DNA of 64,000 nt from Polaribacter sp. KT25b (GTDB taxonomy: Bacteria > Bacteroidota > Bacteroidia > Flavobacteriales > Flavobacteriaceae), in assembly GCF_900105145.1 (NCBI RefSeq), contig NZ_LT629752.1, forward strand, positions 1,894,001 through 1,958,000, read 5' to 3'. The notes under the pieces were generated by a model. That model was not told where the DNA came from. It searched no databases and was given only the letters and a program-made list of their open reading frames with translations. The translations under genes were made by a program, and so were the position numbers. Positions 1-64,000 of this stretch are shown here, in pieces (within the stretch, counting starts at the first letter, position 1; the number at the start of each line of letters is the position of its first letter).

Positions 1-1725
1 ATTGGTAACATTTAAAGATTCTAATGAATAAAAGTCTAAATTAATTTCATTTGTATATACTTTACTTTGATATAAATGCTGCATAAAAAAAGACATTTTT
101 TTATAGTCATACTCAAAATTGAAATTTAACAGATGTTTTGGCGCATAGGGCAAAAAAGTATCCGTTTCTTTATTTTTTGCCATCGTAAACGTATAATTTG
201 TAGAAAAATTAAAAGAATGCTTATTAATTTTTTTAGATAATTTTATGGCAGTTTCAACTCCACTATGTGTAACATCTCCTACATTTTTTGGTCTCCATAA
301 GTTAGAAAACACAGTAGGTAACCATAAAATTTTATTTTTTAAATGAATATAAAAAAGTGAAGAAGTAATTTTTAGATTCTTTTTCTTAAAAGTAGCGCCT
401 AGTTCTCCCTGAACAGATTCCTCTGGTATTAAATCTAAATTACCTACCACCGGCCAATACAATTCATTAAAAGTAGGTATTCTATAATTTGTAGATAAAT
501 TTGCTTTTAACAGTAAACTATTACTTAATTCTTGTTCTGCAGCAACCGAAACTAATAAAGGAACTTCAAAATCTGAATTAGATTCTTTTCTAAAACTAAC
601 TGCTGTTGTTAATTTTTCAGTTGGTTTATATGTTACTTTTGCTAAAGCAGCAAAAAATGTTCTTTTTTTGGATAAAATATCATTAGTAGTACCTATGTTT
701 TCATCATAAATAAAAGAAGTAAGTACTTTAAAATAATTAGAAAATCGATATTTTAAATTATAATTAAAGTTATAGTTTTTTGATTTTCCAAAAACAAAAT
801 CTGATGCATTTTTATCATCATAATATCTATATTCTTGTGTTAAATAAGCAACATTTAACGTCTGTGTAAAATTAGAAAAAGAAGATGTCCATTTTAATAA
901 ATTTCTCTGGTTAAAATCTTCATTTCTTTCGCTTCCAGCGGATGGATTTGGTAATCCATCAGAAAACAAACGATCTCCATAATAACCCGTTGTATAAAAA
1001 TAAAGCTTATTTTTATTAGAGAATTTATATCCTACACTAAAGTTTACTCCATAATTTTTATAAACTCCATTTTCATTTTTCAAAAAACTACCGTCATTAT
1101 TTTTATAACGAGTGTCTATAAAAGTATAATCGTTATCAGAATAATTTAAAGTTGCTGCAAATTTAACAGCCCATTTACCAGTACCAATATGTGCTTTAAA
1201 GAAATTAGAAGTAGTATTAAAACTGCCGTAAGAAGAAAATAAATTAAAATCTTTATGTTTTTTAAACGATAAATTGTCGTTCAAATGTACCGTACCACCA
1301 ATAGCACCAGAACCATAATCTACACTTCCACCTCCACTATTAACAATAATTTCATCTGAAATACTTGCAGATAATGAGTTAAAATCTGTTTGACCACTAC
1401 CCATTGCGTTAATAGAAATCCCGTTCCATAAAACAGCCGTATTAGATGCAGAAGTACCTCTAAAGCGCGCAGTACTAACACCTCCGTTTCCATAATCTCT
1501 AAAAGAAATAGGGCTGTTAAATCTTAATAAATTAGTAAAGTTTATAGGGTTTTTAATAATTTGAATTGATCCTAATTCTATTTTTTTTTGGCCAATTACT
1601 TTATTTGCTTCTTCTATTTTAGTTACCACAACAATCTCTTTCAAAATATTTCTTATCGAATCATTTTGAGACAAAACAGTATGGGTAATAATAAAAAATA
1701 CAGTAAAAAGTACGCCTCTCTTCAT
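1..1725 (-). CDS. btuB: TonB-dependent outer-membrane receptor, probably for cobalamin (BtuB-like), 3' end outside window
   Basis: An open minus-strand frame runs from the ATG at 1723-1725 to the window edge without a stop, so the C-terminal end of the barrel is missing. The N-terminus MKRGVLFTVFFIITHTVLSQ is a signal peptide. A plug domain follows at about residues 30-150, with the motifs RFRGTSASNTAVLWNGI and VNSGGGSVDYGSGAIGGTVH that are characteristic of TonB receptor plugs. The rest alternates short aromatic-rich strands, as expected of the outer-membrane beta-barrel. The cobalamin riboswitch just upstream on the same strand and the adjacent cob genes indicate a B12 or cobinamide substrate. 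The substrate is an inference from context; membership of the TonB receptor family is clear. Confidence 0.9.
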   Translation of the reverse strand, partial: MKRGVLFTVFFIITHTVLSQNDSIRNILKEIVVVTKIEEANKVIGQKKIELGSIQIIKNPINFTNLLRFNSPISFRDYGNGGVSTARFRGTSASNTAVLWNGISINAMGSGQTDFNSLSASISDEIIVNSGGGSVDYGSGAIGGTVHLNDNLSFKKHKDFNLFSSYGSFNTTSNFFKAHIGTGKWAVKFAATLNYSDNDYTFIDTRYKNNDGSFLKNENGVYKNYGVNFSVGYKFSNKNKLYFYTTGYYGDRLFSDGLPNPSAGSERNEDFNQRNLLKWTSSFSNFTQTLNVAYLTQEYRYYDDKNASDFVFGKSKNYNFNYNLKYRFSNYFKVLTSFIYDENIGTTNDILSKKRTFFAALAKVTYKPTEKLTTAVSFRKESNSDFEVPLLVSVAAEQELSNSLLLKANLSTNYRIPTFNELYWPVVGNLDLIPEESVQGELGATFKKKNLKITSSLFYIHLKNKILWLPTVFSNLWRPKNVGDVTHSGVETAIKLSKKINKHSFNFSTNYTFTMAKNKETDTFLPYAPKHLLNFNFEYDYKKMSFFMQHLYQSKVYTNEINLDFYSLESLNVTN

Positions 1726-1775
1726 AATATATAACTTTTATCCCGAAAGTTTTAATTGTTATAATGTTTTAAATC

Positions 1776-1936
1776 TAGGCAGGTCTCCTGGCTTGCGTCT
1801 TGTAATTGGCCTTCCCATCTAAATAAAGACAGTGACATAAAGATTAATTACAAGCTAATAGCTTACAGTTGCGGGAACAGCTTCGGTATTTATCCGAATT
1901 CCCTTTTAATTTGTTCTCAAAAAGAACAAAACCTTA
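1776..1936 (-). promoter_or_regulatory. Cobalamin riboswitch upstream of the btuB-like receptor
   Basis: On the minus strand the 5' part reads GGGAATTCGG, then the B12-box core GCTGTTCCCGCAACTGTAAG (complement of about 1862-1881), and the 3' part AGCCAGGAGACCTGCC (complement of about 1778-1793). These are conserved elements of the cobalamin riboswitch, in the right order and spacing. The RNA ends about 50 bases before the receptor start codon, so control by hiding the translation start or by termination is plausible. No second copy was seen in front of cobU. Confidence 0.93.
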
Positions 1937-2220
1937 ATTTTCGGTAAATGTAGATTATTTTTAAGTATTACAATACTTAAAATTTATAAATTTTTGAGCT
2001 AATTCATTAAAATTTCAAAATACTCTGGATGAATCATTTTAGCCAAACATTCTATTCCGTTTACTAAAGCATTTGCAGAAGATTGCGTTAACATATCTAA
2101 ATCTGCAATAAATACATTTCCCTTTTTTACTGCTTTAAATGTTTTTCATTCTGGTTTACTTTCTAAAAACTTCATATCCTCTAAAGTTCTAGAAATTCCA
2201 TAACCTATACTTTCCTGAAA

Positions 2221-2229
2221 TAGGTTGAC
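2221..2229. repeat. Left terminal inverted repeat of the IS3 element
   Basis: TAGGTTGAC, matched as reverse complement at 3596-3604. Inward of it the left end continues CTAAAAATTAAAC, which does not match the right end well, so only the outermost nine bases are a perfect repeat. Confidence 0.75.
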
Positions 2230-2259
2230 TAAAAATTAAACACTTAATTATAGTCACTT

Positions 2260-2718
2260 ATGAAAACACAAAATGAACACTGCCGAAAAAAAACTTACGA
2301 AAAAGTAACTTTAGAGCTTAAATTATTAGTCGTTGACCAAATTCAAAATGGTCAGATCTCAACCAACTTCGCTTCTAAAAAATATGACATTCCTAGAACT
2401 ACCATTGGCTATTGGATTAAAAAATATAGTACTTTAGTGCAACAAAATACAGGAATGAGCAAAATAAACGAAATAAAAAAATTAAAGGAACGTATTGAAG
2501 CCCTTGAGTTTATCAAAGACTTTCAGCAAGATATTATTGCCGATATGGAAATCATTACAGGAGTCGATTTATCAAAAAAGTCGCTGCCCAAAACATTAGT
2601 AAAAGAGATAGAGCTAAAAAAGAAAAACCGTTTAAAAGAAAGTGGTTCTATGAATGTTTTGGGATTAGTAAACAAGCCTTCTACAAAAGATGTAAAGAGC
2701 AAGAAATCAAACAAATAA
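2260..2718 (+). CDS. IS3-family transposase OrfA (helix-turn-helix DNA-binding subunit)
   Basis: This 152-residue basic protein has a helix-turn-helix at about residues 15-60 (EKVTLELKLLVVDQIQNG ... YDIPRTTIGYWIKKYS), followed by a coiled-coil leucine-zipper-like stretch at about 68-100, the usual layout of IS3 OrfA. At 2616-2622 its frame contains A AAA AAG, the classical minus-one slippery heptamer. Ribosomes slipping there enter the orfB frame and make the OrfAB transposase. The region after the slip site is therefore read in two frames, and the last 30 or so OrfA residues probably have no function of their own. Confidence 0.93.
   Translation: MKTQNEHCRKKTYEKVTLELKLLVVDQIQNGQISTNFASKKYDIPRTTIGYWIKKYSTLVQQNTGMSKINEIKKLKERIEALEFIKDFQQDIIADMEIITGVDLSKKSLPKTLVKEIELKKKNRLKESGSMNVLGLVNKPSTKDVKSKKSNK
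2616..2622 (+). promoter_or_regulatory. Programmed -1 frameshift site (A AAA AAG) joining orfA and orfB
   Basis: The heptamer is in phase with orfA codons (CTA AAA AAG). A one-base backward slip gives K-K-E-K-P-F-K-R-K-W-F-Y-E-C-F-G-I-S, which runs without a stop into the OrfB reading frame. That frame has no ATG before 2739. The same heptamer directs OrfAB synthesis in well-studied IS3 elements. Confidence 0.85.
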
Positions 2719-2738
2719 ATTATGATAAACTTATTGTA

Positions 2739-3512
2739 ATGGTACTAGATTATCGCAAAAAAGTAGGCATGAGAACTGGTGGTATTAAGCTGTATGATGA
2801 ACTAAAATCTGACTTCATAAAACAAAACATAAAGATGGGAAGAGATAAATTTTACGACTTTTTAAGGCTCCATAATTTGCTCGTCCCTAAGCTTAAAAAT
2901 TACGTGACAACAACAGATTCGAATCATCAATTTAGAAAATATAAAAACCTGATTAAAGACCAAGTGCCTAATAGACCAGAACAACTCTGGGTAACCGATA
3001 TAACATACATTAAAACAGAAAATGGACACAATTATCTAGCAATCGTAACAGATGCTTATTCCAAGCAAATTATGGGCTATAAATTAGATAACAACATGAA
3101 AACATCTCTTTGTACAGAAGCTCTTGCTATGGCTATTAAAAACAGAAAATATCCTAATGAAAAACTAATTCATCATTCCGATAGAGGTTTTCAATACTGT
3201 AATCCTAAATACACAGCATTTGCCGAAGAAAATGGAATGATAATGAGTATGACAGAACAATATGATCCTTACGAAAATGCAATCGCTGAGAGAATTAATA
3301 GAACTTTAAAATATGAATATGGACTTAGAAACTGTATTAAAAACACTGCTATTGCTCAAGAAATCACAAAACAAGCTGTAGATATATACAATAATTTGAG
3401 AAAGCATTTTAGCCTAGATTTAAGAAATCCTGCTGACGTACATTTAAATCCTAACATCAAATACAAATCATATCGAAAAAATAAAGTAAATTTACCTGAA
3501 CTTAAAATTTAA
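2739..3512 (+). CDS. IS3-family transposase OrfB (DDE integrase catalytic domain)
   Basis: OrfB supplies the catalytic core of the transposase. From the first ATG it is 257 residues, but the frame is open back to the slippery site at 2616-2622, where homologous sequence (FGISKQAFYKRCKEQE) starts. The real product is therefore probably the OrfAB fusion. An HTH_21-like segment (VGMRTGGIKLYDELK) precedes the integrase core. The catalytic acidic residues are visible in WVTDITYI, HHSDRGFQYCN and NAIAERINRTLKYEY (D, D, E with the conserved downstream K/R). No disabling mutation was seen. Confidence 0.93.
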   Translation: MVLDYRKKVGMRTGGIKLYDELKSDFIKQNIKMGRDKFYDFLRLHNLLVPKLKNYVTTTDSNHQFRKYKNLIKDQVPNRPEQLWVTDITYIKTENGHNYLAIVTDAYSKQIMGYKLDNNMKTSLCTEALAMAIKNRKYPNEKLIHHSDRGFQYCNPKYTAFAEENGMIMSMTEQYDPYENAIAERINRTLKYEYGLRNCIKNTAIAQEITKQAVDIYNNLRKHFSLDLRNPADVHLNPNIKYKSYRKNKVNLPELKI

Positions 3513-3522
3513 TCTAAAAGCT

Positions 3523-3574
3523 AGTTCAAATTATTTTTTTGCCTTCTAAACGGCTAAAAAAAATAGTTTGAACG
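3523..3574 (+). terminator. Large hairpin after orfB, inside the IS element
   Basis: GTTCAAA-TATTTTTTT-GCC pairs with GGC-AAAAAAAATA-TTTGAAC around a short loop, with a few mismatches. It may stop transcription leaving the transposase genes. There is no clean T-run after it, so the function is uncertain. Confidence 0.45.
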
Positions 3575-3595
3575 GGTAAATTAATAAAAAAAAAG

Positions 3596-3604
3596 GTCAA
3601 CCTA
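3596..3604. repeat. Right terminal inverted repeat of the IS3 element
   Basis: GTCAACCTA, the reverse complement of the left end at 2221-2229. The bases immediately inside are a run of about nine adenines. Confidence 0.75.
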
Positions 3605-4013
3605 TATCAGTATAATACAACCCCATAATTAATATTTTTGGATTGTACTTTATAATTTTACCCCAAGAAATAACAATACTATCCCCCGACGGATATGATA
3701 AAAGATCTATACCGCCTGCCCCCAATTAGATGAGAAATCCAACGACTACAATTAAATAAGACATAGATCCACATTACTAATAACGTACTGCAACTTACTT
3801 TTTTTCAACTCAATTTTAAGCGTTCAAAAATAAATCCGATTAAAATATTTTTGTAAACCCAATATCATAAATCATTCGGGTAACTGCTGGCATAAAAGAA
3901 AAAGCAATCATTTTTATATATTTTAAAAAACAAACTTAAATACTTATTTTAGAAATTCTTTCCTTTTTAAAAAAATGTTTTTAACCTTTGTAATTCTAAA
4001 ATTTCTTAAAATT

Positions 4014-4517
4014 ATGATTCATTATATTTCTGGAGGTGAAAGATCTGGTAAGAGTAGTTACGCTCAAAAAATGGCGGAAAACATTTCTAAAACACCTATT
4101 TATTTGGCAACATCTAGAATTTGGGATGAAGATTTTAGAGCAAGAGTAGACAAACATATTTCTGATAGAGATGATTGTTGGACGACCCTTGAAGAGGAAA
4201 AAAATATTAGTGCTGTTATTGCTGATAAATCAACTGTAGTGGTTGATTGCGTAACATTATGGTTAACAAATTTTTATGTTGATACAAAATACGACATACA
4301 AGAATCTTTAAAATTAGCCAAACAAGAAATAGAAAAACTAGTAGAAATTGATGCCAATATCATCATTATTTCTAATGAAATAGGCATGGGACTGCATGCT
4401 ACCACAGAATCTGGAAGAAAATTTACAGAACTACAAGGTTGGGTAAATCAATTTATTGCAAAAAAAGCTAACAAGGCTACTTTTATGGTTTCTGGATTAC
4501 CCCTAAAATTAAAATAA
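4014..4517 (+). CDS. cobU: Bifunctional adenosylcobinamide kinase / adenosylcobinamide-phosphate guanylyltransferase
   Basis: CobU phosphorylates adenosylcobinamide and then guanylylates it with GTP to AdoCbi-GDP, a step of nucleotide-loop assembly. The P-loop GGERSGKS is at residues 7-14, and the conserved histidine region RVDKHISDR (His48) that takes the guanylyl group follows. The SNEIGMG motif lies near residue 120. The 167-residue length is normal for the family. I chose the ATG at 4014 because family members begin directly with this motif; an upstream in-frame ATG at 3975 would add 13 unrelated hydrophobic residues. The stop overlaps the cobT start by one base, so translation is coupled. 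Confidence 0.95.
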   Translation: MIHYISGGERSGKSSYAQKMAENISKTPIYLATSRIWDEDFRARVDKHISDRDDCWTTLEEEKNISAVIADKSTVVVDCVTLWLTNFYVDTKYDIQESLKLAKQEIEKLVEIDANIIIISNEIGMGLHATTESGRKFTELQGWVNQFIAKKANKATFMVSGLPLKLK

Positions 4518-5554
4518 TGACTTCAACAATTAAACCTCTTTGTAAAGAAATACAAATAGCGCTTCAAAAAAAAATAGATTTTAAAACAAAACCTTTAGGT
4601 TCTTTAGGGCTTTTAGAAACAATTGCAATTAAAATAGGAAGCATTCAAAACACACTAACACCAAAAATTATAGAACCAACAATTGTTGTGTTTGCAGGAG
4701 ATCATGGTATTACAAAGACGAAAGGTGTAAGTCCATATCCACAAGAAGTAACACAACAAATGGTGTTTAATTTCTTAAACGGAGGAGCAGCAATTAATGT
4801 TTTTTGTAAACAAAATAACATCAATTTAAAAATTGTCGATGCTGGTGTAAATGCAGATTTTGATCAAAATAATGATTTAATTTCTCTAAAAATTGCTAAA
4901 GGGACAAAGGATTTTTCTTTAGGAAAAGCCATGACAACTGCACAATGTAATTTAGCTTTAGAAAAAGGAAAAGAAATTGTAAACACTTTGTTTCATAAAA
5001 ATTGTAATACGATTGGTTTTGGAGAAATGGGAATTGGAAACACTTCTTCTGCGGCACTTTTAATGAGCTATTTTACATCAATTAATATAGAAAATTGTGT
5101 TGGAAAAGGAACAGGTTTAGATGATAAAGGTCTTCAACAAAAAAAGACAATTTTAAAAGAAGTTTACGAAAAACATATAAAAAACATAGACTCACCAACA
5201 GAAGCCCTCGCAACTTTTGGTGGTTTCGAAATTGTAATGATGGCTGGTGCTATTTTAGAAGCTGCTGCTTTAAAAATGACTATTTTAATAGATGGTTTTA
5301 TTGTAACATCTGCATTATTAGCTGCAAATGCTATTGATAAAAACGTATTAGATTATTGTATTTTTACACATTCGTCTGGCGAACAAGGGCATCAAAAAAT
5401 ATTGGATTATTTAAACGTAAAACCTGTTTTAAATTTAGGTTTACGTTTAGGAGAAGGAACTGGCGCTGCAATTGCGCTACCAATTATAGAATCTGCAACA
5501 TTATTTTTAAACGAAATGGCAACTTTTGAAAGTGCCAATATAAGCGAAGCTTAA
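4517..5554 (+). CDS. cobT: Nicotinate-nucleotide:dimethylbenzimidazole phosphoribosyltransferase
   Basis: CobT makes alpha-ribazole phosphate from nicotinate mononucleotide and dimethylbenzimidazole, the lower ligand of cobalamin. The protein is 345 residues, the usual size. GDHGIT at 61-66 and GFGEMGIGNTS at 167-177 are family signatures. The catalytic glutamate is Glu313 in LGEGTGAA. It starts on the last base of the cobU stop codon and is followed after 12 bases by cobS, so cobU-cobT-cobS form one operon. Nothing appears damaged. Confidence 0.96.
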   Translation: MTSTIKPLCKEIQIALQKKIDFKTKPLGSLGLLETIAIKIGSIQNTLTPKIIEPTIVVFAGDHGITKTKGVSPYPQEVTQQMVFNFLNGGAAINVFCKQNNINLKIVDAGVNADFDQNNDLISLKIAKGTKDFSLGKAMTTAQCNLALEKGKEIVNTLFHKNCNTIGFGEMGIGNTSSAALLMSYFTSINIENCVGKGTGLDDKGLQQKKTILKEVYEKHIKNIDSPTEALATFGGFEIVMMAGAILEAAALKMTILIDGFIVTSALLAANAIDKNVLDYCIFTHSSGEQGHQKILDYLNVKPVLNLGLRLGEGTGAAIALPIIESATLFLNEMATFESANISEA

Positions 5555-5566
5555 GTATTTAAATCT

Positions 5567-6334
5567 ATGAAAAAAGAAGTCCATTATTTTTTAACTGCCA
5601 TATTATTCTTTACCAGAATTCCATGCCCAAAATGGGTAGGACATTCATCAGAAATGCTAAATAAAAGCAATCGTTACTTTTCTTTAGTAGGTATTTTAAT
5701 AGGATTTATTGCTGCGTTTATATACTACTTGGCAACTTTTATTTTTACGGTAGAAATTGCAATTTTTTTAAGCATGATTTCTTCTATTTGGGCAACAGGT
5801 GCTTTTCATGAAGATGGCTTTGCAGATACTTGCGATGGTTTTGGTGGTGGCTGGACCAAAGAAAAGATTTTAACAATAATGAAAGATTCTAGATTAGGAA
5901 CTTTTGGTGTTATAGGATTATTTTCAATTCTTATTTTAAAATTTTCAGCAACACAAGCATTAAGTCTTTCTACTATAAATATTCCATTACTTATTATTTC
6001 TGGTCATGCAATTAGTCGTTTTATAGCTACTATCCTACTCTACACGCATCCTTATGTTAGAGATATTGATAGTTCTAAAATAAAACCAACAACAACACAA
6101 ATGAGTAAAAAATCTTTATCGATTTCTTTCTTTTTTGGCGTTTTACCACTTTTCTTTTTTCAAAATTACTGGGTATTTCTATGCCTTTTACCACTATTAA
6201 TAACCTATTGGTATTTAGCAAGATTTTTTAAAAAGTGGATTGGTGGTCAAACAGGAGATTGTGCAGGTGCTTTACAACAAGTTGCCGAAGTTGTTTTTTA
6301 TCTTTTTTTACTTGTTTTATGGAAATTTTATTAA
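5567..6334 (+). CDS. cobS: Adenosylcobinamide-GDP ribazoletransferase (cobalamin synthase)
   Basis: CobS joins AdoCbi-GDP with alpha-ribazole (phosphate), giving cobalamin and releasing GMP. It is an inner-membrane protein, and this one has about six hydrophobic segments over 255 residues. The acidic signature HEDGFADTCDGFGGG is at 81-95, and the second conserved region GGQTGDCAGALQQ lies near the C-terminus. It lies 12 bases after cobT and overlaps the start of the next gene by 16 bases. Confidence 0.95.
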   Translation: MKKEVHYFLTAILFFTRIPCPKWVGHSSEMLNKSNRYFSLVGILIGFIAAFIYYLATFIFTVEIAIFLSMISSIWATGAFHEDGFADTCDGFGGGWTKEKILTIMKDSRLGTFGVIGLFSILILKFSATQALSLSTINIPLLIISGHAISRFIATILLYTHPYVRDIDSSKIKPTTTQMSKKSLSISFFFGVLPLFFFQNYWVFLCLLPLLITYWYLARFFKKWIGGQTGDCAGALQQVAEVVFYLFLLVLWKFY

Positions 6335-6846
6335 TTAGACATACCACACCAAAAATAGCCAAAGGAATTTGCTATGGGCAGTCTGATATTGACGTTACTG
6401 ATACTTTTTTAAAAGAAATTAAACCTATTTTACAGGCAGTTGATGTAAAGGATACCGAGACTGTTTTCTATAGCAGTCCGCTTAAACGATGTAAAAAACT
6501 AGCCAAAAAACTATCAACTAATGTTCTTTTTGATGATCGCCTAAAAGAATTAAATTTTGGAGATTGGGAATTACAAAACTGGAAAGACATCAATAAAAAG
6601 GAATTAGATTATTGGATGAATAACTTTGTAAAAGTTTCTGCTACAAATGGCGAATCGTATTTAGATTTACATGCCAGAACTACTAATTTCTTATTAGAAA
6701 TTGCGAAACAAGGACATAAAAAAGTTGTTATTATTACGCATGCAGGTGTTATTAGAAGTTTGTTTTCTTTTATCAATAAAACTCCTCTAGAAAAATCTTT
6801 TGATTTAAAATTACAATACGCACAAGTATTAAAAATAAAATATTAA
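6319..6846 (+). CDS. cobC: Histidine phosphatase family protein, probable alpha-ribazole phosphatase
   Basis: The protein is a phosphoglycerate-mutase-like phosphatase that would remove the phosphate from alpha-ribazole phosphate or adenosylcobalamin phosphate. The catalytic motif LIRHTTP is at residues 5-11, with the second half ITHAGVIRSL near residue 140. I place the start at the ATG at 6319, inside the end of cobS, because it gives a 175-residue protein starting right before the RHT motif. A start further upstream at 6235 would only add an out-of-frame reading of cobS. The position at the end of cobU-T-S supports the CobC assignment over other members of this broad family. Confidence 0.9.
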   Translation: MEILLIRHTTPKIAKGICYGQSDIDVTDTFLKEIKPILQAVDVKDTETVFYSSPLKRCKKLAKKLSTNVLFDDRLKELNFGDWELQNWKDINKKELDYWMNNFVKVSATNGESYLDLHARTTNFLLEIAKQGHKKVVIITHAGVIRSLFSFINKTPLEKSFDLKLQYAQVLKIKY

Positions 6847-6847
6847 A

Positions 6848-7960
6848 ATGAAGTACTTTTTATCTCTCTTAATTATTAGTAGTTTCTTTATCTCTTGTCA
6901 AAAAAAAAGAGCATTTCAAACTAAAAATAAATCAGTAAAAAGCACTGTAAAATATGCAAAAGGATTTGATATCATTACAACTGGTAATCAGAAGAAGTTA
7001 ATCATAAAAAAACCTTATCAAAATGCAAAAGAAACATTTATGTACATTCTTGGCAACAAAACCAATGTTGCTAAAAATGAATTAAAAGTTCCTATTAAAA
7101 ATATTGTGGTAACAAGTACTACACACATATCAATGCTAGAACAAATCGGTGCCGAAAATTATCTAATTGGTTTTCCACAAACAAAGTTTATTTCATCAGA
7201 AAAAACAAGAAAACGTATTGAAGAAGGCAGTATTATAGAACTTGGAAGTGAACAAACAATGAATACAGAACGATTAATAGAATTAGCTCCTGATCTTGTA
7301 ATTGGCTTTGGTTTAAATGGCAATAATAAAACCTATGAAACTATTGAAAGAAACGGAATCCCTGTTCTTTACAATGGAGATTGGTTAGAAGAAACTCCTT
7401 TAGGACGAGCAGAATGGATTAAATTTTTTGGCGTTTTATTTAACAAAGAAAAAGAAGCAGATAGCATATTTAATGTTATTGAAGCTAATTATTTAGACGT
7501 TAAAAAAACAGCCTTAAAAACAAAAAAAATCCCAACAATTATATCTGGTAACTTATTTAAAGATGTATGGTACATGCCGGCCGGAAAAAGTTTTATTGCA
7601 ACTTACTTTAAAGATGCAAATACAAATTATTTATGGAAAGATACAGCTGGAAATGGTAGTTTACCTTTAAGCATAGAAAGTGTTTTAGAGAAAGGGCAAA
7701 ACGCGGATTTTTGGGTGGGTTGTGGTCTATTCGAAAACAAAGAAGACATGCTAAGATCTAACCAATATTACAACTCTTTTACTTCTTTTAAAAAAAATAA
7801 GGTGTTTACATATGCAACAAAAAAAGGTGCTACAGGCGGACTTATTTACTTTGAAAAGTCGCCTACAAGACCAGATTTAATGTTAAAAGATATTATTAAA
7901 ATTACAAATCCTGATTTGTTGCCAAATTACAATTTAACTTTTTTTGAAAAAATGTATTAA
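6848..7960 (+). CDS. ABC-transporter substrate-binding lipoprotein, probably cobalamin/corrinoid (BtuF/FepB fold), copy 1
   Basis: This 370-residue lipoprotein has a signal peptide and lipobox ending at Cys17 (SSFFISC). After a short linker comes a Peripla_BP_2/TroA-like domain with NIVVTSTTHISMLEQIG at about 95-110, ELAPDLVIGFG near 150 and a C-terminal lobe ending in TRPDLMLKDIIKI. It starts two bases after cobC. A closely related copy is at 9702-10832; both contain the invariant stretch NGDWLEETPLGRAEWIKFFG. No permease or ATPase gene is in this window, so the partner proteins must be elsewhere or absent. The corrinoid substrate is inferred from the cob operon. Confidence 0.85.
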   Translation: MKYFLSLLIISSFFISCQKKRAFQTKNKSVKSTVKYAKGFDIITTGNQKKLIIKKPYQNAKETFMYILGNKTNVAKNELKVPIKNIVVTSTTHISMLEQIGAENYLIGFPQTKFISSEKTRKRIEEGSIIELGSEQTMNTERLIELAPDLVIGFGLNGNNKTYETIERNGIPVLYNGDWLEETPLGRAEWIKFFGVLFNKEKEADSIFNVIEANYLDVKKTALKTKKIPTIISGNLFKDVWYMPAGKSFIATYFKDANTNYLWKDTAGNGSLPLSIESVLEKGQNADFWVGCGLFENKEDMLRSNQYYNSFTSFKKNKVFTYATKKGATGGLIYFEKSPTRPDLMLKDIIKITNPDLLPNYNLTFFEKMY

Positions 7961-7990
7961 AATTAGTATTTCTAAAAACCAATCCTTTTA

Positions 7991-8551
7991 ATGAAAAAAT
8001 TACATCCAAAATCAAATATTGATGAACTCTGCTATCCTTTTATATATGAAGATTCTTCTCTTTGCGATTATGAAATAGAAACAGATCAACTAACTCGTTC
8101 TGTAGCTTGGGCTATTGACGAGCTTTCTACTTTAATCATAAATTATCCTAAAAGCGAAGAGCTAAAAAAATTAGAAAAGGAATTGAACTGGTTATTACCT
8201 CTTTGCTACCATCTTAATGGTTCTATTAGAGGAAAATTGGCGATTACAGAAAATGATCATAAACAATTACTAGTTCATTATAGAAATATGAAGCTACTAG
8301 TAGAAGATGCTATTTCTGGTTTTGTTTTACCCGGAGGAAAATCTCCTGTAGGAATTTTAAATCAATGTTCATCTCTTTCTAAAAAAGCGATTAGATTAAT
8401 GGTCATTATACACAATAACGAGCAAAAAGAAGTTGCAGATATTTTACCAAAATTTGCAAATTTACTTTGTAACTATTTTTTTACGGCCACAATTCTAATC
8501 AATAAAGTTACTGGCTTTAAAGAAACACCTTTTGTTAGCAAAAGTTACTAA
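7991..8551 (+). CDS. Divergent PduO-type cob(I)alamin adenosyltransferase-like protein
   Basis: The 186-residue helical protein resembles PduO/MMAB-type adenosyltransferases: LTRSVAWAIDELST near 34-47, a helix pair, and the signature FVLPGGKSPVG at 111-121. It lacks the N-terminal ATP-binding motif (T-R/K-T-G-D-x-G) expected within the first 15 residues. The C-terminal R-x-x-N-R-L-S-D-Y-L-F motif is replaced by KFANLLCNYFF. It may be a degenerate or repurposed enzyme. Its place 30 bases after the substrate-binding lipoprotein supports a B12 role. Relationship to the family is fairly likely; catalytic activity is doubtful. Confidence 0.6.
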   Translation: MKKLHPKSNIDELCYPFIYEDSSLCDYEIETDQLTRSVAWAIDELSTLIINYPKSEELKKLEKELNWLLPLCYHLNGSIRGKLAITENDHKQLLVHYRNMKLLVEDAISGFVLPGGKSPVGILNQCSSLSKKAIRLMVIIHNNEQKEVADILPKFANLLCNYFFTATILINKVTGFKETPFVSKSY

Positions 8552-8664
8552 TTTAAAATACTTTTTATTTGTATATTATTTGAATTGAACCGATTTAAAT
8601 CAATTATCGTATAAAATTGGTATTCAAATTTTATACCTTTATAACTTACTTTTATTTAGAGAAA

Positions 8665-9702
8665 ATGAGAATAGAAAATGAATTGAAATTAGGTTTTAAA
8701 GATGTTATGATTCGCCCAAAACGTTCTACTTTAAAATCGCGTTCGCAAGTAACTTTAGAAAGAGAATTTAAGTTTTTACACAGCACTATTACTTGGGCAG
8801 GAATACCAATAATGGCTGCAAATATGGACACTGTTGGTACTTTTGAAATGGCAAAAGCATTGGCTAAACACAAACTATTTACAGCAATTCATAAACATTA
8901 TTCTATAGAAGAATGGAGAAATTTTGCATCAAGTTCATCAGAAAATATTTTAAAAAATATAGCTGTCAGTACTGGAACAGGAAAAGAAGATTCAGAAAAA
9001 GTAAAACAAATTTTAACTGAATTTCCACAAATAAACTTCATTTGCGTGGATGTTGCAAATGGATATTCTGAACATTTTGTGAAATTTGTGCAAAAAATGC
9101 GCAAAAATCATCCAAATAAAGTAATTATTGCTGGTAATGTTGTTACTGGTGAAATGGTTGAAGAATTATTGTTAGCTGGTGCAGATATTATTAAAGTAGG
9201 TATTGGTCCTGGTTCAGTTTGTACAACACGTGTTAAAACAGGCGTTGGTTATCCGCAACTTTCTGCAATTATAGAATGTGCTGATGCTGCTCATGGAATG
9301 GGTGGACAAATTATTTCTGATGGAGGTTGTAAAATTCCCGGAGATATTGCCAAAGCTTTTGGCGGAAGTGCAGATTTTGTAATGTTAGGCGGAATGTTAG
9401 CTGGACACGAAGAAAGTGGTGGAGATTTAATTGAAAAAAACGGAGAAAAATTTAAAGCTTTTTATGGAATGAGTTCTGAAACTGCCATGAACAAACATGT
9501 TGGTGGCGTTGCAAATTATAGAGCATCCGAAGGAAAAACTGTTGAAGTTTCTTATAGAGGTAATGTAGATAAAACTGTAATTGATATTTTAGGCGGATTA
9601 AGATCTACGTGTACATATGTTGGTGCTAGTAAATTAAAAGAATTAACGAAAAGAACTACTTTTATTAGAGTTCAAGAACAAGAAAATAAAATTTATAATT
9701 AA
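8665..9702 (+). CDS. guaC: GMP reductase
   Basis: GuaC reduces GMP to IMP with NADPH and ammonia release, in purine salvage. The sequence is a TIM-barrel of the IMPDH/GMPR family. It has the catalytic cysteine Cys186 in GPGSVCTTR, the phosphate-binding region [20 protein letters not shown], and no CBS domains, which separates it from IMP dehydrogenase. I chose the ATG at 8665 (345 residues, matching the family); a start at 8617 would add 16 unrelated residues. Its stop overlaps the start of the next substrate-binding lipoprotein by one base, which ties it to the B12 cluster. Confidence 0.95.
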
Positions 9703-10832
9703 TGAAAAATTTAAAAATAACACTTCTTTTTTTATTCCTGATAATTTCCTTTTCTTGTAAAAAAGAAGTTAAAAATGTTGCTAAAAAAACACCAATAGAA
9801 AGCACTATTAAATACGCAAAAGGTTTTGATATTGTAAATGAAAATGGTGTTAAAAAACTAATTATTAAAACTGCTTATCAAAATTCTGATGAAGTTTTTG
9901 AGTATATTATCAAAAATAATACAGATAAAAATGAGAGTACTAAAAATACCATCTTTACTCCTATTCAAAAAATTGTAGTTACTTCTACAACACATATTCC
10001 TATGGTTGAGTTGTTGAATGAAGAAACTTCAATAATTGGTTTTCCATATTCAAAATATGTTTCATCAGAAAAAACTAGACAATTAATTGATGACGGTAAA
10101 ATTGCTGAAATTGGTAAAGAAAGTTCTTTAAACACAGAAATTCTATTGGATTTGCAACCCGAATTAATTGTTGGTTATAGTGTTTCATCTGCAGATAAAT
10201 CTTTAACAACTTTAGAAAAAGCTGGTGTAAATGTTATTTATAATGGCGATTGGTTAGAAGAAACGCCATTAGGAAGAGCAGAATGGATAAAGTTTTTTGG
10301 TGTTTTATTTGATAAAGAAAAACAAGCTGACAGCATTTTTAAAGTAATTGAAAGTAATTATCAAATAGCTAAAAATATTGCTTTAAAATCAACTAAAAAG
10401 CCAACTATTTTATCTGGTGCAATTATGAGTAAAGACATTTGGAATTTACCTGGTGGTGAGAGTTTTGTTGCTCAGTTTTTAAAAGATGCAAATCTTACTT
10501 ATTTATGGCAAGAATCCGAAGGTAGAGGTAGTTTGTCTTTAAGTTTTGAAAGCGTTTTTGATAAAGGTAAAAATGCTGAATTTTGGATTGCTCCTGGTTA
10601 TTTTTCATCCAAAGAACAATTACTGAATAGCAATAAAGTTTATACTGAATTTGATGCTTTTAAGAATGATCTTATTTATACTCCATCAAACAAAAAAGGA
10701 AAAACGGGTGGTATTATTTATTATGAATTAGCACCAACAAGACCCGATTTAGTTTTAAAGGATATTATAAAAATTACAAATCCAGAATTGTTACCAAATT
10801 ACGAATTAACATTTTTTGAGAGAATGCAATAA
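9702..10832 (+). CDS. ABC-transporter substrate-binding lipoprotein, probably cobalamin/corrinoid, copy 2
   Basis: This 376-residue paralogue of the protein at 6848-7960 has its lipobox cysteine at Cys19 (LIISFSC), the same FDI-VNENG-KKLIIK opening, the motif KIVVTSTTHIPMVELL and the shared NGDWLEETPLGRAEWIKFFG. The two copies differ most in the linker and the C-terminal lobe, where IAPGYFSSKEQLLNSNK replaces VGCGLFENKEDMLRSNQ. It overlaps guaC by one base and is followed by a strong terminator, so it ends the transcription unit. The duplication may give two corrinoid specificities, which is an inference. Confidence 0.85.
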   Translation: MKNLKITLLFLFLIISFSCKKEVKNVAKKTPIESTIKYAKGFDIVNENGVKKLIIKTAYQNSDEVFEYIIKNNTDKNESTKNTIFTPIQKIVVTSTTHIPMVELLNEETSIIGFPYSKYVSSEKTRQLIDDGKIAEIGKESSLNTEILLDLQPELIVGYSVSSADKSLTTLEKAGVNVIYNGDWLEETPLGRAEWIKFFGVLFDKEKQADSIFKVIESNYQIAKNIALKSTKKPTILSGAIMSKDIWNLPGGESFVAQFLKDANLTYLWQESEGRGSLSLSFESVFDKGKNAEFWIAPGYFSSKEQLLNSNKVYTEFDAFKNDLIYTPSNKKGKTGGIIYYELAPTRPDLVLKDIIKITNPELLPNYELTFFERMQ

Positions 10833-10872
10833 AAAAAGTCCTTCAAATTTCTATTGAAGGACTTTTTTTTTA
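10833..10872 (+). terminator. Intrinsic terminator after the second substrate-binding lipoprotein
   Basis: The stem AAAAAGTCCTTCAA / TTGAAGGACTTTTT encloses a 7-base loop and is followed by a T-run. It marks the end of the cob/guaC transcription unit. Confidence 0.85.
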
Positions 10873-10932
10873 TTTAAGAGAAAACGAATTGGTTAATAGT
10901 TTTTTCTATGGCATTTTAAATTATTATTAATT

Positions 10933-12228
10933 CTATTCTGTTTTTTCTAAATTTAATTTTTCATAGATATTTATTGTATGAAATTTCACTGTATTTGAAG
11001 AAATTTTTATCTCATCAGCAATTTCTCTATTTAATTTACCTTCTATAATTTGATCATATATTACTCTTTCTCTAACACTTAAATTATTTAAAGTTTCTTC
11101 TATTGATGCTCTCTCAGCATCTATTAAATTAGGTTTTTTACTAACTTTATTAAAGTTTATAATTTCATTTTTAATGTAATAATTATGCCTTCTTAATTTC
11201 TTTTCTCTAGACATTATAGCAAATGATAATATTAAAATTTGTGCAAATCCACCTATTTTTAAATTTGCTGAACTACTTTCAAAAAAAGAAATTCCTAAAT
11301 TTTTTAGAACAAAGAAATCAATACCACTAAATAATAAAATTACATATCCAAAAGTAAATAGTTTGGTGTGCAAATCTTTTTTAAAGAGTAAAACCCCCAT
11401 AAACCAATACGTAAGTAATAGTATAAAAGTTAAAATATTTATGATTATAAATATTGCATTTTTACTATAAACTAAATATAAGTTTACAAATAGAATAATA
11501 CTTACTATAATTATATGTGTATATTTTTTAATTTTCGGATAATAAATATCTAATAAAAGAAAACTATTTGCGAATTTTGAAGAAGAATAGGCTAAAAAAA
11601 GATAATTTAATAGAATTAAAAACTCAATTGCTTTATCGCCTAAATTAAAGAATTTGAATATGCCATCTGTTACTAAAAAACTAAAGGTTAAACTTACTAG
11701 TAAAAATGAGTAATATAAAAATGAATTGTCTTTAAAAAAATAGAAATAAACAATACAAAAAAGTACTACTAAAAAAGCAATTCCGTAATAAAAACCATCA
11801 ATAAGTAGCTCTATTTTATCTTTATACAAAGTAGCTTCTTCTGTTTTTAATTCTATGGGAAAATAGGAATTAAACTTTGCATTTACCTTTACATATAGTG
11901 GAGATTGTCTTGAAAATTTATAAGATACAAATCTTTGATTTTTTAATTTTTTTACTTCTTGATAATTCTGATAAGCATGTGCATCTTTAATAATGACATT
12001 ATTTATTCGAAAAATATAATCTAAATCAGATTGATTTGCCGGTATTTTAAACCAAAATGTAGCTTTAGAGTATTTTTCTAAAACTCTTTTTTCTAAAACC
12101 TGGAATTCTTCTTTTTCAATATTTTTATAGGTAAGTTTACTTTCTGAATCTTTAAAATAATACACTTCAGATTGTGAAAAAGTGGTACCAACAAAGAATA
12201 GAAATATTATTATTAGCTTAAATTTCAT
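10933..12228 (-). CDS. 7TMR-DISM-type membrane sensor with C-terminal LuxR helix-turn-helix, copy 1
   Basis: This 431-residue protein has a signal peptide (to about residue 18) and an extracellular beta-rich domain to about 140. Seven or so membrane segments span about 145-340, a short coiled linker follows, and a LuxR/GerE helix-turn-helix occupies 383-431 (LSVRERVIYDQIIEGK ... ISSNTVKFHTINIYEKL). It would couple an outside signal directly to DNA binding. Compared with the neighbour at 12620-13939 it stops at NLEKTE, so the fourth helix of the LuxR domain is missing; translating past the stop does not restore it. A hairpin at 12475-12507 separates it from the upstream paralogue. Confidence 0.85.
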   Translation of the reverse strand: MKFKLIIIFLFFVGTTFSQSEVYYFKDSESKLTYKNIEKEEFQVLEKRVLEKYSKATFWFKIPANQSDLDYIFRINNVIIKDAHAYQNYQEVKKLKNQRFVSYKFSRQSPLYVKVNAKFNSYFPIELKTEEATLYKDKIELLIDGFYYGIAFLVVLFCIVYFYFFKDNSFLYYSFLLVSLTFSFLVTDGIFKFFNLGDKAIEFLILLNYLFLAYSSSKFANSFLLLDIYYPKIKKYTHIIIVSIILFVNLYLVYSKNAIFIIINILTFILLLTYWFMGVLLFKKDLHTKLFTFGYVILLFSGIDFFVLKNLGISFFESSSANLKIGGFAQILILSFAIMSREKKLRRHNYYIKNEIINFNKVSKKPNLIDAERASIEETLNNLSVRERVIYDQIIEGKLNREIADEIKISSNTVKFHTINIYEKLNLEKTE

Positions 12229-12619
12229 AGCGAGCTTTTTTAATATCTTGTTTTATAAAGATATACAAAAGAATTGTATAATCAAAAACAATAAAAAAAT
12301 AAGATAATTGTAATTTAAAAGTGCAACAAATTTTAACTAAAATTATAAAAGAAACTTTATTAGTTTTGTATTTTTTGTGAAATGACTAAGTGAATTTAGA
12401 AAAAAAACAAACGATTTTGTTGGCTGCAATTATAAAAAATAATACGTTATTTATTTTAGCAAAATTGAATAAAATAACCTTCAGCTTAAATAATAAGCTG
12501 AAGGTTAAAAGTAGTAATTGGGGAAAATTATAATTGTATTTTATTACTTCAAATTTAATTAAAAACCTCTTAGAAGCTGTAAAATCAGGGGTAGTTTTTG
12601 GGTAGTTTTAAAAATAATA
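12229..12619. other. Intergenic region between the two LuxR-type sensors
   Basis: These 391 bases hold no credible gene. The only clear structure is the hairpin at 12475-12507. The part next to 12228 is very AT-rich and should contain the promoter of copy 1, but I could not assign boxes with confidence. Confidence 0.5.
12475..12507 (-). terminator. Hairpin terminator downstream of the second LuxR-type sensor
   Basis: TAACCTTCAGCTTA pairs perfectly with TAAGCTGAAGGTTA around a 5-base loop. On the minus strand it is followed by a T-rich stretch (TTTTATTC), which fits termination of the gene ending at 12620. Confidence 0.65.
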
Positions 12620-13939
12620 CTACTTTTTAAAACTATTTTTAAGTATAAACACTTCTTGCCTACTTTTTACATTTAATTTTTCATAAATATTTTTTACATG
12701 AAATTTAACTGTATTTATAGATATATTTATTTCGCTTGAAATTTCCTTGTTTGATTTCTTTGCACATATTAAATCAAAAACCTCTCTTTCTCTAAAACTT
12801 AAAATATTTATGTTAATGTTTGTTTTATCATTTATTGAAGTTAAATTCTTTAACTGCAAAGAGTATTTAATAATTTCATTTCTAATATGAATATTTTCAT
12901 CTTTTAGAATTTTCATTCGATACAATACAGCAATTGATAGAATAATCATTTCTAAGAAAGCACCAATTTTAATGGTAACAGCATTAATATCAATAAGTGA
13001 TATTCCAAGGAATTTTAAGATAAAAAAATCAATGGCAGAAAATAAGATAATCACATAAGCTATTGCCAAAATTTTGGTGTACACATTTTTATTAAATAAT
13101 AAAACAGCACAAAACCAATTAATAAAAAGAAGTAAAAATACTAATATGTTTAAAAAAAATAAAAAATAGTAATTTTTTGTGGTAACATAAAAAACTGCTA
13201 AAAAGAGAATAATAATTCCTATTCCATAACTATATCTTTTTAGTTTTGGGAAAAATATATCTAAAAACAAAAAATTATCGGAAAATTTACTAGAGAAATA
13301 TGCTAATAAAACATAATTTAAACACATTAAAAAATCATTTAAACCTTCATTTATATTGTAATAATTTAACATTCCATCCATAGTAAAAATGCCAAAACAG
13401 ATATTTGATAAAAACAAAGAATAATATAAAAAGGAATTATCTTTAAATAAGAAGTAATAAAATAAGTTATAAATAATTATCAAAATTGCAAATCCATAAT
13501 AGAAACCATTTAGCAATAAATTGTTTTTTTCTCTTAAAGACATAATTTCTTCAGAACCGAATTCTACTGGAATATACGAATGAAGTTTTGGAATTACTTG
13601 AATATAAACATCATTATCTCTAGAAAATCGATAACTTAAATATCTGCGATTTGTAAGTTTTTCAATGCTCTTTGAATTCTGATAAACGTTTGCAGTATTA
13701 AAACGATCATAAGGAATTCTAAAAATATAATTTAAATTTGTGTTATAAGCAGGTATTTTAAACCAATAAGTAGCTTGTGAATGTTTCTCTAAAATTTGAT
13801 TTTCTAATACTAAAAACTCCTGATCTTTAACATTTTCTAATGTAAGTGTGCTTTCTACATCTTTATAAAAATAAACATCCTTTTGAGAAAAAACAATAGC
13901 ATGGAAAAATAAAATAAATGTTACTACTATATATTTCAT
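12620..13939 (-). CDS. 7TMR-DISM-type membrane sensor with C-terminal LuxR helix-turn-helix, copy 2
   Basis: A 439-residue paralogue of the preceding entry, with the same order: signal peptide to about 18, extracellular domain with YWFKIPAYNTNLNYIFRIP, a membrane block at about 150-345, and a complete LuxR domain at 380-439 (LSFREREVFDLICAKKSNKE ... NTVKFHVKNIYEKLNVKSRQ). The extracellular halves of the two proteins align closely (VYFYKDVESTLT against VYYFKDSESKLT). Target genes are unknown. Confidence 0.85.
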   Translation of the reverse strand: MKYIVVTFILFFHAIVFSQKDVYFYKDVESTLTLENVKDQEFLVLENQILEKHSQATYWFKIPAYNTNLNYIFRIPYDRFNTANVYQNSKSIEKLTNRRYLSYRFSRDNDVYIQVIPKLHSYIPVEFGSEEIMSLREKNNLLLNGFYYGFAILIIIYNLFYYFLFKDNSFLYYSLFLSNICFGIFTMDGMLNYYNINEGLNDFLMCLNYVLLAYFSSKFSDNFLFLDIFFPKLKRYSYGIGIIILFLAVFYVTTKNYYFLFFLNILVFLLLFINWFCAVLLFNKNVYTKILAIAYVIILFSAIDFFILKFLGISLIDINAVTIKIGAFLEMIILSIAVLYRMKILKDENIHIRNEIIKYSLQLKNLTSINDKTNININILSFREREVFDLICAKKSNKEISSEINISINTVKFHVKNIYEKLNVKSRQEVFILKNSFKK

Positions 13940-14005
13940 TTATTAATTAAATCAAAATCCATTCTACCATACTTTAACACAAAAAAATACATAAATATTT
14001 TAAAA

Positions 14006-14728
14006 TTATTGTTGCTGTTGCTGTTGTTGCTGTTGCAAATATTTAGTAGAAAAATTAAAAGCTGCAGTTGCATGAATTTTTGTAGTATCAAAAACAGGAA
14101 CAAAAACATTTTCTTGCTGAATTAATAAAGGAATTTCTGTACATCCTAAAATGACACCTTCTGCCCCATTTTTAATTAATCTTTCAATTATTTTAATGTA
14201 TTTTTCTTTGGATGTTTTGTTTATAATTCCTGATGCAAGTTCATCATAAATAATGTTATGAATTATGTTTCTTTCTTCTAGATTTGGAATAATTGCTTCT
14301 ATACCAAATGATTTTAAAACATCTGTAAAAAATATTTTTTCCATGGTATATTTTGTTCCTAATAAAGCAACTTTCTTTAACCTTTTTTTAATAATTTCTT
14401 TGGATGTAGCATCAGCAATATGAATTACAGGAATTTTTACTGCATTTCTAACAGCATTAATACATAAATGCATGGTATTTGCACAAATTAGAATACAACT
14501 TGCACCAGCATTTTCTAAACTTTTGCCAGCATCAGCCATCATTTCATCAAGTAAATCCCATCTATTTTCTTTCTGAAGTTTTGCTATTTTTCCGAAATCG
14601 AAAGAATTGATAACGACTTCTGCTGAATGACTTTTACCTAAACTAGCTGCATTTAATTGATTTAAAATTCGATAATATAAAATGGTAGATTCTGGAGTAA
14701 TTCCGCCAATTAAACCTATTTTTTTCAT
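14006..14728 (-). CDS. Aspartate/glutamate racemase family protein with poly-glutamine tail
   Basis: This 240-residue protein starts KKIGLIGGITPESTILYY, the family signature. It carries both catalytic cysteines, Cys82 in ICANTMH and Cys196 in LGCTEIPLL, so a PLP-independent racemase reaction on an acidic or broad-range amino acid is likely. The C-terminus ends in nine glutamines encoded by mixed CAA/CAG codons (14009-14035), a triplet repeat directly before the stop. The tail is outside the conserved fold. The true substrate cannot be told from sequence. Confidence 0.88.
   Translation of the reverse strand: MKKIGLIGGITPESTILYYRILNQLNAASLGKSHSAEVVINSFDFGKIAKLQKENRWDLLDEMMADAGKSLENAGASCILICANTMHLCINAVRNAVKIPVIHIADATSKEIIKKRLKKVALLGTKYTMEKIFFTDVLKSFGIEAIIPNLEERNIIHNIIYDELASGIINKTSKEKYIKIIERLIKNGAEGVILGCTEIPLLIQQENVFVPVFDTTKIHATAAFNFSTKYLQQQQQQQQQ
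14009..14035 (-). repeat. CAA/CAG triplet repeat encoding nine glutamines
   Basis: On the minus strand nine consecutive glutamine codons (CAA CAG CAA CAA CAG CAA CAG CAA CAA) stand right before the TAA stop of the racemase gene. Triplet slippage would change the tail length without shifting the frame. Confidence 0.85.
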
Positions 14729-14828
14729 AGCTATTCTTTAAAAAATACACAAAATGTCTTAAAAATTTATTTTTTCATTTTTTTTGTACAAGCATTGAGA
14801 AATCAAACCCTTTGCAATCCACCAGCGA

Positions 14829-17561
14829 TTAAAACAATTTCGTTTGATTTTCGTCATCAATTTTCTTTTGCTCGGCTTTCTTTCTTGCTATCGATTTTTG
14901 CAAAGCAATTTTCGCTTTTTCATCCGCAGAAAGTTCTTCTAAAACAGGTTTTTTAGTTTCCGGTATTTCAATTGGTAATTTATCTTCAAGAACTTCTTCA
15001 TCAACGACTTCTACCTCCTCAATTTTTTCTTCTTCTGGTTCTTCAAATGGTAAAGGTTCTAGTAAATTAACTTGTTTTATTTTATCTGTTGTAAACTGAT
15101 TACCAAGTGCTTTTATCCCTTTAACAGCAATAAATTCCTCTAAATTTACTTCTTCATTTTCTAAACTTCTTTTAGAAAATTGTACTTCTGCAATTGGTCT
15201 ATAATCTGTTGCAATAATTTCTAAATGAGATTTTGGATGTTCCGAAATAAAAATTTCTTCTTTTTCTGTTGTTTCAATCAGAAAACGTTTTATGTAGTAA
15301 CGTTCTTTTTCACCATCAAAATAAATTGCAGAAATTGGTTTGTTTGGTTTCCATTTTTCTAAAACAATCATATCATCTTCAAAGTGCATTGCTAAATCTG
15401 GTTTTACAGCTTTTGCTTTTCCACTTTGTGTAATAATTAATAATTTATCTTCTGCTTTAAATTCTCCTAACAACTCACCTCTCTCATCAACATTTAAACG
15501 TTGAACAGTATCATCAAACCAAATTTTTCTAGGCTTTAAAGTAGAAACTCCTTCAGATTTAAAATCGATACTTTTTATTGTATATTTTGTAATTCTATTT
15601 CCTCTTACAGCTCTTCCTTTTACACCTAAATCAGCAAAATCAATATCCCATTTTAATTTTTTAACACTACCAACAGCGCGTAAATTAACAGTTACAACTT
15701 CTGCTTCTCCATTAGGATTTGCTGTAAAATAATGCACAATAGAACCTTTGCTTCCATTTGTTAAATCGTATTCTTTATCTCTTGTAACAGACAAAACATT
15801 AAAACGTTTCATGTAAGATGCGCCTCTATTACCATCTCTATAAATAAAATTGTAAACTGTTCTTCTGTCTTTCTTTTTAAAGATAGCCACATAAATAATA
15901 TCTTTACCTACAAAGGTTTTAGAATCTATTTTTGTTACCATCATAACCCCATCTTTTCTAAAGATAATTACATCATCAATATCAGAACAATCGGTTACAA
16001 ATTCATCTCTTTTAAGTGATGTACCAATAAAACCTTCTTCTCTATTTACATAAAGTTTAGCATTATTCATAGCTACTTTTGATGCAACTATATCATCAAA
16101 AATTCTAATTTCAGTTTTACGTTCTTTACCTTTTCCATAAGATTCTTTTAAACGTTTAAAATAATCAATAGCAAAATCAATTAAATTTGCTAAATGATTT
16201 TTTACCACTGCTATTTTATCTTCTAAACTTTCTATAAATTGTTTAGCTTTATCAATATCAAACTTAGAAATTTTCTTTATTCTAATTTCTGTTAAACGTG
16301 TAATGTCATCAACAGTAACTGCCCGTTTTAAATGTTTTATATGTGGTTGTAATCCTTTATCAATAGCATCAATTACACCTTCCCAGGTTTCTTCTTCTTC
16401 TATATCTCTATAAATTCTATTTTCTATAAAAATACGTTCTAAAGAAGAAAAATGCCATTGTTCTTCTAACTCATTTAACTGTATTTCTAACTCTTGCTTT
16501 AACAAGTCAACCGTTAAATCAGTAGAATGTTTTAACATATCAGAAACACCTACAAAAACAGGTTTATTGTCTTCAATTGTACATGCTAAAGGAGAAATAG
16601 AAGTTTCGCAATTTGTAAAAGCATATAATGCATCTATAGATTTATCTGGCGATACATTTGGTGGTAAATGCACCAAGATTTCTACTTCTGCTGCAGTATT
16701 ATCTTCAATTTTTTTAATCTTGATTTTCCCTTTATCATTAGCTTTTAAAATACTATCAATTAAAGAAGTAGTTGTTGTAGAAAACGGAATTTCACTAATA
16801 ATTAAAGTCTTCTTATCTAATTGAGAAATTTTAGCACGCACACGTACTTTTCCACCTCTTTTTCCATCATTATAATGAGAAAAATCTGCAATTCCACCTG
16901 TTAAAAAATCTGGAACAATTTTAAAACTTCTCCCTTTTAAGTATTTAATAGAAGCATCAATTAATTCATTAAAATTATGTGGCAATATTTTTGTTGATAA
17001 ACCTACAGCAATCCCTTCTGCTCCTTGCGCTAATAAAAGCGGGAATTTTACCGGTAAATCTATCGGTTCTTTTCTACGACCATCGTAAGACAATTTCCAT
17101 TCTGTAGTCTTCGGATTAAAAACAACTTCAAGTGCAAATTTTGATAAACGCGCCTCAATATATCTTGATGCTGCAGCTCTATCTCCTGTTAAGATATTTC
17201 CCCAGTTCCCTTGCATATCAATCAGTAATTCTTTCTGACCAATTTGCACCATAGCATCGGCAATAGAAGCATCTCCATGTGGGTGATATTGCATTGTATG
17301 CCCAACAATATTGGCTACTTTGTTGTAACGACCATCATCTAAATCTTTCATAGAATGCATAATTCTACGTTGCACAGGTTTTAAACCATCTTCTAAAGAA
17401 GGTACAGCTCTCTCTAAAATTACATACGAAGCATAATCTAAAAACCATTCTTTGTACATACCTGTAACTTTGGTAATGGTTTCTTCTTGAGGAGAATCTA
17501 ATTGTTCTCCTTCATTTGTTAATTCTTCTTCGTGTTCGTTCTCGTTTATTTCTTCACTCAT
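14829..17561 (-). CDS. parC: DNA topoisomerase IV subunit A
   Basis: ParC is the DNA-cleaving subunit of topoisomerase IV, which unlinks daughter chromosomes. The 910-residue protein has an acidic N-terminal extension, the winged-helix/tower domain beginning with VILERAVPSLEDGLKPVQRR, and the active-site Tyr134 in RAAASRYIEARL. A C-terminal beta-propeller follows from about 500 to 800, and the acidic/basic tail of about 100 residues (EEPEEEKIEEVEVVDEEV) is common in Flavobacteria. The perfect GyrA box is not seen in the propeller, and parE lies nearby, which favours ParC over GyrA. Confidence 0.93.
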   Translation of the reverse strand: MSEEINENEHEEELTNEGEQLDSPQEETITKVTGMYKEWFLDYASYVILERAVPSLEDGLKPVQRRIMHSMKDLDDGRYNKVANIVGHTMQYHPHGDASIADAMVQIGQKELLIDMQGNWGNILTGDRAAASRYIEARLSKFALEVVFNPKTTEWKLSYDGRRKEPIDLPVKFPLLLAQGAEGIAVGLSTKILPHNFNELIDASIKYLKGRSFKIVPDFLTGGIADFSHYNDGKRGGKVRVRAKISQLDKKTLIISEIPFSTTTTSLIDSILKANDKGKIKIKKIEDNTAAEVEILVHLPPNVSPDKSIDALYAFTNCETSISPLACTIEDNKPVFVGVSDMLKHSTDLTVDLLKQELEIQLNELEEQWHFSSLERIFIENRIYRDIEEEETWEGVIDAIDKGLQPHIKHLKRAVTVDDITRLTEIRIKKISKFDIDKAKQFIESLEDKIAVVKNHLANLIDFAIDYFKRLKESYGKGKERKTEIRIFDDIVASKVAMNNAKLYVNREEGFIGTSLKRDEFVTDCSDIDDVIIFRKDGVMMVTKIDSKTFVGKDIIYVAIFKKKDRRTVYNFIYRDGNRGASYMKRFNVLSVTRDKEYDLTNGSKGSIVHYFTANPNGEAEVVTVNLRAVGSVKKLKWDIDFADLGVKGRAVRGNRITKYTIKSIDFKSEGVSTLKPRKIWFDDTVQRLNVDERGELLGEFKAEDKLLIITQSGKAKAVKPDLAMHFEDDMIVLEKWKPNKPISAIYFDGEKERYYIKRFLIETTEKEEIFISEHPKSHLEIIATDYRPIAEVQFSKRSLENEEVNLEEFIAVKGIKALGNQFTTDKIKQVNLLEPLPFEEPEEEKIEEVEVVDEEVLEDKLPIEIPETKKPVLEELSADEKAKIALQKSIARKKAEQKKIDDENQTKLF

Positions 17562-17706
17562 GTAAAAAACGTTTATTCGTTTAAGAGTTTAATTGTTTAT
17601 TATTTGGGCGTTTTAACAGGCTTTACGTTATATCTTTTTATGAAAAATAAAAAGGATGCCACTTCAATCCCTAACGCAAGCTTGTTAAACAACTTTTACC
17701 TTATTC

Positions 17707-18237
17707 TTAATCTTTTTTATAACCTATTTGTGTTCTTTCTTTTTTCTCTTCTTTTCGCTCAACTAATTCGTCCAAATAAGAAAACACCAATTCTATATTT
17801 TTATCGTGATTATTCATTTTCTTTTTAATTTGTTCGATTTCTAATCGTAAACTTAAATTATCACTTAATAAATCTCGCATTTTAGTAAATATTCTAATAA
17901 TTTTGATATTTACAGCTATGGCTCTATCACTTTTCAAAACACTCGATAACATTGCTACTCCTTGTTCTGTAAAAACCATAGGTACATATCTGCTACCTCC
18001 CCAACTTGAGGTGCCAATTTGACTCCTCAAGTTTTCATTCTCTTTTTCTGTTAATTCAAACATAAAATCTTCAGGAAATCTTTCAATATTTCTACGAACT
18101 TGACGTTTTAATTGCTTTGTCTCTACCTGATACAATTCCGATAAATCTCTATCTAACATTACCTTTTGATTGCGAATCAAATAAATTTTGTTTGATATGA
18201 TTTCATCAGGAATTATTAAATTTTCTTCTTCTTTCAT
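17707..18237 (-). CDS. ORF6N domain-containing DNA-binding protein
   Basis: The 176-residue protein has an ORF6N (phage/KilA-N-associated) domain at about residues 10-95: IYLIRNQKVMLDRDLSELYQ, then QLKRQVRRNIERFPEDFMFE and a VFTEQGVAMLSSVL segment. The C-terminal part is helical and probably a coiled coil (IEQIKKKMNNHDKNIELVF). Such proteins are common on phages and mobile regions and also occur singly in Bacteroidetes chromosomes. It sits between parE and parC in the same direction, 72 bases after parE. Function is unknown; DNA binding is likely. Confidence 0.82.
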   Translation of the reverse strand: MKEEENLIIPDEIISNKIYLIRNQKVMLDRDLSELYQVETKQLKRQVRRNIERFPEDFMFELTEKENENLRSQIGTSSWGGSRYVPMVFTEQGVAMLSSVLKSDRAIAVNIKIIRIFTKMRDLLSDNLSLRLEIEQIKKKMNNHDKNIELVFSYLDELVERKEEKKERTQIGYKKD

Positions 18238-18309
18238 TCACACTTTTTCATCTTGAGGTCGCAAATCTCAACCTCAAGTTTTTATCTTTTTCAAATTGGA
18301 ACTAAGTTT

Positions 18310-20169
18310 CTAAACTTCTTCCTCAACATAATCCAACTCTACTTTTAAATTCTCGATGATAAATTTTTGTCTGTCTGGTGTATTTTTACCCATATAAAAC
18401 TGCAACATTTGTTCTATAGACATTTCTTTATCTAACATTACAGGGTCTAAACGAATATCATTACCAATAAAATGGACAAATTCATTTGGCGAGATTTCAC
18501 CTAAACCTTTAAATCGAGTTATTTCTGGTTTTCCTCTTAATTTTTCGATTGCTTCCCGTTTTTCTTCATCAGAATAACAATAAAAAGTTTGTTTTTTATT
18601 TCTTACTCTAAATAACGGCGTTTCTAAAATAAACAAATGGCCTTCTTTTATCAATTCTGGAAAAAATTGCAAGAAAAACGTAATTAATAACAAACGAATA
18701 TGCATTCCATCAACATCGGCATCGGTTGCAATTACAATATTATTATAACGTAAATCTTCTAAACCATCTTCTATATTTAAAGCGGCTTGCAACAAATTAA
18801 ATTCTTCATTTTCGTACACTATCTTTTTACTTAATCCGTAGGAATTTAAAGGTTTTCCTTTTAAACTAAAAACTGCTTGTGTATTTACATTTCTAGATTT
18901 TGTTATAGAACCAGAAGCGGAATCTCCCTCAGTAATAAAAAGTGTTGTGTCTAAGTAATTTTCGTGTTTTATATCTGCTAAATGAACTCTACAATCTCTT
19001 AATTTTTTATTGTGTAAACTTGCTTTTTTAGCTCTGTCTTTAGCTAATTTTCTAATTCCGGAAAGTTCTTTTCGTTCTCTTTCTGCTTGTACAATTTTCT
19101 TTAAAAGACTATCTGCAACATCTGCATTTCTGTGTAAATAATTATCTAACTTTGTTTTAAGAAAATCGTTAATAAAGGTTCTAACAGTTGGTAAATTACC
19201 ACCCATTTCTGTCGACCCCAATTTTGTCTTTGTCTGACTTTCAAAAACAGGTTCCATAACTTTTATGGCAATTGCAGAAATAATAGATTTTCTAACATCT
19301 GAAGCTTCAAAAGATTTACCATAAAAATCGCGAACTGTTTTTACAATTGTTTCTCTAAAAGCAGCTTGATGCGTTCCTCCTTGCGTTGTGTGTTGCCCAT
19401 TTACAAACGAATAATATTCTTCTGAATATTGTGTTTTACTATGCGTAATTGCAACTTCTATATCGTCTCCTTTTAAATGAATTATTGGATACAACATATC
19501 ATCTACATTGTTATTATCTTCTAATAAATCTTTTAATCCGTGTTCAGAAAAATACTTTTCTCCATTAAAAATAATCGTTAAACCTGGATTTAAATACACA
19601 TAATACTTTAACATTTTAGAAACATATTCGTTTCTAAATTTGTATTTTTTAAAAATACTTTCATCAGGAATAAAAGAAACTTTGGTTCCTTTTCTACGCG
19701 ATGTTTCTTCTAAAAAGTCTTGATTAATTAAATTACCTTGACTAAATTCTGCTGATGCTGATTTACCTTCCCTTGTTGATTCTACTCTAAAAAAATCTGA
19801 TAATGCATTAACAGCTTTTGTACCAACACCATTTAAACCTACAGATTTCTTAAATGCTTTAGAGTCGTATTTTCCTCCAGTATTCATTTTAGAAACAACA
19901 TCAACCACTTTTCCTAAAGGAATTCCTCGTCCAAAATCTCTAACAGTTACTTTATTACCATGAATAGAAATTTCGATGGTTTTACCAGCGCCCATTACAT
20001 ATTCATCAATAGAATTATCTAAAACTTCTTTAACAAGAATGTAAATACCATCATCTGCAGAAGAGCCATCTCCTAATTTACCAATATACATTCCTGGACG
20101 CATTCTAATATGCTCTTTCCAGTCTAATGATCTAATATTATCTTCTGTATATTTTGTTTCTTTACTCAT
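18310..20169 (-). CDS. parE: DNA topoisomerase IV subunit B
   Basis: ParE is the ATPase subunit of topoisomerase IV. The 619-residue protein has the GHKL ATP-binding domain ([39 protein letters not shown]), the transducer domain and the TOPRIM domain ([12 protein letters not shown] and [15 protein letters not shown]). The length and the adjacency to parC fit ParE rather than GyrB. The gene precedes the ORF6N gene and parC in the same orientation, so the three may be cotranscribed. Confidence 0.93.
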
Positions 20170-20360
20170 AAAAATCAGTACTGTGATTAGGTTTGAAGTG
20201 TTGCTAAAATAAGGTTTAACTCTGTAAAATAAAATAACTTTGTTAATAACTTATTAACAGAATTTCAACGAAAGCCTATATTTTATTTTGATGTAAAAAT
20301 CACAATAAAAAACAATATGTTATATTTTTAAACATTTCATTATTTTCTAAACAAATTAAT

Positions 20361-20368
20361 TACTTTTG
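20361..20368 (+). promoter_or_regulatory. Candidate -7 box (TACTTTTG) for lysA
   Basis: It matches the Bacteroidetes consensus TAnnTTTG and lies 27 bases before the lysA start. A clear upstream TTG element was not found at the usual distance. Confidence 0.5.
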
Positions 20369-20395
20369 AACCTCAGTAAATAAAATTAAATAATA

Positions 20396-21643
20396 GTGGA
20401 AAGAACACAACTTTTAGAGTTAGCACACAAATACGGAAGTCCTTTGTATGTTTACGATACAGACAAAATTGAATCTCAATATAACAGATTAACGGATGCT
20501 TTTAGTAGCGTAAAAAATTTAAAATTAAATTATGCTGTAAAGGCACTTTCAAACATCAATATTTTAAAATTCTTTAAAAATTTAGGCGCTGGTTTAGATA
20601 CCGTTTCTATACAAGAAGTTCAATTATGTTTAACAACAGGCATTGATCCGAAGAAAATAATCTATACACCAAACGGCGTTTCTTTAACAGAAATTGAAGA
20701 AGTTGCAAAACTAGGTGTTCAAATTAATATTGATAACCTTTCTATTTTAGAAATTTTTGGACAAAAACATCCAGAAATTCCTGTTTGTGTGCGTATCAAT
20801 CCGCATATTATGGCAGGTGGAAATTCTAAAATTTCTGTGGGTCATATCGATTCTAAATTCGGAATTTCGATTCATCAAGTTCCGCATATAAAACGTGTTG
20901 TAGAAAATACAGGTATGAATATTAACGGAATTCACATGCATACTGGTTCTGATATTTTAGATATTGATACTTTTATACGTGCTACAGAAATTTTGTTTGA
21001 TGTTGCTAAACAATTTGAAAACATAGATTTTATCGATTTTGGAAGTGGTTTTAAAGTGCCTTATAAAGAAGGAGATATTTCTACGGATATTGAACAATTA
21101 GGTTTGCAATTATCAGAAAGATTTAATGATTTTTGCGTAGAATATGGTAAAGAAATTACATTAATGTTTGAGCCTGGAAAATTTTTAGTTTCTGAAGCTG
21201 GTTCATTTTTAGCCAAAGTAAATGTTGTAAAACAAACAACTTCAACAGTTTTTGCCCATGTAGATTCTGGTTTTAATCATTTGGTTAGACCAATGATGTA
21301 CAATTCTTACCATCATATTACAAATATTTCTAATCCAGAAGGAAGAGATCGTTATTATTCTGTGGTAGGTTATATTTGTGAAACCGATACTTTTGCATCT
21401 AACAGAAGAATTGCAGAAATTTCTGAAGAAGATGTATTATGTTTTCACAATGCAGGAGCATATTGTTTTTCGATGGCTTCTAACTACAATTCTCGTTATT
21501 TACCTGCAGAAGTTATGGTTTATAATGGAAAAGATTACTTAATTAGAAAAAGACAAACGTTAAAAGACATTCTTAACAATCAAGAAGTTATTGATTTTTC
21601 TAAAGAAAATAAAACGTCTAAAGATCAAAAAATAGAAGCTTAA
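20396..21643 (+). CDS. lysA: Diaminopimelate decarboxylase
   Basis: LysA decarboxylates meso-diaminopimelate to lysine. The 415-residue protein is an alanine-racemase-fold PLP enzyme. It has the PLP lysine Lys49 in LNYAVKAL, the barrel motifs CVRINPHI, HMHTGSD and FGSGFKVPY, the substrate loop EPGKFL, and the cysteine region GYICETDTFA. The start is a GTG at 20396: an in-frame stop lies just upstream and no ATG is available before conserved sequence. It is a monocistronic unit with a terminator after it. Confidence 0.95.
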   Translation: MERTQLLELAHKYGSPLYVYDTDKIESQYNRLTDAFSSVKNLKLNYAVKALSNINILKFFKNLGAGLDTVSIQEVQLCLTTGIDPKKIIYTPNGVSLTEIEEVAKLGVQINIDNLSILEIFGQKHPEIPVCVRINPHIMAGGNSKISVGHIDSKFGISIHQVPHIKRVVENTGMNINGIHMHTGSDILDIDTFIRATEILFDVAKQFENIDFIDFGSGFKVPYKEGDISTDIEQLGLQLSERFNDFCVEYGKEITLMFEPGKFLVSEAGSFLAKVNVVKQTTSTVFAHVDSGFNHLVRPMMYNSYHHITNISNPEGRDRYYSVVGYICETDTFASNRRIAEISEEDVLCFHNAGAYCFSMASNYNSRYLPAEVMVYNGKDYLIRKRQTLKDILNNQEVIDFSKENKTSKDQKIEA

Positions 21644-21663
21644 TTTTAATTTATTATTAGAAT

Positions 21664-21704
21664 TAAATCCACCTTAAAACAACAGTTTTTTTGGTGGATT
21701 TTTA
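21664..21704 (+). terminator. Intrinsic terminator after lysA
   Basis: AAATCCACC pairs with GGTGGATTT across a 20-base loop, and a T-rich tail follows. Confidence 0.75.
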
Positions 21705-21740
21705 TTTATATTTACTTCAACAAATAAAACAAAAATAAAA

Positions 21741-22352
21741 ATGAAAATATTAGGAATAGGAAGTAACTACGTTACTGATATAAAAGACATTGAAGAAAAA
21801 AAGAAAGGTAAAAAATTTATTTTTTCTAAGCCAGAAAGTAGTTTAGCTGTTAACTGCGATGTTGTTTACCCTAGTGCTATTACCAACCAATTAATTTACG
21901 AAGTAGAACTGGTTGTTAAAATTGGTAAAGAAGGGAAAAACATCAGCAAAGAAGAGGCAAATTCTTATATTTCTGAAATTGCAGTAGGAATCGATTACAC
22001 TGCAACAGATATTTTAAAAGACGCTAGAGAAACTAAACATCCTTGGGATTTTGCAAAAGGTTTTGATGGCGCAGCTCCTATTTCTAGTTTCAAACCAGTT
22101 TCTGACTATAATTTAGGGGATATTGATTTCGAATTAAAAATTAATGGACAAGAAAAACAAAAAAGTAATACAGCTTACATGATTAATGATTTTGCTGATA
22201 TTATTGTATTTATTTCTAAATATATGACGTTACAACCTGGAGATTTAATTTTTACAGGTACACCTGCTTTAGGTAAAGGAGAAATTTTTAAAGGAGATAA
22301 ATTACAATGTTATGTAAATGGTGAATTATTGTTAGATTTTAAAATGATTTAA
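21741..22352 (+). CDS. Fumarylacetoacetate hydrolase family protein
   Basis: A 203-residue single-domain member of the FAH family, whose members hydrolyse or decarboxylate beta-keto acids such as acylpyruvates and oxaloacetate. The metal ligands are visible as the glutamates of LIYEVELVVKIGK and the aspartate of AVGIDYTATD. The end shows the signature LQPGDLIFTGTPALGKG. The length and the missing N-terminal extension resemble the YcgM/FAHD1 subgroup. No pathway neighbours are present, so the substrate is open. Confidence 0.9.
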   Translation: MKILGIGSNYVTDIKDIEEKKKGKKFIFSKPESSLAVNCDVVYPSAITNQLIYEVELVVKIGKEGKNISKEEANSYISEIAVGIDYTATDILKDARETKHPWDFAKGFDGAAPISSFKPVSDYNLGDIDFELKINGQEKQKSNTAYMINDFADIIVFISKYMTLQPGDLIFTGTPALGKGEIFKGDKLQCYVNGELLLDFKMI

Positions 22353-22402
22353 TTTTATCAATTCAAAATTTAATCCATAAATTAATATGTATTTTTCATT
22401 AT

Positions 22403-22444
22403 AAAAGGTTTCACAAAACTAGATTAGTTTTGTGAAACCTTTTA
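22403..22444. terminator. Bidirectional terminator between convergent genes
   Basis: AAAAGGTTTCACAAAACTA pairs perfectly with TAGTTTTGTGAAACCTTTT around a 3-base loop. It lies between the end of the FAH-family gene and the end of the minus-strand CotH gene and can serve both. Confidence 0.88.
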
Positions 22445-22458
22445 TATTATAATGCAAT

Positions 22459-24816
22459 TTACTGCTTAATTATTTTAACTATTTTTGATTTATTTATGGT
22501 AATAAAATAAACTCCTTTTGACAAACTAGAAAAATCTACTTCTGTTTTTGTAGTGTTTAAATTTTCTTTGTTATAGAATACTTGCCCTAGAATAGAACTA
22601 ACTTTTAAAGATTGAATTGACGTTACACTTTCAATATTTAAAGTTGATTGAATTGGATTTGGATAAAAATGAACATTTAAATCAGAAACTATTGTTTCAG
22701 TTGATAAAACGGTATCATTATCAATTCCAAAAGTTGGAGTTTGAATTACAAAATCTCCTGTTCCGTTTGGACTTCTAGCATACGCCATATCTGTTGTTTG
22801 ATCACCAAAAGTAATATTCTCTAAAACTGTACCATCAGCATAAGATAAAATAACACTCTCACCTCCTGCTGATAATTTAAAATCTGCGTGAAAATCTCCT
22901 TGTTCTTCATCTTTATCACACCAAACAATTAAATAACTATTAGGAGCTAATAAAGTTCCAGTAGGAAATTGATATATCAATTTATCATCTTCATCATCAG
23001 ATAAATACAAATTATCTAAACTTAACGTTGAACTTGTAGTATTATATAACTCTACCCAATCTTCAAATTCTCCTTCTTCATCTGTTTCACCTGAATCATT
23101 AGAAGCTAAAATTTCATTTATTACTAAATCACCAACATTTAAAGTTGTGTAAGTAGCATTTATTGTGTAAAATTCATATGCTGCTTTTGCCGGAGAAAAA
23201 GCACCAATATTATCGTTTTCTGCATATACATAATATTGTGTATAATCGGTATCTACAGTTATAGTTGCTCCATAAACATTATCTCCCGAAACACCATCAT
23301 TATGAGCACCATCATCATACATTAAAACTTTTGTAAATGGCAAAGTATTATCAGATCTATATCCAAGATAAACCGCATCAGTATTAGTATTTATGACTGT
23401 AGTTGTTAAAGTAATTTGATCTCCAATAGTTGGTGTATCTTTAGACGAAGCAATATTACTAATAGTTGGTTGGGTATTTGTAAAATCTGATTGAGCCAAC
23501 AAATAAGTACTTCTGGCAGACATTAAATTGGTTAAACCAGGAGCAGTATTATTACCTACACTATAATCAGTATTAATGTTTCCAGAAAATTGTGCATTTG
23601 TATAAAATTTATTTGTATCCGCAGTTACCGAAGTTGTAATAATTGTCTGGTAATCATTAGCTAAAGTTAAATAATTAGAATTACTTATATTTTCTGTTAA
23701 TATAGTTTTATAATGTGCTAAATACATTCTTTTATATTTTGGCACTTCCATTAATTTAGAAAACAAAGGAAAACTATCATCGTCAGTATGTAATAAATAA
23801 TCTAATTCTGCTTTATCTGTAGTACTATTTAGAGTTCCACTACTTGAACCACCTGGTCCTCCGCCGGGTCCACCACCCGGTCCTCCTGGTCCTCCACCAG
23901 AACTAGATTCTCCTGTCATACTAAAAGTACCAAAAGACATATTCAAATCCCACATAACAGGTTTAAATTGGTTATTATCACTTTTATATAAATAATAATT
24001 TTGTTTAAATTCTCCTATATAACTATCTAGATTTACCAAAACATTATCTAAAGCTAACATCCAAATAGCCATATCTACATCAATTACATTCTCTATATTA
24101 GATATATCATTATTTAAAATATTAGTTAATTCAATTAAATCATTCCAATGTGCAACTGCAACAGTTAAATCTTCATCGTCATCAGATTTTATTTCATAAC
24201 CATCTTCATAACTTGCAGAATTGGTTCCTAAATATTCTAAACTAGGCAAAACTGAAGAAGTTGGCCCTGCACCATCCGGAGGACTACAACTAAAAAATGC
24301 ATTGTCTTTAGAGTAAAAATGCTTATTTACAAATTTCTTAGAAATCGACTCAGTATTTGTGTACAAACCAATTAAAGTACCGTTTACATATACATTTGCA
24401 TAATTTGCTTCTGGGGCATCCATATATTGATTTACAATATTGTAAGCAATAGTTTCTCTTACAAAAGATGGATCTGAAAAACCATTAGATAACTTAATAT
24501 CTGTATATCCTTGATAATCTTGATCTACATATGTATCTAATTCTATATGAAAAGGATTTTTTGCATAATTTCGATCGTAAGAACTATTTCCTTTATATTT
24601 TACACCTACACTATTAAAAACGGTTCCGTTTATTGTAACAGATGTGGCTTCTGTGTAATTATTATCTCCAGCTTTTTCTGCATCTAACAAGGCATCCCAG
24701 TTAGTTTCAGCAAAAACAATTTCTATCTTTTGAATTGTATTTATATCATACAAATCTTGAGATAAAGCTGTTGATGTTATTAAAAATAACATTAAAATAT
24801 GCGTGATTTTTTTCAT
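22459..24816 (-). CDS. Secreted CotH-kinase/lamin-tail protein with T9SS sorting domain
   Basis: The 785-residue protein has a signal peptide (to about residue 19). A CotH protein-kinase-like domain spans about 30-420, with KYKGNSSYDRNYAKNPFHIE, the region GLYTNTESISKKF, and the metal-binding motif PVMWDLNMSFG. Within it lies a Gly/Pro-rich insert GGGPGGPGGGPGGGPGG at about 310-330. An Ig-like segment at about 450-545 is followed by a lamin-tail domain at about 560-680 (NEILASNDSGETDEEGEFED). The C-terminal 75 residues form a T9SS type A domain (FYPNPIQSTLNI, SKGVYFITI). It is likely exported to the surface or medium. CotH phosphorylates spore-coat protein in Bacillus; the target here is unknown. 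Confidence 0.9.
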   Translation of the reverse strand: MKKITHILMLFLITSTALSQDLYDINTIQKIEIVFAETNWDALLDAEKAGDNNYTEATSVTINGTVFNSVGVKYKGNSSYDRNYAKNPFHIELDTYVDQDYQGYTDIKLSNGFSDPSFVRETIAYNIVNQYMDAPEANYANVYVNGTLIGLYTNTESISKKFVNKHFYSKDNAFFSCSPPDGAGPTSSVLPSLEYLGTNSASYEDGYEIKSDDDEDLTVAVAHWNDLIELTNILNNDISNIENVIDVDMAIWMLALDNVLVNLDSYIGEFKQNYYLYKSDNNQFKPVMWDLNMSFGTFSMTGESSSGGGPGGPGGGPGGGPGGSSSGTLNSTTDKAELDYLLHTDDDSFPLFSKLMEVPKYKRMYLAHYKTILTENISNSNYLTLANDYQTIITTSVTADTNKFYTNAQFSGNINTDYSVGNNTAPGLTNLMSARSTYLLAQSDFTNTQPTISNIASSKDTPTIGDQITLTTTVINTNTDAVYLGYRSDNTLPFTKVLMYDDGAHNDGVSGDNVYGATITVDTDYTQYYVYAENDNIGAFSPAKAAYEFYTINATYTTLNVGDLVINEILASNDSGETDEEGEFEDWVELYNTTSSTLSLDNLYLSDDEDDKLIYQFPTGTLLAPNSYLIVWCDKDEEQGDFHADFKLSAGGESVILSYADGTVLENITFGDQTTDMAYARSPNGTGDFVIQTPTFGIDNDTVLSTETIVSDLNVHFYPNPIQSTLNIESVTSIQSLKVSSILGQVFYNKENLNTTKTEVDFSSLSKGVYFITINKSKIVKIIKQ

Positions 24817-24947
24817 TTCTGATGAATTTTAAGTTGATTTATATTTTAGATGATTTTATAAAAAAAAACTTGCGTTTTTTTTAATAAAATCATCTATTGG
24901 CTCATAAAAATTCGAATGTAAAAAATTAATAAAATTATAACTATTGT

Positions 24948-24997
24948 AAAAAGAGGCTTGATAAAACTAAATTTTAGTTTTATCAAGCCTCTTTTTT
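24948..24997 (-). terminator. Terminator after the triple lamin-tail gene
   Basis: AAAAGAGGCTTGATAAAACTA pairs with TAGTTTTATCAAGCCTCTTTT, with T-runs on both sides. It lies just downstream of the stop of the minus-strand gene at 25011. Confidence 0.88.
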
Positions 24998-25010
24998 AAT
25001 TACTTATTTT

Positions 25011-26729
25011 TTATTCCTTAATTACTTTAATTACTTCTAAATTATTTATAGTTACCAAATAAATTCCTTTTGAATAACTTGATAAATCTACTGTTGTTTT
25101 TGTTGTATTTATGTTTTGATTATTAAAAATTACTTGCCCCAATATAGAACTAACCTTTAAAGATTCTATTTGATTTGTACTACTTTCAATATTTAAAATT
25201 GATTTTACAGGATTAGGGTAAAAATTAAAATTTAAACTATTTTCTTTATCATTTACAGAAAGGTTATTTCCGTTATTAGCATTATAAGTAGGTGATTGAA
25301 TTTGAAAATTCCCAGTACCATTTGGCACTCTTGCATACCCCATATCTGTTTGCTGCAGCCCAAAAGTTACGTTTTCAATAATAGAATCCTCATCACCATA
25401 AGATAAAATTGCGCTTTCACCAGTCAAAGAAAATTTAATATCAGCATGTAAACCAGCTTGTGTGTCATCTTTATCACACCACACAATTAAATAACCACCT
25501 GCTTCTATTGTAATACCAGTAGGAAATTTCCAAGTTGTTAATACAGTAGAATCATCAGTAAGAAATAAATTATCTAAACTAAGAGTTTTAGAACTATTAT
25601 TATACAGCTCTATCCAATCTTCATATTCTCCATCTTGATCCGTTACAGTAGTTTCATTACTTGCCATAATCTCATTAATTACAAGTTCACCTGCTATAAT
25701 TTTATCAAACTCTTCCTCTTCATCATCCACTATAACACCACTGTTATTGTTAGATTCAAAAGTAGCAGATTGAATTACAAAATCTCCTGTTCCATTTGGT
25801 CTTCTTGCATAAGATTTATCATCTATCTGTTCACCAAATGAAACGCTTTCTATAATAGAATCTGCATCTCCATAAGATAAAATAGCATTTTCTCCATTTG
25901 AAGAAAATTTAATATCTGCATGTAAACCAGCTTGTGTGTCATCTTTATCACACCAAACAGTTAAATAACTACCAGGACTAATAGTTAATCCTGAAGGAAA
26001 TCTCCAAGTTGTTAATGCTGAAAAATCATCAGAAAGATATAAATTGTCAAGACTTAGAGTTTTTGTACTGTTATTATAAAGTTCTAACCAATCATCATAT
26101 TCACCATCTTGATCTGTAACAGTTAAAGTATTAGAAGCCATTATCTCATTAATAACTAAATCACCTTCTGCAATTTTATCATATTCTTCACCTTCTTGCC
26201 CACTATTATTATTTGATTCAAAAGTAGGAGATTGAATTACAAAATCTCCAGTTCCATTTGGGTTTCTTGCATAAGACATATCATCTTGTTGCACACCAAA
26301 CGTTATGTTTTCAATGATAGAATTATCATCACCATAAGATAAAATTGCACTTTCTCCTCCTAAAGAAAATTTAATGTCTGCATGCAATCCACTTTGTTCA
26401 TCATCTTTATCACACCAAACAATTAAATAATCACCTGCTTCTATAGTTAGTCCAGCAGGAAACTGCCAAGCTGTTAAATTTGTAGAATCGTCAGATAAAT
26501 ATAAATTATCTAAACTAAGAGTTTGATTACTATTATTATAAAGTTCTATCCAATCATCAAACTCCCCATCTTGATCTGAAGCTGTTTTTGTATTAGAAGC
26601 CATTATTTCATTAATAACCAATTCTCCAGCTTTTATTGTTGATATTGATGATTCAATTTTATAAGAATCTTGTGAGAATGCAGAAAACGTTATTAAAAAT
26701 AGCATTAATAGTTGAGTAATTTTTTTCAT
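25011..26729 (-). CDS. Secreted protein of three tandem lamin-tail domains with T9SS sorting domain
   Basis: The 572-residue protein has a signal peptide (to about 19) nearly identical to that of the neighbouring CotH protein. Three lamin-tail domains follow at about 33-165, 185-320 and 345-475. Each starts with GELVINEIMASN or a close variant, contains DWIELYNNS and ends near SYARNPNGTGDFVIQSPT. Short acidic linkers separate them. The last 75 residues are a type A sorting signal (FYPNPVKSILNI, SKGIYLVTI). The repeats are highly similar, pointing to recent internal duplication. The role is probably structural or adhesive on the cell surface; that is an inference. Confidence 0.9.
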   Translation of the reverse strand: MKKITQLLMLFLITFSAFSQDSYKIESSISTIKAGELVINEIMASNTKTASDQDGEFDDWIELYNNSNQTLSLDNLYLSDDSTNLTAWQFPAGLTIEAGDYLIVWCDKDDEQSGLHADIKFSLGGESAILSYGDDNSIIENITFGVQQDDMSYARNPNGTGDFVIQSPTFESNNNSGQEGEEYDKIAEGDLVINEIMASNTLTVTDQDGEYDDWLELYNNSTKTLSLDNLYLSDDFSALTTWRFPSGLTISPGSYLTVWCDKDDTQAGLHADIKFSSNGENAILSYGDADSIIESVSFGEQIDDKSYARRPNGTGDFVIQSATFESNNNSGVIVDDEEEEFDKIIAGELVINEIMASNETTVTDQDGEYEDWIELYNNSSKTLSLDNLFLTDDSTVLTTWKFPTGITIEAGGYLIVWCDKDDTQAGLHADIKFSLTGESAILSYGDEDSIIENVTFGLQQTDMGYARVPNGTGNFQIQSPTYNANNGNNLSVNDKENSLNFNFYPNPVKSILNIESSTNQIESLKVSSILGQVIFNNQNINTTKTTVDLSSYSKGIYLVTINNLEVIKVIKE

Positions 26730-26867
26730 TTTTATAAAATTTTTATTCAGTCTATAAATTTAGATGATTTTATTAAAAAATACTTGTAAAATATTTCTAT
26801 TTTTATTTTTTTTTTCATCCTAAATAATTTCCTGTAAACTAAGACTAATTTTAAATAGCATAAATTC

Positions 26868-27380
26868 ATGAAAATAAGACTTTCTAAAATTGAAGATATT
26901 CCTAAAATTATGCAAATTATTGAAGATGCTAAAACTTATTTAGCATCACAAAATATAGATCAATGGCAAAATGGATATCCAAATTCAGCACAAGTAGAAA
27001 GTGATATTTTAAAAGAAGAAAGTTATGTTGTTATTAATAATGAAAATAAAATAATAGCAACTTCGATGTTTACAACAAACCCAGAACCAACTTATAAAAC
27101 TATAGATGGAAATTGGTTAATTGATGAAACCAAAACATACGGAGTTATTCATAGAATGGCAATAAAAAAAGAGTTCAGAAAATTTGGATTGGCAACATTT
27201 CTGTTTGATGAATTTCACCTACAATTACTAGAAAAGAATATCAAAAGTCTAAAAATTGATACACATGAAGACAATCTTGGAATGCAATCTTTAATTAAAA
27301 AATTAGGCTACAAATATTGTGGAATTATTTACACCAATTACAACGCAAAAAGATTGGCTTTTGAGAAAATAATTTCTTAA
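26868..27380 (+). CDS. GNAT family N-acetyltransferase
   Basis: The 170-residue protein is a stand-alone acetyl-CoA-dependent acyltransferase. The N-terminal strand/helix IRLSKIEDIPKIMQIIEDAK and the acetyl-CoA-binding region HRMAIKKEFRKFGLATFLFD are present, followed by the substrate strand KSLKIDTHEDNLGMQSLIKKLGY typical of GNAT motif B. The family is clear; the acceptor is unknown. It is alone between divergent and distant genes. Confidence 0.88.
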   Translation: MKIRLSKIEDIPKIMQIIEDAKTYLASQNIDQWQNGYPNSAQVESDILKEESYVVINNENKIIATSMFTTNPEPTYKTIDGNWLIDETKTYGVIHRMAIKKEFRKFGLATFLFDEFHLQLLEKNIKSLKIDTHEDNLGMQSLIKKLGYKYCGIIYTNYNAKRLAFEKIIS

Positions 27381-27422
27381 AAAATACTAGAAGTAACAGT
27401 ATGTTTATACCCAAACTTAAAA

Positions 27423-27461
27423 CTGTAAGACGCAACTTCACTTCAAGTGATTTTCTTACAG
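27423..27461. other. Imperfect hairpin between the GNAT gene and tex
   Basis: CTGTAAG and CTTACAG form an outer stem and CACTT/AAGTG an inner one. There is no T-run, so it is not an obvious terminator. The function is unknown. Confidence 0.35.
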
Positions 27462-27521
27462 AAGAAGAAAATTGTTTCGAGAAGTTTTTCATATCAAAAC
27501 ACAAAATAAAACTATATTTAC

Positions 27522-27553
27522 AACCTCATAAAAATCATTTATGAGGTTTCTTT
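27522..27553 (+). terminator. Terminator upstream of tex
   Basis: AACCTCATAAA pairs with TTTATGAGGTT around a 5-base loop and is followed by TCTTTATT. It ends transcription arriving from the GNAT gene. Confidence 0.7.
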
Positions 27554-27578
27554 ATTCTGATAAAACTCAAACAATAAA

Positions 27579-29702
27579 ATGCAGTTACTTTCTTATATAA
27601 TTGAAAAAACACAACTTTCATCTAAATCTATAGAAAACACAATTTCTCTATTAAATAAAGAAGCTACCATTCCTTTTATTTCTAGATATAGAAAGGAAAT
27701 GACAGGTAATTTAGACGAAATTCAAATTGGAGAAATTGTAAAATATAAAGAAATTTTTGAAGCTTTAGAAAAACGCAAAAAAGCTATTTTAAAAGCATTA
27801 GAAGAACAAGGTGTTTTAACTGATGAATTAACTCAAAAAGTAAAATCAACTAAAGATTTAATTGCTTTAGAAGATTTGTATTTACCATTTAAGAAAAAGC
27901 GCAAAACTAAAGCAGAAACTGCACGTTTACAAGGTTTAGAACCGTTGGCAAAAATGATAATGAGTCAACGAGTAAATAATTTAGAACATACCGCTTCTAA
28001 ATTTACATCCAACGAAGTTGAAACTATACAAATTGCTTTAGAAGGTGCTCGTTTTATTATTGCAGAATGGATAAATGAACGCACAGATATCCGTACTAAT
28101 ATTAGACGTGAATTAGAACGTTTTGCTACTATTTCATCCAAAGTAATAAAGACTAAAATTGAGGATGAAAAAGCACAAAAATTTAAAGATTATTTTGAAT
28201 GGAATGAAGCTTTAAAAAACATTCCTTCTCACAGATTATTAGCAATTTTAAGAGCAGAAAAGGAAGGTTTTATTCGTGTTAAAATAGAAATTGACTCAGA
28301 AAAAGCCATTCAGAAAATGGAAGACAGAATTATTAGAACTCAAAATGAGTGTACTTCTCAAATTCAAATTGCAACTAAAGATGCTTATAAAAGATTATTG
28401 TTTCCTTCTTTATCAAATGAAGCTTTATCACTTGCAAAAGAAAAAGCAGACGAAAATGCAATTACTGTTTTTTCTAAAAACCTAAAACAATTACTTTTAG
28501 TAAGTCCTTTAGGCGAAAAAAGAGTTTTAGCAATCGATCCTGGGTTTAGATCTGGTTGTAAAATTGTGTGTTTAAATGCACAAGGAGATTTAGAACACAA
28601 TGAAACTATTTATCCGCATGCGCCGCAAAACAATTTAATTGAAGCTATTAAAAAAATTAGTTTTCTAGCCGATGCTCATAAAATTGACGCAATTGCAATT
28701 GGAAACGGAACAGCTTCCAGAGAAACAGAACAATTTGTTAAAAAAATTCAGTTTAAAAATCCTGTGGATATTTTTGTAGTAAGTGAAGCTGGTGCGTCTA
28801 TTTATTCTGCTTCAAAAATTGCAAGAGACGAATTTCCTAATTTTGATGTTACTGTTCGTGGAGCAATTTCTATAGGACGAAGATTACAAGATCCTTTGGC
28901 AGAATTGGTTAAAATTGATGCAAAATCTATTGGTGTTGGGCAATATCAGCATGATGTAGATCAATCAAAATTAAAAAAATCTTTAGATACTGTTGTAGAA
29001 AGTTGTGTAAATACAATCGGAATTAACATTAACACTGCAAGTGAATCTTTATTGAGTTATGTATCTGGAATCGGTCCAAAGATTGCTCAAAACATTATTA
29101 TTTATAGAAATGAAAGCGGTTCTTTTACTTCAAGAACTGCTATAAAAAAAGTACCAAGTTTAGGTGCAAAAGCTTTTGAACAAGCTGCTGGATTTTTACG
29201 AATTAAAAATGCAAAAAATCCTTTGGATGATTCTGCTGTGCATCCAGAAAATTATGCTTTGGTTGATAAAATTGCTAAAGACAACAAAAAAAATGTTTCT
29301 GATTTTATTGGGAACAAAGAATTATTAAATAAAATTCAGTTAAAAAATTATATTTCAAAAACGGTAGGTTTACCAACTTTAGAAGATATTATAAAGGAGT
29401 TAGAAAAACCAGGTTTAGACCCAAGAGCTAAAGCAAAAGTGTTTTCTTTTGATGCAACTATTAAAACTATAGACGACTTAAGAATTGGACAATTATTACC
29501 AGGAATTGTAAATAACATTACCAATTTTGGTTGTTTTGTAAATATCGGAATTAAAGAAAGTGGTTTAATTCACGTTTCTAATTTATCAGATACTTTTGTA
29601 AAAGATGTAAATGCAATTGTATCTTTACAACAACAAATTATTGCAAAAGTTATTGAAGTTGATGTGGTTAGAAAGCGAATTCAATTGGCTTTGGTGAAGT
29701 AA
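27579..29702 (+). CDS. tex: Tex-family RNA-binding transcription accessory protein
   Basis: The 707-residue protein has the Tex layout: a helical N-terminal domain (LLNKEATIPFISRYRKEMTG), a YqgF/RNase-H-like domain at about 310-450 (VLAIDPGFRSGCKIVCLN), tandem helix-hairpin-helix motifs at about 485-560 (YVSGIGPKIAQNIIIYRNES) and a C-terminal S1 RNA-binding domain at about 635-705 (LLPGIVNNITNFGCFVNIGI). It would bind nucleic acid and affect transcription. No damage is seen and the length is slightly short compared with Proteobacterial Tex. Confidence 0.93.
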   Translation: MQLLSYIIEKTQLSSKSIENTISLLNKEATIPFISRYRKEMTGNLDEIQIGEIVKYKEIFEALEKRKKAILKALEEQGVLTDELTQKVKSTKDLIALEDLYLPFKKKRKTKAETARLQGLEPLAKMIMSQRVNNLEHTASKFTSNEVETIQIALEGARFIIAEWINERTDIRTNIRRELERFATISSKVIKTKIEDEKAQKFKDYFEWNEALKNIPSHRLLAILRAEKEGFIRVKIEIDSEKAIQKMEDRIIRTQNECTSQIQIATKDAYKRLLFPSLSNEALSLAKEKADENAITVFSKNLKQLLLVSPLGEKRVLAIDPGFRSGCKIVCLNAQGDLEHNETIYPHAPQNNLIEAIKKISFLADAHKIDAIAIGNGTASRETEQFVKKIQFKNPVDIFVVSEAGASIYSASKIARDEFPNFDVTVRGAISIGRRLQDPLAELVKIDAKSIGVGQYQHDVDQSKLKKSLDTVVESCVNTIGININTASESLLSYVSGIGPKIAQNIIIYRNESGSFTSRTAIKKVPSLGAKAFEQAAGFLRIKNAKNPLDDSAVHPENYALVDKIAKDNKKNVSDFIGNKELLNKIQLKNYISKTVGLPTLEDIIKELEKPGLDPRAKAKVFSFDATIKTIDDLRIGQLLPGIVNNITNFGCFVNIGIKESGLIHVSNLSDTFVKDVNAIVSLQQQIIAKVIEVDVVRKRIQLALVK

Positions 29703-29994
29703 AACAAAAATTTTCATACCTTTATAAAAAAGACATAATAAGTATTCAAACGACAAAGATAGAGTTGCGTAGAATTACTTAAATATAAAGGGCTCTAAAT
29801 GTGTTATTACCTAACAAATTACTTTTTATTGCAGAGTTTTAATAAATCAAAAAAAATAGAAATTATTACCATTTTTTATACATGACAAAATCTTTATAAG
29901 TTAAAAAAAGATTTATAAAACTTCTAAATAATTTTCTAGTAGATGTCTTTGAAAACTTAGATTCAATTAACTTGGGTGGAGTAAAACACTATGA

Positions 29995-30246
29995 ATGAAA
30001 GAAGAAAAAAATAAAACAAATAGAAAACTAACCCCTTTAACTTTTAAAGAGAAAATATCTTTCTTTTTATTTCCGTTTGGTTATGGTTCAGATTTATTTC
30101 CAATAAAAGATATAAACGATTCTGAATTGGAAAGGTTTAAAAAATATGGATTCGATAAAAAAATTGAAGATGCTATAGTCGCAAAAAAATTAGGAATCAT
30201 TTTTTACTTATTAATACCTTTAATTTTATTACTTTCGACCTCCTAA
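29995..30246 (+). CDS. Small hypothetical protein with one C-terminal membrane segment
   Basis: I do not recognise this 83-residue protein. It has a basic N-terminus, the central motif FPFGYGSDLFPIKDINDSE and a predicted membrane helix at about residues 65-82 (LGIIFYLLIPLILLL). The topB start follows 11 bases after its stop, so the two are probably cotranscribed. Base composition is like the neighbours. It is likely real because of that spacing and the protein-like composition. Confidence 0.6.
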   Translation: MKEEKNKTNRKLTPLTFKEKISFFLFPFGYGSDLFPIKDINDSELERFKKYGFDKKIEDAIVAKKLGIIFYLLIPLILLLSTS

Positions 30247-30257
30247 TTCTATAAAAT

Positions 30258-32588
30258 TTGAAAGTCTGTATTGCCGAGAAACCAAGTGTAGCAAGAGAAA
30301 TTGCTAATATTCTAGGAGCCAACACAAAACGTGATGGTTTCTACGAAGGAAATGGCTATGCAGTAACCTACACTTTTGGACATTTATGCACGCTTTTAGA
30401 ACCCAAAGACTACAAACCACATTGGAAAAGTTGGGATTTAAACAATTTACCAATGTTGCCAGAACGTTTTGACACCAAAGTTACTGGCGATTCTGGAATT
30501 AAAAAACAATTTAATATTGTAAAATCATTATTTGAAAAAGCAACTGTTGTTATAAATTGTGGGGATGCTGGTACAGAAGGAGAATTGATTCAACGTTGGG
30601 TAATTAACCAATGTAATTATAAAGGAGAGGTAAAACGACTTTGGATTTCTTCTCTTACAGAAGAAGCTATTAAAGAAGGTTTTAACAATTTAAAACCATC
30701 AGAAAAATACGATAATCTATATTATGCAGGTTATTCTAGAGCAATTGGAGATTGGCTTTTAGGTTTAAATGCAACTCGTTTATACACTGTTAAATTTGGC
30801 GGATTTAAACAAGTTTTATCCGTTGGTAGAGTGCAAACTCCTACTCTAGCAATGTTAGTAAATCGGTATTTAGAAATTCAGAATTTTAAACCAGAACCTT
30901 ATTGGGAATTGCAAACTACCTATAGAAATACACTTTTTAATTATGAAGATGGTCGTTTTGTAAAAGAAGAAGATGGTAAAATTTTAGCAGATAAAGTTAA
31001 ACAATCTAATTTTGAAATCGTTTCTGTAATCAAAAAGAAAGGAAAAGATTACGCACCAAAACTTTTTGATTTAACAGGATTACAAGTATATTGTAATAAT
31101 AAATTTTCTTTTTCTGCTGATGAAACTTTAAAAATTGTACAAAAATTGTATGAAATGAAAGTAGTTACATATCCAAGAGTTGACACTACTTTTCTACCAA
31201 ATGATGTGTATCCAAAAGTTGCAGGAATTTTATCTAAATTAACAAATTACAGCCAATTAACTCAACCACTTTTAGAAAAGAAAATTAAAAAGTCTAAACG
31301 TGTTTTTGATGATAAAAAGGTAACAGATCACCACGCGATAATTCCAACTGGTATCGAAGCTCATTTGCAATACAATCAGCAACAAGTTTACGATATTATA
31401 ACAAGAAGATTTATTGCTGTTTTTTATCCAGATTCTGATGTTTCTAATACTTCTGTAATTGGTAAAGCAGACAAAGTTACTTTTAAAACTACTGGTAAAG
31501 AAATACTTACAAAAGGTTGGCGAGTTGCTTTTGAAACACAAGAAAGTAAGATTAAAAAAGAATTAAATGAAGCGCAAACTTTACCATCTTTTGTAAAAGG
31601 AGAAAAAGGACCACATGAACCTTCTTTTTTACAAAAGGAAACAAAACCTCCAAGAAATTTTACAGAAGCAAGTTTACTACGCGCCATGGAAACTGCAGGA
31701 AAGCAAGTAGATGATGATGAAATGCGCGAGTTAATGAAAGAAAACGGAATTGGAAGACCTTCTACAAGAGCAAGTATTATTGAAACTTTATTTAGACGAA
31801 AATATATAGAGAGAAAGAAAAAACTTGTTTTACCAACTCAAACTGGTATTGACTTAATTAATATTATTGATAACGAACTTTTAAAATCTGCTGAATTAAC
31901 TGGTAGATGGGAAAAACGGTTAAAAGAAATTGAAAGAGGAGAATTCAATGCAGGAACTTTTATTAACAACATGAAAAAAATGGTTGATGAATTGGTATAT
32001 GAAGTTCGTTCTAACACTTCTAGAAAACGTATTTCTTCGAATACAACTGTCAGTTCGAACGCAGTTGAGAACTCTTCAAAATCAAACCCCAAAGCAAAAA
32101 CAAAAAAACAAGTTGCAGGTAAAACCTGCCCTAAATGTAAAAAAGGACATATTTTAAAAGGAACATCTGCTTTTGGTTGTTCTGAATATAAAAATAACTG
32201 TGATTTTAAAATTCCGTTTGAAATTTACGGAAAGAAAGTTTCTGAAAATCAAATTATAAGATTGCTTGATAAAGGTTGTACTACCAACCTAAAGGGTTTT
32301 GTTTTAGAGGATAAAAAAGTGGAAGGATTAATTCGTTTTGATAATGATTTTAATTTAAAATTAGAACCAAAAGAAAAAACTGTCACTTCGAGCCCAGTCG
32401 AGAAGTCTTCTGATAAAATTTCTTGCCCAAAATGTAAAAAAGGTACAGTTTTAAGAGGTAAAACAGCTTATGGTTGCTCTAATCACAAAATTGGATGCGA
32501 TTTTAGATTTTCATTTGACGATATCAAAAAAATGGCTAATGGAAAACCATTGACTAAAGAATTGGTTCTAAAAATTATAAGTAATTAA
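30258..32588 (+). CDS. topB: DNA topoisomerase III with two C-terminal zinc ribbons
   Basis: TopB is a type IA topoisomerase that separates single-strand-linked DNA. The 776-residue protein begins with TOPRIM (KVCIAEKPSVAREIA, GDAGTEGELIQRW) and has the active-site Tyr305 in VVTYPRVDTTFLP. It ends with two Cys4-type zinc-ribbon repeats, CPKCKKGHILKG and CPKCKKGTVLRG, at about 615-660 and 708-750. The linkers before the ribbons contain sequence derived from a palindromic repeat (see those entries). The start is a TTG at 30258, right at the conserved N-terminus. Confidence 0.93.
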   Translation: MKVCIAEKPSVAREIANILGANTKRDGFYEGNGYAVTYTFGHLCTLLEPKDYKPHWKSWDLNNLPMLPERFDTKVTGDSGIKKQFNIVKSLFEKATVVINCGDAGTEGELIQRWVINQCNYKGEVKRLWISSLTEEAIKEGFNNLKPSEKYDNLYYAGYSRAIGDWLLGLNATRLYTVKFGGFKQVLSVGRVQTPTLAMLVNRYLEIQNFKPEPYWELQTTYRNTLFNYEDGRFVKEEDGKILADKVKQSNFEIVSVIKKKGKDYAPKLFDLTGLQVYCNNKFSFSADETLKIVQKLYEMKVVTYPRVDTTFLPNDVYPKVAGILSKLTNYSQLTQPLLEKKIKKSKRVFDDKKVTDHHAIIPTGIEAHLQYNQQQVYDIITRRFIAVFYPDSDVSNTSVIGKADKVTFKTTGKEILTKGWRVAFETQESKIKKELNEAQTLPSFVKGEKGPHEPSFLQKETKPPRNFTEASLLRAMETAGKQVDDDEMRELMKENGIGRPSTRASIIETLFRRKYIERKKKLVLPTQTGIDLINIIDNELLKSAELTGRWEKRLKEIERGEFNAGTFINNMKKMVDELVYEVRSNTSRKRISSNTTVSSNAVENSSKSNPKAKTKKQVAGKTCPKCKKGHILKGTSAFGCSEYKNNCDFKIPFEIYGKKVSENQIIRLLDKGCTTNLKGFVLEDKKVEGLIRFDNDFNLKLEPKEKTVTSSPVEKSSDKISCPKCKKGTVLRGKTAYGCSNHKIGCDFRFSFDDIKKMANGKPLTKELVLKIISN
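32050..32076. repeat. Palindromic repeat fragment inside topB, copy 1
   Basis: TGTCAGTTCGAACGCAGTTG followed by AGAACTC forms an imperfect palindrome (AGTTCGAAC...GTTGAGAACT). It encodes the low-complexity linker VSSNAVENSS before the first zinc ribbon. A second copy lies at 32384-32410 in the linker before the second ribbon. Confidence 0.6.
32384..32410. repeat. Palindromic repeat fragment inside topB, copy 2
   Basis: TGTCACTTCGAGCCCAGTCG followed by AGAAGTC forms an imperfect palindrome (ACTTCGA...TCGAGAAGT), related to the copy at 32050-32076. It is read as VTSSPVEKSS. Similar short elements are frequent in intergenic DNA of Flavobacteria, as I recall. Confidence 0.6.
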
Positions 32589-32674
32589 AGTGCCTAATAA
32601 TTGTAATAAAAAATGAGCATTTTAATAATTAAAAAATTATAAATTCTTTAAATTTACAACAAGTAAAACACAAC

Positions 32675-34471
32675 TTAATCTGCATACATTTTATCAATAA
32701 GTGCTTTGTATTTTTCTAAAATTACTTTTCGCTTAAGTTTTAAAGTTGCAGTAATTTCACCCGCTTCTATACTAAATTCTTTGGATAATAATGTAAATTT
32801 CTTAATTTGTTCAAACTTAGAAAACTCTTTTTGTAATTCTTCAAAACGTTTTTCAAACATCTCTTTAATTTGAATATTACTAATTAAATCTTCTATATCT
32901 TTAAAACTGATTTTATGATCTTCTGCATATTTTTTAATGTTTTCAAAACTAGGTACAGCTAAAGCCGTTACATATTTTTGTTGATCGCCAATTACTGCAA
33001 TTTGCTCAATAAAAGAATCACTTACAAACGCTGTTTCTAACTTTTGAGGTGCAATATATTTCCCTCCAGAAGTTTTCATTAAATCTTTAATTCTATCAGT
33101 AATAACCAAGTTACCTAATTTGTCAATTTTTCCTGCATCACCAGTTTTAAACCAACCATTTTCAAAAACTTCTGAAGTTGCTTCTGGTTTTTTATAATAA
33201 CCTTTCATAACTCCAGGTCCTTTAACTAAAACTTCGTTATTATTACCAATTTTAATTTCTGACCCCGTAATTGTTTTTCCAGCAGAATTAAATTCAAAAA
33301 ACTGATTACCAAACAAAGTAACAGTTGCTGTTGTTTCTGTTAAACCATAACCACATTTTACATTTAACGCAAACGAATGAAAAAATGAAACTAAATCTGG
33401 TCCTAAAGGCGCGCCACCACAAGGCATAAACTTTATATTTCCACCAAATACATCGCGTAATTTACTAAGTACCAATTTATCTGCTATTTTATATTTTAAT
33501 TCTAAAATTAATGGCACCTTTTTATCAAGTCGATGAAACTTATTGTGATATTTATTTCCAATTCCTAAAGCCCAACTTGCTAATTTCATTTTTGTTGGTG
33601 AAGCTTCCTTTCTTTTTTCTTGAATTGCTGTAAATATTTTTTCAAAAATTCTTGGAACTGTACACATTAAAGTTGGTTTCACCTCTTTTAAAACATCAGC
33701 TATTTTCTTTGGATCTTGATTAAAATAAACTTGAATTCCTTGTTGTAAACAGAAAAACACCCAACTACGTTCGTAAATATGACTTAAAGGTAAAAAACTT
33801 AGAGAAACGTCGTTTTCATCAACATCTAACTCAGCTTCGTGAGCTTTTAATGACGATGCAAAGTTACTCTGATCTAACATAACTCCTTTAGGTTCTCCAG
33901 TTGTTCCTGATGTGTAAATGATACTTGCTAAATCATTTAAATCAGATTCAAAATAACGTTTTTTTAATTCGGTTTCGATGCTTTTTGGATATTCAGCATC
34001 TATAAAATCATCAAAATAAACTGCATTTTTATGATTTTTTATATCAACTGTTTTAGTTAAAACAACAATTAATTTTAAGTATTTATTTTCTTCTGAAATA
34101 TTTTCTACTTTGTTAAATTCTTCTTGATCACCAACAAATAAAATACTAATCTCTGCATCATTTATAACATATTCTACTTCTTTTTTAGAATTAGTAGCAT
34201 ATATAGGAATCGTTACAGCTCTTACACCCATAATTCCTAAATCGGCAATAATCCACTCTGGCATATTCTGCGCAAAAACCCCAATATTGTCTTGTTCTCT
34301 TATTCCTAAATTAATTAAAGCTTTAGAAACTTGTTGAATTTGAAAGTAAAAAGAATTCCAAGAAATTCCTTTCCAACTTTGCGAAGTTTTTTCTTTATAA
34401 AAAATAGCTTCTTTTGTTGTAAATCGACTGGTATTATCTTTAATTACTTTAAGTAAATGCTTATAATTCAT
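32675..34471 (-). CDS. Long-chain acyl-CoA synthetase (AMP-forming)
   Basis: The 598-residue ANL-family enzyme activates fatty acids to acyl-AMP and then acyl-CoA. The phosphate-binding loop IIYTSGTTGEPKGVM, the region LPLSHIYERSW, the YGLTET motif and the hinge/C-terminal motif GWFKTGDAGKIDKLGN followed by TDRIKDLMKTSGGKYIAP are all present. The FAA1/LACS-type spacing (large middle region TMCTVPRIFEKIF) favours long-chain substrates. It is a stand-alone minus-strand gene. Confidence 0.92.
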   Translation of the reverse strand: MNYKHLLKVIKDNTSRFTTKEAIFYKEKTSQSWKGISWNSFYFQIQQVSKALINLGIREQDNIGVFAQNMPEWIIADLGIMGVRAVTIPIYATNSKKEVEYVINDAEISILFVGDQEEFNKVENISEENKYLKLIVVLTKTVDIKNHKNAVYFDDFIDAEYPKSIETELKKRYFESDLNDLASIIYTSGTTGEPKGVMLDQSNFASSLKAHEAELDVDENDVSLSFLPLSHIYERSWVFFCLQQGIQVYFNQDPKKIADVLKEVKPTLMCTVPRIFEKIFTAIQEKRKEASPTKMKLASWALGIGNKYHNKFHRLDKKVPLILELKYKIADKLVLSKLRDVFGGNIKFMPCGGAPLGPDLVSFFHSFALNVKCGYGLTETTATVTLFGNQFFEFNSAGKTITGSEIKIGNNNEVLVKGPGVMKGYYKKPEATSEVFENGWFKTGDAGKIDKLGNLVITDRIKDLMKTSGGKYIAPQKLETAFVSDSFIEQIAVIGDQQKYVTALAVPSFENIKKYAEDHKISFKDIEDLISNIQIKEMFEKRFEELQKEFSKFEQIKKFTLLSKEFSIEAGEITATLKLKRKVILEKYKALIDKMYAD

Positions 34472-34769
34472 CTTTCGATTATTTTTAATAGACTAGTATT
34501 ATACTAAACAAATTTACAAATATTTAAACGACTAAATCACAAATAACTCTTAATGATTATTACTAATTCGAAAGATATTTTACACATTTTTTGTTATATT
34601 TTTTATGATTTTAAGATGAAATAAATAATATTTACGCATTAATAATGTCAACTAAAATTATAAAATGTTGTTTTAAATTGATTCTAATTTAAAAAAAACT
34701 AACAAAAACATTGCTTTTACTGTTTATATTGCATTAAATTTATCAAAATTAAAAAAAATTGATTATTTA
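34472..34769. other. Intergenic region before the sterol desaturase-family gene
   Basis: Nearly 300 very AT-rich bases lie between divergent genes and no ORF was seen. The segment around 34612-34642 (TTTAAGATGAAATAAATAAT and on to ATTTAC) resembles 40944-40973 upstream of the YkgJ-family gene. Confidence 0.4.
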
Positions 34770-35699
34770 ATGGATTTTACAAACCCACTAGTATACGGTG
34801 TTCCATGTTTTTTAGGTCTTATTTTACTTGAATTAACGTATAGCAAACATCATAAAAAAGAAAAAAACAAAGAAATTTATAAATGGAAAGATTTAGCTGC
34901 TAGCCTTACAATGGGCATTGGTTCTGCTATTTTAGCTCCTTTAACAAAAACAATTGCTGCAATAGTGTTGTTTAATTTTGTTTATGAAATTTTTAATCCT
35001 ATTGTAGAAGGAATTCGTACAAATATTATGGGTTATGAATCTTTTGGTTACGCTTGGTATACTTGGATTATCTGTCAATTATTAGATGATTTTAGTTATT
35101 ATTGGTTTCACAGACAAAACCATAATGTACGTTTTCTATGGGCTGCACATATTGTGCATCATTCTTCTGATAATTTTAATTTAGGAACTGCAGTAAGAAA
35201 CGGATGGTTTACAATTTTTTACAAGCCCTTTTTTTATATGTGGATTCCAGCTATTGGTTTTCCTCCAGAAATGGTTGTTGTATGTTTAGGTATTGAAGCT
35301 TTGTGGCAATTTCAATTACACTCTGTTTATGTTCCAAAATTAGGAATTATAGAAAAAGTTTTTAACACACATACAATGCACCAAGTTCATCATGCTCAGA
35401 ATTTAGAATATATGGATAAAAATCATGGTGGATTTTTAAATATATTTGATAAAATTTTTGGAACTTGGAAAGAACTTGATGAAAATATTGATATAAAATA
35501 TGGAGTTACTCATCCACCAAATTCTTACAATCCAATAATTATTTTAACACATGAGTATAAAGATATCTGGAATGACATGAAAAAATCTAAAAACTGGTAT
35601 CATAAATTTATGTATGCTTTTGCTGCTCCTGGTTGGAGTCATGACGGAAGTACACTTACCATAAAACAATTACGAAAAACACTTAAAAATAATGAATAA
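34770..35699 (+). CDS. Sterol desaturase / fatty-acid hydroxylase family membrane protein
   Basis: The 309-residue integral-membrane protein has about four hydrophobic segments. Its histidine clusters are those of the di-iron hydroxylase superfamily: WFHRQNHN (His114, His118), HIVHH (127-131) and HTMHQVHHAQN around 203-213. It would hydroxylate or desaturate a lipid in the membrane. The substrate is unknown; bacterial members act on carotenoids, ether lipids or alkyl chains. It is monocistronic. Confidence 0.9.
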   Translation: MDFTNPLVYGVPCFLGLILLELTYSKHHKKEKNKEIYKWKDLAASLTMGIGSAILAPLTKTIAAIVLFNFVYEIFNPIVEGIRTNIMGYESFGYAWYTWIICQLLDDFSYYWFHRQNHNVRFLWAAHIVHHSSDNFNLGTAVRNGWFTIFYKPFFYMWIPAIGFPPEMVVVCLGIEALWQFQLHSVYVPKLGIIEKVFNTHTMHQVHHAQNLEYMDKNHGGFLNIFDKIFGTWKELDENIDIKYGVTHPPNSYNPIIILTHEYKDIWNDMKKSKNWYHKFMYAFAAPGWSHDGSTLTIKQLRKTLKNNE

Positions 35700-35980
35700 A
35701 TAAGCTTTATAAATTGCTAGTTTTCTTTCTTTAATCAGTAAAATTAAGCTTACAAAAAATATTATTTAGAGTGTTCTAAACTAAATATTCTTAAAGTATA
35801 TTTTAGATTAGAAGTAAACTTATGGTCTAAATAATCATCTATTTATAACTAAGTCTAATAAAACAATATTATTTTTTAATTTCATTATCCAAAAGGTTGC
35901 TTTTTCAATTATTAAAAAACTTGCTTATTATTGATTAATAAGTTCTATAAATCATCTTAAAATAAAAAGTTTAGAAACAA

Positions 35981-36202
35981 CTACTTAATCATAGTTTTTA
36001 AATATAAATTTTCTACTTTTCCTCTAGCCCAGGGTGTAGTTCTTAAAAACTTTAAACTCGATTTATAAGTCGGGTTATTTTTAAAAGCGTTAATATTTGT
36101 AATATTTCCTAATTCTTCCCAACCATATTCTAGAAATAATTCTTCTAACATGGTTGCTAATTTTATTCCGTGAAGCGGATTATTTGGTTGTTCTTTACTC
36201 AT
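35981..36202 (-). CDS. VF530-family (DUF2132) small DNA-binding protein
   Basis: The 73-residue protein contains the family core [20 protein letters not shown], then [20 protein letters not shown], which are the recognised features of VF530/DUF2132. The family structure suggests DNA binding, but the role is unknown. It starts two bases after the stop of the aminopeptidase gene and is cotranscribed with it. Confidence 0.88.
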
Positions 36203-36204
36203 TT

Positions 36205-37827
36205 TTAATCTAAATTTGGTAAAACAAAATCATCTAAAACAGATTTTTTAGCCATCATTTTTTCAATTTCTTCTGAAGTTCTTGGAGCTTCTTCAGATAA
36301 ATTAACAGGTCCGTTTTTGGTAATTAAAATATCATCTTCAATTCTAATTCCTATGCCCCAATATTTTTTATCACAATTACTTCCATCCGGAATATAAATT
36401 CCAGGTTCCATAGTTACAACCATATTTTCTTCAAAGTTACCATAATTTCCTGGATCATGTACATCTAAACCTATATGATGTGACGTTCCGTGAGGTAAAT
36501 AAGGATGTTTTTCATCCGCAGATTTTATTATTCCAAGTTTAAATAAACCTTCATTAATTACTTTTATTGCAGCTAGGTTTGGTGCTTGCATATTTGTACC
36601 AATTTTATACAAAGTAATGCCAGCTTCTTGTGCTTCATACACTAAATCATAAATTTCTTTTTGTGCGGTAGTAAATTTTCCACTTGCAGGAATTGTTCTA
36701 GTAACATCGGCTGTATAACCTCTATATTCTGCACCTAAATCCATCAAAACCAAATCATTACCAATTTTTGTTTTATTATTTTCTATATAATGTAAAATAC
36801 AACCATTATTACCAGCACCAACAATAGACGGGTAACCTTCGTATTCTGCACCATATTTTTTGTACACAAATTCATGAATTCCTTGCAACTCAGTTTCAGA
36901 CATATGAGGCTTCATTGCTTTCATAACTTCTATTTGACCAATAGCAGAAATACGAACAGCTTTCGTTAAAAGTTTTAATTCTTCTGCAGTTTTTACTTCT
37001 CGCATTGTTGCCAAATTTGATGTTAAAAAAGTGATATCAATATTGGTTTTTGGTTTTAAAGCTAAAGTAATTTTTTGCTTAATATCTTTCTTTAAAACAT
37101 CAGTATTAGCAGTTTTATATTCTTTAATTAGCTTATCATCTTTAATTTCTTCAAAACGACCTTCTACTTGATTTATAATCTGAATTACATTTGCGCTACT
37201 TTCAATTGGAGTGTTTGCAATATTATTATATACATATTCTTTTACTCTTGATAAATAAATATTAGGATCATAACCTGCCTTTATTTTAAAATCTTTTACT
37301 AAATTAAAAATATCTGCAGAACCACTTAAATCTCTATAATCATCATTAAACTTTTCTATAAAAACTTTATCAAATTTTTTAAAATCAATATTTAATTTCA
37401 CAAAATCTTCTGCATTCATAGCAGTTTTAAAACCTAATTCTCTAATTGCTCCTTCTACTCCTAACCTTTTACCGTTCCATTGTTCTGCTCTTTTATCTCG
37501 TTTTTGAACATATAAAATTTCATTAAATAAATTTCCATTTTTATCAGTTTGATTATCAGAAAACATAACTAAAACAGCATTTGGTTCTCTATAACCTGTT
37601 AAATAATAAAAATTTGGATCTTGATGAAAAACATAATCAACATCATTTGCTCTATTTCTAACAGGATTAGCAAATACAACGATTATAGAATTTGTTGGCA
37701 TTTTAGCACGTAATATTTCTCGTCTATTTTTATGAAAATCTTTAGTTAAATAATCTGTTGGTGTTTGTGAGAAACCATTTAGAACAAATGTTAAACAAGT
37801 AATTAATAAAATTTTTAGGTATTTCAT
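36205..37827 (-). CDS. Aminopeptidase P family protein (Xaa-Pro aminopeptidase), exported
   Basis: The 540-residue M24-family metallopeptidase removes N-terminal residues before proline. A signal peptide covers about residues 1-20, so it is probably periplasmic. The N-terminal creatinase-like domain precedes the pita-bread catalytic domain. The metal ligands are seen in [18 protein letters not shown], the histidine motif [20 protein letters not shown] and [13 protein letters not shown]530-family gene follows in the same unit. Confidence 0.92.
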
Positions 37828-37958
37828 TCTATAGATTTTTGGCTAGTTTTTTCAAATTTAGTATTATTTCTTTTTGAAATAAAAATATTAACAAATAATT
37901 AGTGATTGATTATTGCTGATTTTTCAATATTTTAGCTAAAATTTAAAGAATTCGATAA

Positions 37959-39044
37959 ATGAAAAATATAGCTTTACATTCAATTCACGAAAAATTAGGA
38001 GCAAAAATGGTGTCTTTTGCAGGTTTTAACATGCCTGTTCAATATGAAGGCGTAACTGCAGAACATCTTACTGTTAGAGATGCTGTTGGTGTTTTTGATG
38101 TGAGTCATATGGGAGAGTTTTTGGTAAGTGGAGAAAATGCCTTGGCATTAATTCAAAAAGTAACTTCTAATGATGCTTCTAAATTAGCAATTGGAGATGC
38201 GCAATACAGCTGTTTCCCTAATGAAAACAACGGAATTGTAGATGATTTAATTTGTTATAAGATTAAAGAAAATCAATATTTATTAGTTGTAAATGCAAGT
38301 AATATTGAAAAAGATTGGAATTGGATTTCTAAATATAACGAAGAATTTAAAGCCGATTTAAAAGATTTATCAGAAGATTATTCTTTATTAGCTATTCAAG
38401 GTCCCAAAGCTGTAGAAGCAATGCAGTCTTTGACTTCTTTAGATTTAGCAGAGATTCCTTTTTACAAATTTAAAGTAGGTGATTTTGCTGGTATAGAAAA
38501 TGTAATTATTTCTGCTACAGGTTATACAGGTTCTGGCGGATTTGAAATTTATTGTAAAAATTCTGAAGTTGTACAAATCTGGAATAAAGTTTTTGAAGCT
38601 GGTGCTTCTTTTGGCATTAAACCAATTGGTTTAGCTGCAAGAGATACATTGCGTTTAGAAATGGGTTATTGTTTATATGGCAATGATATTGATGATACAA
38701 CTTCTCCAATTGAAGCTGGTTTAGGTTGGATTACAAAATTTACCAAAGATTTTGTAAATGCTGATGCTTTAGCAAAACAAAAAGAACACAAACCAGAAAG
38801 AAAATTAGTTGCTTTTGAGTTGGACGAAAGAGGTATTCCAAGACATGGTTATGATATTGTTGATGGAAATGGAAATATTATCGGAAACGTAACTTCTGGC
38901 ACAATGAGTCCGAGTTTACAAAAAGGAATAGGATTGGGTTATGTACCAACTCTATTTTCTAAATTAGGAAGCAAAATTTATATTCAAGTTCGTAAAAAAG
39001 CGATTCCTGCAAGTATTGTAAAATTACCTTTTTATAAAGGATAA
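37959..39044 (+). CDS. gcvT: Glycine cleavage system aminomethyltransferase (T protein)
   Basis: GcvT moves the methylene group of glycine to tetrahydrofolate. The 361-residue protein has the family motifs [29 protein letters not shown], the folate-binding region [12 protein letters not shown] and the C-terminal [20 protein letters not shown]. Other glycine-cleavage genes are not in the window, as is usual where gcvT stands alone. A terminator follows. Confidence 0.95.
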
Positions 39045-39058
39045 ATTATATAGTTATT

Positions 39059-39090
39059 AGCCTCATTAATTTGAGGCTTTTTTGTTTTTT
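39059..39090 (+). terminator. Intrinsic terminator after gcvT
   Basis: AGCCTCA pairs with TTGAGGCT around a short loop and is followed by TTTTTTGTTTTTT. Confidence 0.85.
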
Positions 39091-39137
39091 ATTGATGGAA
39101 AAAATCAAATCTATCTATAATAAAAATTAGAAACAAA

Positions 39138-39464
39138 TTAATTTTCTACTCTAATTATACTTTTTTCAAAAAGCAAACCACCTCTAAACATACTTTTTAA
39201 AGTTGGATGTATTTCTTTACCTAAAGCTGTTAAACTATAATCAACTCTTGGTGGCACTTCTGCAAATACAGTTCTTGTAATTAAACCATCTTCTGTTAAC
39301 TCTTTAAGTTGTTTGGTCATCATTCGCTCACTAATATCTGGCAATAACTTTACTAATTCGCCATATCTTTTATCTCCTTGAAAAAGGTGTAAAATAATTG
39401 TGCATTTCCTCTTTCCTTTAATGGTATTTATAAAAGTATCTATGGGGCAATAACTTTTTTTCAT
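39138..39464 (-). CDS. HxlR-family winged-helix regulator
   Basis: The 108-residue protein has the HxlR signature CPIDTFINTIKGKRKCTIIL (early Cys, then the first helix), the recognition region SERMMTKQLKELTEDGLI, and a wing with PPRVDYSLTALGKEI. I place the start at the ATG at 39462-39464; longer in-frame extension to 39527 adds a hydrophobic leader unlike the family. It is divergent from a quinone-oxidoreductase-family gene with about 145 bases between them. HxlR proteins commonly regulate such divergent genes, often in response to electrophiles. Confidence 0.9.
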   Translation of the reverse strand: MKKSYCPIDTFINTIKGKRKCTIILHLFQGDKRYGELVKLLPDISERMMTKQLKELTEDGLITRTVFAEVPPRVDYSLTALGKEIHPTLKSMFRGGLLFEKSIIRVEN

Positions 39465-39609
39465 TTTTTTTTGCTTTAACACTAACGTAACAAACAAATT
39501 AGCACAAAATGTTCGTATGTGCATCAATTGTAAGTTATTGTTTATCAGAATAATTTAACCGAAATTTGCTATAAAAATAAGTAAAACATATAAAATATCA
39601 ACTAAAAAT

Positions 39610-40602
39610 ATGAAATCAACATATAAAGCATTTAGAATAGAAGAACATGAAGGAAACTTTACTTCTTCAATTAAACAAGTACCATTTACACCTTTAGTTA
39701 AAGGCGAATTATTAATTAAAGTTCACTATAGTTCTTTAAACTATAAAGATGCTTTGTCTGCTTCTGGAAATAAGGGTGTTACAAGAAATTTTCCTCATAC
39801 ACCAGGAATTGATGCCGTTGGAATTATTGTTTCTTCTGAATCTAATAAATTTAAGATTGATGAAAACGTAATTGTAACCAGTTATGATTTAGGAATGAAT
39901 ACTGATGGTGGATTCGCTCAATTTGTAAAAGTCCCTGAAGATTGGGTTGTTAAACTTCCACAAAATCTATCAATGAAAGAAGCGATGATTATTGGAACAG
40001 CTGGTTTAACTGCCGGAATTTCTGTTTTAAGATTAAGCGAACTTGTAAAACCAGAAGATGGAAGCATCATTGTTTCTGGAGCTTCTGGAGGTGTAGGATC
40101 TTTAAGCATTTCTATTTTAAACAAATTAGGTTATAAAACAGTTGCTATAACGGGTAAAGAAACTGAAATTGATTTCTTAAAAAGTCTTGGAGCTGATGAA
40201 ATTATAATGCGTAAAGATTTTGAAGAAATGGATAAAAAGCCATTGTTAAAGCCAATATATGCTGGAGCTATTGATACAGTTGGCGGCGTTATTTTAGAAA
40301 ATATTATTAAATCTGTAAAACCAATGGGAACAATTACTTGTTGTGGTAATGTAGCTTCACCAAAACTAGATTTAACTGTTTTTCCTTTTATTTTAAGAGG
40401 AATAACTTTAATAGGTATAGATTCTCAAAATTACCCAATGATCTACAGAGAAAAAGTTTGGGATAAATTATCTACGGATTATAAAACAGCAAAATTAACC
40501 GAAACTTGCACAGAAATAAATCTAGATGAATTGAAAGAAAAAATCAATTTAATGTTAGCTGGTAAACTAAAAGGTAGAACTGTTATTAAAATGGATATCT
40601 AA
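39610..40602 (+). CDS. YhdH/AcuI-type quinone oxidoreductase (acrylyl-CoA reductase family)
   Basis: The 330-residue zinc-free medium-chain dehydrogenase has the NADPH-binding motif SGASGGVGSLSI. It also carries the YhdH-type motifs SSLNYKDALSASGNKGVT, PHTPGIDAVG and AGLTAGISVLRL. Family members reduce acrylyl-CoA or reactive enones. The divergent HxlR regulator suggests induction by a reactive compound, which is inferred from arrangement. Confidence 0.9.
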   Translation: MKSTYKAFRIEEHEGNFTSSIKQVPFTPLVKGELLIKVHYSSLNYKDALSASGNKGVTRNFPHTPGIDAVGIIVSSESNKFKIDENVIVTSYDLGMNTDGGFAQFVKVPEDWVVKLPQNLSMKEAMIIGTAGLTAGISVLRLSELVKPEDGSIIVSGASGGVGSLSISILNKLGYKTVAITGKETEIDFLKSLGADEIIMRKDFEEMDKKPLLKPIYAGAIDTVGGVILENIIKSVKPMGTITCCGNVASPKLDLTVFPFILRGITLIGIDSQNYPMIYREKVWDKLSTDYKTAKLTETCTEINLDELKEKINLMLAGKLKGRTVIKMDI

Positions 40603-40626
40603 AAATATTTCTTTTAATAAAACACT

Positions 40627-40664
40627 AAAAAAGTTGCGTTTTTAAAATGCAACTTTTTGTTTTT
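40627..40664 (+). terminator. Intrinsic terminator after the oxidoreductase gene
   Basis: AAAAAAGTTGC pairs with GCAACTTTTT across an 11-base loop and is followed by GTTTTT. Confidence 0.8.
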
Positions 40665-41028
40665 ATCTCAAGTTTTTTTTAAATTTTGCTTACCAATAGT
40701 TTTAGCCATGATTAATTTAGCAAACCTACCTTCTTAAACACATTCTTTTACTTGTTTCCAAAAAAGGGTGAAAACTTCTTGATATGGCATAAAATTAATC
40801 TAAATAATGGTTAATATTTCTAAATTAAAAAATACTATTATTAATTTACTTATCTAAAAAACGAATTGTAAACAACTCCTAAAATCAATTAGAATTCATC
40901 AAAAAAGAGTTTTAATTTAACCTCAAATTACATCAGGTTAATTTTAAGACGAAATAAAATAATATATTTACAATTCCATAAAACAGTGCACTTTTAATTC
41001 ATTACAAATTCATCAAAAAACCTAAAGA
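40665..41028. other. Intergenic region upstream of the YkgJ-family gene
   Basis: About 360 AT-rich bases without a credible gene. The segment at 40944-40973 (TTTAAGACGAAATAAAATAA and on to ATTTAC) resembles one upstream of the gene at 34770 and may be a shared promoter element. Confidence 0.4.
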
Positions 41029-41895
41029 ATGCAAACAACAAAACTTAGTAATGAAAGTATTTTACCTCTTACCTGTTCTAGATCTGGATCTTGTTGTTTT
41101 GGCAAAGCAGTAATGTTAAATCCTTGGGAATTATTATGTTTTAGTAAAGAAAAGAAAATTACACCAAGAGAATTTCGTGATTTGTATTGCGAATTTGGTG
41201 GAATTCAATTACTTTTTGATGGTAAACCCGATAAAAAAGGACAAAAAGCATGCAGCCAATATATTGATAATTTTGGTTGCAGTGTGCACGAAGGTCGCCC
41301 ATTAGCGTGTCGTTTATATCCTTTAGGACGTAAAATTCAATTTGATAAAGCCCATTATATTTACGAAGGTGAAACTTTTCCATGTTTAACAGATTGCGCA
41401 GAAGTTTTAGATTTACCAAAACTTAGTGTTGGTAAATATTTACAAGGTCAGGAAGCAGAACCTTTTGAAAAGGCACAAGATGAATATTTAATAATCATGC
41501 AAAATATTGCTGATATCGCTTTTGAATTATTGTTAGATACTGGCTTATCTGCTTCTGGAGATACCAAAACACTTCCTTTATGGAGAGAGATTGGCAACGA
41601 ACTTCCAGAAATTTTAGCAGAAAGAATTGGTAAAGAATGGATCGACTTATTAATGATTCCAGAAATTACTAATGAAATTGAAAATCCAATTACTTTTGCA
41701 CATAAACACAACGATTTATTACTTTTAAAAGCGCAAGAAAAATTTGGAAGTATACAAACACTTCAAGAAGTTCATGATGCTTCTGTTTTAATAATGGCTG
41801 TAGCTTTGCATTTGGCTAGAGGTTTAGGCGCAAATCCAAAAGAAATTGCTGAACATTTTATAGAAATTGCAAAAAGCCATGGCGCTCAAGAATAG
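41029..41895 (+). CDS. YkgJ-family cysteine-cluster protein
   Basis: The 288-residue protein has the Cys-cluster domain near the N-terminus: TCSRSGSCCFGKAVML, then KACSQYIDNFGCSVHEGRPL with ACRLYPLG. This pattern of about eight cysteines, probably binding zinc or an iron-sulfur cluster, defines the family. The C-terminal 170 residues are helical with no recognised domain. Function is unknown. Confidence 0.85.
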   Translation: MQTTKLSNESILPLTCSRSGSCCFGKAVMLNPWELLCFSKEKKITPREFRDLYCEFGGIQLLFDGKPDKKGQKACSQYIDNFGCSVHEGRPLACRLYPLGRKIQFDKAHYIYEGETFPCLTDCAEVLDLPKLSVGKYLQGQEAEPFEKAQDEYLIIMQNIADIAFELLLDTGLSASGDTKTLPLWREIGNELPEILAERIGKEWIDLLMIPEITNEIENPITFAHKHNDLLLLKAQEKFGSIQTLQEVHDASVLIMAVALHLARGLGANPKEIAEHFIEIAKSHGAQE

Positions 41896-41919
41896 TGTTC
41901 TATTAAATTGATAAATACA

Positions 41920-41970
41920 AAAATGCAGACTTAAATTTTTCACTTAGAAAAAAATGAGTCTGCATTTAAT
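41920..41970. terminator. Bidirectional terminator between convergent genes
   Basis: AAATGCAGACT pairs with AGTCTGCATTT, and further inside TTTTTCACTT pairs loosely with the A-rich stretch. It lies between the ends of the YkgJ-family gene and the minus-strand PLP-enzyme gene. Confidence 0.75.
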
Positions 41971-41990
41971 ACTAAAAAATAAATATAGTT

Positions 41991-44063
41991 TTAATTTAAT
42001 ATTTGAGGATTGGTAAGAATTAATTCTATTTTTTTAATAATTACAGTAATTTCACTCATTTGTGCTTCAATATTTCTAAAATAAAGGCTAATATCTCTAT
42101 TTACCCAACTTTCTGATATAACTCTTGCTCCCAAACTAATTCGTAATACAGCACTTTGTGTATCATTATCAAACATTACATTTACAGCTTGCCCAATATG
42201 ACATTTTTGAGCTGCAAGTCTAATAATTTCTAAAGACGAACCTTCAAACTGATTCGAAATGTCTGTATTTAATAAAACATATAATTTTTTTACACAATCT
42301 ACAGAAAGAACTTCTTTATCATTTAAAATGAAAAAAGGAAAAATAGTACGAATATTTCTAATACCAAATTCTTTTGCTTCATATAGATTTTCATTGATTT
42401 CGTCTCCAGAAAGTGGTGCTAAAAAAGAAGCTTCATTAATAGAATCGTTTACAAAATTACAAAACATTTCAATTCCCATATTTCTATATAAAATTGGCGT
42501 TTTATAATATCTTTCCATTTCTACAATAGCGGCTTTCCAACGCATATTAGAACCATAATTAAATCCGTCGGATAAATCTTTAGAACAAAACCAAGATACT
42601 GGCCAATCTGAATGATTGTAATATTTATTTAATCCTTCTGGTAAAATATTTTTTACAGATTTAACTAATTTACTCACACTTTCAGGAAAAATTAATGCAC
42701 CCGAATAAGGAGGACCTGTAAAGTATTTACTACCTGTAATACTTACAATATATCCTTTTTGTAAATAGTTTTGAATATCTAAAGGATCTAATCGAAGTTG
42801 TGCTGCATCAACAATAACTTGTAGCGACAAATCTTCTAGCGTATTCAAATTTTCAAGCATATTTTCACTTGGAGATTGATATCCTAATTTAGAATGATCC
42901 ATAACATGTAGTACAATATGCCTGCCTAATTCATTCATTTTAGAAATTGCATTGTAAACTTCTGTATCTAATTGAGGCGTGGATTTTAATTGCCCGTTTT
43001 CATCTCTAAACGGAATTTTAATCAAATCGATATCTCTAAATCCTTCAATTTTTTCTCCTTTTTTAGCAGGATAATTTAGTGCTGTATTGTTTTCAAAATG
43101 ACAACCTTTTAAAGCGGCTGGAACACCACTACCTGTTTCATCAGAAGCAACTAAAACATGTGTAATATCTTTATCTGTAACAATTTGAGTTATCGCGGCT
43201 ACTTGAAGCGAAGAATCTGTACCTGAAGGAGAAAAAATTATTTCACAACCATTATTTAATTTAAATATACTTTTTATACTATTTTTTAAAGATTCAGAAA
43301 AGTCAATTGCTGTATTTTTAAATCCATTTTTTAAGCTTTCTTTAATTAAAATGCTTCTGGTTTTGTCTGATTTATCAAAAGCAAAATTAGAAACACTTGT
43401 TGCTGTTGATGATGCAAAAGTAAATGCTTCTGGTCTAGGAAAAGGTCTACAGCCATATTTATTTAACAAATCGATTTCATCAATATTTAACCTTAAATCT
43501 CCACCAGACATTAATAAATATTCAGTTGGTTTTGCCAGATTATCAATAATAGGCTTCCAGGATTTTTTAAACACTTCATTAACAGAATTTATACCGTGTA
43601 TTGCTTCTAAACCTTCATGCTTTAATAAAGAATCGGCATTTAAGCCTTCTTCATTTTTAATTAAATCAATTAAAAAATAATCAAGGTTTTCTAACTTTTC
43701 TTTATCATTTTTAGTTAATAATTTATAAAAAATTCTAGTTACTTCTAATGCTGCAATATTACATAATGCTGTAGCGTGTTTTTCGCCATTTAAAGCTTTA
43801 TACCAAAGCTGCCATTCTATACCATAACGTAAATAAACCAATGCTAAAACAGGATTTTTTAAATATAACGTACCAATTAAAATTGATTTATTAGGTTCAA
43901 TTTTAAATAGATCTGGTGTACTACTAGAAGTAATAATATTTATGTTATTTACTTTTGGTACGGTGTTAAATCTTTTTAAAACGTGAACCAGATAGTTCAC
44001 ATTTTCTTTTTCAAATAAGCTTGTTCTTTTGTATTGATCTTCAATAGAAATATTATTCTTCAT
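41991..44063 (-). CDS. Large PLP-dependent (fold type I) enzyme with unrecognised N-terminal domain
   Basis: The 690-residue protein has an N-terminal part of about 200 residues that I do not recognise (VYLRYGIEWQLWYKALNGEK). A fold-type-I PLP domain follows, with the cofactor-phosphate loop IIFSPSGTDSSL (about 276-287), the cofactor aspartate Asp419 in VIVDAAQLRLDP and the probable Schiff-base lysine Lys446 in ITGSKYFTGPPYSGAL. The C-terminal part (about 560-690) fits the small domain. The closest families are class V aminotransferases and decarboxylases. The reaction is unknown. It is the last gene of the array begun by the DUF134 gene, after a 172-base gap containing a palindrome. Confidence 0.75.
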   Translation of the reverse strand: MKNNISIEDQYKRTSLFEKENVNYLVHVLKRFNTVPKVNNINIITSSSTPDLFKIEPNKSILIGTLYLKNPVLALVYLRYGIEWQLWYKALNGEKHATALCNIAALEVTRIFYKLLTKNDKEKLENLDYFLIDLIKNEEGLNADSLLKHEGLEAIHGINSVNEVFKKSWKPIIDNLAKPTEYLLMSGGDLRLNIDEIDLLNKYGCRPFPRPEAFTFASSTATSVSNFAFDKSDKTRSILIKESLKNGFKNTAIDFSESLKNSIKSIFKLNNGCEIIFSPSGTDSSLQVAAITQIVTDKDITHVLVASDETGSGVPAALKGCHFENNTALNYPAKKGEKIEGFRDIDLIKIPFRDENGQLKSTPQLDTEVYNAISKMNELGRHIVLHVMDHSKLGYQSPSENMLENLNTLEDLSLQVIVDAAQLRLDPLDIQNYLQKGYIVSITGSKYFTGPPYSGALIFPESVSKLVKSVKNILPEGLNKYYNHSDWPVSWFCSKDLSDGFNYGSNMRWKAAIVEMERYYKTPILYRNMGIEMFCNFVNDSINEASFLAPLSGDEINENLYEAKEFGIRNIRTIFPFFILNDKEVLSVDCVKKLYVLLNTDISNQFEGSSLEIIRLAAQKCHIGQAVNVMFDNDTQSAVLRISLGARVISESWVNRDISLYFRNIEAQMSEITVIIKKIELILTNPQILN

Positions 44064-44078
44064 AAGTGCTTTACGTTA

Positions 44079-44103
44079 AAAATGTTCAAAAAAAGAACAT
44101 TTT
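44079..44103. promoter_or_regulatory. Palindrome (AAAATGTTC-N7-GAACATTTT) before the PLP-enzyme gene
   Basis: Perfect 9-bp arms with a 7-base A/T spacer lie 16-40 bases upstream of the start codon on the minus strand. It could be an operator of an internal promoter or, because T residues follow, a weak terminator or attenuator hairpin. Confidence 0.55.
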
Positions 44104-44235
44104 GCTAAAATAAGAATGTTTTACAACACTATTAAATTCTTTAAAAATTTATAGCTTTTTTTACTATAAAACTTAAAATAGTATGTAAAAATTTTCAAAT
44201 TGTATTTTTTTAATTATTTATTAGGATTATTTTAT

Positions 44236-45018
44236 TTAAAAATTTAAAATCATGCCTGTTTTTACTTGTTCAATATGAAATACTTCATTAAAAGCAACCA
44301 GAGCAGGAAACTGAGTGCAATGCGATGGATATATTTTTTTTATATTTTTTTCTTTTAAATATTTGATAGTTTCTTGTGTCTGTAAATTGTTCTGTTTTAA
44401 ATGAAAACCGCCAATAACAGCTTTTACATTTTTAATTTTTGTTACTTTACAAGCATACTCAATAATATTACAAACACCCGCGTGAGAGCATCCGGTAATT
44501 ACTATAATTTCATTATTTTGAATAACAACAATTGCAGAATCGTCTTTTACTATATCGGGTTGTCCTAATTTATCAGAAAAAGTAGTTTCTTTTGCTTCAA
44601 AGTCATTTACTTTAGGTATTTCTCCCAAAAAAATAATATTGTCTGATAAATAATAAGGTCTTTTAGATAGAATTAATGTAAACTTTTTCTCTATTTCCTT
44701 TTTACTTAATTTAAGTCCAATATTTACATCCTCTTTTTGTCTATATCGTTTCATAAAAACATTAGGATGCGTTATTAGTGTTTTATTGCTGATGTATTCT
44801 AATCCATTTCCATGATCCCAATGTCCGTGACTTAAAACCACCGTTTCCACTTCTTGTTGAATATCAATACCTAATTTTTGTGCATTTATAAGAAAAACAT
44901 CCGTAGCACCTGTATCAAACAAAAATTTTTCTTTTTCATTTTCAATTAAATAAGACAATCCATGTTCTGCAAGAAATCCAGATCCTGCACAATTTTCTGT
45001 TAAAACAGTTAGTTTCAT
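44236..45018 (-). CDS. Metallo-beta-lactamase-fold hydrolase, dihydropterin-synthase-like
   Basis: The 260-residue protein opens LTVLTENCAGSGFLAEHGLS, typical of the MBL group annotated as dihydropterin-type (RFA-P/methanopterin) synthases of anaerobes and archaea. Metal ligands are visible in VLSHGHWDHGNGL, GCSHAGVCNI and IGGFHL, with SHCTQFPA near the end. The true reaction of this subgroup is unsettled. It overlaps the thioesterase gene by four bases (ATGA), so the two are translationally coupled. A pterin- or GTP-derived substrate would fit the ribA two genes upstream. Confidence 0.85.
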   Translation of the reverse strand: MKLTVLTENCAGSGFLAEHGLSYLIENEKEKFLFDTGATDVFLINAQKLGIDIQQEVETVVLSHGHWDHGNGLEYISNKTLITHPNVFMKRYRQKEDVNIGLKLSKKEIEKKFTLILSKRPYYLSDNIIFLGEIPKVNDFEAKETTFSDKLGQPDIVKDDSAIVVIQNNEIIVITGCSHAGVCNIIEYACKVTKIKNVKAVIGGFHLKQNNLQTQETIKYLKEKNIKKIYPSHCTQFPALVAFNEVFHIEQVKTGMILNF

Positions 45019-45434
45019 ACAACATTAGTTTTAAACTTAGTTATCAATATTTTTTCAATAAAAGTTGGAATATTCTTTGGCAAACGAGAATCAATATCAA
45101 CAAAAACAACTGTTGATTTTGATTTATTTAAAAGTATGTTTTGTTCATTTCTAATTTCAAATTCGAAACTGAAACGAACTTTTGGCATTTCTTTGATAGT
45201 TGTTTTTATGGTGATTAATTCGTCAAAATGAGCTGGTTTTTTATATTTAATATCAAAAGAAATTACTGGTAACATAATATTATGCTCTTCTAATATTACT
45301 TCATCTAAACCCAATTTTCTTAGTAATTCATTACGAGATTGATGACAATATGTAACATAATTTGCATGATACACATAGCCCATTTTATCTACTTCACCAT
45401 AACGAGGTCTTAATTGAAAAACATCAGTTATCAT
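45015..45434 (-). CDS. Hot-dog-fold acyl-CoA thioesterase (4HBT/YbgC family)
   Basis: The 139-residue protein has the 4HBT core RYGEVDKMGYVYHANYVTYC with the catalytic aspartate, then FDIKYKKPAHFDELITIKT, as in YbgC/FadM. It would hydrolyse an acyl-CoA or acyl-carrier thioester. It overlaps ribA by 11 bases upstream and the MBL gene by four bases downstream, which argues for a linked function instead of general lipid metabolism. Confidence 0.9.
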   Translation of the reverse strand: MITDVFQLRPRYGEVDKMGYVYHANYVTYCHQSRNELLRKLGLDEVILEEHNIMLPVISFDIKYKKPAHFDELITIKTTIKEMPKVRFSFEFEIRNEQNILLNKSKSTVVFVDIDSRLPKNIPTFIEKILITKFKTNVV

Positions 45435-46059
45435 AACAATTATTTACTTGTTTTTCTTTACTAAGTTGATGTCCCATCTGCTTTTCTTTAGTATCTAAAT
45501 AATTTTTATTAAATGAATTTGATGGAATTATTAATGGAGTACGATCAATAACTTGAATTCCGTTTTCTTCTAAACCAATAATTTTTTCTGGATTATTTGT
45601 TAACAAATTCACTTTTTGAATGCTTAGCTTAGAGAGAATTTCGGTTCCTATTTGATAATCTCTTTCATCCGCAGCAAAACCCAAATGCACATTTGCTTCA
45701 ATAGTATTCATGCCTAATTCTTGTAATTTATAAGCTTTCATTTTATTCATAAGCCCAATGCCTCTACCCTCTTGTTGTAAATACACGATAATTCCGCTGC
45801 CATTTTTCTCAATTAAATTCATAGCTTCAATTAACTGATCTCCGCAATCGCACCTTAAAGAACCAAACAAATCGCCAGTTGCACAAGCGGAATGAATACG
45901 AGTTAAAACAGTTTCATTTGCTTTAAAATATCCTTTAATAAGTGCCATATGCTCTAAACCACTTTCTTTTTCTTGAAATGGAATTAATTCAAAATGACCA
46001 TATTTAGTAGGAAGTTGTACTCTTTCTCCTTGTAAAATACTTATATTTTTATCAGACAT
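45424..46059 (-). CDS. ribA: GTP cyclohydrolase II, stand-alone
   Basis: RibA opens GTP to diaminohydroxy-ribosylamino-pyrimidinone phosphate, formate and pyrophosphate, the first step of riboflavin synthesis. The 211-residue protein has the zinc-binding motif RIHSACATGDLFGSLRCDCG and the catalytic LQQEGRGIGLMNK. It lacks the RibB (DHBP synthase) domain that is fused to it in most Bacteroidetes. The other genes around it are not riboflavin genes. It may therefore feed another GTP-derived product, which is an inference. Confidence 0.92.
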   Translation of the reverse strand: MSDKNISILQGERVQLPTKYGHFELIPFQEKESGLEHMALIKGYFKANETVLTRIHSACATGDLFGSLRCDCGDQLIEAMNLIEKNGSGIIVYLQQEGRGIGLMNKMKAYKLQELGMNTIEANVHLGFAADERDYQIGTEILSKLSIQKVNLLTNNPEKIIGLEENGIQVIDRTPLIIPSNSFNKNYLDTKEKQMGHQLSKEKQVNNCYDN

Positions 46060-46107
46060 TTTTTTATGATTTTATAACGAAAAACTGATACATTATTGTT
46101 ATAGAAA

Positions 46108-46497
46108 TTAATGATTACATGCGTGAGCATGACCTTTTGTGTGATTGTGATGATGTTTTACACAACTAATACCATTATCGGTAATTTTGCCTTCTACAAA
46201 TTCTAAAATAACATCTGCAGAATTACCTTTGCAACCTCTTATTACGCCAATGCCTGCATTATTTAATTTATGCATTGCACTATCGCCAATATTACCAGAT
46301 AGCATAAATGTAACACCTTCATTGGTAAGCGTGTTTATAATGTTTGATTTACAGCCACATTTGCCATCAGATTCTAATAATTGTAAATCTATAATTTCAT
46401 TTTTATCAGAAAACGAATAAATTTCATAGAATTTACAACGTCCAAAATGGTTTTCTATTTTATTGTCTTTTGTAATTGGAATTGCTATTTTTTTCAT
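46108..46497 (-). CDS. NifX/NifB-type (dinitrogenase iron-molybdenum cofactor) domain protein with His-rich tail
   Basis: The 129-residue protein is a single NifX/MTH1175-like domain. It opens IAIPITKDNKIENHFGRCKF, then GKCGCKSNIINTLTNEGVTF and LSGNIGDSAMHKLNNAGIGV. The last 15 residues are rich in His and Cys (CVKHHHNHTKGHAHACNH), suggesting metal binding. No nitrogenase genes are present; family members outside nitrogen fixers are common in anaerobes. Its ATG overlaps the stop of the upstream 59-codon gene. Confidence 0.88.
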   Translation of the reverse strand: MKKIAIPITKDNKIENHFGRCKFYEIYSFSDKNEIIDLQLLESDGKCGCKSNIINTLTNEGVTFMLSGNIGDSAMHKLNNAGIGVIRGCKGNSADVILEFVEGKITDNGISCVKHHHNHTKGHAHACNH

Positions 46498-46676
46498 TAT
46501 TTTAAAAAATTAGATGTTGTTATCTTTGTTTTATTATTATTATTTCTTCTTCCTTTTTTAAATGGTCTATTTATAGGATCTTCATTATTATCCGTTTTAG
46601 TTTTACGGCATTTTCCTAATTGCATTCCAGTTTTTGGACCTAATCCTTCAGGACCTTTATGATCAAAATTTGGCAT
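46497..46676 (-). CDS. 59-aa DUF5320-like small protein
   Basis: A short ORF starts at the ATG complement of 46674-46676, two bases after the DUF134 stop, and ends in TAA sharing an A with the next start. The product opens PNFDHKGPEGLGPKTGMQLG with K-C-R after it, matching the G-P-x-G-x-G-P-x-T-G pattern of DUF5320 proteins that accompany NifX-domain genes. The C-terminal half is Asn/Lys-rich. It is easily missed because of its size. Function unknown; a metal- or cluster-related role is a guess. Confidence 0.8.
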   Translation of the reverse strand: MPNFDHKGPEGLGPKTGMQLGKCRKTKTDNNEDPINRPFKKGRRNNNNKTKITTSNFLK

Positions 46677-46678
46677 TT

Positions 46679-47086
46679 TTATTCATTTAAATTTTCTAAT
46701 TCGTTTTTTTCATCCGAAGGACAGTCACCACAAATAGCGTCATCTTTAACACCATCAACTAATTTAAAACATGTTTTACATTTGTACCAATCTTTTTCAA
46801 ATTCGAAATCTCCACCTTTAATAAGTATCGATTTACCTTCTACAAATGCTTTACCAATTTTTTTTAAGGCGCTGTTATATATTCTAGTTAATGTTGGCCT
46901 TGAAACCTCCATCTTTTCAGCGGCAGCATCTTGAGATAGTTTATCATAAATAACTAACTTAACCGTTTCATATTCTTCAAATTGCATTACAATATGTTCT
47001 GTATCACAAAACCTAATTCCAAATGGTTTAAAACCTAACATTTTAGGAGGATGATCTACTTTTCTTTTCTTTTTTGGACGTGGCAT
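46679..47086 (-). CDS. DUF134-family putative DNA-binding regulator
   Basis: The 135-residue protein starts MPRPKKKRKV, the family hallmark. It has a sigma-like helix-turn-helix at about 48-90 (YDKLSQDAAAEKMEVSRPTL, TRIYNSALKKIGKAF). The C-terminal tail carries a possible zinc-binding C-x2-C...C-x2-C motif (YKCKTCFKLV, ICGDCPSDE). It is the first gene of the array and likely an autoregulator: a palindrome sits beside its promoter. The regulatory role is inferred. Confidence 0.88.
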   Translation of the reverse strand: MPRPKKKRKVDHPPKMLGFKPFGIRFCDTEHIVMQFEEYETVKLVIYDKLSQDAAAEKMEVSRPTLTRIYNSALKKIGKAFVEGKSILIKGGDFEFEKDWYKCKTCFKLVDGVKDDAICGDCPSDEKNELENLNE

Positions 47087-47136
47087 TTATCAAAAATTAA
47101 TACGATTATTTTAGTTCTATAAAATATAATCACAAA

Positions 47137-47144
47137 CAAAGGTA
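47137..47144 (-). promoter_or_regulatory. Candidate -7 box (TACCTTTG) of the DUF134 operon
   Basis: On the minus strand TACCTTTG fits the Bacteroidetes consensus TAnnTTTG and lies about 50 bases before the DUF134 start. No -33 TTG is visible at the normal distance, where the palindrome at 47145-47160 lies. Confidence 0.6.
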
Positions 47145-47160
47145 ATGAACTTACGTTCAT
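47145..47160. promoter_or_regulatory. Palindromic operator candidate ATGAAC-TTAC-GTTCAT
   Basis: A perfect 6-bp inverted repeat with 4-base spacer abuts the -7 box of the DUF134 operon and lies where RNA polymerase would bind. It is a good candidate for a repressor or autoregulator site. Confidence 0.65.
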
Positions 47161-47417
47161 AATCTAAAGATTTTTATTATAGTTTTTCATAAAATAAAGA
47201 AATAAGGAAGTAAACAAAAAAAATAAGCACTACAACATTGATTTAAAGTAAAATAACAAAATTGTATAAAACTGTAGATTATATCTTTTATTATGCTATA
47301 AATTTAGAATTATAGTGATAAAATTTATTTTTTATTTAATTTTTAAAAAAAACTTATATAAAAATGTAAGGTTTTATATTTTAGAACGATTATACTATCT
47401 ATCAATCAAAATAAACC

Positions 47418-48212
47418 ATGAAAAAAACATTTACTATTACCTTACTAGGGATTCTATTATTTGTAAGTTGTCAAAAACAAGTAAAAAAAGAAGTTGTTAC
47501 GAATGAAACTGAAAAAAAAGTTTTAATAACTAACTTTACTGAAAAAATAGAAATTGCACATAAAAAAGCTGAGTTTTTAAAGCATGAAGCAATTCAGTTT
47601 GATGCTTTTATAGAATTTGGAGGAAATGAAATTTTTAACGCAAACGTTACTATTTCTACTAATTCTGATATTGCTAAAATAACTTATAAAAATGGAGATG
47701 AAATCTATGTAAACAAAGAGAATATATTTGTATCTCCTAGCTTAAAAGACAATAAAGGAGTTCGTTTTCATGCTTATACCTGGGGATACTTTTTCTTATA
47801 TCCTTATAAATTAAGTGATAAAGGAACAAAATGGAATTATGATTTTAAAACAAAAGAAACAACCAATAATTTTGATGTTGCAAAACTAACTTTTGAAGCT
47901 AATATTGGTGATGCACCAGATGATTGGTATATTGTTTATACTAATAAAAATACTCATCTTCTAGAACATGTAGCATATATTGTTACTGCAGGAAAAACGA
48001 AAGAAGCTGCAGAAAAAGATCCTCATGCTATAAAATATGAGGATTATAAAATGATTGAAGAAATTCCGTTTGCAACAAATTGGGGTTATTATGGCTGGAA
48101 TATTGAGTCTGGTTTATCTGATAAAATAGGAAACGCAAAAATTACCAATATTCATTTTGTAGAAGGTTTTAGAAAAGACTTTTCTATTCCAGAAAATTAT
48201 ATTAAAAAGTAA
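47418..48212 (+). CDS. Lipoprotein of the DUF6503 type
   Basis: The 264-residue protein has a signal peptide and lipobox ending in a Cys near residue 19 (LLGILLFVSC). The remainder resembles the DUF6503 family, with KAEFLKHEAIQFDAFIEFGG, WGYFFLYPYKLSDKGTKW and DDWYIVYTNKNTHLLEHVAY. The fold is probably a lipocalin-like or LolA-like beta sheet; function unknown. A terminator follows 20 bases after the stop. Confidence 0.75.
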   Translation: MKKTFTITLLGILLFVSCQKQVKKEVVTNETEKKVLITNFTEKIEIAHKKAEFLKHEAIQFDAFIEFGGNEIFNANVTISTNSDIAKITYKNGDEIYVNKENIFVSPSLKDNKGVRFHAYTWGYFFLYPYKLSDKGTKWNYDFKTKETTNNFDVAKLTFEANIGDAPDDWYIVYTNKNTHLLEHVAYIVTAGKTKEAAEKDPHAIKYEDYKMIEEIPFATNWGYYGWNIESGLSDKIGNAKITNIHFVEGFRKDFSIPENYIKK

Positions 48213-48233
48213 TATATTCATTTTATATATTTG

Positions 48234-48262
48234 AAAACCTCACCTTTTGTGAGGTTTTTTTG
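48234..48262 (+). terminator. Intrinsic terminator after the DUF6503-type gene
   Basis: AAAACCTCAC pairs with GTGAGGTTTT and is followed by a T-run. Confidence 0.85.
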
Positions 48263-48345
48263 TTTTAAAAAAATGCTTAAAATTCCATTTAACTTTTTTA
48301 TAATTAGAAACTAAAGAACCTTTAACAAGTCTTTTCTATTTTTGG

Positions 48346-48353
48346 TAACTTTG
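48346..48353 (+). promoter_or_regulatory. Candidate -7 box (TAACTTTG) of the EEP-family gene
   Basis: It matches TAnnTTTG and ends 14 bases before the GTG start codon, which would give a short leader. Confidence 0.5.
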
Positions 48354-48367
48354 TATAAAAATTTTTA

Positions 48368-49435
48368 GTGGATCAATTTTTTCTAGTTTTATCTTTATTA
48401 CTTATTATATTAAGCCTGTTGCCATTTATCAAAAATCAACATTGGATATTTCGTGTACCCGAGTTTCTAAAAATTCAGTTATTTACTCTAAAAATAACAG
48501 CAATTATTGGACTTTTCGTTTTTGCTAAAAAAGATACTTGGTTTTGGTTGGTTATAGTTTTTCTAGTTATTTTAATTATTTATCATGCTTATCTTTTAGC
48601 TAATTTTATAAAACTTAAACCAAAACAACATAAACTGGTAAAAACTTTAAAAGAAATTAAAGTAATATCTGCTAATATTTATCAATTTAATAAAGAATTT
48701 GAAAGATTTAAAAATCTTATCAGAAAAGAAAAACCTGATATTTTTGTTACGATAGAAAGTAATAAAGACTGGGAATTTGAATTGCGAGATTTAGAAAACA
48801 ATTATCCTTACAACGAAAAAATTACTCTAGAAAACACATACGGAATGCATTTATATGCTAAAATTCCAATTCTTAAAATTACTACACATTATTTTGTTGC
48901 AGACGATTTACCAAGTATAGAAGCTCTTTTTAAAACTGAAAGTGGAGAAGAATTTGTTGTTTTCTGTGTGCATCCTCCTCCTCCAAGTCCTACAGAAGAA
49001 AATACTTCTAAAGAACGTGATGGAGATTTAATGTGCATTGCAAAACGCGTTAAAGAAATTAAGAAACCAACACTTGTTATTGGTGATTTTAATACAGTTG
49101 CTTGGTCTAGAATTTCTAAATTATTTCAAAAAAATAGTGAGTTAATTGACGGACGAACTGGTCGTGGTATTTTAGCTACTTATCATGCTAAATATTGGCT
49201 TTTTAGAGCACCTTTAGATTTGGTTTTTCACAGCTCAACTATTTTTCTTAAAGAGTTAAAGGTTTTAGAATATATTGGTTCTGATCATTTTCCTATTTGT
49301 TGTATTTTCTGTATTAATACATCTAATTTCAACCAAGAAAAACAGGTTAAAACCATTACCACAGAAGAAGAAAAAGAGACATTTTCACTTATTAAAAAAG
49401 GAAAAAAAGAAGATAGCAACAATAGAAATACTTAG
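48368..49435 (+). CDS. Membrane-anchored endonuclease/exonuclease/phosphatase (EEP) family protein
   Basis: The 355-residue protein starts with two or three membrane segments (to about residue 85). An EEP domain at about 95-315 faces the other side, with ISANIYQFNKEFERF, KPDIFVTIESNKDW, LVIGDFNTVAWS and the terminal histidine motif GSDHFPI. It could cleave nucleic acid or phospholipid. The start is GTG. The C-terminal 35 residues are charged and low-complexity. Confidence 0.85.
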   Translation: MDQFFLVLSLLLIILSLLPFIKNQHWIFRVPEFLKIQLFTLKITAIIGLFVFAKKDTWFWLVIVFLVILIIYHAYLLANFIKLKPKQHKLVKTLKEIKVISANIYQFNKEFERFKNLIRKEKPDIFVTIESNKDWEFELRDLENNYPYNEKITLENTYGMHLYAKIPILKITTHYFVADDLPSIEALFKTESGEEFVVFCVHPPPPSPTEENTSKERDGDLMCIAKRVKEIKKPTLVIGDFNTVAWSRISKLFQKNSELIDGRTGRGILATYHAKYWLFRAPLDLVFHSSTIFLKELKVLEYIGSDHFPICCIFCINTSNFNQEKQVKTITTEEEKETFSLIKKGKKEDSNNRNT

Positions 49436-49445
49436 GAAAAAGTGC

Positions 49446-50234
49446 TTAATTTTTAATTTGAATTACAGAAACACTTTGTTGTAAAGAATGCGCAACAGGT
49501 CCAAATTGGTTAAAAATTGCAACATCTGCTGCGTCAAGTCCATAACCTACAGACACATAACCTCCTTTTATACCTGTTTGTGTTGCATCAAAAGTGTACC
49601 ATCGACCACCAACAAAAGCTTCAAACCAAGCATGCATATCCATAGGATATAAATTATGCAAATAACCAACTACCATACGAGCTGGAATACTTAAACTTCT
49701 ACATAATGCGATGCCTAAATGCGCTAAATCTCTACAAACACCAGAAAGTTTATAATTAACTTCAATAGCAGAAATAGGATATTCGCTACTTCCAGGAATG
49801 TAACTAATATTTGTACGTAACCATTCTTCTATAGCAAATACTTGACTATAACCAGGATTTACATTTGCAGTAATAGCATTTGCCAACTCATTAAAACGGT
49901 CAGATTCACAATATCTACTTGGCAATAAATAACATAGTATATCGTTTGGTAAGTTTTTTATTTCTACAAAAGGCGCATCAAAATCTACATCAACAAATTC
50001 AGAAGTTTTTACATCTGATGTAGTATGAATAGAAAAATTACCTTTAGGCGCTACTAAACGCTGACACAAATTACCATAATGATCTGTAAATTCTGTAATA
50101 GGTACATTTGGTGCTATTTTAAATTCATCACGTTCAATCCATTGTTCTTCGCCACTTCTAGGACGCAACATTAATACAAAAGGAGTTGACAATTCTATAT
50201 TAAAAGCCAATTTACAACTAACACGTAACCACAT
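49446..50234 (-). CDS. Transglutaminase-like family protein
   Basis: The 262-residue cytoplasmic-looking protein has a beta-rich N-terminal domain ([20 protein letters not shown]). The transglutaminase core follows: catalytic Cys in [13 protein letters not shown], His in [11 protein letters not shown] and Asp in YTFDATQTG. Such proteins act as peptidases or amidases more often than as cross-linking enzymes. It is monocistronic. Confidence 0.88.
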
Positions 50235-50429
50235 AAGAAGACTTTATTAAATCAATTTTTGTTATCAAAATTGATAACTCTTAAATTTAAGTGATTTATA
50301 GTAGAATTGCGTTAATTTAAGTATAATAATTACATATATAATTTACAAAAACAATAAAAATAAGGACTAAAATTTAGCGACAAAAATAGTATTCGACTTT
50401 AATTTACTTATTTAAAATTCAAAAAATAT

Positions 50430-50461
50430 AAAAATCCCGATAATTTATTATCAGGATTTTT
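50430..50461 (-). terminator. Terminator after the 395-aa lipoprotein gene
   Basis: On the minus strand AAAAATCCTGATAAT pairs with ATTATCGGGATTTTT with one U-G wobble, which supports use in this direction. Confidence 0.8.
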
Positions 50462-50466
50462 ATATT

Positions 50467-51654
50467 TTAATTTCTAAAATTATTTCGAGTAATAATTGAT
50501 TTTAATCTTTCTTTTAAATCTTGACCTGAATCATAAATCATTTGTTCGTTTGTTGGAAATAGTACAACTTTTAATGCAATTTGATCTAAAAAAGAATCCT
50601 CTAAAGCTCTTTTATCACCTTTAAATTTTGCATAAATATGCTGAAAAGAAAAGCTACTTTCTATAGGATACGTTTCTATAATTTGCCTTGTATTTAAATC
50701 TACATACTTAACTTGACCTATTACTTTTGATGATTTAAATTGTGTAAATTGATACAATTCACAACGAACTTTTATCATTTTATCAACTTTAATTTTATTA
50801 CCTTCTTGATCTAAAACCTGATTTCCATCTTTATCTAAAAGATATTTAAAGCCATCTTTAACTTCTTTTTGTTTAATTATTTGCTTTTCTCTCACTTGTT
50901 CTGGAGAAATTTGGATATCTCTAAGATTTAATTCTAAACCAAAATCGTATTTAATTTTTGGATTTTTATAACCATGATAAACCGTCCATAAATCGTTTAA
51001 ACCATAAGTATCAAAATTTAATAAATCTTCTTCTAATCTTTTAGTAATAACTTTCTGAGTTTCATTTTTCATAGAAACAATTACATAATCTAAACCTCTT
51101 TCATGCGCAATATTTATTAAATTACGAACATCTTTAAAATTAGGATTTATCTTTTCTATATATTCTAAATCATCAAAAGCGGTTCTATAATCAAATTTAT
51201 TATTTGCATCAAAAAGTTTTCTTGCTTTTAAATATAAATAGTCTGATAATTGATTTTTATTAGCGATAATTTCATCATCATAATTATGGAAATTAAATTC
51301 GGCTTCATTTCCATTCTCTAAAATTCGCAATGGCAACAAGGGTTTTATTGCTTCTTGTCTATTCTTTAAGTTGTTATAAATACCATAAATAGTTTCTATG
51401 TTTTCTGGATTTTGATCCTTTTTTAAAAAAGAAATTCTATCTAAATCTTTAGCAGTTGCTTTTGCAAAAGCTTCTTGAATCATAAAAACGTAAGGTTGAT
51501 TTCCTTTTTTTGCTTTATTCTTTTTTAAATTTTCGAGAGCAGTATTTATCGCAAAATCATAATTACCATTATTAATAGCTTCTTGTGTATTTTTAATACT
51601 ACTGCAAGCAATCAATAAAAAAGAAAATGCTGTAAAAAGTAAAATTTTCTTCAT
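50467..51654 (-). CDS. Hypothetical lipoprotein, tetratricopeptide-like
   Basis: The 395-residue protein has the lipobox LLIACSS (Cys17), then helical pairs such as AINNGNYDFAINTALENLKK that resemble tetratricopeptide repeats to about residue 190. A beta-rich C-terminal part follows (KVRCELYQFTQFKSSKVIGQ, DLNTRQIIETYPIESSF). I do not recognise a characterised family. It is probably attached to the outer or inner membrane on the periplasmic side. Confidence 0.7.
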   Translation of the reverse strand: MKKILLFTAFSFLLIACSSIKNTQEAINNGNYDFAINTALENLKKNKAKKGNQPYVFMIQEAFAKATAKDLDRISFLKKDQNPENIETIYGIYNNLKNRQEAIKPLLPLRILENGNEAEFNFHNYDDEIIANKNQLSDYLYLKARKLFDANNKFDYRTAFDDLEYIEKINPNFKDVRNLINIAHERGLDYVIVSMKNETQKVITKRLEEDLLNFDTYGLNDLWTVYHGYKNPKIKYDFGLELNLRDIQISPEQVREKQIIKQKEVKDGFKYLLDKDGNQVLDQEGNKIKVDKMIKVRCELYQFTQFKSSKVIGQVKYVDLNTRQIIETYPIESSFSFQHIYAKFKGDKRALEDSFLDQIALKVVLFPTNEQMIYDSGQDLKERLKSIITRNNFRN

Positions 51655-51752
51655 AATACGTAAGGTTTTATGTTGTAATTACAATGAACATGCCATAATT
51701 TATTTTATGAAAAATAAAAAATAAAGAAACTAATTTATCATTTTTATTTTAA

Positions 51753-52844
51753 CTACACGTTAAACCTAAAGTGCATTATATCACCATCTTTAACAATATA
51801 CTCTTTACCTTCTACTCTCATTTTACCAGCTTCTTTAGCTTTTGCCTCAGAACCAAAAGCAACAAAATCTTCATAAGCAATTGTTTCTGCTCTAATAAAA
51901 CCTTTTTCAAAATCTGTATGAATTACTCCTGCAGCTTGTGGCGCAGTTGAACCAATAGGAATTGTCCAAGCTCTAACTTCTTTAACTCCGGCAGTAAAAT
52001 ATGTTTGTAGGTTTAATAATTTATAAGCAGAGCGTACCAATCTTGCAACTCCAGCTTCTTCCAAACCCATATCTGCCAAAAACATTTGTCTTTCTTCGTA
52101 GTCATCTAATTCTGTAATATCTGCCTCTGTACCAACAGCTAACACAATTACTTCTGCATTTTCATCTTTTACAGCTTCCTTTACTTTATCTACATAACTA
52201 TTTCCAGAAACGGCAGAAGCTTCATCAACATTACAAACATATAGTACTGGTTTAGCAGTAATAAATTGTAATGATTTAACTAATTCCATTTCTTTTTCAG
52301 AAAACTCAATTGCTCTTACAGAAATTCCTTGTAACAAAGTTTCTTCTACTTTTAACAAGATTACTAATTCTATCTGTGCTTCTTTATTACCCGTTTTTGC
52401 CGTTCTTTTAACTCTTTCTAATCTTTTTTGAACAGTTTCTAAGTCTTTTAATTGTAACTCAATATCAATTGTTTCTTTGTCTCTAATAGGATCAATAGAA
52501 CTATCAACATGAATAATATTATCGTTATCAAAACAACGTAAAACATGTAAAATAGCATCTGTTTCACGAATATTTGCCAAAAACTGATTTCCTAAACCCT
52601 CACCTTTACTAGCTCCTTTTACAAGACCTGCAATATCTACAATTTCTACAGTTGCAGTTTGCACTCTTTCTGGTTTTACCAATTCTTCTAACTTTTTTAT
52701 ACGCTCGTCTGGTACATTTACAACACCTAAATTAGGTTCAATTGTACAAAAAGGAAAGTTTGCACTTTGTGCTTTTGCGTTTGATAAACAATTAAATAAA
52801 GTTGATTTTCCTACGTTTGGTAATCCTACAATTCCGGCTTTCAT
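51753..52844 (-). CDS. ychF: YchF/OLA1-family ATPase
   Basis: The 363-residue Obg-related protein binds ATP in place of GTP and associates with ribosomes. The P-loop GLPNVGKST, the switch motif [10 protein letters not shown] and NVDE in place of the GTP-specifying N-K-x-D are seen. The C-terminal TGS domain ends in [11 protein letters not shown]. It is conserved housekeeping and monocistronic here. Confidence 0.96.
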
Positions 52845-52915
52845 AATTTAAATATTATATAAAAAAGTAACTTTTAACATAAATTAAGTTAAGAGTTCTT
52901 AAATTTTTAAGAATG

Positions 52916-52923
52916 CAAATATA
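52916..52923 (-). promoter_or_regulatory. Candidate -7 box (TATATTTG) of ychF
   Basis: The minus-strand sequence TATATTTG fits TAnnTTTG and lies about 70 bases before the ychF start. Confidence 0.45.
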
Positions 52924-52998
52924 ATACTTTGTTAAATTTAATACTGCTTTTATTTAGGATTCTCAAATTGTTATACATTTCGAAAAAAACAACCAAAT

Positions 52999-54513
52999 AT
53001 GCCTAAAAAACTACTTTACTTTACAGTACTATTCATTCACATTTTAGAGATGAATTCCCAAACAATTTCTGGTAAAATTTATAATATAAATTCGCTAGAA
53101 CCTATTGAAAAAGCGGCAATTATAACCAATTTAAAATCGGGTACAAATTCTGATGAATATGGAAATTACTCCTTAAATTTAAATAATGTAACTACAATTA
53201 CTTTTTCTTGTTTAGGTTTTCAATCAAAAACAATTTCAAAAAATGAATTAATAAAAAGAAATTATATTGTAAAATTAATAGAGAATATAAATCAGCTAAA
53301 AGAGTTTCAATTAAATATTGCTAAAATATCTTTAGATAGTTTATTGATAAAAACAACAAGAAACATGAAAGAAAATTATCTTTCATCGCCAGTAAAACAG
53401 GATGTTTATGCTATAGAAAATCAGAAATTAGATTTTAAAAAACTTGAATTCGAATTAAATTCTAGTTCAATTTTAAATAGAAAAAAACGAAAATTAGCCG
53501 AAAAAGATTTAATTAAGTTTGCTGATAATCTTAAAAAAAGAAAACCCACGTTTGGCACAGAATTTAAGAGTACTATTTTAAGTAATAAATTCTATTCAGA
53601 AAAAATTAAAAAAGATGTAGATTCTTATCAGGTAAAAGAAGTACAAGGCTTTCAAAAAATAAATATAGGCAATGGTATTTCTATAAAAAATATTGCCGAA
53701 AAATTACAAAATGTAGTTTTAAAACATCTAAGTACTAAATTTACATACAAAGTAAAATCGGGTCTTTTTAAAGTAGAAGATTCTTTATCGTTAGCAGAAA
53801 CTACTAAAATTGCAGATTCTTTAGCAAAAGACAACACTTTTAGCGATTATAACCAAACTTATCCTTTAAGTAATATAAAACGTAAAGGTTTATTTTTCAA
53901 CGTTTCATCAGAAAATAATTTTTTAGATCAAAAATATTACAAACATAAACTAGAAGAAAATGAACTATTAGGAGTTAATAAATATTATGTAATATCATTT
54001 AAACCAAAAAAATCTAAGTCTAAATATGCTGGTAAAATTTATATAGATTCTTCTAACTTTTTCATCAAAAAAATTGAATATGCATACGCTAATGGTAAAC
54101 GTGGCGAACATTTAAACTTAAAATTTCTATTTGGCATTAAATTCTCTGAGAACGAACATAATGTTACACTTTTTTATGAAAAAAATGAAAACAATAAAGT
54201 GTATATTTCTTACCTAAAAGAAAATAATACTAATTACGCTTATATAGATAGACCTATAAAATTTATAGAAAACTCTTCTGATAAAAATAAAGTGAAATTT
54301 AATATTAAAATAGAAATAAATGTAAATGAAGAAAGGGAAACCTTAGTTAATAATATTACTGATTATGAATCTGATAATCTAAAAAAGAAAACAAAAGAGG
54401 AATTAAAAGCAGCTTATAAAAAAAGAACTCCTTTTATGACTAAAGAAGAATATAATACTACCGATTGGAAAAACAGGTTTCTAATTAAACAATATTTAGA
54501 GCAATATAAATAA
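52999..54513 (+). CDS. Carboxypeptidase-regulatory-like (CarboxypepD_reg) domain protein
   Basis: The 504-residue protein has a signal peptide (to about 20) and a beta-sandwich CarboxypepD_reg-like domain at about 22-95 (ISGKIYNINSLEPIEKAAII, DEYGNYSLNLNN). A long Lys-rich region with no known domain follows; its C-terminal half contains beta strands (YYVISFKPKK, GKIYIDSSNFFIKKIEYAY) reminiscent of DUF5686-type surface proteins but without the barrel. It is probably periplasmic or surface-associated. Function unknown. Confidence 0.75.
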   Translation: MPKKLLYFTVLFIHILEMNSQTISGKIYNINSLEPIEKAAIITNLKSGTNSDEYGNYSLNLNNVTTITFSCLGFQSKTISKNELIKRNYIVKLIENINQLKEFQLNIAKISLDSLLIKTTRNMKENYLSSPVKQDVYAIENQKLDFKKLEFELNSSSILNRKKRKLAEKDLIKFADNLKKRKPTFGTEFKSTILSNKFYSEKIKKDVDSYQVKEVQGFQKINIGNGISIKNIAEKLQNVVLKHLSTKFTYKVKSGLFKVEDSLSLAETTKIADSLAKDNTFSDYNQTYPLSNIKRKGLFFNVSSENNFLDQKYYKHKLEENELLGVNKYYVISFKPKKSKSKYAGKIYIDSSNFFIKKIEYAYANGKRGEHLNLKFLFGIKFSENEHNVTLFYEKNENNKVYISYLKENNTNYAYIDRPIKFIENSSDKNKVKFNIKIEINVNEERETLVNNITDYESDNLKKKTKEELKAAYKKRTPFMTKEEYNTTDWKNRFLIKQYLEQYK

Positions 54514-54514
54514 A

Positions 54515-54553
54515 CAAAAAAATCCCCAAATGTAAAATTTGGGGATTTTTATT
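54515..54553. terminator. Bidirectional terminator between convergent genes
   Basis: AAAAAATCCCCAAAT pairs with ATTTGGGGATTTTT and lies between the convergent ends of the CarboxypepD_reg gene and the ferredoxin gene. Confidence 0.88.
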
Positions 54554-54571
54554 TATGATAAGAAATACTTT

Positions 54572-54922
54572 TTATTCACCATGCATAAAACTTTGTTTTT
54601 CTAACAGTACTTCGTCTGTTTCTACATGTTCATCATCTGGTATACAACAATCTACTGGGCAAACTGCTGCGCACTGAGGCTCATCATGAAAACCTTTACA
54701 TTCTGTACATTTATCTGGAACAATGTAATAAATCTCATCAGAAACTGGTTCTTGATCTTCATCTGCATTTGCAGATTTTCCATTTGGTAAAACCACATTA
54801 CCTTTTAAACTTGTTCCATCAGAATATTTCCAATCATCTGCTCCTTCATAAATTGCTGTATTTGGGCATTCTGGTTCGCATGCCCCACAATTTATACATT
54901 CATCTGTTATAATAATTGCCAT
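54572..54922 (-). CDS. 4Fe-4S dicluster ferredoxin
   Basis: The 116-residue protein has a first cluster motif at Cys9, Cys12, Cys15 and Cys19 ([12 protein letters not shown]), an insert of about 50 residues, and a second motif [20 protein letters not shown]. The acidic composition is typical of ferredoxins of Bacteroidetes. It is divergent from the LuxC-type reductase, with a 70-base shared promoter region. Confidence 0.93.
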
Positions 54923-54942
54923 AATTTTCTTTTCTGTTTTTG

Positions 54943-54950
54943 TACCTTTG
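54943..54950 (+). promoter_or_regulatory. Candidate -7 box (TACCTTTG) of the acyl-CoA reductase gene
   Basis: TACCTTTG fits TAnnTTTG, 42 bases before the start codon of the gene at 54993. It overlaps the palindrome at 54948-54961 by three bases. Confidence 0.55.
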
Positions 54951-54961
54951 CAAATGCAAAA
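54948..54961. promoter_or_regulatory. Palindrome TTTGCA-AA-TGCAAA between divergent promoters
   Basis: A perfect 6-bp inverted repeat joins the plus-strand box (54943-54950) and the minus-strand box (54957-54964). It could simply reflect two facing promoters or be a shared operator. Confidence 0.45.
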
Positions 54962-54964
54962 ATA
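54957..54964 (-). promoter_or_regulatory. Candidate -7 box (TATTTTTG) of the ferredoxin gene
   Basis: The minus-strand sequence TATTTTTG fits TAnnTTTG and lies 34 bases before the ferredoxin start codon. Confidence 0.5.
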
Positions 54965-54992
54965 AAGCCAAAATCATAGACAACCAAAATAA

Positions 54993-56054
54993 ATGATTAC
55001 TATTCAAAATAGAATTACTGCATTCGCAAAATTAGGGGACTTTTTAAGTCAGTTTTCTACAGATAATATAATAAAAAGAGATGATATTGAACATAATGAA
55101 ATCTTTTTTGATGGCTTTTTACATCAAATAAAAATAGCGCAAGAAAATAATTCTTGGTTTACAAAAGATAATGTTTTATTTACGCTAAACAGCTGGAGCA
55201 AATCACTAACAAATAGCAATTTAACGACATTTACAAACAGCATTAATCTAGATATAAAATCACCTAAAAAGGTAGCTATTATTATGGCTGGAAACATCCC
55301 TTTAGTAGGTTTTCATGATTTTTTATCAGTATTAATTTCTGGTCATTCTGTGGTTGTAAAACAATCATCTAGCGATAAACACTTATTGCCTTTTTTAGCA
55401 AAATATTTAGAGTATGTTGAAGCTGATTTTAAAGGAAAAATCACTTTTACAGAAGAAAAGCTATCAGATTTCGACGCAGTTATCGCTACTGGAAGCAATA
55501 ATACAGCTCGTTATTTCGAGTATTATTTTAAAAATAAACCAAGTATTATTAGAAAAAGCAGAAATTCTGTGGCAGTTATTACAGGAAAAGAAACTGAAGA
55601 AGATTTTGTAAAACTATCTGATGATATTTTTCAATATTTTGGTTTAGGTTGTAGAAATGTTTCTAAATTATTTGTTCCTAAAGGATTTGATTTTGATGCT
55701 TTTTTTACAGGAATGTACGCAAAAAAAGACATTATTAATAATGCTAAATATGCCAATAATTACGACTATAACAAAGCTGTTTATTTAATGAGTTTATTCG
55801 ATTTACTAGAAAATGGTTTTTTAATGATTAAGGAAGACGAAAGTTACTCCTCGCCTATTGCAACTGTTTTTTATGAATATTATGATAATGAAATAGATTT
55901 AAAAATAAAATTATACGAAGACAGAGAAAAAATTCAATGTATTGTTGCTAAAGATTTTATAGAAAATGAAGTTGAATTTGGGCAAACTCAACATCCGAAT
56001 CTAACAGATTTTGCAGACGGCGTGAATACATTAGATTTTTTATCAACAATATAA
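54993..56054 (+). CDS. LuxC-family acyl-CoA reductase-like protein
   Basis: The 353-residue protein belongs to the LuxC/acyl-CoA reductase family of the aldehyde dehydrogenase superfamily. It has VAIIMAGNIPLVGFHDFLS, then SVVVKQSSSDKHLLPFL, and the probable catalytic cysteine in FQYFGLGCRNVSKLFVP. Homologues in Bacteroidetes usually sit beside this type of ferredoxin and serC, as here. The physiological substrate is unknown. serC follows after 84 bases. Confidence 0.9.
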   Translation: MITIQNRITAFAKLGDFLSQFSTDNIIKRDDIEHNEIFFDGFLHQIKIAQENNSWFTKDNVLFTLNSWSKSLTNSNLTTFTNSINLDIKSPKKVAIIMAGNIPLVGFHDFLSVLISGHSVVVKQSSSDKHLLPFLAKYLEYVEADFKGKITFTEEKLSDFDAVIATGSNNTARYFEYYFKNKPSIIRKSRNSVAVITGKETEEDFVKLSDDIFQYFGLGCRNVSKLFVPKGFDFDAFFTGMYAKKDIINNAKYANNYDYNKAVYLMSLFDLLENGFLMIKEDESYSSPIATVFYEYYDNEIDLKIKLYEDREKIQCIVAKDFIENEVEFGQTQHPNLTDFADGVNTLDFLSTI

Positions 56055-56138
56055 TAAAATAACAAAGTTCTAAAATTTGCAGAGTTACAAAATAATAAAC
56101 TCTACAACTTTGCAACTCAAATAAAGAGAATACAAAAA

Positions 56139-57206
56139 ATGAAAAAACATAATTTTAGTGCAGGTCCTTGCATTTTACCTGAAGAAGTACTTAAAAAAGC
56201 ATCAGAAGCAATTATTAATTTTAATGATGATAATTTATCTTTAATAGAAATTTCTCACAGAAGTAAATCTTTTGTTGATGTAATGGAAAAAGCTCGATCT
56301 TTATCTTTAGAGTTGTTAGGTTTAGAGAATAAAGGTTATAAAGCCTTGTTTTTGCAAGGTGGTGCAAGTTTAGAATTTTTAATGGTTGCGTACAATTTAT
56401 TAAATAAAAAAGCTGCGTATTTAAACACAGGAACTTGGGCAAATAAAGCACAAAAAGAAGCTAAAGCTTTTGGAGAAACTGTAGAAGTAGCTTCGTCTAA
56501 AGACAAAAATTTCTCATACATTCCTAAAGGATATTCTATTCCTGAAGATGCAGATTATTTTCATTGTACAAGTAATAATACTGTTGCAGGAACACAAATA
56601 AAAGCATTTCCAGAAACAAATGTTTCTTTGGTTTGTGATATGAGTTCAGATATTTTTTCTCGTCAATTAGATTTCGAAAAATTTGATTTAATTTATGCTG
56701 GAGCTCAAAAAAACATGGGTCCTGCAGGTACTACTTTGGTAATTATTAAAGAAGAAATTTTAGGAAAAGTTGAAAGACACATTCCTTCTATGTTAGATTA
56801 TCAAATTCATATTAATAGTGATAGCATGTTTAATACACCTTCTGTTTTTGCGGTGTATGTTTCTATGTTAACTTTACAATGGCTAAAAGATTTAGGCGGA
56901 ATTCCTTTTATAGAAGAAGTAAACAACAAAAAAGCGGCACTTTTATACAACGAAATTGACAGAAATCCACTTTTTAAAGGAGTTGTAGAAAAAGAAGATA
57001 GAAGTAATATGAATGCTACTTTTGTTTTAACAGATGAAAATTTAAAAGAAACTTTTGATAAAATGTGGACTGATGCAGGAATTAGCGGTATAAATGGTCA
57101 CAGAAGTGTTGGCGGTTATAGAGCAAGCATGTACAATGCTTTGCCTTTATATAGTGTACAAGCTTTAGTTGATGTAATGCAAGAATTAGAAAGAACTCAA
57201 AAATAA
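56139..57206 (+). CDS. serC: 3-phosphoserine/phosphohydroxythreonine aminotransferase
   Basis: SerC converts 3-phosphohydroxypyruvate to phosphoserine in serine synthesis and also serves pyridoxal phosphate synthesis. The 355-residue class V aminotransferase has NFSAGPCILPEEVL at the N-terminus, LEISHRSK-like SLIEISHRSKSF, the PLP lysine in YAGAQKNMGPAG, and the C-terminal GHRSVGGYRASMYNAL. It is followed by serA, the previous step of the pathway. Confidence 0.96.
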   Translation: MKKHNFSAGPCILPEEVLKKASEAIINFNDDNLSLIEISHRSKSFVDVMEKARSLSLELLGLENKGYKALFLQGGASLEFLMVAYNLLNKKAAYLNTGTWANKAQKEAKAFGETVEVASSKDKNFSYIPKGYSIPEDADYFHCTSNNTVAGTQIKAFPETNVSLVCDMSSDIFSRQLDFEKFDLIYAGAQKNMGPAGTTLVIIKEEILGKVERHIPSMLDYQIHINSDSMFNTPSVFAVYVSMLTLQWLKDLGGIPFIEEVNNKKAALLYNEIDRNPLFKGVVEKEDRSNMNATFVLTDENLKETFDKMWTDAGISGINGHRSVGGYRASMYNALPLYSVQALVDVMQELERTQK

Positions 57207-57290
57207 AATACAAATCGTTATTAATAATAAAATAGAACATTTTAATATGATTGTGCTATATTATTTGAAATGACAGACTGAAAGATATAA

Positions 57291-58244
57291 ATGAAAATAT
57301 TAGCAAACGATGGAATTTCTAAAAGCGGAAAAGATGCTTTAGAAAAAGGAGGATTTGAAGTATTAACAGTAAAAGTTGCTCAAAATCAATTAGAAAATTA
57401 CATTAACGAACATAATATTGATGCAATTTTAGTAAGAAGTGCAACACAAGTTAGGCAAGAATTAATTGAAGCTTGCCCAAGTTTAAAATTGATTGGTCGT
57501 GGCGGAGTTGGCTTAGATAATATTGATGTTGAATATGCAGAAGATAATGGTTTATTTGTTATAAATACACCAGCTGCTTCTTCTAGTTCTGTTGCAGAAT
57601 TAGTATTTTCTCATTTATTTGGTATGGTTCGTTTTTTACATTCATCAAACAGAGAAATGCCTTTAGAAGGAGATTCTCGTTTTAAAGAATTAAAAAAAGC
57701 GTATTCTCAAGGAACTGAATTAAGAGGAAAAACATTAGGAATTATTGGTTTTGGTAAAATTGGCCAAGAAGTTGCTAAAATTGCAATTGGTATTGGTATG
57801 AACGTTTTAGCTACGGATGATGAAATTTTAAGCGCACCAATAATTTTAGAGTTTTTTAACGGACAAAAAACTACTTTTACAATTGATACTGTTGATAAAG
57901 AAGACGTTTTAAAAGAATCAGATTTTATTACTTTACATACTCCTGCACAAGAAGATTATATTATATCGGCATCAGAAATTAAAAAAATGAAAGATGGCGT
58001 AGGAATTATAAATACTGCAAGAGGTGGAATTTTACATGAAGTTGATTTAGTTTCTGCAATAGAAAACGGAAAAGTACAATATGCTGCATTAGATGTTTTT
58101 GAAACAGAACCTAATCCTGCAGTTCAATTATTAATGAATCCAGAAATTTCTTTAACTCCGCATATTGGTGCAGCTACTAAAGAAGCACAAGAAAGAATTG
58201 GTTTAGAATTAGCTAAACAAATAATAGAGTTGTTAGAAAATTAA
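57291..58244 (+). CDS. serA: D-3-phosphoglycerate dehydrogenase
   Basis: SerA oxidises 3-phosphoglycerate with NAD+, the first step of serine synthesis. The 317-residue protein has the dehydrogenase motifs RGGVGLDNIDVEYAE, the NAD-binding loop GKTLGIIGFGKIGQEVA, NTARGGILHE and the histidine motif TPHIGAATKEAQ. It lacks the C-terminal ACT domain, so it should not be feedback-inhibited by serine in the usual way. It lies 84 bases after serC. Confidence 0.95.
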   Translation: MKILANDGISKSGKDALEKGGFEVLTVKVAQNQLENYINEHNIDAILVRSATQVRQELIEACPSLKLIGRGGVGLDNIDVEYAEDNGLFVINTPAASSSSVAELVFSHLFGMVRFLHSSNREMPLEGDSRFKELKKAYSQGTELRGKTLGIIGFGKIGQEVAKIAIGIGMNVLATDDEILSAPIILEFFNGQKTTFTIDTVDKEDVLKESDFITLHTPAQEDYIISASEIKKMKDGVGIINTARGGILHEVDLVSAIENGKVQYAALDVFETEPNPAVQLLMNPEISLTPHIGAATKEAQERIGLELAKQIIELLEN

Positions 58245-58253
58245 ATAATTAAA

Positions 58254-58296
58254 AGTTCTCGATATAATTTTGATTAAATTTTTTGTATCGAGAACT
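58254..58296 (+). terminator. Hairpin after serA
   Basis: AGTTCTCGATA pairs perfectly with TATCGAGAACT over a 21-base loop. No strong T-run follows, so it may be a weak terminator or processing site between serA and yggS. Confidence 0.5.
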
Positions 58297-58328
58297 ATTA
58301 GAATTTTATCACCTTTAAAACTTATTAA

Positions 58329-58988
58329 ATGATAAAAGAAAACTTAATTAAAATAAAAGAATCAATTCCAGAAAATGTAACCTTAGTTGCAGTTTCTAAA
58401 ACCAAACCTATAGAAGATTTACAAGAAGCTTATAATGCTGGTCAGCGAATTTTTGGTGAGAATAAAATTCAGGAAATGGTTGATAAATATGATGCTTTAC
58501 CAAAAGACATAAAATGGCACATGATTGGTCATTTACAAAGTAATAAGGTAAAATATATGGCTCATTTTGTAGATTTAATTCACGGAGTTGATAAATTTAA
58601 AACATTAGTAGAAATTAACAAGCAAGCAAAAAAACATAACAGAGTTATTAATTGTTTGCTACAAGCTAAAATAGCCAAAGAAGATACTAAATTTGGTTTT
58701 TCTTTTGATGAAATAGAAACCGTTTTATCAACAGAAAAAATAGCTGAATTACAAAATATTAATGTGGTTGGTTTTATGGGAATGGCAACTTTTACTGAAG
58801 ATGAAGTGCAAGTATCCGAAGAATTTTTATCTCTTAAAAACTTTTTTGATAAACTAAAAGCTAAAAATAAATTCCTTAAGGTTTTATCAATGGGAATGAG
58901 TGGCGATTATCAACTTGCAATTAAAAATGGTAGTAATATGATTAGAGTTGGTAGCTCTATATTTGGTAATAGAAATTATAATCAGTAA
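58329..58988 (+). CDS. YggS/PLPBP-family pyridoxal-phosphate homeostasis protein
   Basis: The 219-residue single-domain PLP-binding protein regulates vitamin B6 balance. The PLP lysine is in LVAVSKTKP, and the motifs RIFGENKIQEMVDKYD, WHMIGHLQSNKVKYM and LSMGMSGDYQLAIKNGSNMI with RVGSSIFGNR are those of the family. It follows serA in the same direction. Confidence 0.95.
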   Translation: MIKENLIKIKESIPENVTLVAVSKTKPIEDLQEAYNAGQRIFGENKIQEMVDKYDALPKDIKWHMIGHLQSNKVKYMAHFVDLIHGVDKFKTLVEINKQAKKHNRVINCLLQAKIAKEDTKFGFSFDEIETVLSTEKIAELQNINVVGFMGMATFTEDEVQVSEEFLSLKNFFDKLKAKNKFLKVLSMGMSGDYQLAIKNGSNMIRVGSSIFGNRNYNQ

Positions 58989-59012
58989 ATTTATCAAAAA
59001 AAGAAAAAGAAA

Positions 59013-60092
59013 TTGTACGCTATTTTAGACATCGAAACTACTGGAGGAAAATTTAATGAAGAAGGCGTTACTGAAATTGCCATCTATAAATTTGATGGTC
59101 ATACAATTGTAGACCAATTTATATCGTTAGTAAACCCTGAAAAAGAAATTCAAGCATTTGTTGTAAAACTTACAGGTATTAACAACAAAATGTTGGTAAA
59201 TGCACCTAAATTTTACGAAGTTGCCAAGAGAATTATAGAAATTACAGAAGGTTGTATACTTGTTGCTCATAATACTTCTTTTGATTATAGAATTTTAAAA
59301 ACTGAATATGAAAGATTAGGTTTTGATTTTAAAAGAAATACATTGTGCACTGTAGAATTAAGTCAGCAACTTATTTTAGATCAACCATCTTATAGTTTAG
59401 GAAAACTAACAAGATCTCTAGGAATACCAATGACAGAAAGACATAGAGCTTCTGGAGATGCTTTGGCAACTGTGCAACTTTTTAAACTTCTACTAGAAAA
59501 AGATACAGAAAAAACAATTATTCAAGAATCTATAAAATACTTTGACAGAAGGCTAGAAAAAGAAAGATTACAAACTCTAATAGATACAATTCCAAATGTT
59601 GTAGGCGTTTTTTACATCCATGATTCTAAAGGAAAAGTTATTTATATTGGCAAAGGAAAAAATATAAAAGCAGAAATTAATAAATTGTTTTTAAAAATTA
59701 CTCGAAGAGCCGTAAAAATACAAGAAAGAGCAACTTCTGTTTCTTTTGATAAAACTGGTAATGAACTTTTTACGCGCCTTAAATATTATATAGAGCTAGA
59801 AAAATTAGCTCCAAAATTCAATTTTAAAAAGAAATTTAAAATGACTTTGAATAATTTTAATAATGATAATTTTGTTATTATTGATAAAGGTAGAGAAGTT
59901 GAAGAAAACGCAATTATATTAATTGAAAACAATATTGTTTATGGTTATGGATATACAAATTTAGCAATTCAAGAAAATGACTTAAGCATTTTAGAATCTG
60001 TATTAACTAAAATTGAGAATAAAGAAATTTCTAAAACTATTATAAAAAATTACTTAAATAAAAATTCCGTTCAAAAAATAGTTCGATTTTAA
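59013..60092 (+). CDS. DnaQ-like exonuclease fused to a GIY-YIG domain
   Basis: The 359-residue protein has an N-terminal DEDDh 3'-5' exonuclease domain (residues 1-165; AILDIETTGGKFNEEG, AHNTSFDYRIL, RHRASGDALATVQLF). A GIY-YIG nuclease-like domain follows at about 195-270 (NVVGVFYIHDSKGKVIYIGK), and a C-terminal part about 85 residues long. The same fusion of DnaQ and UvrC-type domains is widespread (Cho-like proteins). The start is TTG at 59013, directly at the conserved N-terminus. Its stop adjoins the ATG of the following gene. Confidence 0.92.
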   Translation: MYAILDIETTGGKFNEEGVTEIAIYKFDGHTIVDQFISLVNPEKEIQAFVVKLTGINNKMLVNAPKFYEVAKRIIEITEGCILVAHNTSFDYRILKTEYERLGFDFKRNTLCTVELSQQLILDQPSYSLGKLTRSLGIPMTERHRASGDALATVQLFKLLLEKDTEKTIIQESIKYFDRRLEKERLQTLIDTIPNVVGVFYIHDSKGKVIYIGKGKNIKAEINKLFLKITRRAVKIQERATSVSFDKTGNELFTRLKYYIELEKLAPKFNFKKKFKMTLNNFNNDNFVIIDKGREVEENAIILIENNIVYGYGYTNLAIQENDLSILESVLTKIENKEISKTIIKNYLNKNSVQKIVRF

Positions 60093-62048
60093 ATGATAAA
60101 AAAAATAATTTTTCCCCTTATACTACTCCTTTATACAATCAGTTTTTCGCAAAATAGTAAATCATCTAAAATGGGACAAACCACATTAGATGAATTAAAA
60201 ATGACTATTTACGACAAGGATTCTACAGCAACCGCAGTAGTTTTATACGAACATGCAAATATTTATATTGATGTAAATAATGATTATAACACAAGAACTG
60301 ACTTTTATTTTAGAATAAAAATTTTAGATAAAACTGCCTTTGATTTAGCAAATATTTCTATACACCTATTTAAAAAGAAAAGACTCTTAGATGTAAAAGC
60401 TAGAACTTATAATTTAACAGAAATTGGTACAATAGAAAAAATAGCACTATCAGAAGATAAAATTTATACAAAGGATGCATCAGAAAATTGGACCACAAAA
60501 AACTTTACCTTACCAAACATAAAAGTTGGTAGTGTTATAGAATATTCTTATAGTATAATTTCTCCTTATTTAGGTATTGATGACTGGCTTTTTCAGTCTG
60601 ATATTCCTAAAATAAAAAGCGAATTTGATGCCGCAATTCTTGGTAATTATAAATACAAAATTAGAATAACTGGATACCTAAAATTAGATAAAGATGATGT
60701 TTCTGTAAAGAAAAAATGTATTTACATACAAGGTTTAGGTGAAGGTGATTGTGCCATATATTCTTATGGAATAGATGATATTCCTGCATTTGAGGAAGAG
60801 GATTATATGTTAAGTAAAAAAAATTATTTATCACGTTTATCATTTGATTTAGAAACATATACAAGTTCTAGAGGTGTTATAGAAAATTATACAACAACAT
60901 GGAAAGAAGCTGATAAAAAGTTGAAAAAGATTTTCTTAAATAATCAAACATCAAAAAAAAGTTTTTTTAAGAAAAATATTCCCGAAGAAATTTTGAACAT
61001 AAAAGACGATTTAGAAAAAGCTAAAAGTATTTATACTTTTATTCAAAATCGTTTTACTTGGAACGAAGAATATTGGAATGATCAAGATGAAAAAATAAAA
61101 CAAGCTTTTAATGATAAATCTGGAAGTGCTGGTGAAATAAATTTATCGTTATACAATAGTTTAAAAGTTGCTAAAATTAATGCAAATTTAATTATATTAT
61201 CAACTAGAAATAATGGTATACCAACAACATTATTTCCTGTTATTTTCGATTTTAATTATGTAATTGTAAAAACAGTAATCAATGGTGTCGACTATTATTT
61301 AGATGCAACAAATAAGTATTTACCTTTTGGTCAAATTCCAGAAAGATGTTTAAATGGTAAGGCCAGACTTATAGATTATTCTGGCGAAAGTAATTGGGTT
61401 GAATTAAAACCTAAAATGAGTTCTTTAAAAAATATAACTGCTATTTTAAATTTAAATGAAGATGGTTTTTTAGATGGCGAATTAAAAATTAGAAGTCTTG
61501 GCTATGAAGCATCAAAAAAAAGAGAAAAAATAAACTTACTAACTGAAGACAGTTATTTAGAAGCATTTGAAGGCGACAATTCTGATGTAGAAGTTGAAGA
61601 TTATAAAGTTAATTTTAAAGATGAACTTGAAAAACCTTTACAAGAATTTTTTAAAATAAAGATGTTTTTAGATAATGAGTTGGCAAATAAAATAAGAATA
61701 AATCCATTCTTTTTTGATAGATTAAAACGAAATCCTTTTAAATTAAAAGAGAGAAACTACCCAGTTGACTTTGGGTATCCTAGAAAAAATAATTTTGCGT
61801 TAAGCATAACAATTCCAGATAATTACAAAATTACTAAAATTCCAGAATCAGTAGCTTTTTCGCTACCAAATAATGGAGGTTTATTTGTTTTAAGATCTAA
61901 AGTAGTAAAAAACAAAATAACATTATATGTTAGAATGAGTATCAACAAACAAATCTACTCTACAGATGAATATTTTGCACTAAAAGATTTTTTTAATCAA
62001 ATAATTAGTGCTGAAAAATCAGTAATTATTTTAGAGAAAAAGATTTAG
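60093..62048 (+). CDS. DUF3857/transglutaminase-like exported protein
   Basis: The 651-residue protein has a signal peptide (to about 20). A DUF3857 domain at about 50-220 includes NTRTDFYFRIKILDKTAFDL, TLPNIKVGSVIEYSYSIISP and DDWLFQSDIPKIKSEF. A transglutaminase-like region at about 300-410 includes AKSIYTFIQNRFTWNEEY and VDYYLDATNKYLPFGQI. The usual catalytic Cys is replaced: the segment reads GSAGEINLSLYNSLK, so enzyme activity is doubtful. It begins immediately after the preceding stop codon. Confidence 0.87.
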   Translation: MIKKIIFPLILLLYTISFSQNSKSSKMGQTTLDELKMTIYDKDSTATAVVLYEHANIYIDVNNDYNTRTDFYFRIKILDKTAFDLANISIHLFKKKRLLDVKARTYNLTEIGTIEKIALSEDKIYTKDASENWTTKNFTLPNIKVGSVIEYSYSIISPYLGIDDWLFQSDIPKIKSEFDAAILGNYKYKIRITGYLKLDKDDVSVKKKCIYIQGLGEGDCAIYSYGIDDIPAFEEEDYMLSKKNYLSRLSFDLETYTSSRGVIENYTTTWKEADKKLKKIFLNNQTSKKSFFKKNIPEEILNIKDDLEKAKSIYTFIQNRFTWNEEYWNDQDEKIKQAFNDKSGSAGEINLSLYNSLKVAKINANLIILSTRNNGIPTTLFPVIFDFNYVIVKTVINGVDYYLDATNKYLPFGQIPERCLNGKARLIDYSGESNWVELKPKMSSLKNITAILNLNEDGFLDGELKIRSLGYEASKKREKINLLTEDSYLEAFEGDNSDVEVEDYKVNFKDELEKPLQEFFKIKMFLDNELANKIRINPFFFDRLKRNPFKLKERNYPVDFGYPRKNNFALSITIPDNYKITKIPESVAFSLPNNGGLFVLRSKVVKNKITLYVRMSINKQIYSTDEYFALKDFFNQIISAEKSVIILEKKI

Positions 62049-62179
62049 TAACATATTTATGCTATTCTTATAAATATTGTATTTTTAAAAAAAGTAGCAC
62101 TAATAATTAAAATATTCTTTTCTTAAAAAGAAAATAACCTTAATAGATTTAATTGCATACATTAGCTGTTGATACAACT

Positions 62180-62710
62180 ATGAATCAAGAACAATTAATT
62201 TTACAGTTTCAGAAAAAGGATGTGAAAGCATACGAAAAACTTTACAATCTTTATTGTGATAGTATTTCTGGTGTTGTAAATAGTATTGTTAAAAATGATA
62301 ATGTTGCCCAAGAAATTACACAAGATGTTTTTATAAAAGCTTGGAATAAAGCAGATACTTACTCTGCCAAAAAAGGACGTTTTTTTACTTGGCTTTTAAA
62401 TATAGCACGTAATTCTGCGATAGATTATACCCGATCAAAAAAGTTTAAACAGTCTAAACAAAACCTTAATGCAGATTTTTTCGTAGATATATTAGAAACA
62501 AGTTCTTCTTTAGATAGTTTAACAAATACAATTGGTTTAACCGATTTTGTAAAAAAACTGGGCGATACTTGCAAAGCTGTAATTCAATTATTATACTTTA
62601 AAGGTTTTACACAAAAAGAAGCATCAGAAGAATTAGAAATACCTTTGGGTACTATAAAAACAAAAAATAGAACTTGCATTGGCGAATTACGCACAATGCT
62701 TGACACATAA
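62180..62710 (+). CDS. ECF-type RNA polymerase sigma factor
   Basis: The 176-residue sigma-70 family protein has region 2 at about 10-85 (AYEKLYNLYCDSISGVVNSI, AQEITQDVFIKAWNKA, FFTWLLNIARNSAIDYTR). Region 4 is at about 120-175 (AVIQLLYFKGFTQKEASEEL, PLGTIKTKNRTCIGELR). I prefer the ATG at 62180; a TTG at 62153 would add nine residues. The anti-sigma gene follows after three bases. Confidence 0.92.
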   Translation: MNQEQLILQFQKKDVKAYEKLYNLYCDSISGVVNSIVKNDNVAQEITQDVFIKAWNKADTYSAKKGRFFTWLLNIARNSAIDYTRSKKFKQSKQNLNADFFVDILETSSSLDSLTNTIGLTDFVKKLGDTCKAVIQLLYFKGFTQKEASEELEIPLGTIKTKNRTCIGELRTMLDT

Positions 62711-62713
62711 AAA

Positions 62714-63496
62714 ATGGATAGTAAAGAATACATAGCATCTGGAATTTTGGAACTTTATGTTGCAGGTTCACTTTCTGAAAAAGAAAACCAGGAAGTGTAT
62801 GAAGCTATGCAAAAATATCCTGAAGTTTTAGCAGAAGTAGAATCTATAGAAAATGCTATTGTACAATTAACTGCATTTGCCAAAAAAGATAGTACTTATT
62901 CATTTAATGATATTAAAAATCAATTAAAAGTTGATGAACATAAAGTAATACCGATTTCGAAACCAAAATCGAATTGGGGGTTATATACAGGTTGGGCAGC
63001 TGCTTTTATATTTGGTTCAACCTTAATTTTATCTGTATTACAAAATAACAAACTAAAAAATCAATTGGCTTCTGAAAAAGAATTGTTAGAAGCTCAAATA
63101 GATAGCGCATCTACTAATTTAGCTGCTGCAGAAAAATTAATTGAAATTTTTAGAGATAAAGACATTATTTCTGTGTCTTTAGCAGGGCAAACAGTTTCGC
63201 CAACTTCTTATGCTAAAGTATATTGGAACAAAAAAACAAACTCTATTTATTTAGATGCTAAAGGATTACCAGAACCTCCAAAAGGAAAAGTATATCAAGT
63301 TTGGTCTTTAACTTTAGATCCTTTATCGCCAACTAGTTTAGGAACTTTAGATTCTTTTACTGCTGACACTAATAAGATATTTACCATATATAATGCAAAT
63401 AAATCTGAAGCATTTGGTATTACATTAGAACCTACAGGAGGAAGCCTCTCTCCTACTTTAGAACAATTGTATACTTTAGGAGCAGTTTCTTCTTAA
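62714..63496 (+). CDS. Anti-sigma factor, RskA-like
   Basis: The 260-residue protein has a cytoplasmic N-terminal anti-sigma domain (SGILELYVAGSLSEKENQEV), one membrane segment at about 87-107 (GWAAAFIFGSTLILSVL), a coiled coil to about 145, and an extracytoplasmic RskA-type domain (KVYQVWSLTLDPLSPTSLGT, FGITLEPTGGS). It would hold the preceding sigma factor at the membrane. The pair lies next to a TonB receptor gene, which may be a target. Confidence 0.9.
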   Translation: MDSKEYIASGILELYVAGSLSEKENQEVYEAMQKYPEVLAEVESIENAIVQLTAFAKKDSTYSFNDIKNQLKVDEHKVIPISKPKSNWGLYTGWAAAFIFGSTLILSVLQNNKLKNQLASEKELLEAQIDSASTNLAAAEKLIEIFRDKDIISVSLAGQTVSPTSYAKVYWNKKTNSIYLDAKGLPEPPKGKVYQVWSLTLDPLSPTSLGTLDSFTADTNKIFTIYNANKSEAFGITLEPTGGSLSPTLEQLYTLGAVSS

Positions 63497-63695
63497 TTTT
63501 TAATTAGAGAATTTAATCTCCTTAGTTTAAACTTGCAGATCTATTTTTACGATATTAACATAAAAGATATTTATCAATACCAGAATAAATTATATAACAG
63601 AGATAAATATTTACACTTAAAGAGATCTTTTTCTTTGTCTACAACCATTCGAATAAATACATTTCAAACTTTTATGTCTAAATATTTATTACCTA

Positions 63696-63733
63696 AAAAA
63701 AATGCCTGCTATATTAAAATAACAGGCATTTAA
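63696..63733 (-). terminator. Terminator after the TonB receptor gene
   Basis: On the minus strand AAATGCCTG pairs with CAGGCATTT over a 14-base loop, followed by a run of T. Confidence 0.8.
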
Positions 63734-63765
63734 TCCAACTAAAAAAAAACTATTACTATTTTTCT

Positions 63766-64000
63766 TTAAAACTCATAACTTATAGTTGCTTTTGCAAAAA
63801 ATGGAGTTCCAGGTGTAAAATGAATTTCTTCTACAGAATCAGTTTCATTTTGCAATCTGCTTTCTGTTGCAAATTGAGTTTCATTCCAATCGACATCAAA
63901 TATATTTTCGAATGCAACACCTAAAGTTAGGTCTTTATTTATATTATAATTAATGTTTAAATCACTTACAAAATAACCTTCTGCAATTATAGAGTTGTCT
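63766..64000 (-). CDS. TonB-dependent receptor, C-terminal fragment (5' part outside window)
   Basis: The minus-strand frame is open from the window edge to a stop at 63766-63768. It shows the last 77 residues of an outer-membrane barrel: DLNINYNINKDLTLGVAFEN, IFDVDWNETQFATESRL, EIHFTPGTPFFAKATISYEF, with the terminal Phe needed for barrel insertion. This tail resembles receptors of unknown ligand in Flavobacteria. The ligand cannot be told from the fragment. Confidence 0.88.
   Translation of the reverse strand, partial: DNSIIAEGYFVSDLNINYNINKDLTLGVAFENIFDVDWNETQFATESRLQNETDSVEEIHFTPGTPFFAKATISYEF

Follow-up and report, generated by a model that had tools for sequence, protein, structure and literature searches.

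A seven-gene array in Polaribacter, apparently controlled by its own DUF134 protein, with a DNA site predictable from one residue

Introduction

The closest described counterparts of the array discussed here are the ORP clusters of Desulfovibrio. According to the sections of the source on which we draw, Orp3 and Orp4 are MinD-ferredoxin ATPases, Orp8 is a NifX-domain Mo-Cu protein, Orp9/MrpORP is a further member, and the orp operons are sigma54-controlled (PMC6345978). The same sections describe IssA, an iron-sulfur storage protein of the NifX family with a cationic tail (PMC6345978).

Relatives of the array in Bacteroidota combine genes for DUF134, DUF5320 and NifX-domain proteins with those for two MinD-ferredoxin ATPases and a related MBL protein. 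In 31 of 80 related loci, MinD genes are located within 7 kb of the MBL gene on the same strand. A literature search revealed no paper on the seven-gene array of Polaribacter sp. KT25b and none on a DUF134 operator. What is new here is the palindrome in front of DUF134 genes and its prediction from a single residue of the recognition helix.

Genes of the array

The array consists of seven minus-strand open reading frames at positions 41991-47086 of the window, i.e., the whole stretch of 64,000 nucleotides that was analysed. From the DUF134 gene to the gene for a 690-aa protein, the successive spacings are 2 bp, a 1-bp overlap, 48 bp, an 11-bp overlap, a 4-bp overlap and 172 bp, in agreement with the tight packing reported in the first-pass annotation (gaps of at most 48 bases, and the seventh gene after 172). 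The names given there were judged by the curated cut-offs of Pfam and NCBIfam, and six of the seven were supported; 'PLP enzyme', for the 690-aa protein, found no support in these libraries.

The DUF134 protein (46679..47086; 135 aa) contains a helix-turn-helix (VSRPTLTRI) and, as seen in the alignment, a C-terminal Cys4 element (PF02001, 79.7 bits, cut-off 27). It is followed by a DUF5320 protein of 59 aa (46497..46676; PF17253, 34 bits, cut-off 27), which is fused to DUF134 in locus L080 and to NifX in L078 and L175, and by a NifX-domain (Nitro_FeMo-Co) protein (46108..46497; PF02579, 62.4 bits, cut-off 26.3) with a Cys/His-rich tail and a CGCKSN motif that varies among relatives in the alignment. 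Next come a stand-alone GTP cyclohydrolase II, RibA (45424..46059; PF00925, 215.2 bits, cut-off 23.3; PDB 2bz0, E 1.6e-57), a YbgC/FadM-type thioesterase (45015..45434; TIGR00051, 97.7 bits, cut-off 68.7; PDB 1s5u and 6fdg) and an MBL-fold hydrolase with the motifs HGHWDHG, GCSH and GGFH (44236..45018; PF00753, 40.3 bits, cut-off 22.7). The label 'dihydropterin (RFA-P) synthase-like' for the latter protein comes solely from the source annotation of its relatives. The last gene (41991..44063) encodes the 690-aa protein, in which the motifs PSGTD, DAAQLR and TGSK (Lys446) are found. An inverted repeat at 41921..41967 (pair I13), located 3' of the array, is a candidate terminator. No toxoflavin-type tailoring enzyme was found among the Pfam and NCBIfam names for the array genes. 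The NifX domain, the Cys motifs and the neighbouring genes suggest a metal/sulfur theme for the array.

Insertion and conservation

The array is flanked by a gene for a CxxCxxCC protein on the left (41029-41895) and a lipoprotein gene on the right (47418-48212). As these flanking genes adjoin each other in six of the ten congeners that have the right-hand one (empty sites L279-L284), the array can be recognized as an insertion, which extends approximately from 41896 to 47365, the right edge being approximate. The earlier impression that the set looks imported is borne out by these six empty sites and by its patchy distribution.

A common gene order, with the 690-aa gene always last, is found at 11 loci including the window; the possibility raised in the first-pass annotation that no relative would conserve the order can thus be dismissed. 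Since the set is found with like order and content in other genera and lies between two genes that are neighbours in six congeners, the array is more than a chance assembly: the seven genes are a real, transferable set. Its content varies. RibA is absent from 4 of the 11 arrays, the thioesterase also from 4 and MBL from 6, some relatives' arrays include a TrmO-like protein, and one locus is reduced to DUF134 and the 690-aa gene. The RibA-thioesterase-MBL block, overlapping in the window, is found again in L100 and L129 and, with one gene in between, in G437. Genome G428 deviates in both content and order, with DUF134, an MBL of 30% identity and NifX.

Among 397 genomes of the family, all eight with a close DUF134, spanning seven genera, also carry the 690-aa gene (hypergeometric 5e-12, kinship ignored). 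The two genes are unlinked in two of these eight genomes, and both are still retained. The 690-aa gene is present in 19 of the 397 genomes, 11 of which have no close DUF134. In a tree of 29 690-aa proteins with many poorly supported forks, the array-linked members are scattered over several branches, which reflects either a single origin followed by losses or repeated recruitment. Losses are favoured because TrmO-like remnants are present upstream of L179 and, as judged by eye, of L180.

The DUF134 operator

A palindrome, TGAACTTACGTTCA / TGAACGTAAGTTCA, at 47146..47159 is the candidate DUF134 operator. The pattern TGAACNTNNGTTCA occurs once in the 3.95-Mb genome, at this very position, and a reversed control pattern gave 0 matches. 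The palindrome precedes DUF134 in nine of nine genomes, i.e., the eight with close DUF134 and 690-aa gene plus G044; the eight of these other than KT25b contain 0-3 extra matches each, against 0-4 each for the reversed control. A second palindrome in G314 was considered as a second operator and rejected, as it resembles a terminator stem. Beside the palindrome lies the sequence TAnnTTTG (TACCTTTG; 47137..47144, minus strand), which we take to be a -7 box of the Bacteroidota-type promoter consensus. A sigma70 scan, with a model that is unsuited to Bacteroidota, gave 41 sites versus 38.4 expected.

When DUF134 loci were classed by the residue at position X of the recognition helix, SRxT(F/L/M)XR, each class was found to have its own motif. 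TGAAC-N4-GTTCA is present upstream in 27 of 31 loci of the T/S class (T 25/28, S 2/3), GAGAA-N2-TTCTC (TGAGAATATTCTCA) in 9 of 10 loci of the A class and TGAGC-N4-GCTCA (TGAGCATATGCTCA) in 8 of 40 loci of the G class. Not a single cross-over between helix class and motif was observed, the shuffle expectation being at most 0.015 loci per class, and all five T- and A-class loci that were added after the rule had been noticed conform to it (L239, L261, L266, L271, L258). A half-and-half site, TGAACATATGCTCA, is present at L269 of the G class. All 29 G-class loci of family f31 are devoid of the three motifs, and so are eight further loci (T 3, S 1, A 1, Q 3). Judged from these sequence patterns, it appears that the array is controlled by the DUF134 protein it encodes, via a DNA site that is predictable from one DUF134 residue. 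DUF134 would then be the regulator of the array, and a candidate autoregulator, rather than merely one gene among seven.

The array RibA and riboflavin synthesis

The array RibA is canonical: Cys59, Cys70 and Cys72, which we take to bind zinc, and Tyr110 and Arg133, presumably catalytic, are all present. Besides this protein, the genome of KT25b encodes one other RibA-like protein, RibBA, in whose RibA domain neither the catalytic Tyr nor any of the three zinc cysteines is present. This cyclohydrolase domain is degenerate in all 26 proteins examined from the genus. Nevertheless, RibD and RibH are retained (each above cut-off in 56 of 58), including in congeners without an array-type RibA. As these congeners have the same type of RibBA together with RibD and RibH, riboflavin synthesis in the genus is independent of the array RibA. 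The earlier caveat, that this RibA might simply serve riboflavin synthesis if a normal RibAB gene were absent, has a mixed outcome: the host RibBA is not normal, yet the genus evidently makes do with it. In KT25b itself, the array RibA may feed riboflavin synthesis.

The 690-aa protein

As far as its motifs can tell, the 690-aa protein probably belongs to the fold-type-I PLP enzymes, in a family that is not catalogued. The name 'PLP enzyme' is used because PSGTD, DxxQLR and TGSK, which are invariant in the alignments, occur together with two database names: 2 of 120 listed homologues are called 'Aminotransferase class V domain-containing' and 'Selenocysteine lyase'. The family comprises 743 proteins at E ≤0.001 (7997 scored). 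The protein and its relatives gave no match in Pfam or NCBIfam, including to the class V aminotransferase family profiles. Against the PDB, nothing was found below E 0.09 with the single sequence and nothing at E ≤10 with two profiles; with the family, searches of PDB, Pfam and NCBIfam yielded a best E of 0.03 or worse, to unrelated families only. Comparisons with SufS/CsdA/NifS, threonine aldolase, cysteine synthase and a DegT-type aminotransferase were likewise not significant. Directly upstream of the gene lies an inverted repeat, AAAATGTTC-N7-GAACATTTT (44079..44103, minus strand), as in relatives: inverted repeats were found in 16 of 27 upstream sequences, where 1.65 were expected.

Discussion

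It is likely that DUF134 proteins are one-operon autoregulators in which helix residue X sets the operator (T/S, A and G classes) and which run interchangeable metal/sulfur cassettes, one of these having gained GTP cyclohydrolase II and a PLP-type 690-aa enzyme of an uncatalogued family. For the array as a whole, we lean slightly towards one horizontally moved, self-regulated cassette made up of the DUF134 regulator, a metal/sulfur part and interchangeable cargo. A DUF134 dimer would bind TGAACGTAAGTTCA, overlapping the array promoter, and keep its own operon repressed; release would come with a metal or redox signal, for which the Cys4 element may be the sensor. DUF5320 and NifX would form the metal/sulfur-binding part, common to ORP-type clusters of anaerobes, from which the array could have been derived as a metal/sulfur-linked response operon. 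RibA, the thioesterase, MBL, the TrmO-like protein of some relatives and the 690-aa enzyme would be swappable cargo for one condition, and the putative chemistry of these enzymes would not represent successive steps of a pathway; the absence of RibA from 4 of 11 arrays argues for such modularity. The array RibA might yield a flavin precursor from GTP, by-passing the degenerate domain of the host RibBA.

A linear GTP-derived pathway, as proposed in the first-pass annotation, would have RibA open GTP to a diaminopyrimidine, which is processed by MBL and the thioesterase, methylated by the TrmO-like protein in some relatives and modified by the 690-aa PLP enzyme through addition or removal of an amino or carboxyl group, with NifX and DUF5320 loading the metal of a new cofactor. 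The overlapping and recurrent RibA-thioesterase-MBL block would fit such a pathway, as would a RibA that is additional to the host gene and has intact catalytic residues. However, the pathway is weakened in that 4 of the 11 arrays do not themselves encode RibA, its first step, and others are without MBL or the thioesterase; one array comprises nothing but DUF134 and the 690-aa gene, and most family genomes with the 690-aa gene (11/19) have no close DUF134. We therefore do not retain this pathway as the main reading and consider it rather unlikely. Somewhat less probable still is that RibA merely restores or boosts riboflavin synthesis because the cyclohydrolase II domain of the host RibBA is not functional; the rest of the array would then be hitch-hikers or an unrelated stress set. 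The lack of zinc cysteines and catalytic Tyr in the only other RibA-like protein of KT25b speaks for it, but congeners without an array-type RibA share this RibBA type and keep RibD and RibH, and RibA is absent from 4 of 11 arrays.

TetR-type operators of the shape TGAAC-N4-GTTCA exist, and the palindrome might serve an unlinked TetR-family regulator, DUF134 having a different role. This would leave unexplained why the motif tracks the DUF134 recognition helix over three classes without cross-overs, and the palindrome occurs only once in the genome; we regard it as improbable. A true ORP complex, in which NifX with a Mo-Cu-S cluster acts with MinD-type ATPases in cell division, was rejected and is given hardly any credence. 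DUF134, DUF5320, NifX and MBL are indeed common to MinD-bearing clusters, but MinD-type ATPases with ferredoxin motifs are absent from the window array, none was noticed in the gene content of the 11 arrays, and the genome of KT25b gave two weak partial matches (E 1e-4) to one representative.

If the cassette is indeed self-regulated, DUF134, a domain of unknown function, gains a DNA target and a role that can be put to the test. As it precedes many uncharacterised metal/sulfur clusters, these would become switchable and their signal could be sought. The array also leads to a large enzyme family for which no profile exists, and the loss of the zinc site from RibBA in all 26 genus proteins raises the question of how GTP is opened for riboflavin there.

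Comparison with known systems

In so far as the ORP clusters are covered by the sections cited above, the array resembles them in having a NifX-domain protein, Orp8-like at the domain level; it differs in lacking MinD ATPases, in adding RibA, the thioesterase and the 690-aa enzyme, and in having a palindrome overlapping a -7 box where the orp operons are sigma54-controlled. With IssA, as described there, the array NifX has in common that one NifX-type domain is followed by a special tail at the C-terminus; in the array protein, this tail is Cys/His-rich instead of cationic. The array RibA matches E. coli RibA (2bz0) over residues 13-201 of 211 and is alike in all catalytic residues named, whereas it is encoded in the array, away from riboflavin genes. 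The array MBL is alike by profile to 2p4z, 3h3e and 7dck (E 1e-40 to 1e-25), nearly over the full length for 2p4z and 3h3e. Finally, the phosphate loop, DxxQ and TGSK of the class V aminotransferase/cysteine desulfurase fold (SufS, CsdA) are in register with the 690-aa family in a local, non-significant profile comparison (probability 0.1%), and the 690-aa protein differs from this fold by an extra N-terminal domain of ~175 aa and by having no library match.

Organization and Conservation of the Array

The window occupies bases 1894001-1958000 of a single-contig genome of 3.95 Mb. On its minus strand lie the seven array genes (47086 to 41991), in precisely the layout given in the first-pass annotation. 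Six of the products pass curated cut-offs, i.e., DUF134, DUF5320, the NifX domain, GTP cyclohydrolase II (RibA), YbgC/FadM thioesterase (TE) and the MBL fold; the seventh is a protein of 690 aa. The window also contains a cobalamin riboswitch (1761-1951, minus strand, 108.8 bits) and a Flavo-1 RNA (17610-17686, minus strand, 53.9 bits).

The idea that the array is a conserved unit was borne out: at eleven loci, including the window, array genes precede the 690-aa gene on the same strand, and their order is identical in all eleven. DUF134, DUF5320, NifX, RibA, TE and MBL all precede it in the window, in Winogradskyella (L078, DUF5320 and NifX fused), in a Flavobacteriaceae MAG (L079, MBL in two ORFs) and in Lutibacter (L080, DUF134 and DUF5320 fused). 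L079 and L080 additionally contain a TrmO-like gene, named after a homologue in locus L087 (PF01980). The other versions are shorter: DUF134, DUF5320, NifX and RibA in a genome of the same genus (L062, G044); DUF5320, RibA, MBL and TrmO-like in a Lutibacter MAG (L147); DUF134, NifX, RibA, TE and TrmO-like in L174 (G607); DUF134, fused DUF5320-NifX and TE in L175 (G447); DUF134, DUF5320 and TE in L176 (G606); DUF134, DUF5320 and NifX in L177 (G314); and DUF134 alone in L178 (G578). Judged by eye, a Tara MBL protein (P0157, 33336-34124) and a Tara 690-aa protein (P0043, 34121-36193) are encoded on equally long contigs (99548), and the lists of MBL and 690-aa homologues share eight contig sizes besides that of the own genome.

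At L179 and L180, 690-aa genes lack a linked array, and TrmO-like remnants lie immediately upstream (at L180 by eye), suggesting that these are eroded arrays. Genes named by eye as SQR-like, rhodanese, TauE-like, thioredoxin-like and thioredoxin reductase, i.e., with thiol or sulfur functions, are found beside the arrays of L079 (7.4-11.7 kb), L147 (11.4-12.2 kb) and L080 (11.6-13.0 kb).

The array is an insertion. The lipoprotein gene on its right flank has orthologues (63-81% identical) in ten congeners, in six of which (L279-L284) it directly adjoins the CxxCxxCC gene of the left flank, with a gap of 93-227 bp in the five read (L279-L283). At L285-L288, in the four remaining congeners, the 1.5 kb or less covered on either side shows no CxxCxxCC gene. 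By eye, the window still has a recognisable leader for the lipoprotein gene, which places the insertion at about 41896-47365. In G044 the site is empty, and this genome's own array is at another place. A repeat search over 41800-47500 yielded no obvious flanking direct repeat, no integrase was noticed by eye among the genes seen on either side, and the G+C content of the array falls inside the range of the window.

The 690-aa Protein

Neither Pfam nor NCBIfam has a family that the 690-aa protein matches. A single-sequence search of PDB sequences gave no match (best E 0.09), and two family profiles, built from 81 and 10 sequences, found nothing there at E up to 10. The family is large, with 743 of 7997 scored proteins reaching an E-value of 0.001 or less, and we take the organisms named among the 120 homologues listed to be all Flavobacteriaceae. 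The motifs PSG[TS]D, DxxQxR and TGSK are invariant in relatives down to 24% identity and look like a fold-type-I PLP site; against a cysteine desulfurase profile they are in register, without significance. Because the motifs fit and the profile comparison lacks significance, the earlier name "PLP enzyme" is considered likely rather than established. Shorter relatives (~470 aa) adjoin an undescribed gene of 345-371 aa in three genomes (L048, L050, L055).

Of 27 regions upstream of the 690-aa gene, 16 have an inverted repeat 31-57 nt before the gene, vs. 1.65 expected from mononucleotide shuffles. It is present in arrays (44079-44103 in the window) and before some stand-alone copies, the relatives being L078, L174-L178 and L068-L072, and its stem sequence varies. 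RNA folding of the five leaders tested gave z-scores of -0.7 to -2.1.

DUF134 and Its Candidate Operator

Among 397 genomes of the family, 19 carry the 690-aa gene and 12 carry DUF134, which is at least 63% identical in eight. All eight also carry the 690-aa gene, as does one (G440) of the remaining four (33-44% identical). This co-occurrence, in eight genomes of seven genera, has a hypergeometric probability of 5e-12 with kinship ignored. The two genes are linked in six of the eight; in G620, DUF134, DUF5320, NifX, RibA and TE are together and the 690-aa gene is at a separate place, and in G428, DUF134, NifX and a 30%-identical MBL are together and the 690-aa gene is elsewhere. The converse fails, as 11 of the 19 genomes with the 690-aa gene have no close DUF134.

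Upstream of DUF134 in the window, the palindrome TGAACGTAAGTTCA abuts TACCTTTG, a Bacteroidota-type -7 box. The pattern TGAACNTNNGTTCA has one match in the own genome, upstream of DUF134, and the reversed control pattern none. It precedes DUF134 in nine of nine genomes (the eight with a close DUF134 and G044), each with 0 to 3 additional matches vs. 0 to 4 control matches. One additional match that was inspected resembled a terminator stem.

More distant DUF134 proteins are preceded by different palindromes. Loci whose HTH the pattern missed were removed, and the 84 different DUF134 loci that remained, each having 100 bp or more of upstream sequence, were classified by the amino acid at position X of the helix SRxT(F/L/M)XR. 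TGAAC-N4-GTTCA was found in 25 of 28 T-class and two of three S-class loci, GAGAA-N2-TTCTC in nine of ten A-class loci and TGAGC-N4-GCTCA in eight of 40 G-class loci; none of the three Q-class loci has a class motif. Shuffling (200 times) predicts at most 0.015 loci per class. No cross-class motif occurred in the 84 loci, and G-class L269 has a half-and-half site. Counted as 60%-identity clusters, the own-class motif is present in T 8/8, S/T 1/1, A 1/2, G 2/4 and Q 0/2. The rule was derived from the first locus set, and the later-fetched loci, held out for T and A, matched it in 4/4 and 1/1 cases, respectively; the G-class motif was derived from the later set itself and is outside this comparison. 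Eleven G-class loci (L255-L270) do not belong to family f31, and all eight G-class sites are among them; none of the three palindromes occurs in the 29 f31 loci (L224-L253 without L239). Several f31 genomes have two DUF134 matches each.

Pathway or Response Operon

The array RibA has all catalytic residues checked. The one other RibA-like gene of the own genome encodes a 381-aa RibBA. Its RibA domain (G000:C1:1463328-1463801, L077) lacks the catalytic Tyr and all three of the zinc cysteines, as in the 25 congeners (L009-L033) that complete the 26 RibBA extracted from 57 RibA-positive genomes (58 in the genus). RibD and RibH each exceed the cut-off in 56 of 58. Among the places listed, G000 (own genome), G044 and G050 have a stand-alone RibA in which the residue set is complete, and G004, G021 and G044 have a 170-aa variant that retains the cysteines and lacks the Tyr; other frames listed are RibBA-sized (376-409 aa). 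With RibD and RibH kept despite a degenerate RibBA in 26/26, riboflavin synthesis in the genus seems to proceed independently of the array. The earlier caveat, that a normal RibAB might be absent and the array RibA simply serve riboflavin synthesis, thus has evidence on both sides, being favored by the degenerate host RibBA and opposed by the retention of RibD and RibH in the genus.

DUF134 is present in 10 of 11 arrays and the 690-aa gene is constant. Because RibA, MBL and TE are missing independently of one another while these two remain, a response operon whose cargo is modular seems to us more likely than a fixed pathway, such as the GTP-derived small-molecule route originally proposed. 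In such an operon, DUF134 would repress the array, and a metal or redox signal perceived via its Cys4 element would relieve repression; NifX would bind metal-sulfur, and RibA would supply a flavin precursor.

Relation to ORP Clusters

Among 80 related-MBL loci listed, neighbors on the same strand within 7 kb were counted by BLAST to one representative each: MinD-ferredoxin ATPases 31, NifX 25, DUF134 23, TE 22, DUF5320 18, CoA-disulfide-reductase/rhodanese-type protein 15, radical SAM 12, TrmO-like 10, RibA 7, BtuR 6 and the 690-aa gene 4. Maribacter strain ANRC-HE7 has an ORP-like cluster (L137) in which RibA-MBL accompanies an A-class DUF134 and the A-class site; a 690-aa protein under that strain name (P0092) is encoded on a contig of different length. 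The related-MBL neighborhoods resemble the ORP clusters of Desulfovibrio (PMC6345978; PMC4672049). Unlike these clusters, the array lacks MinD proteins, and the own genome has none at a convincing score; judged from gene content, the array is therefore probably a derivative of ORP-type clusters rather than a member.
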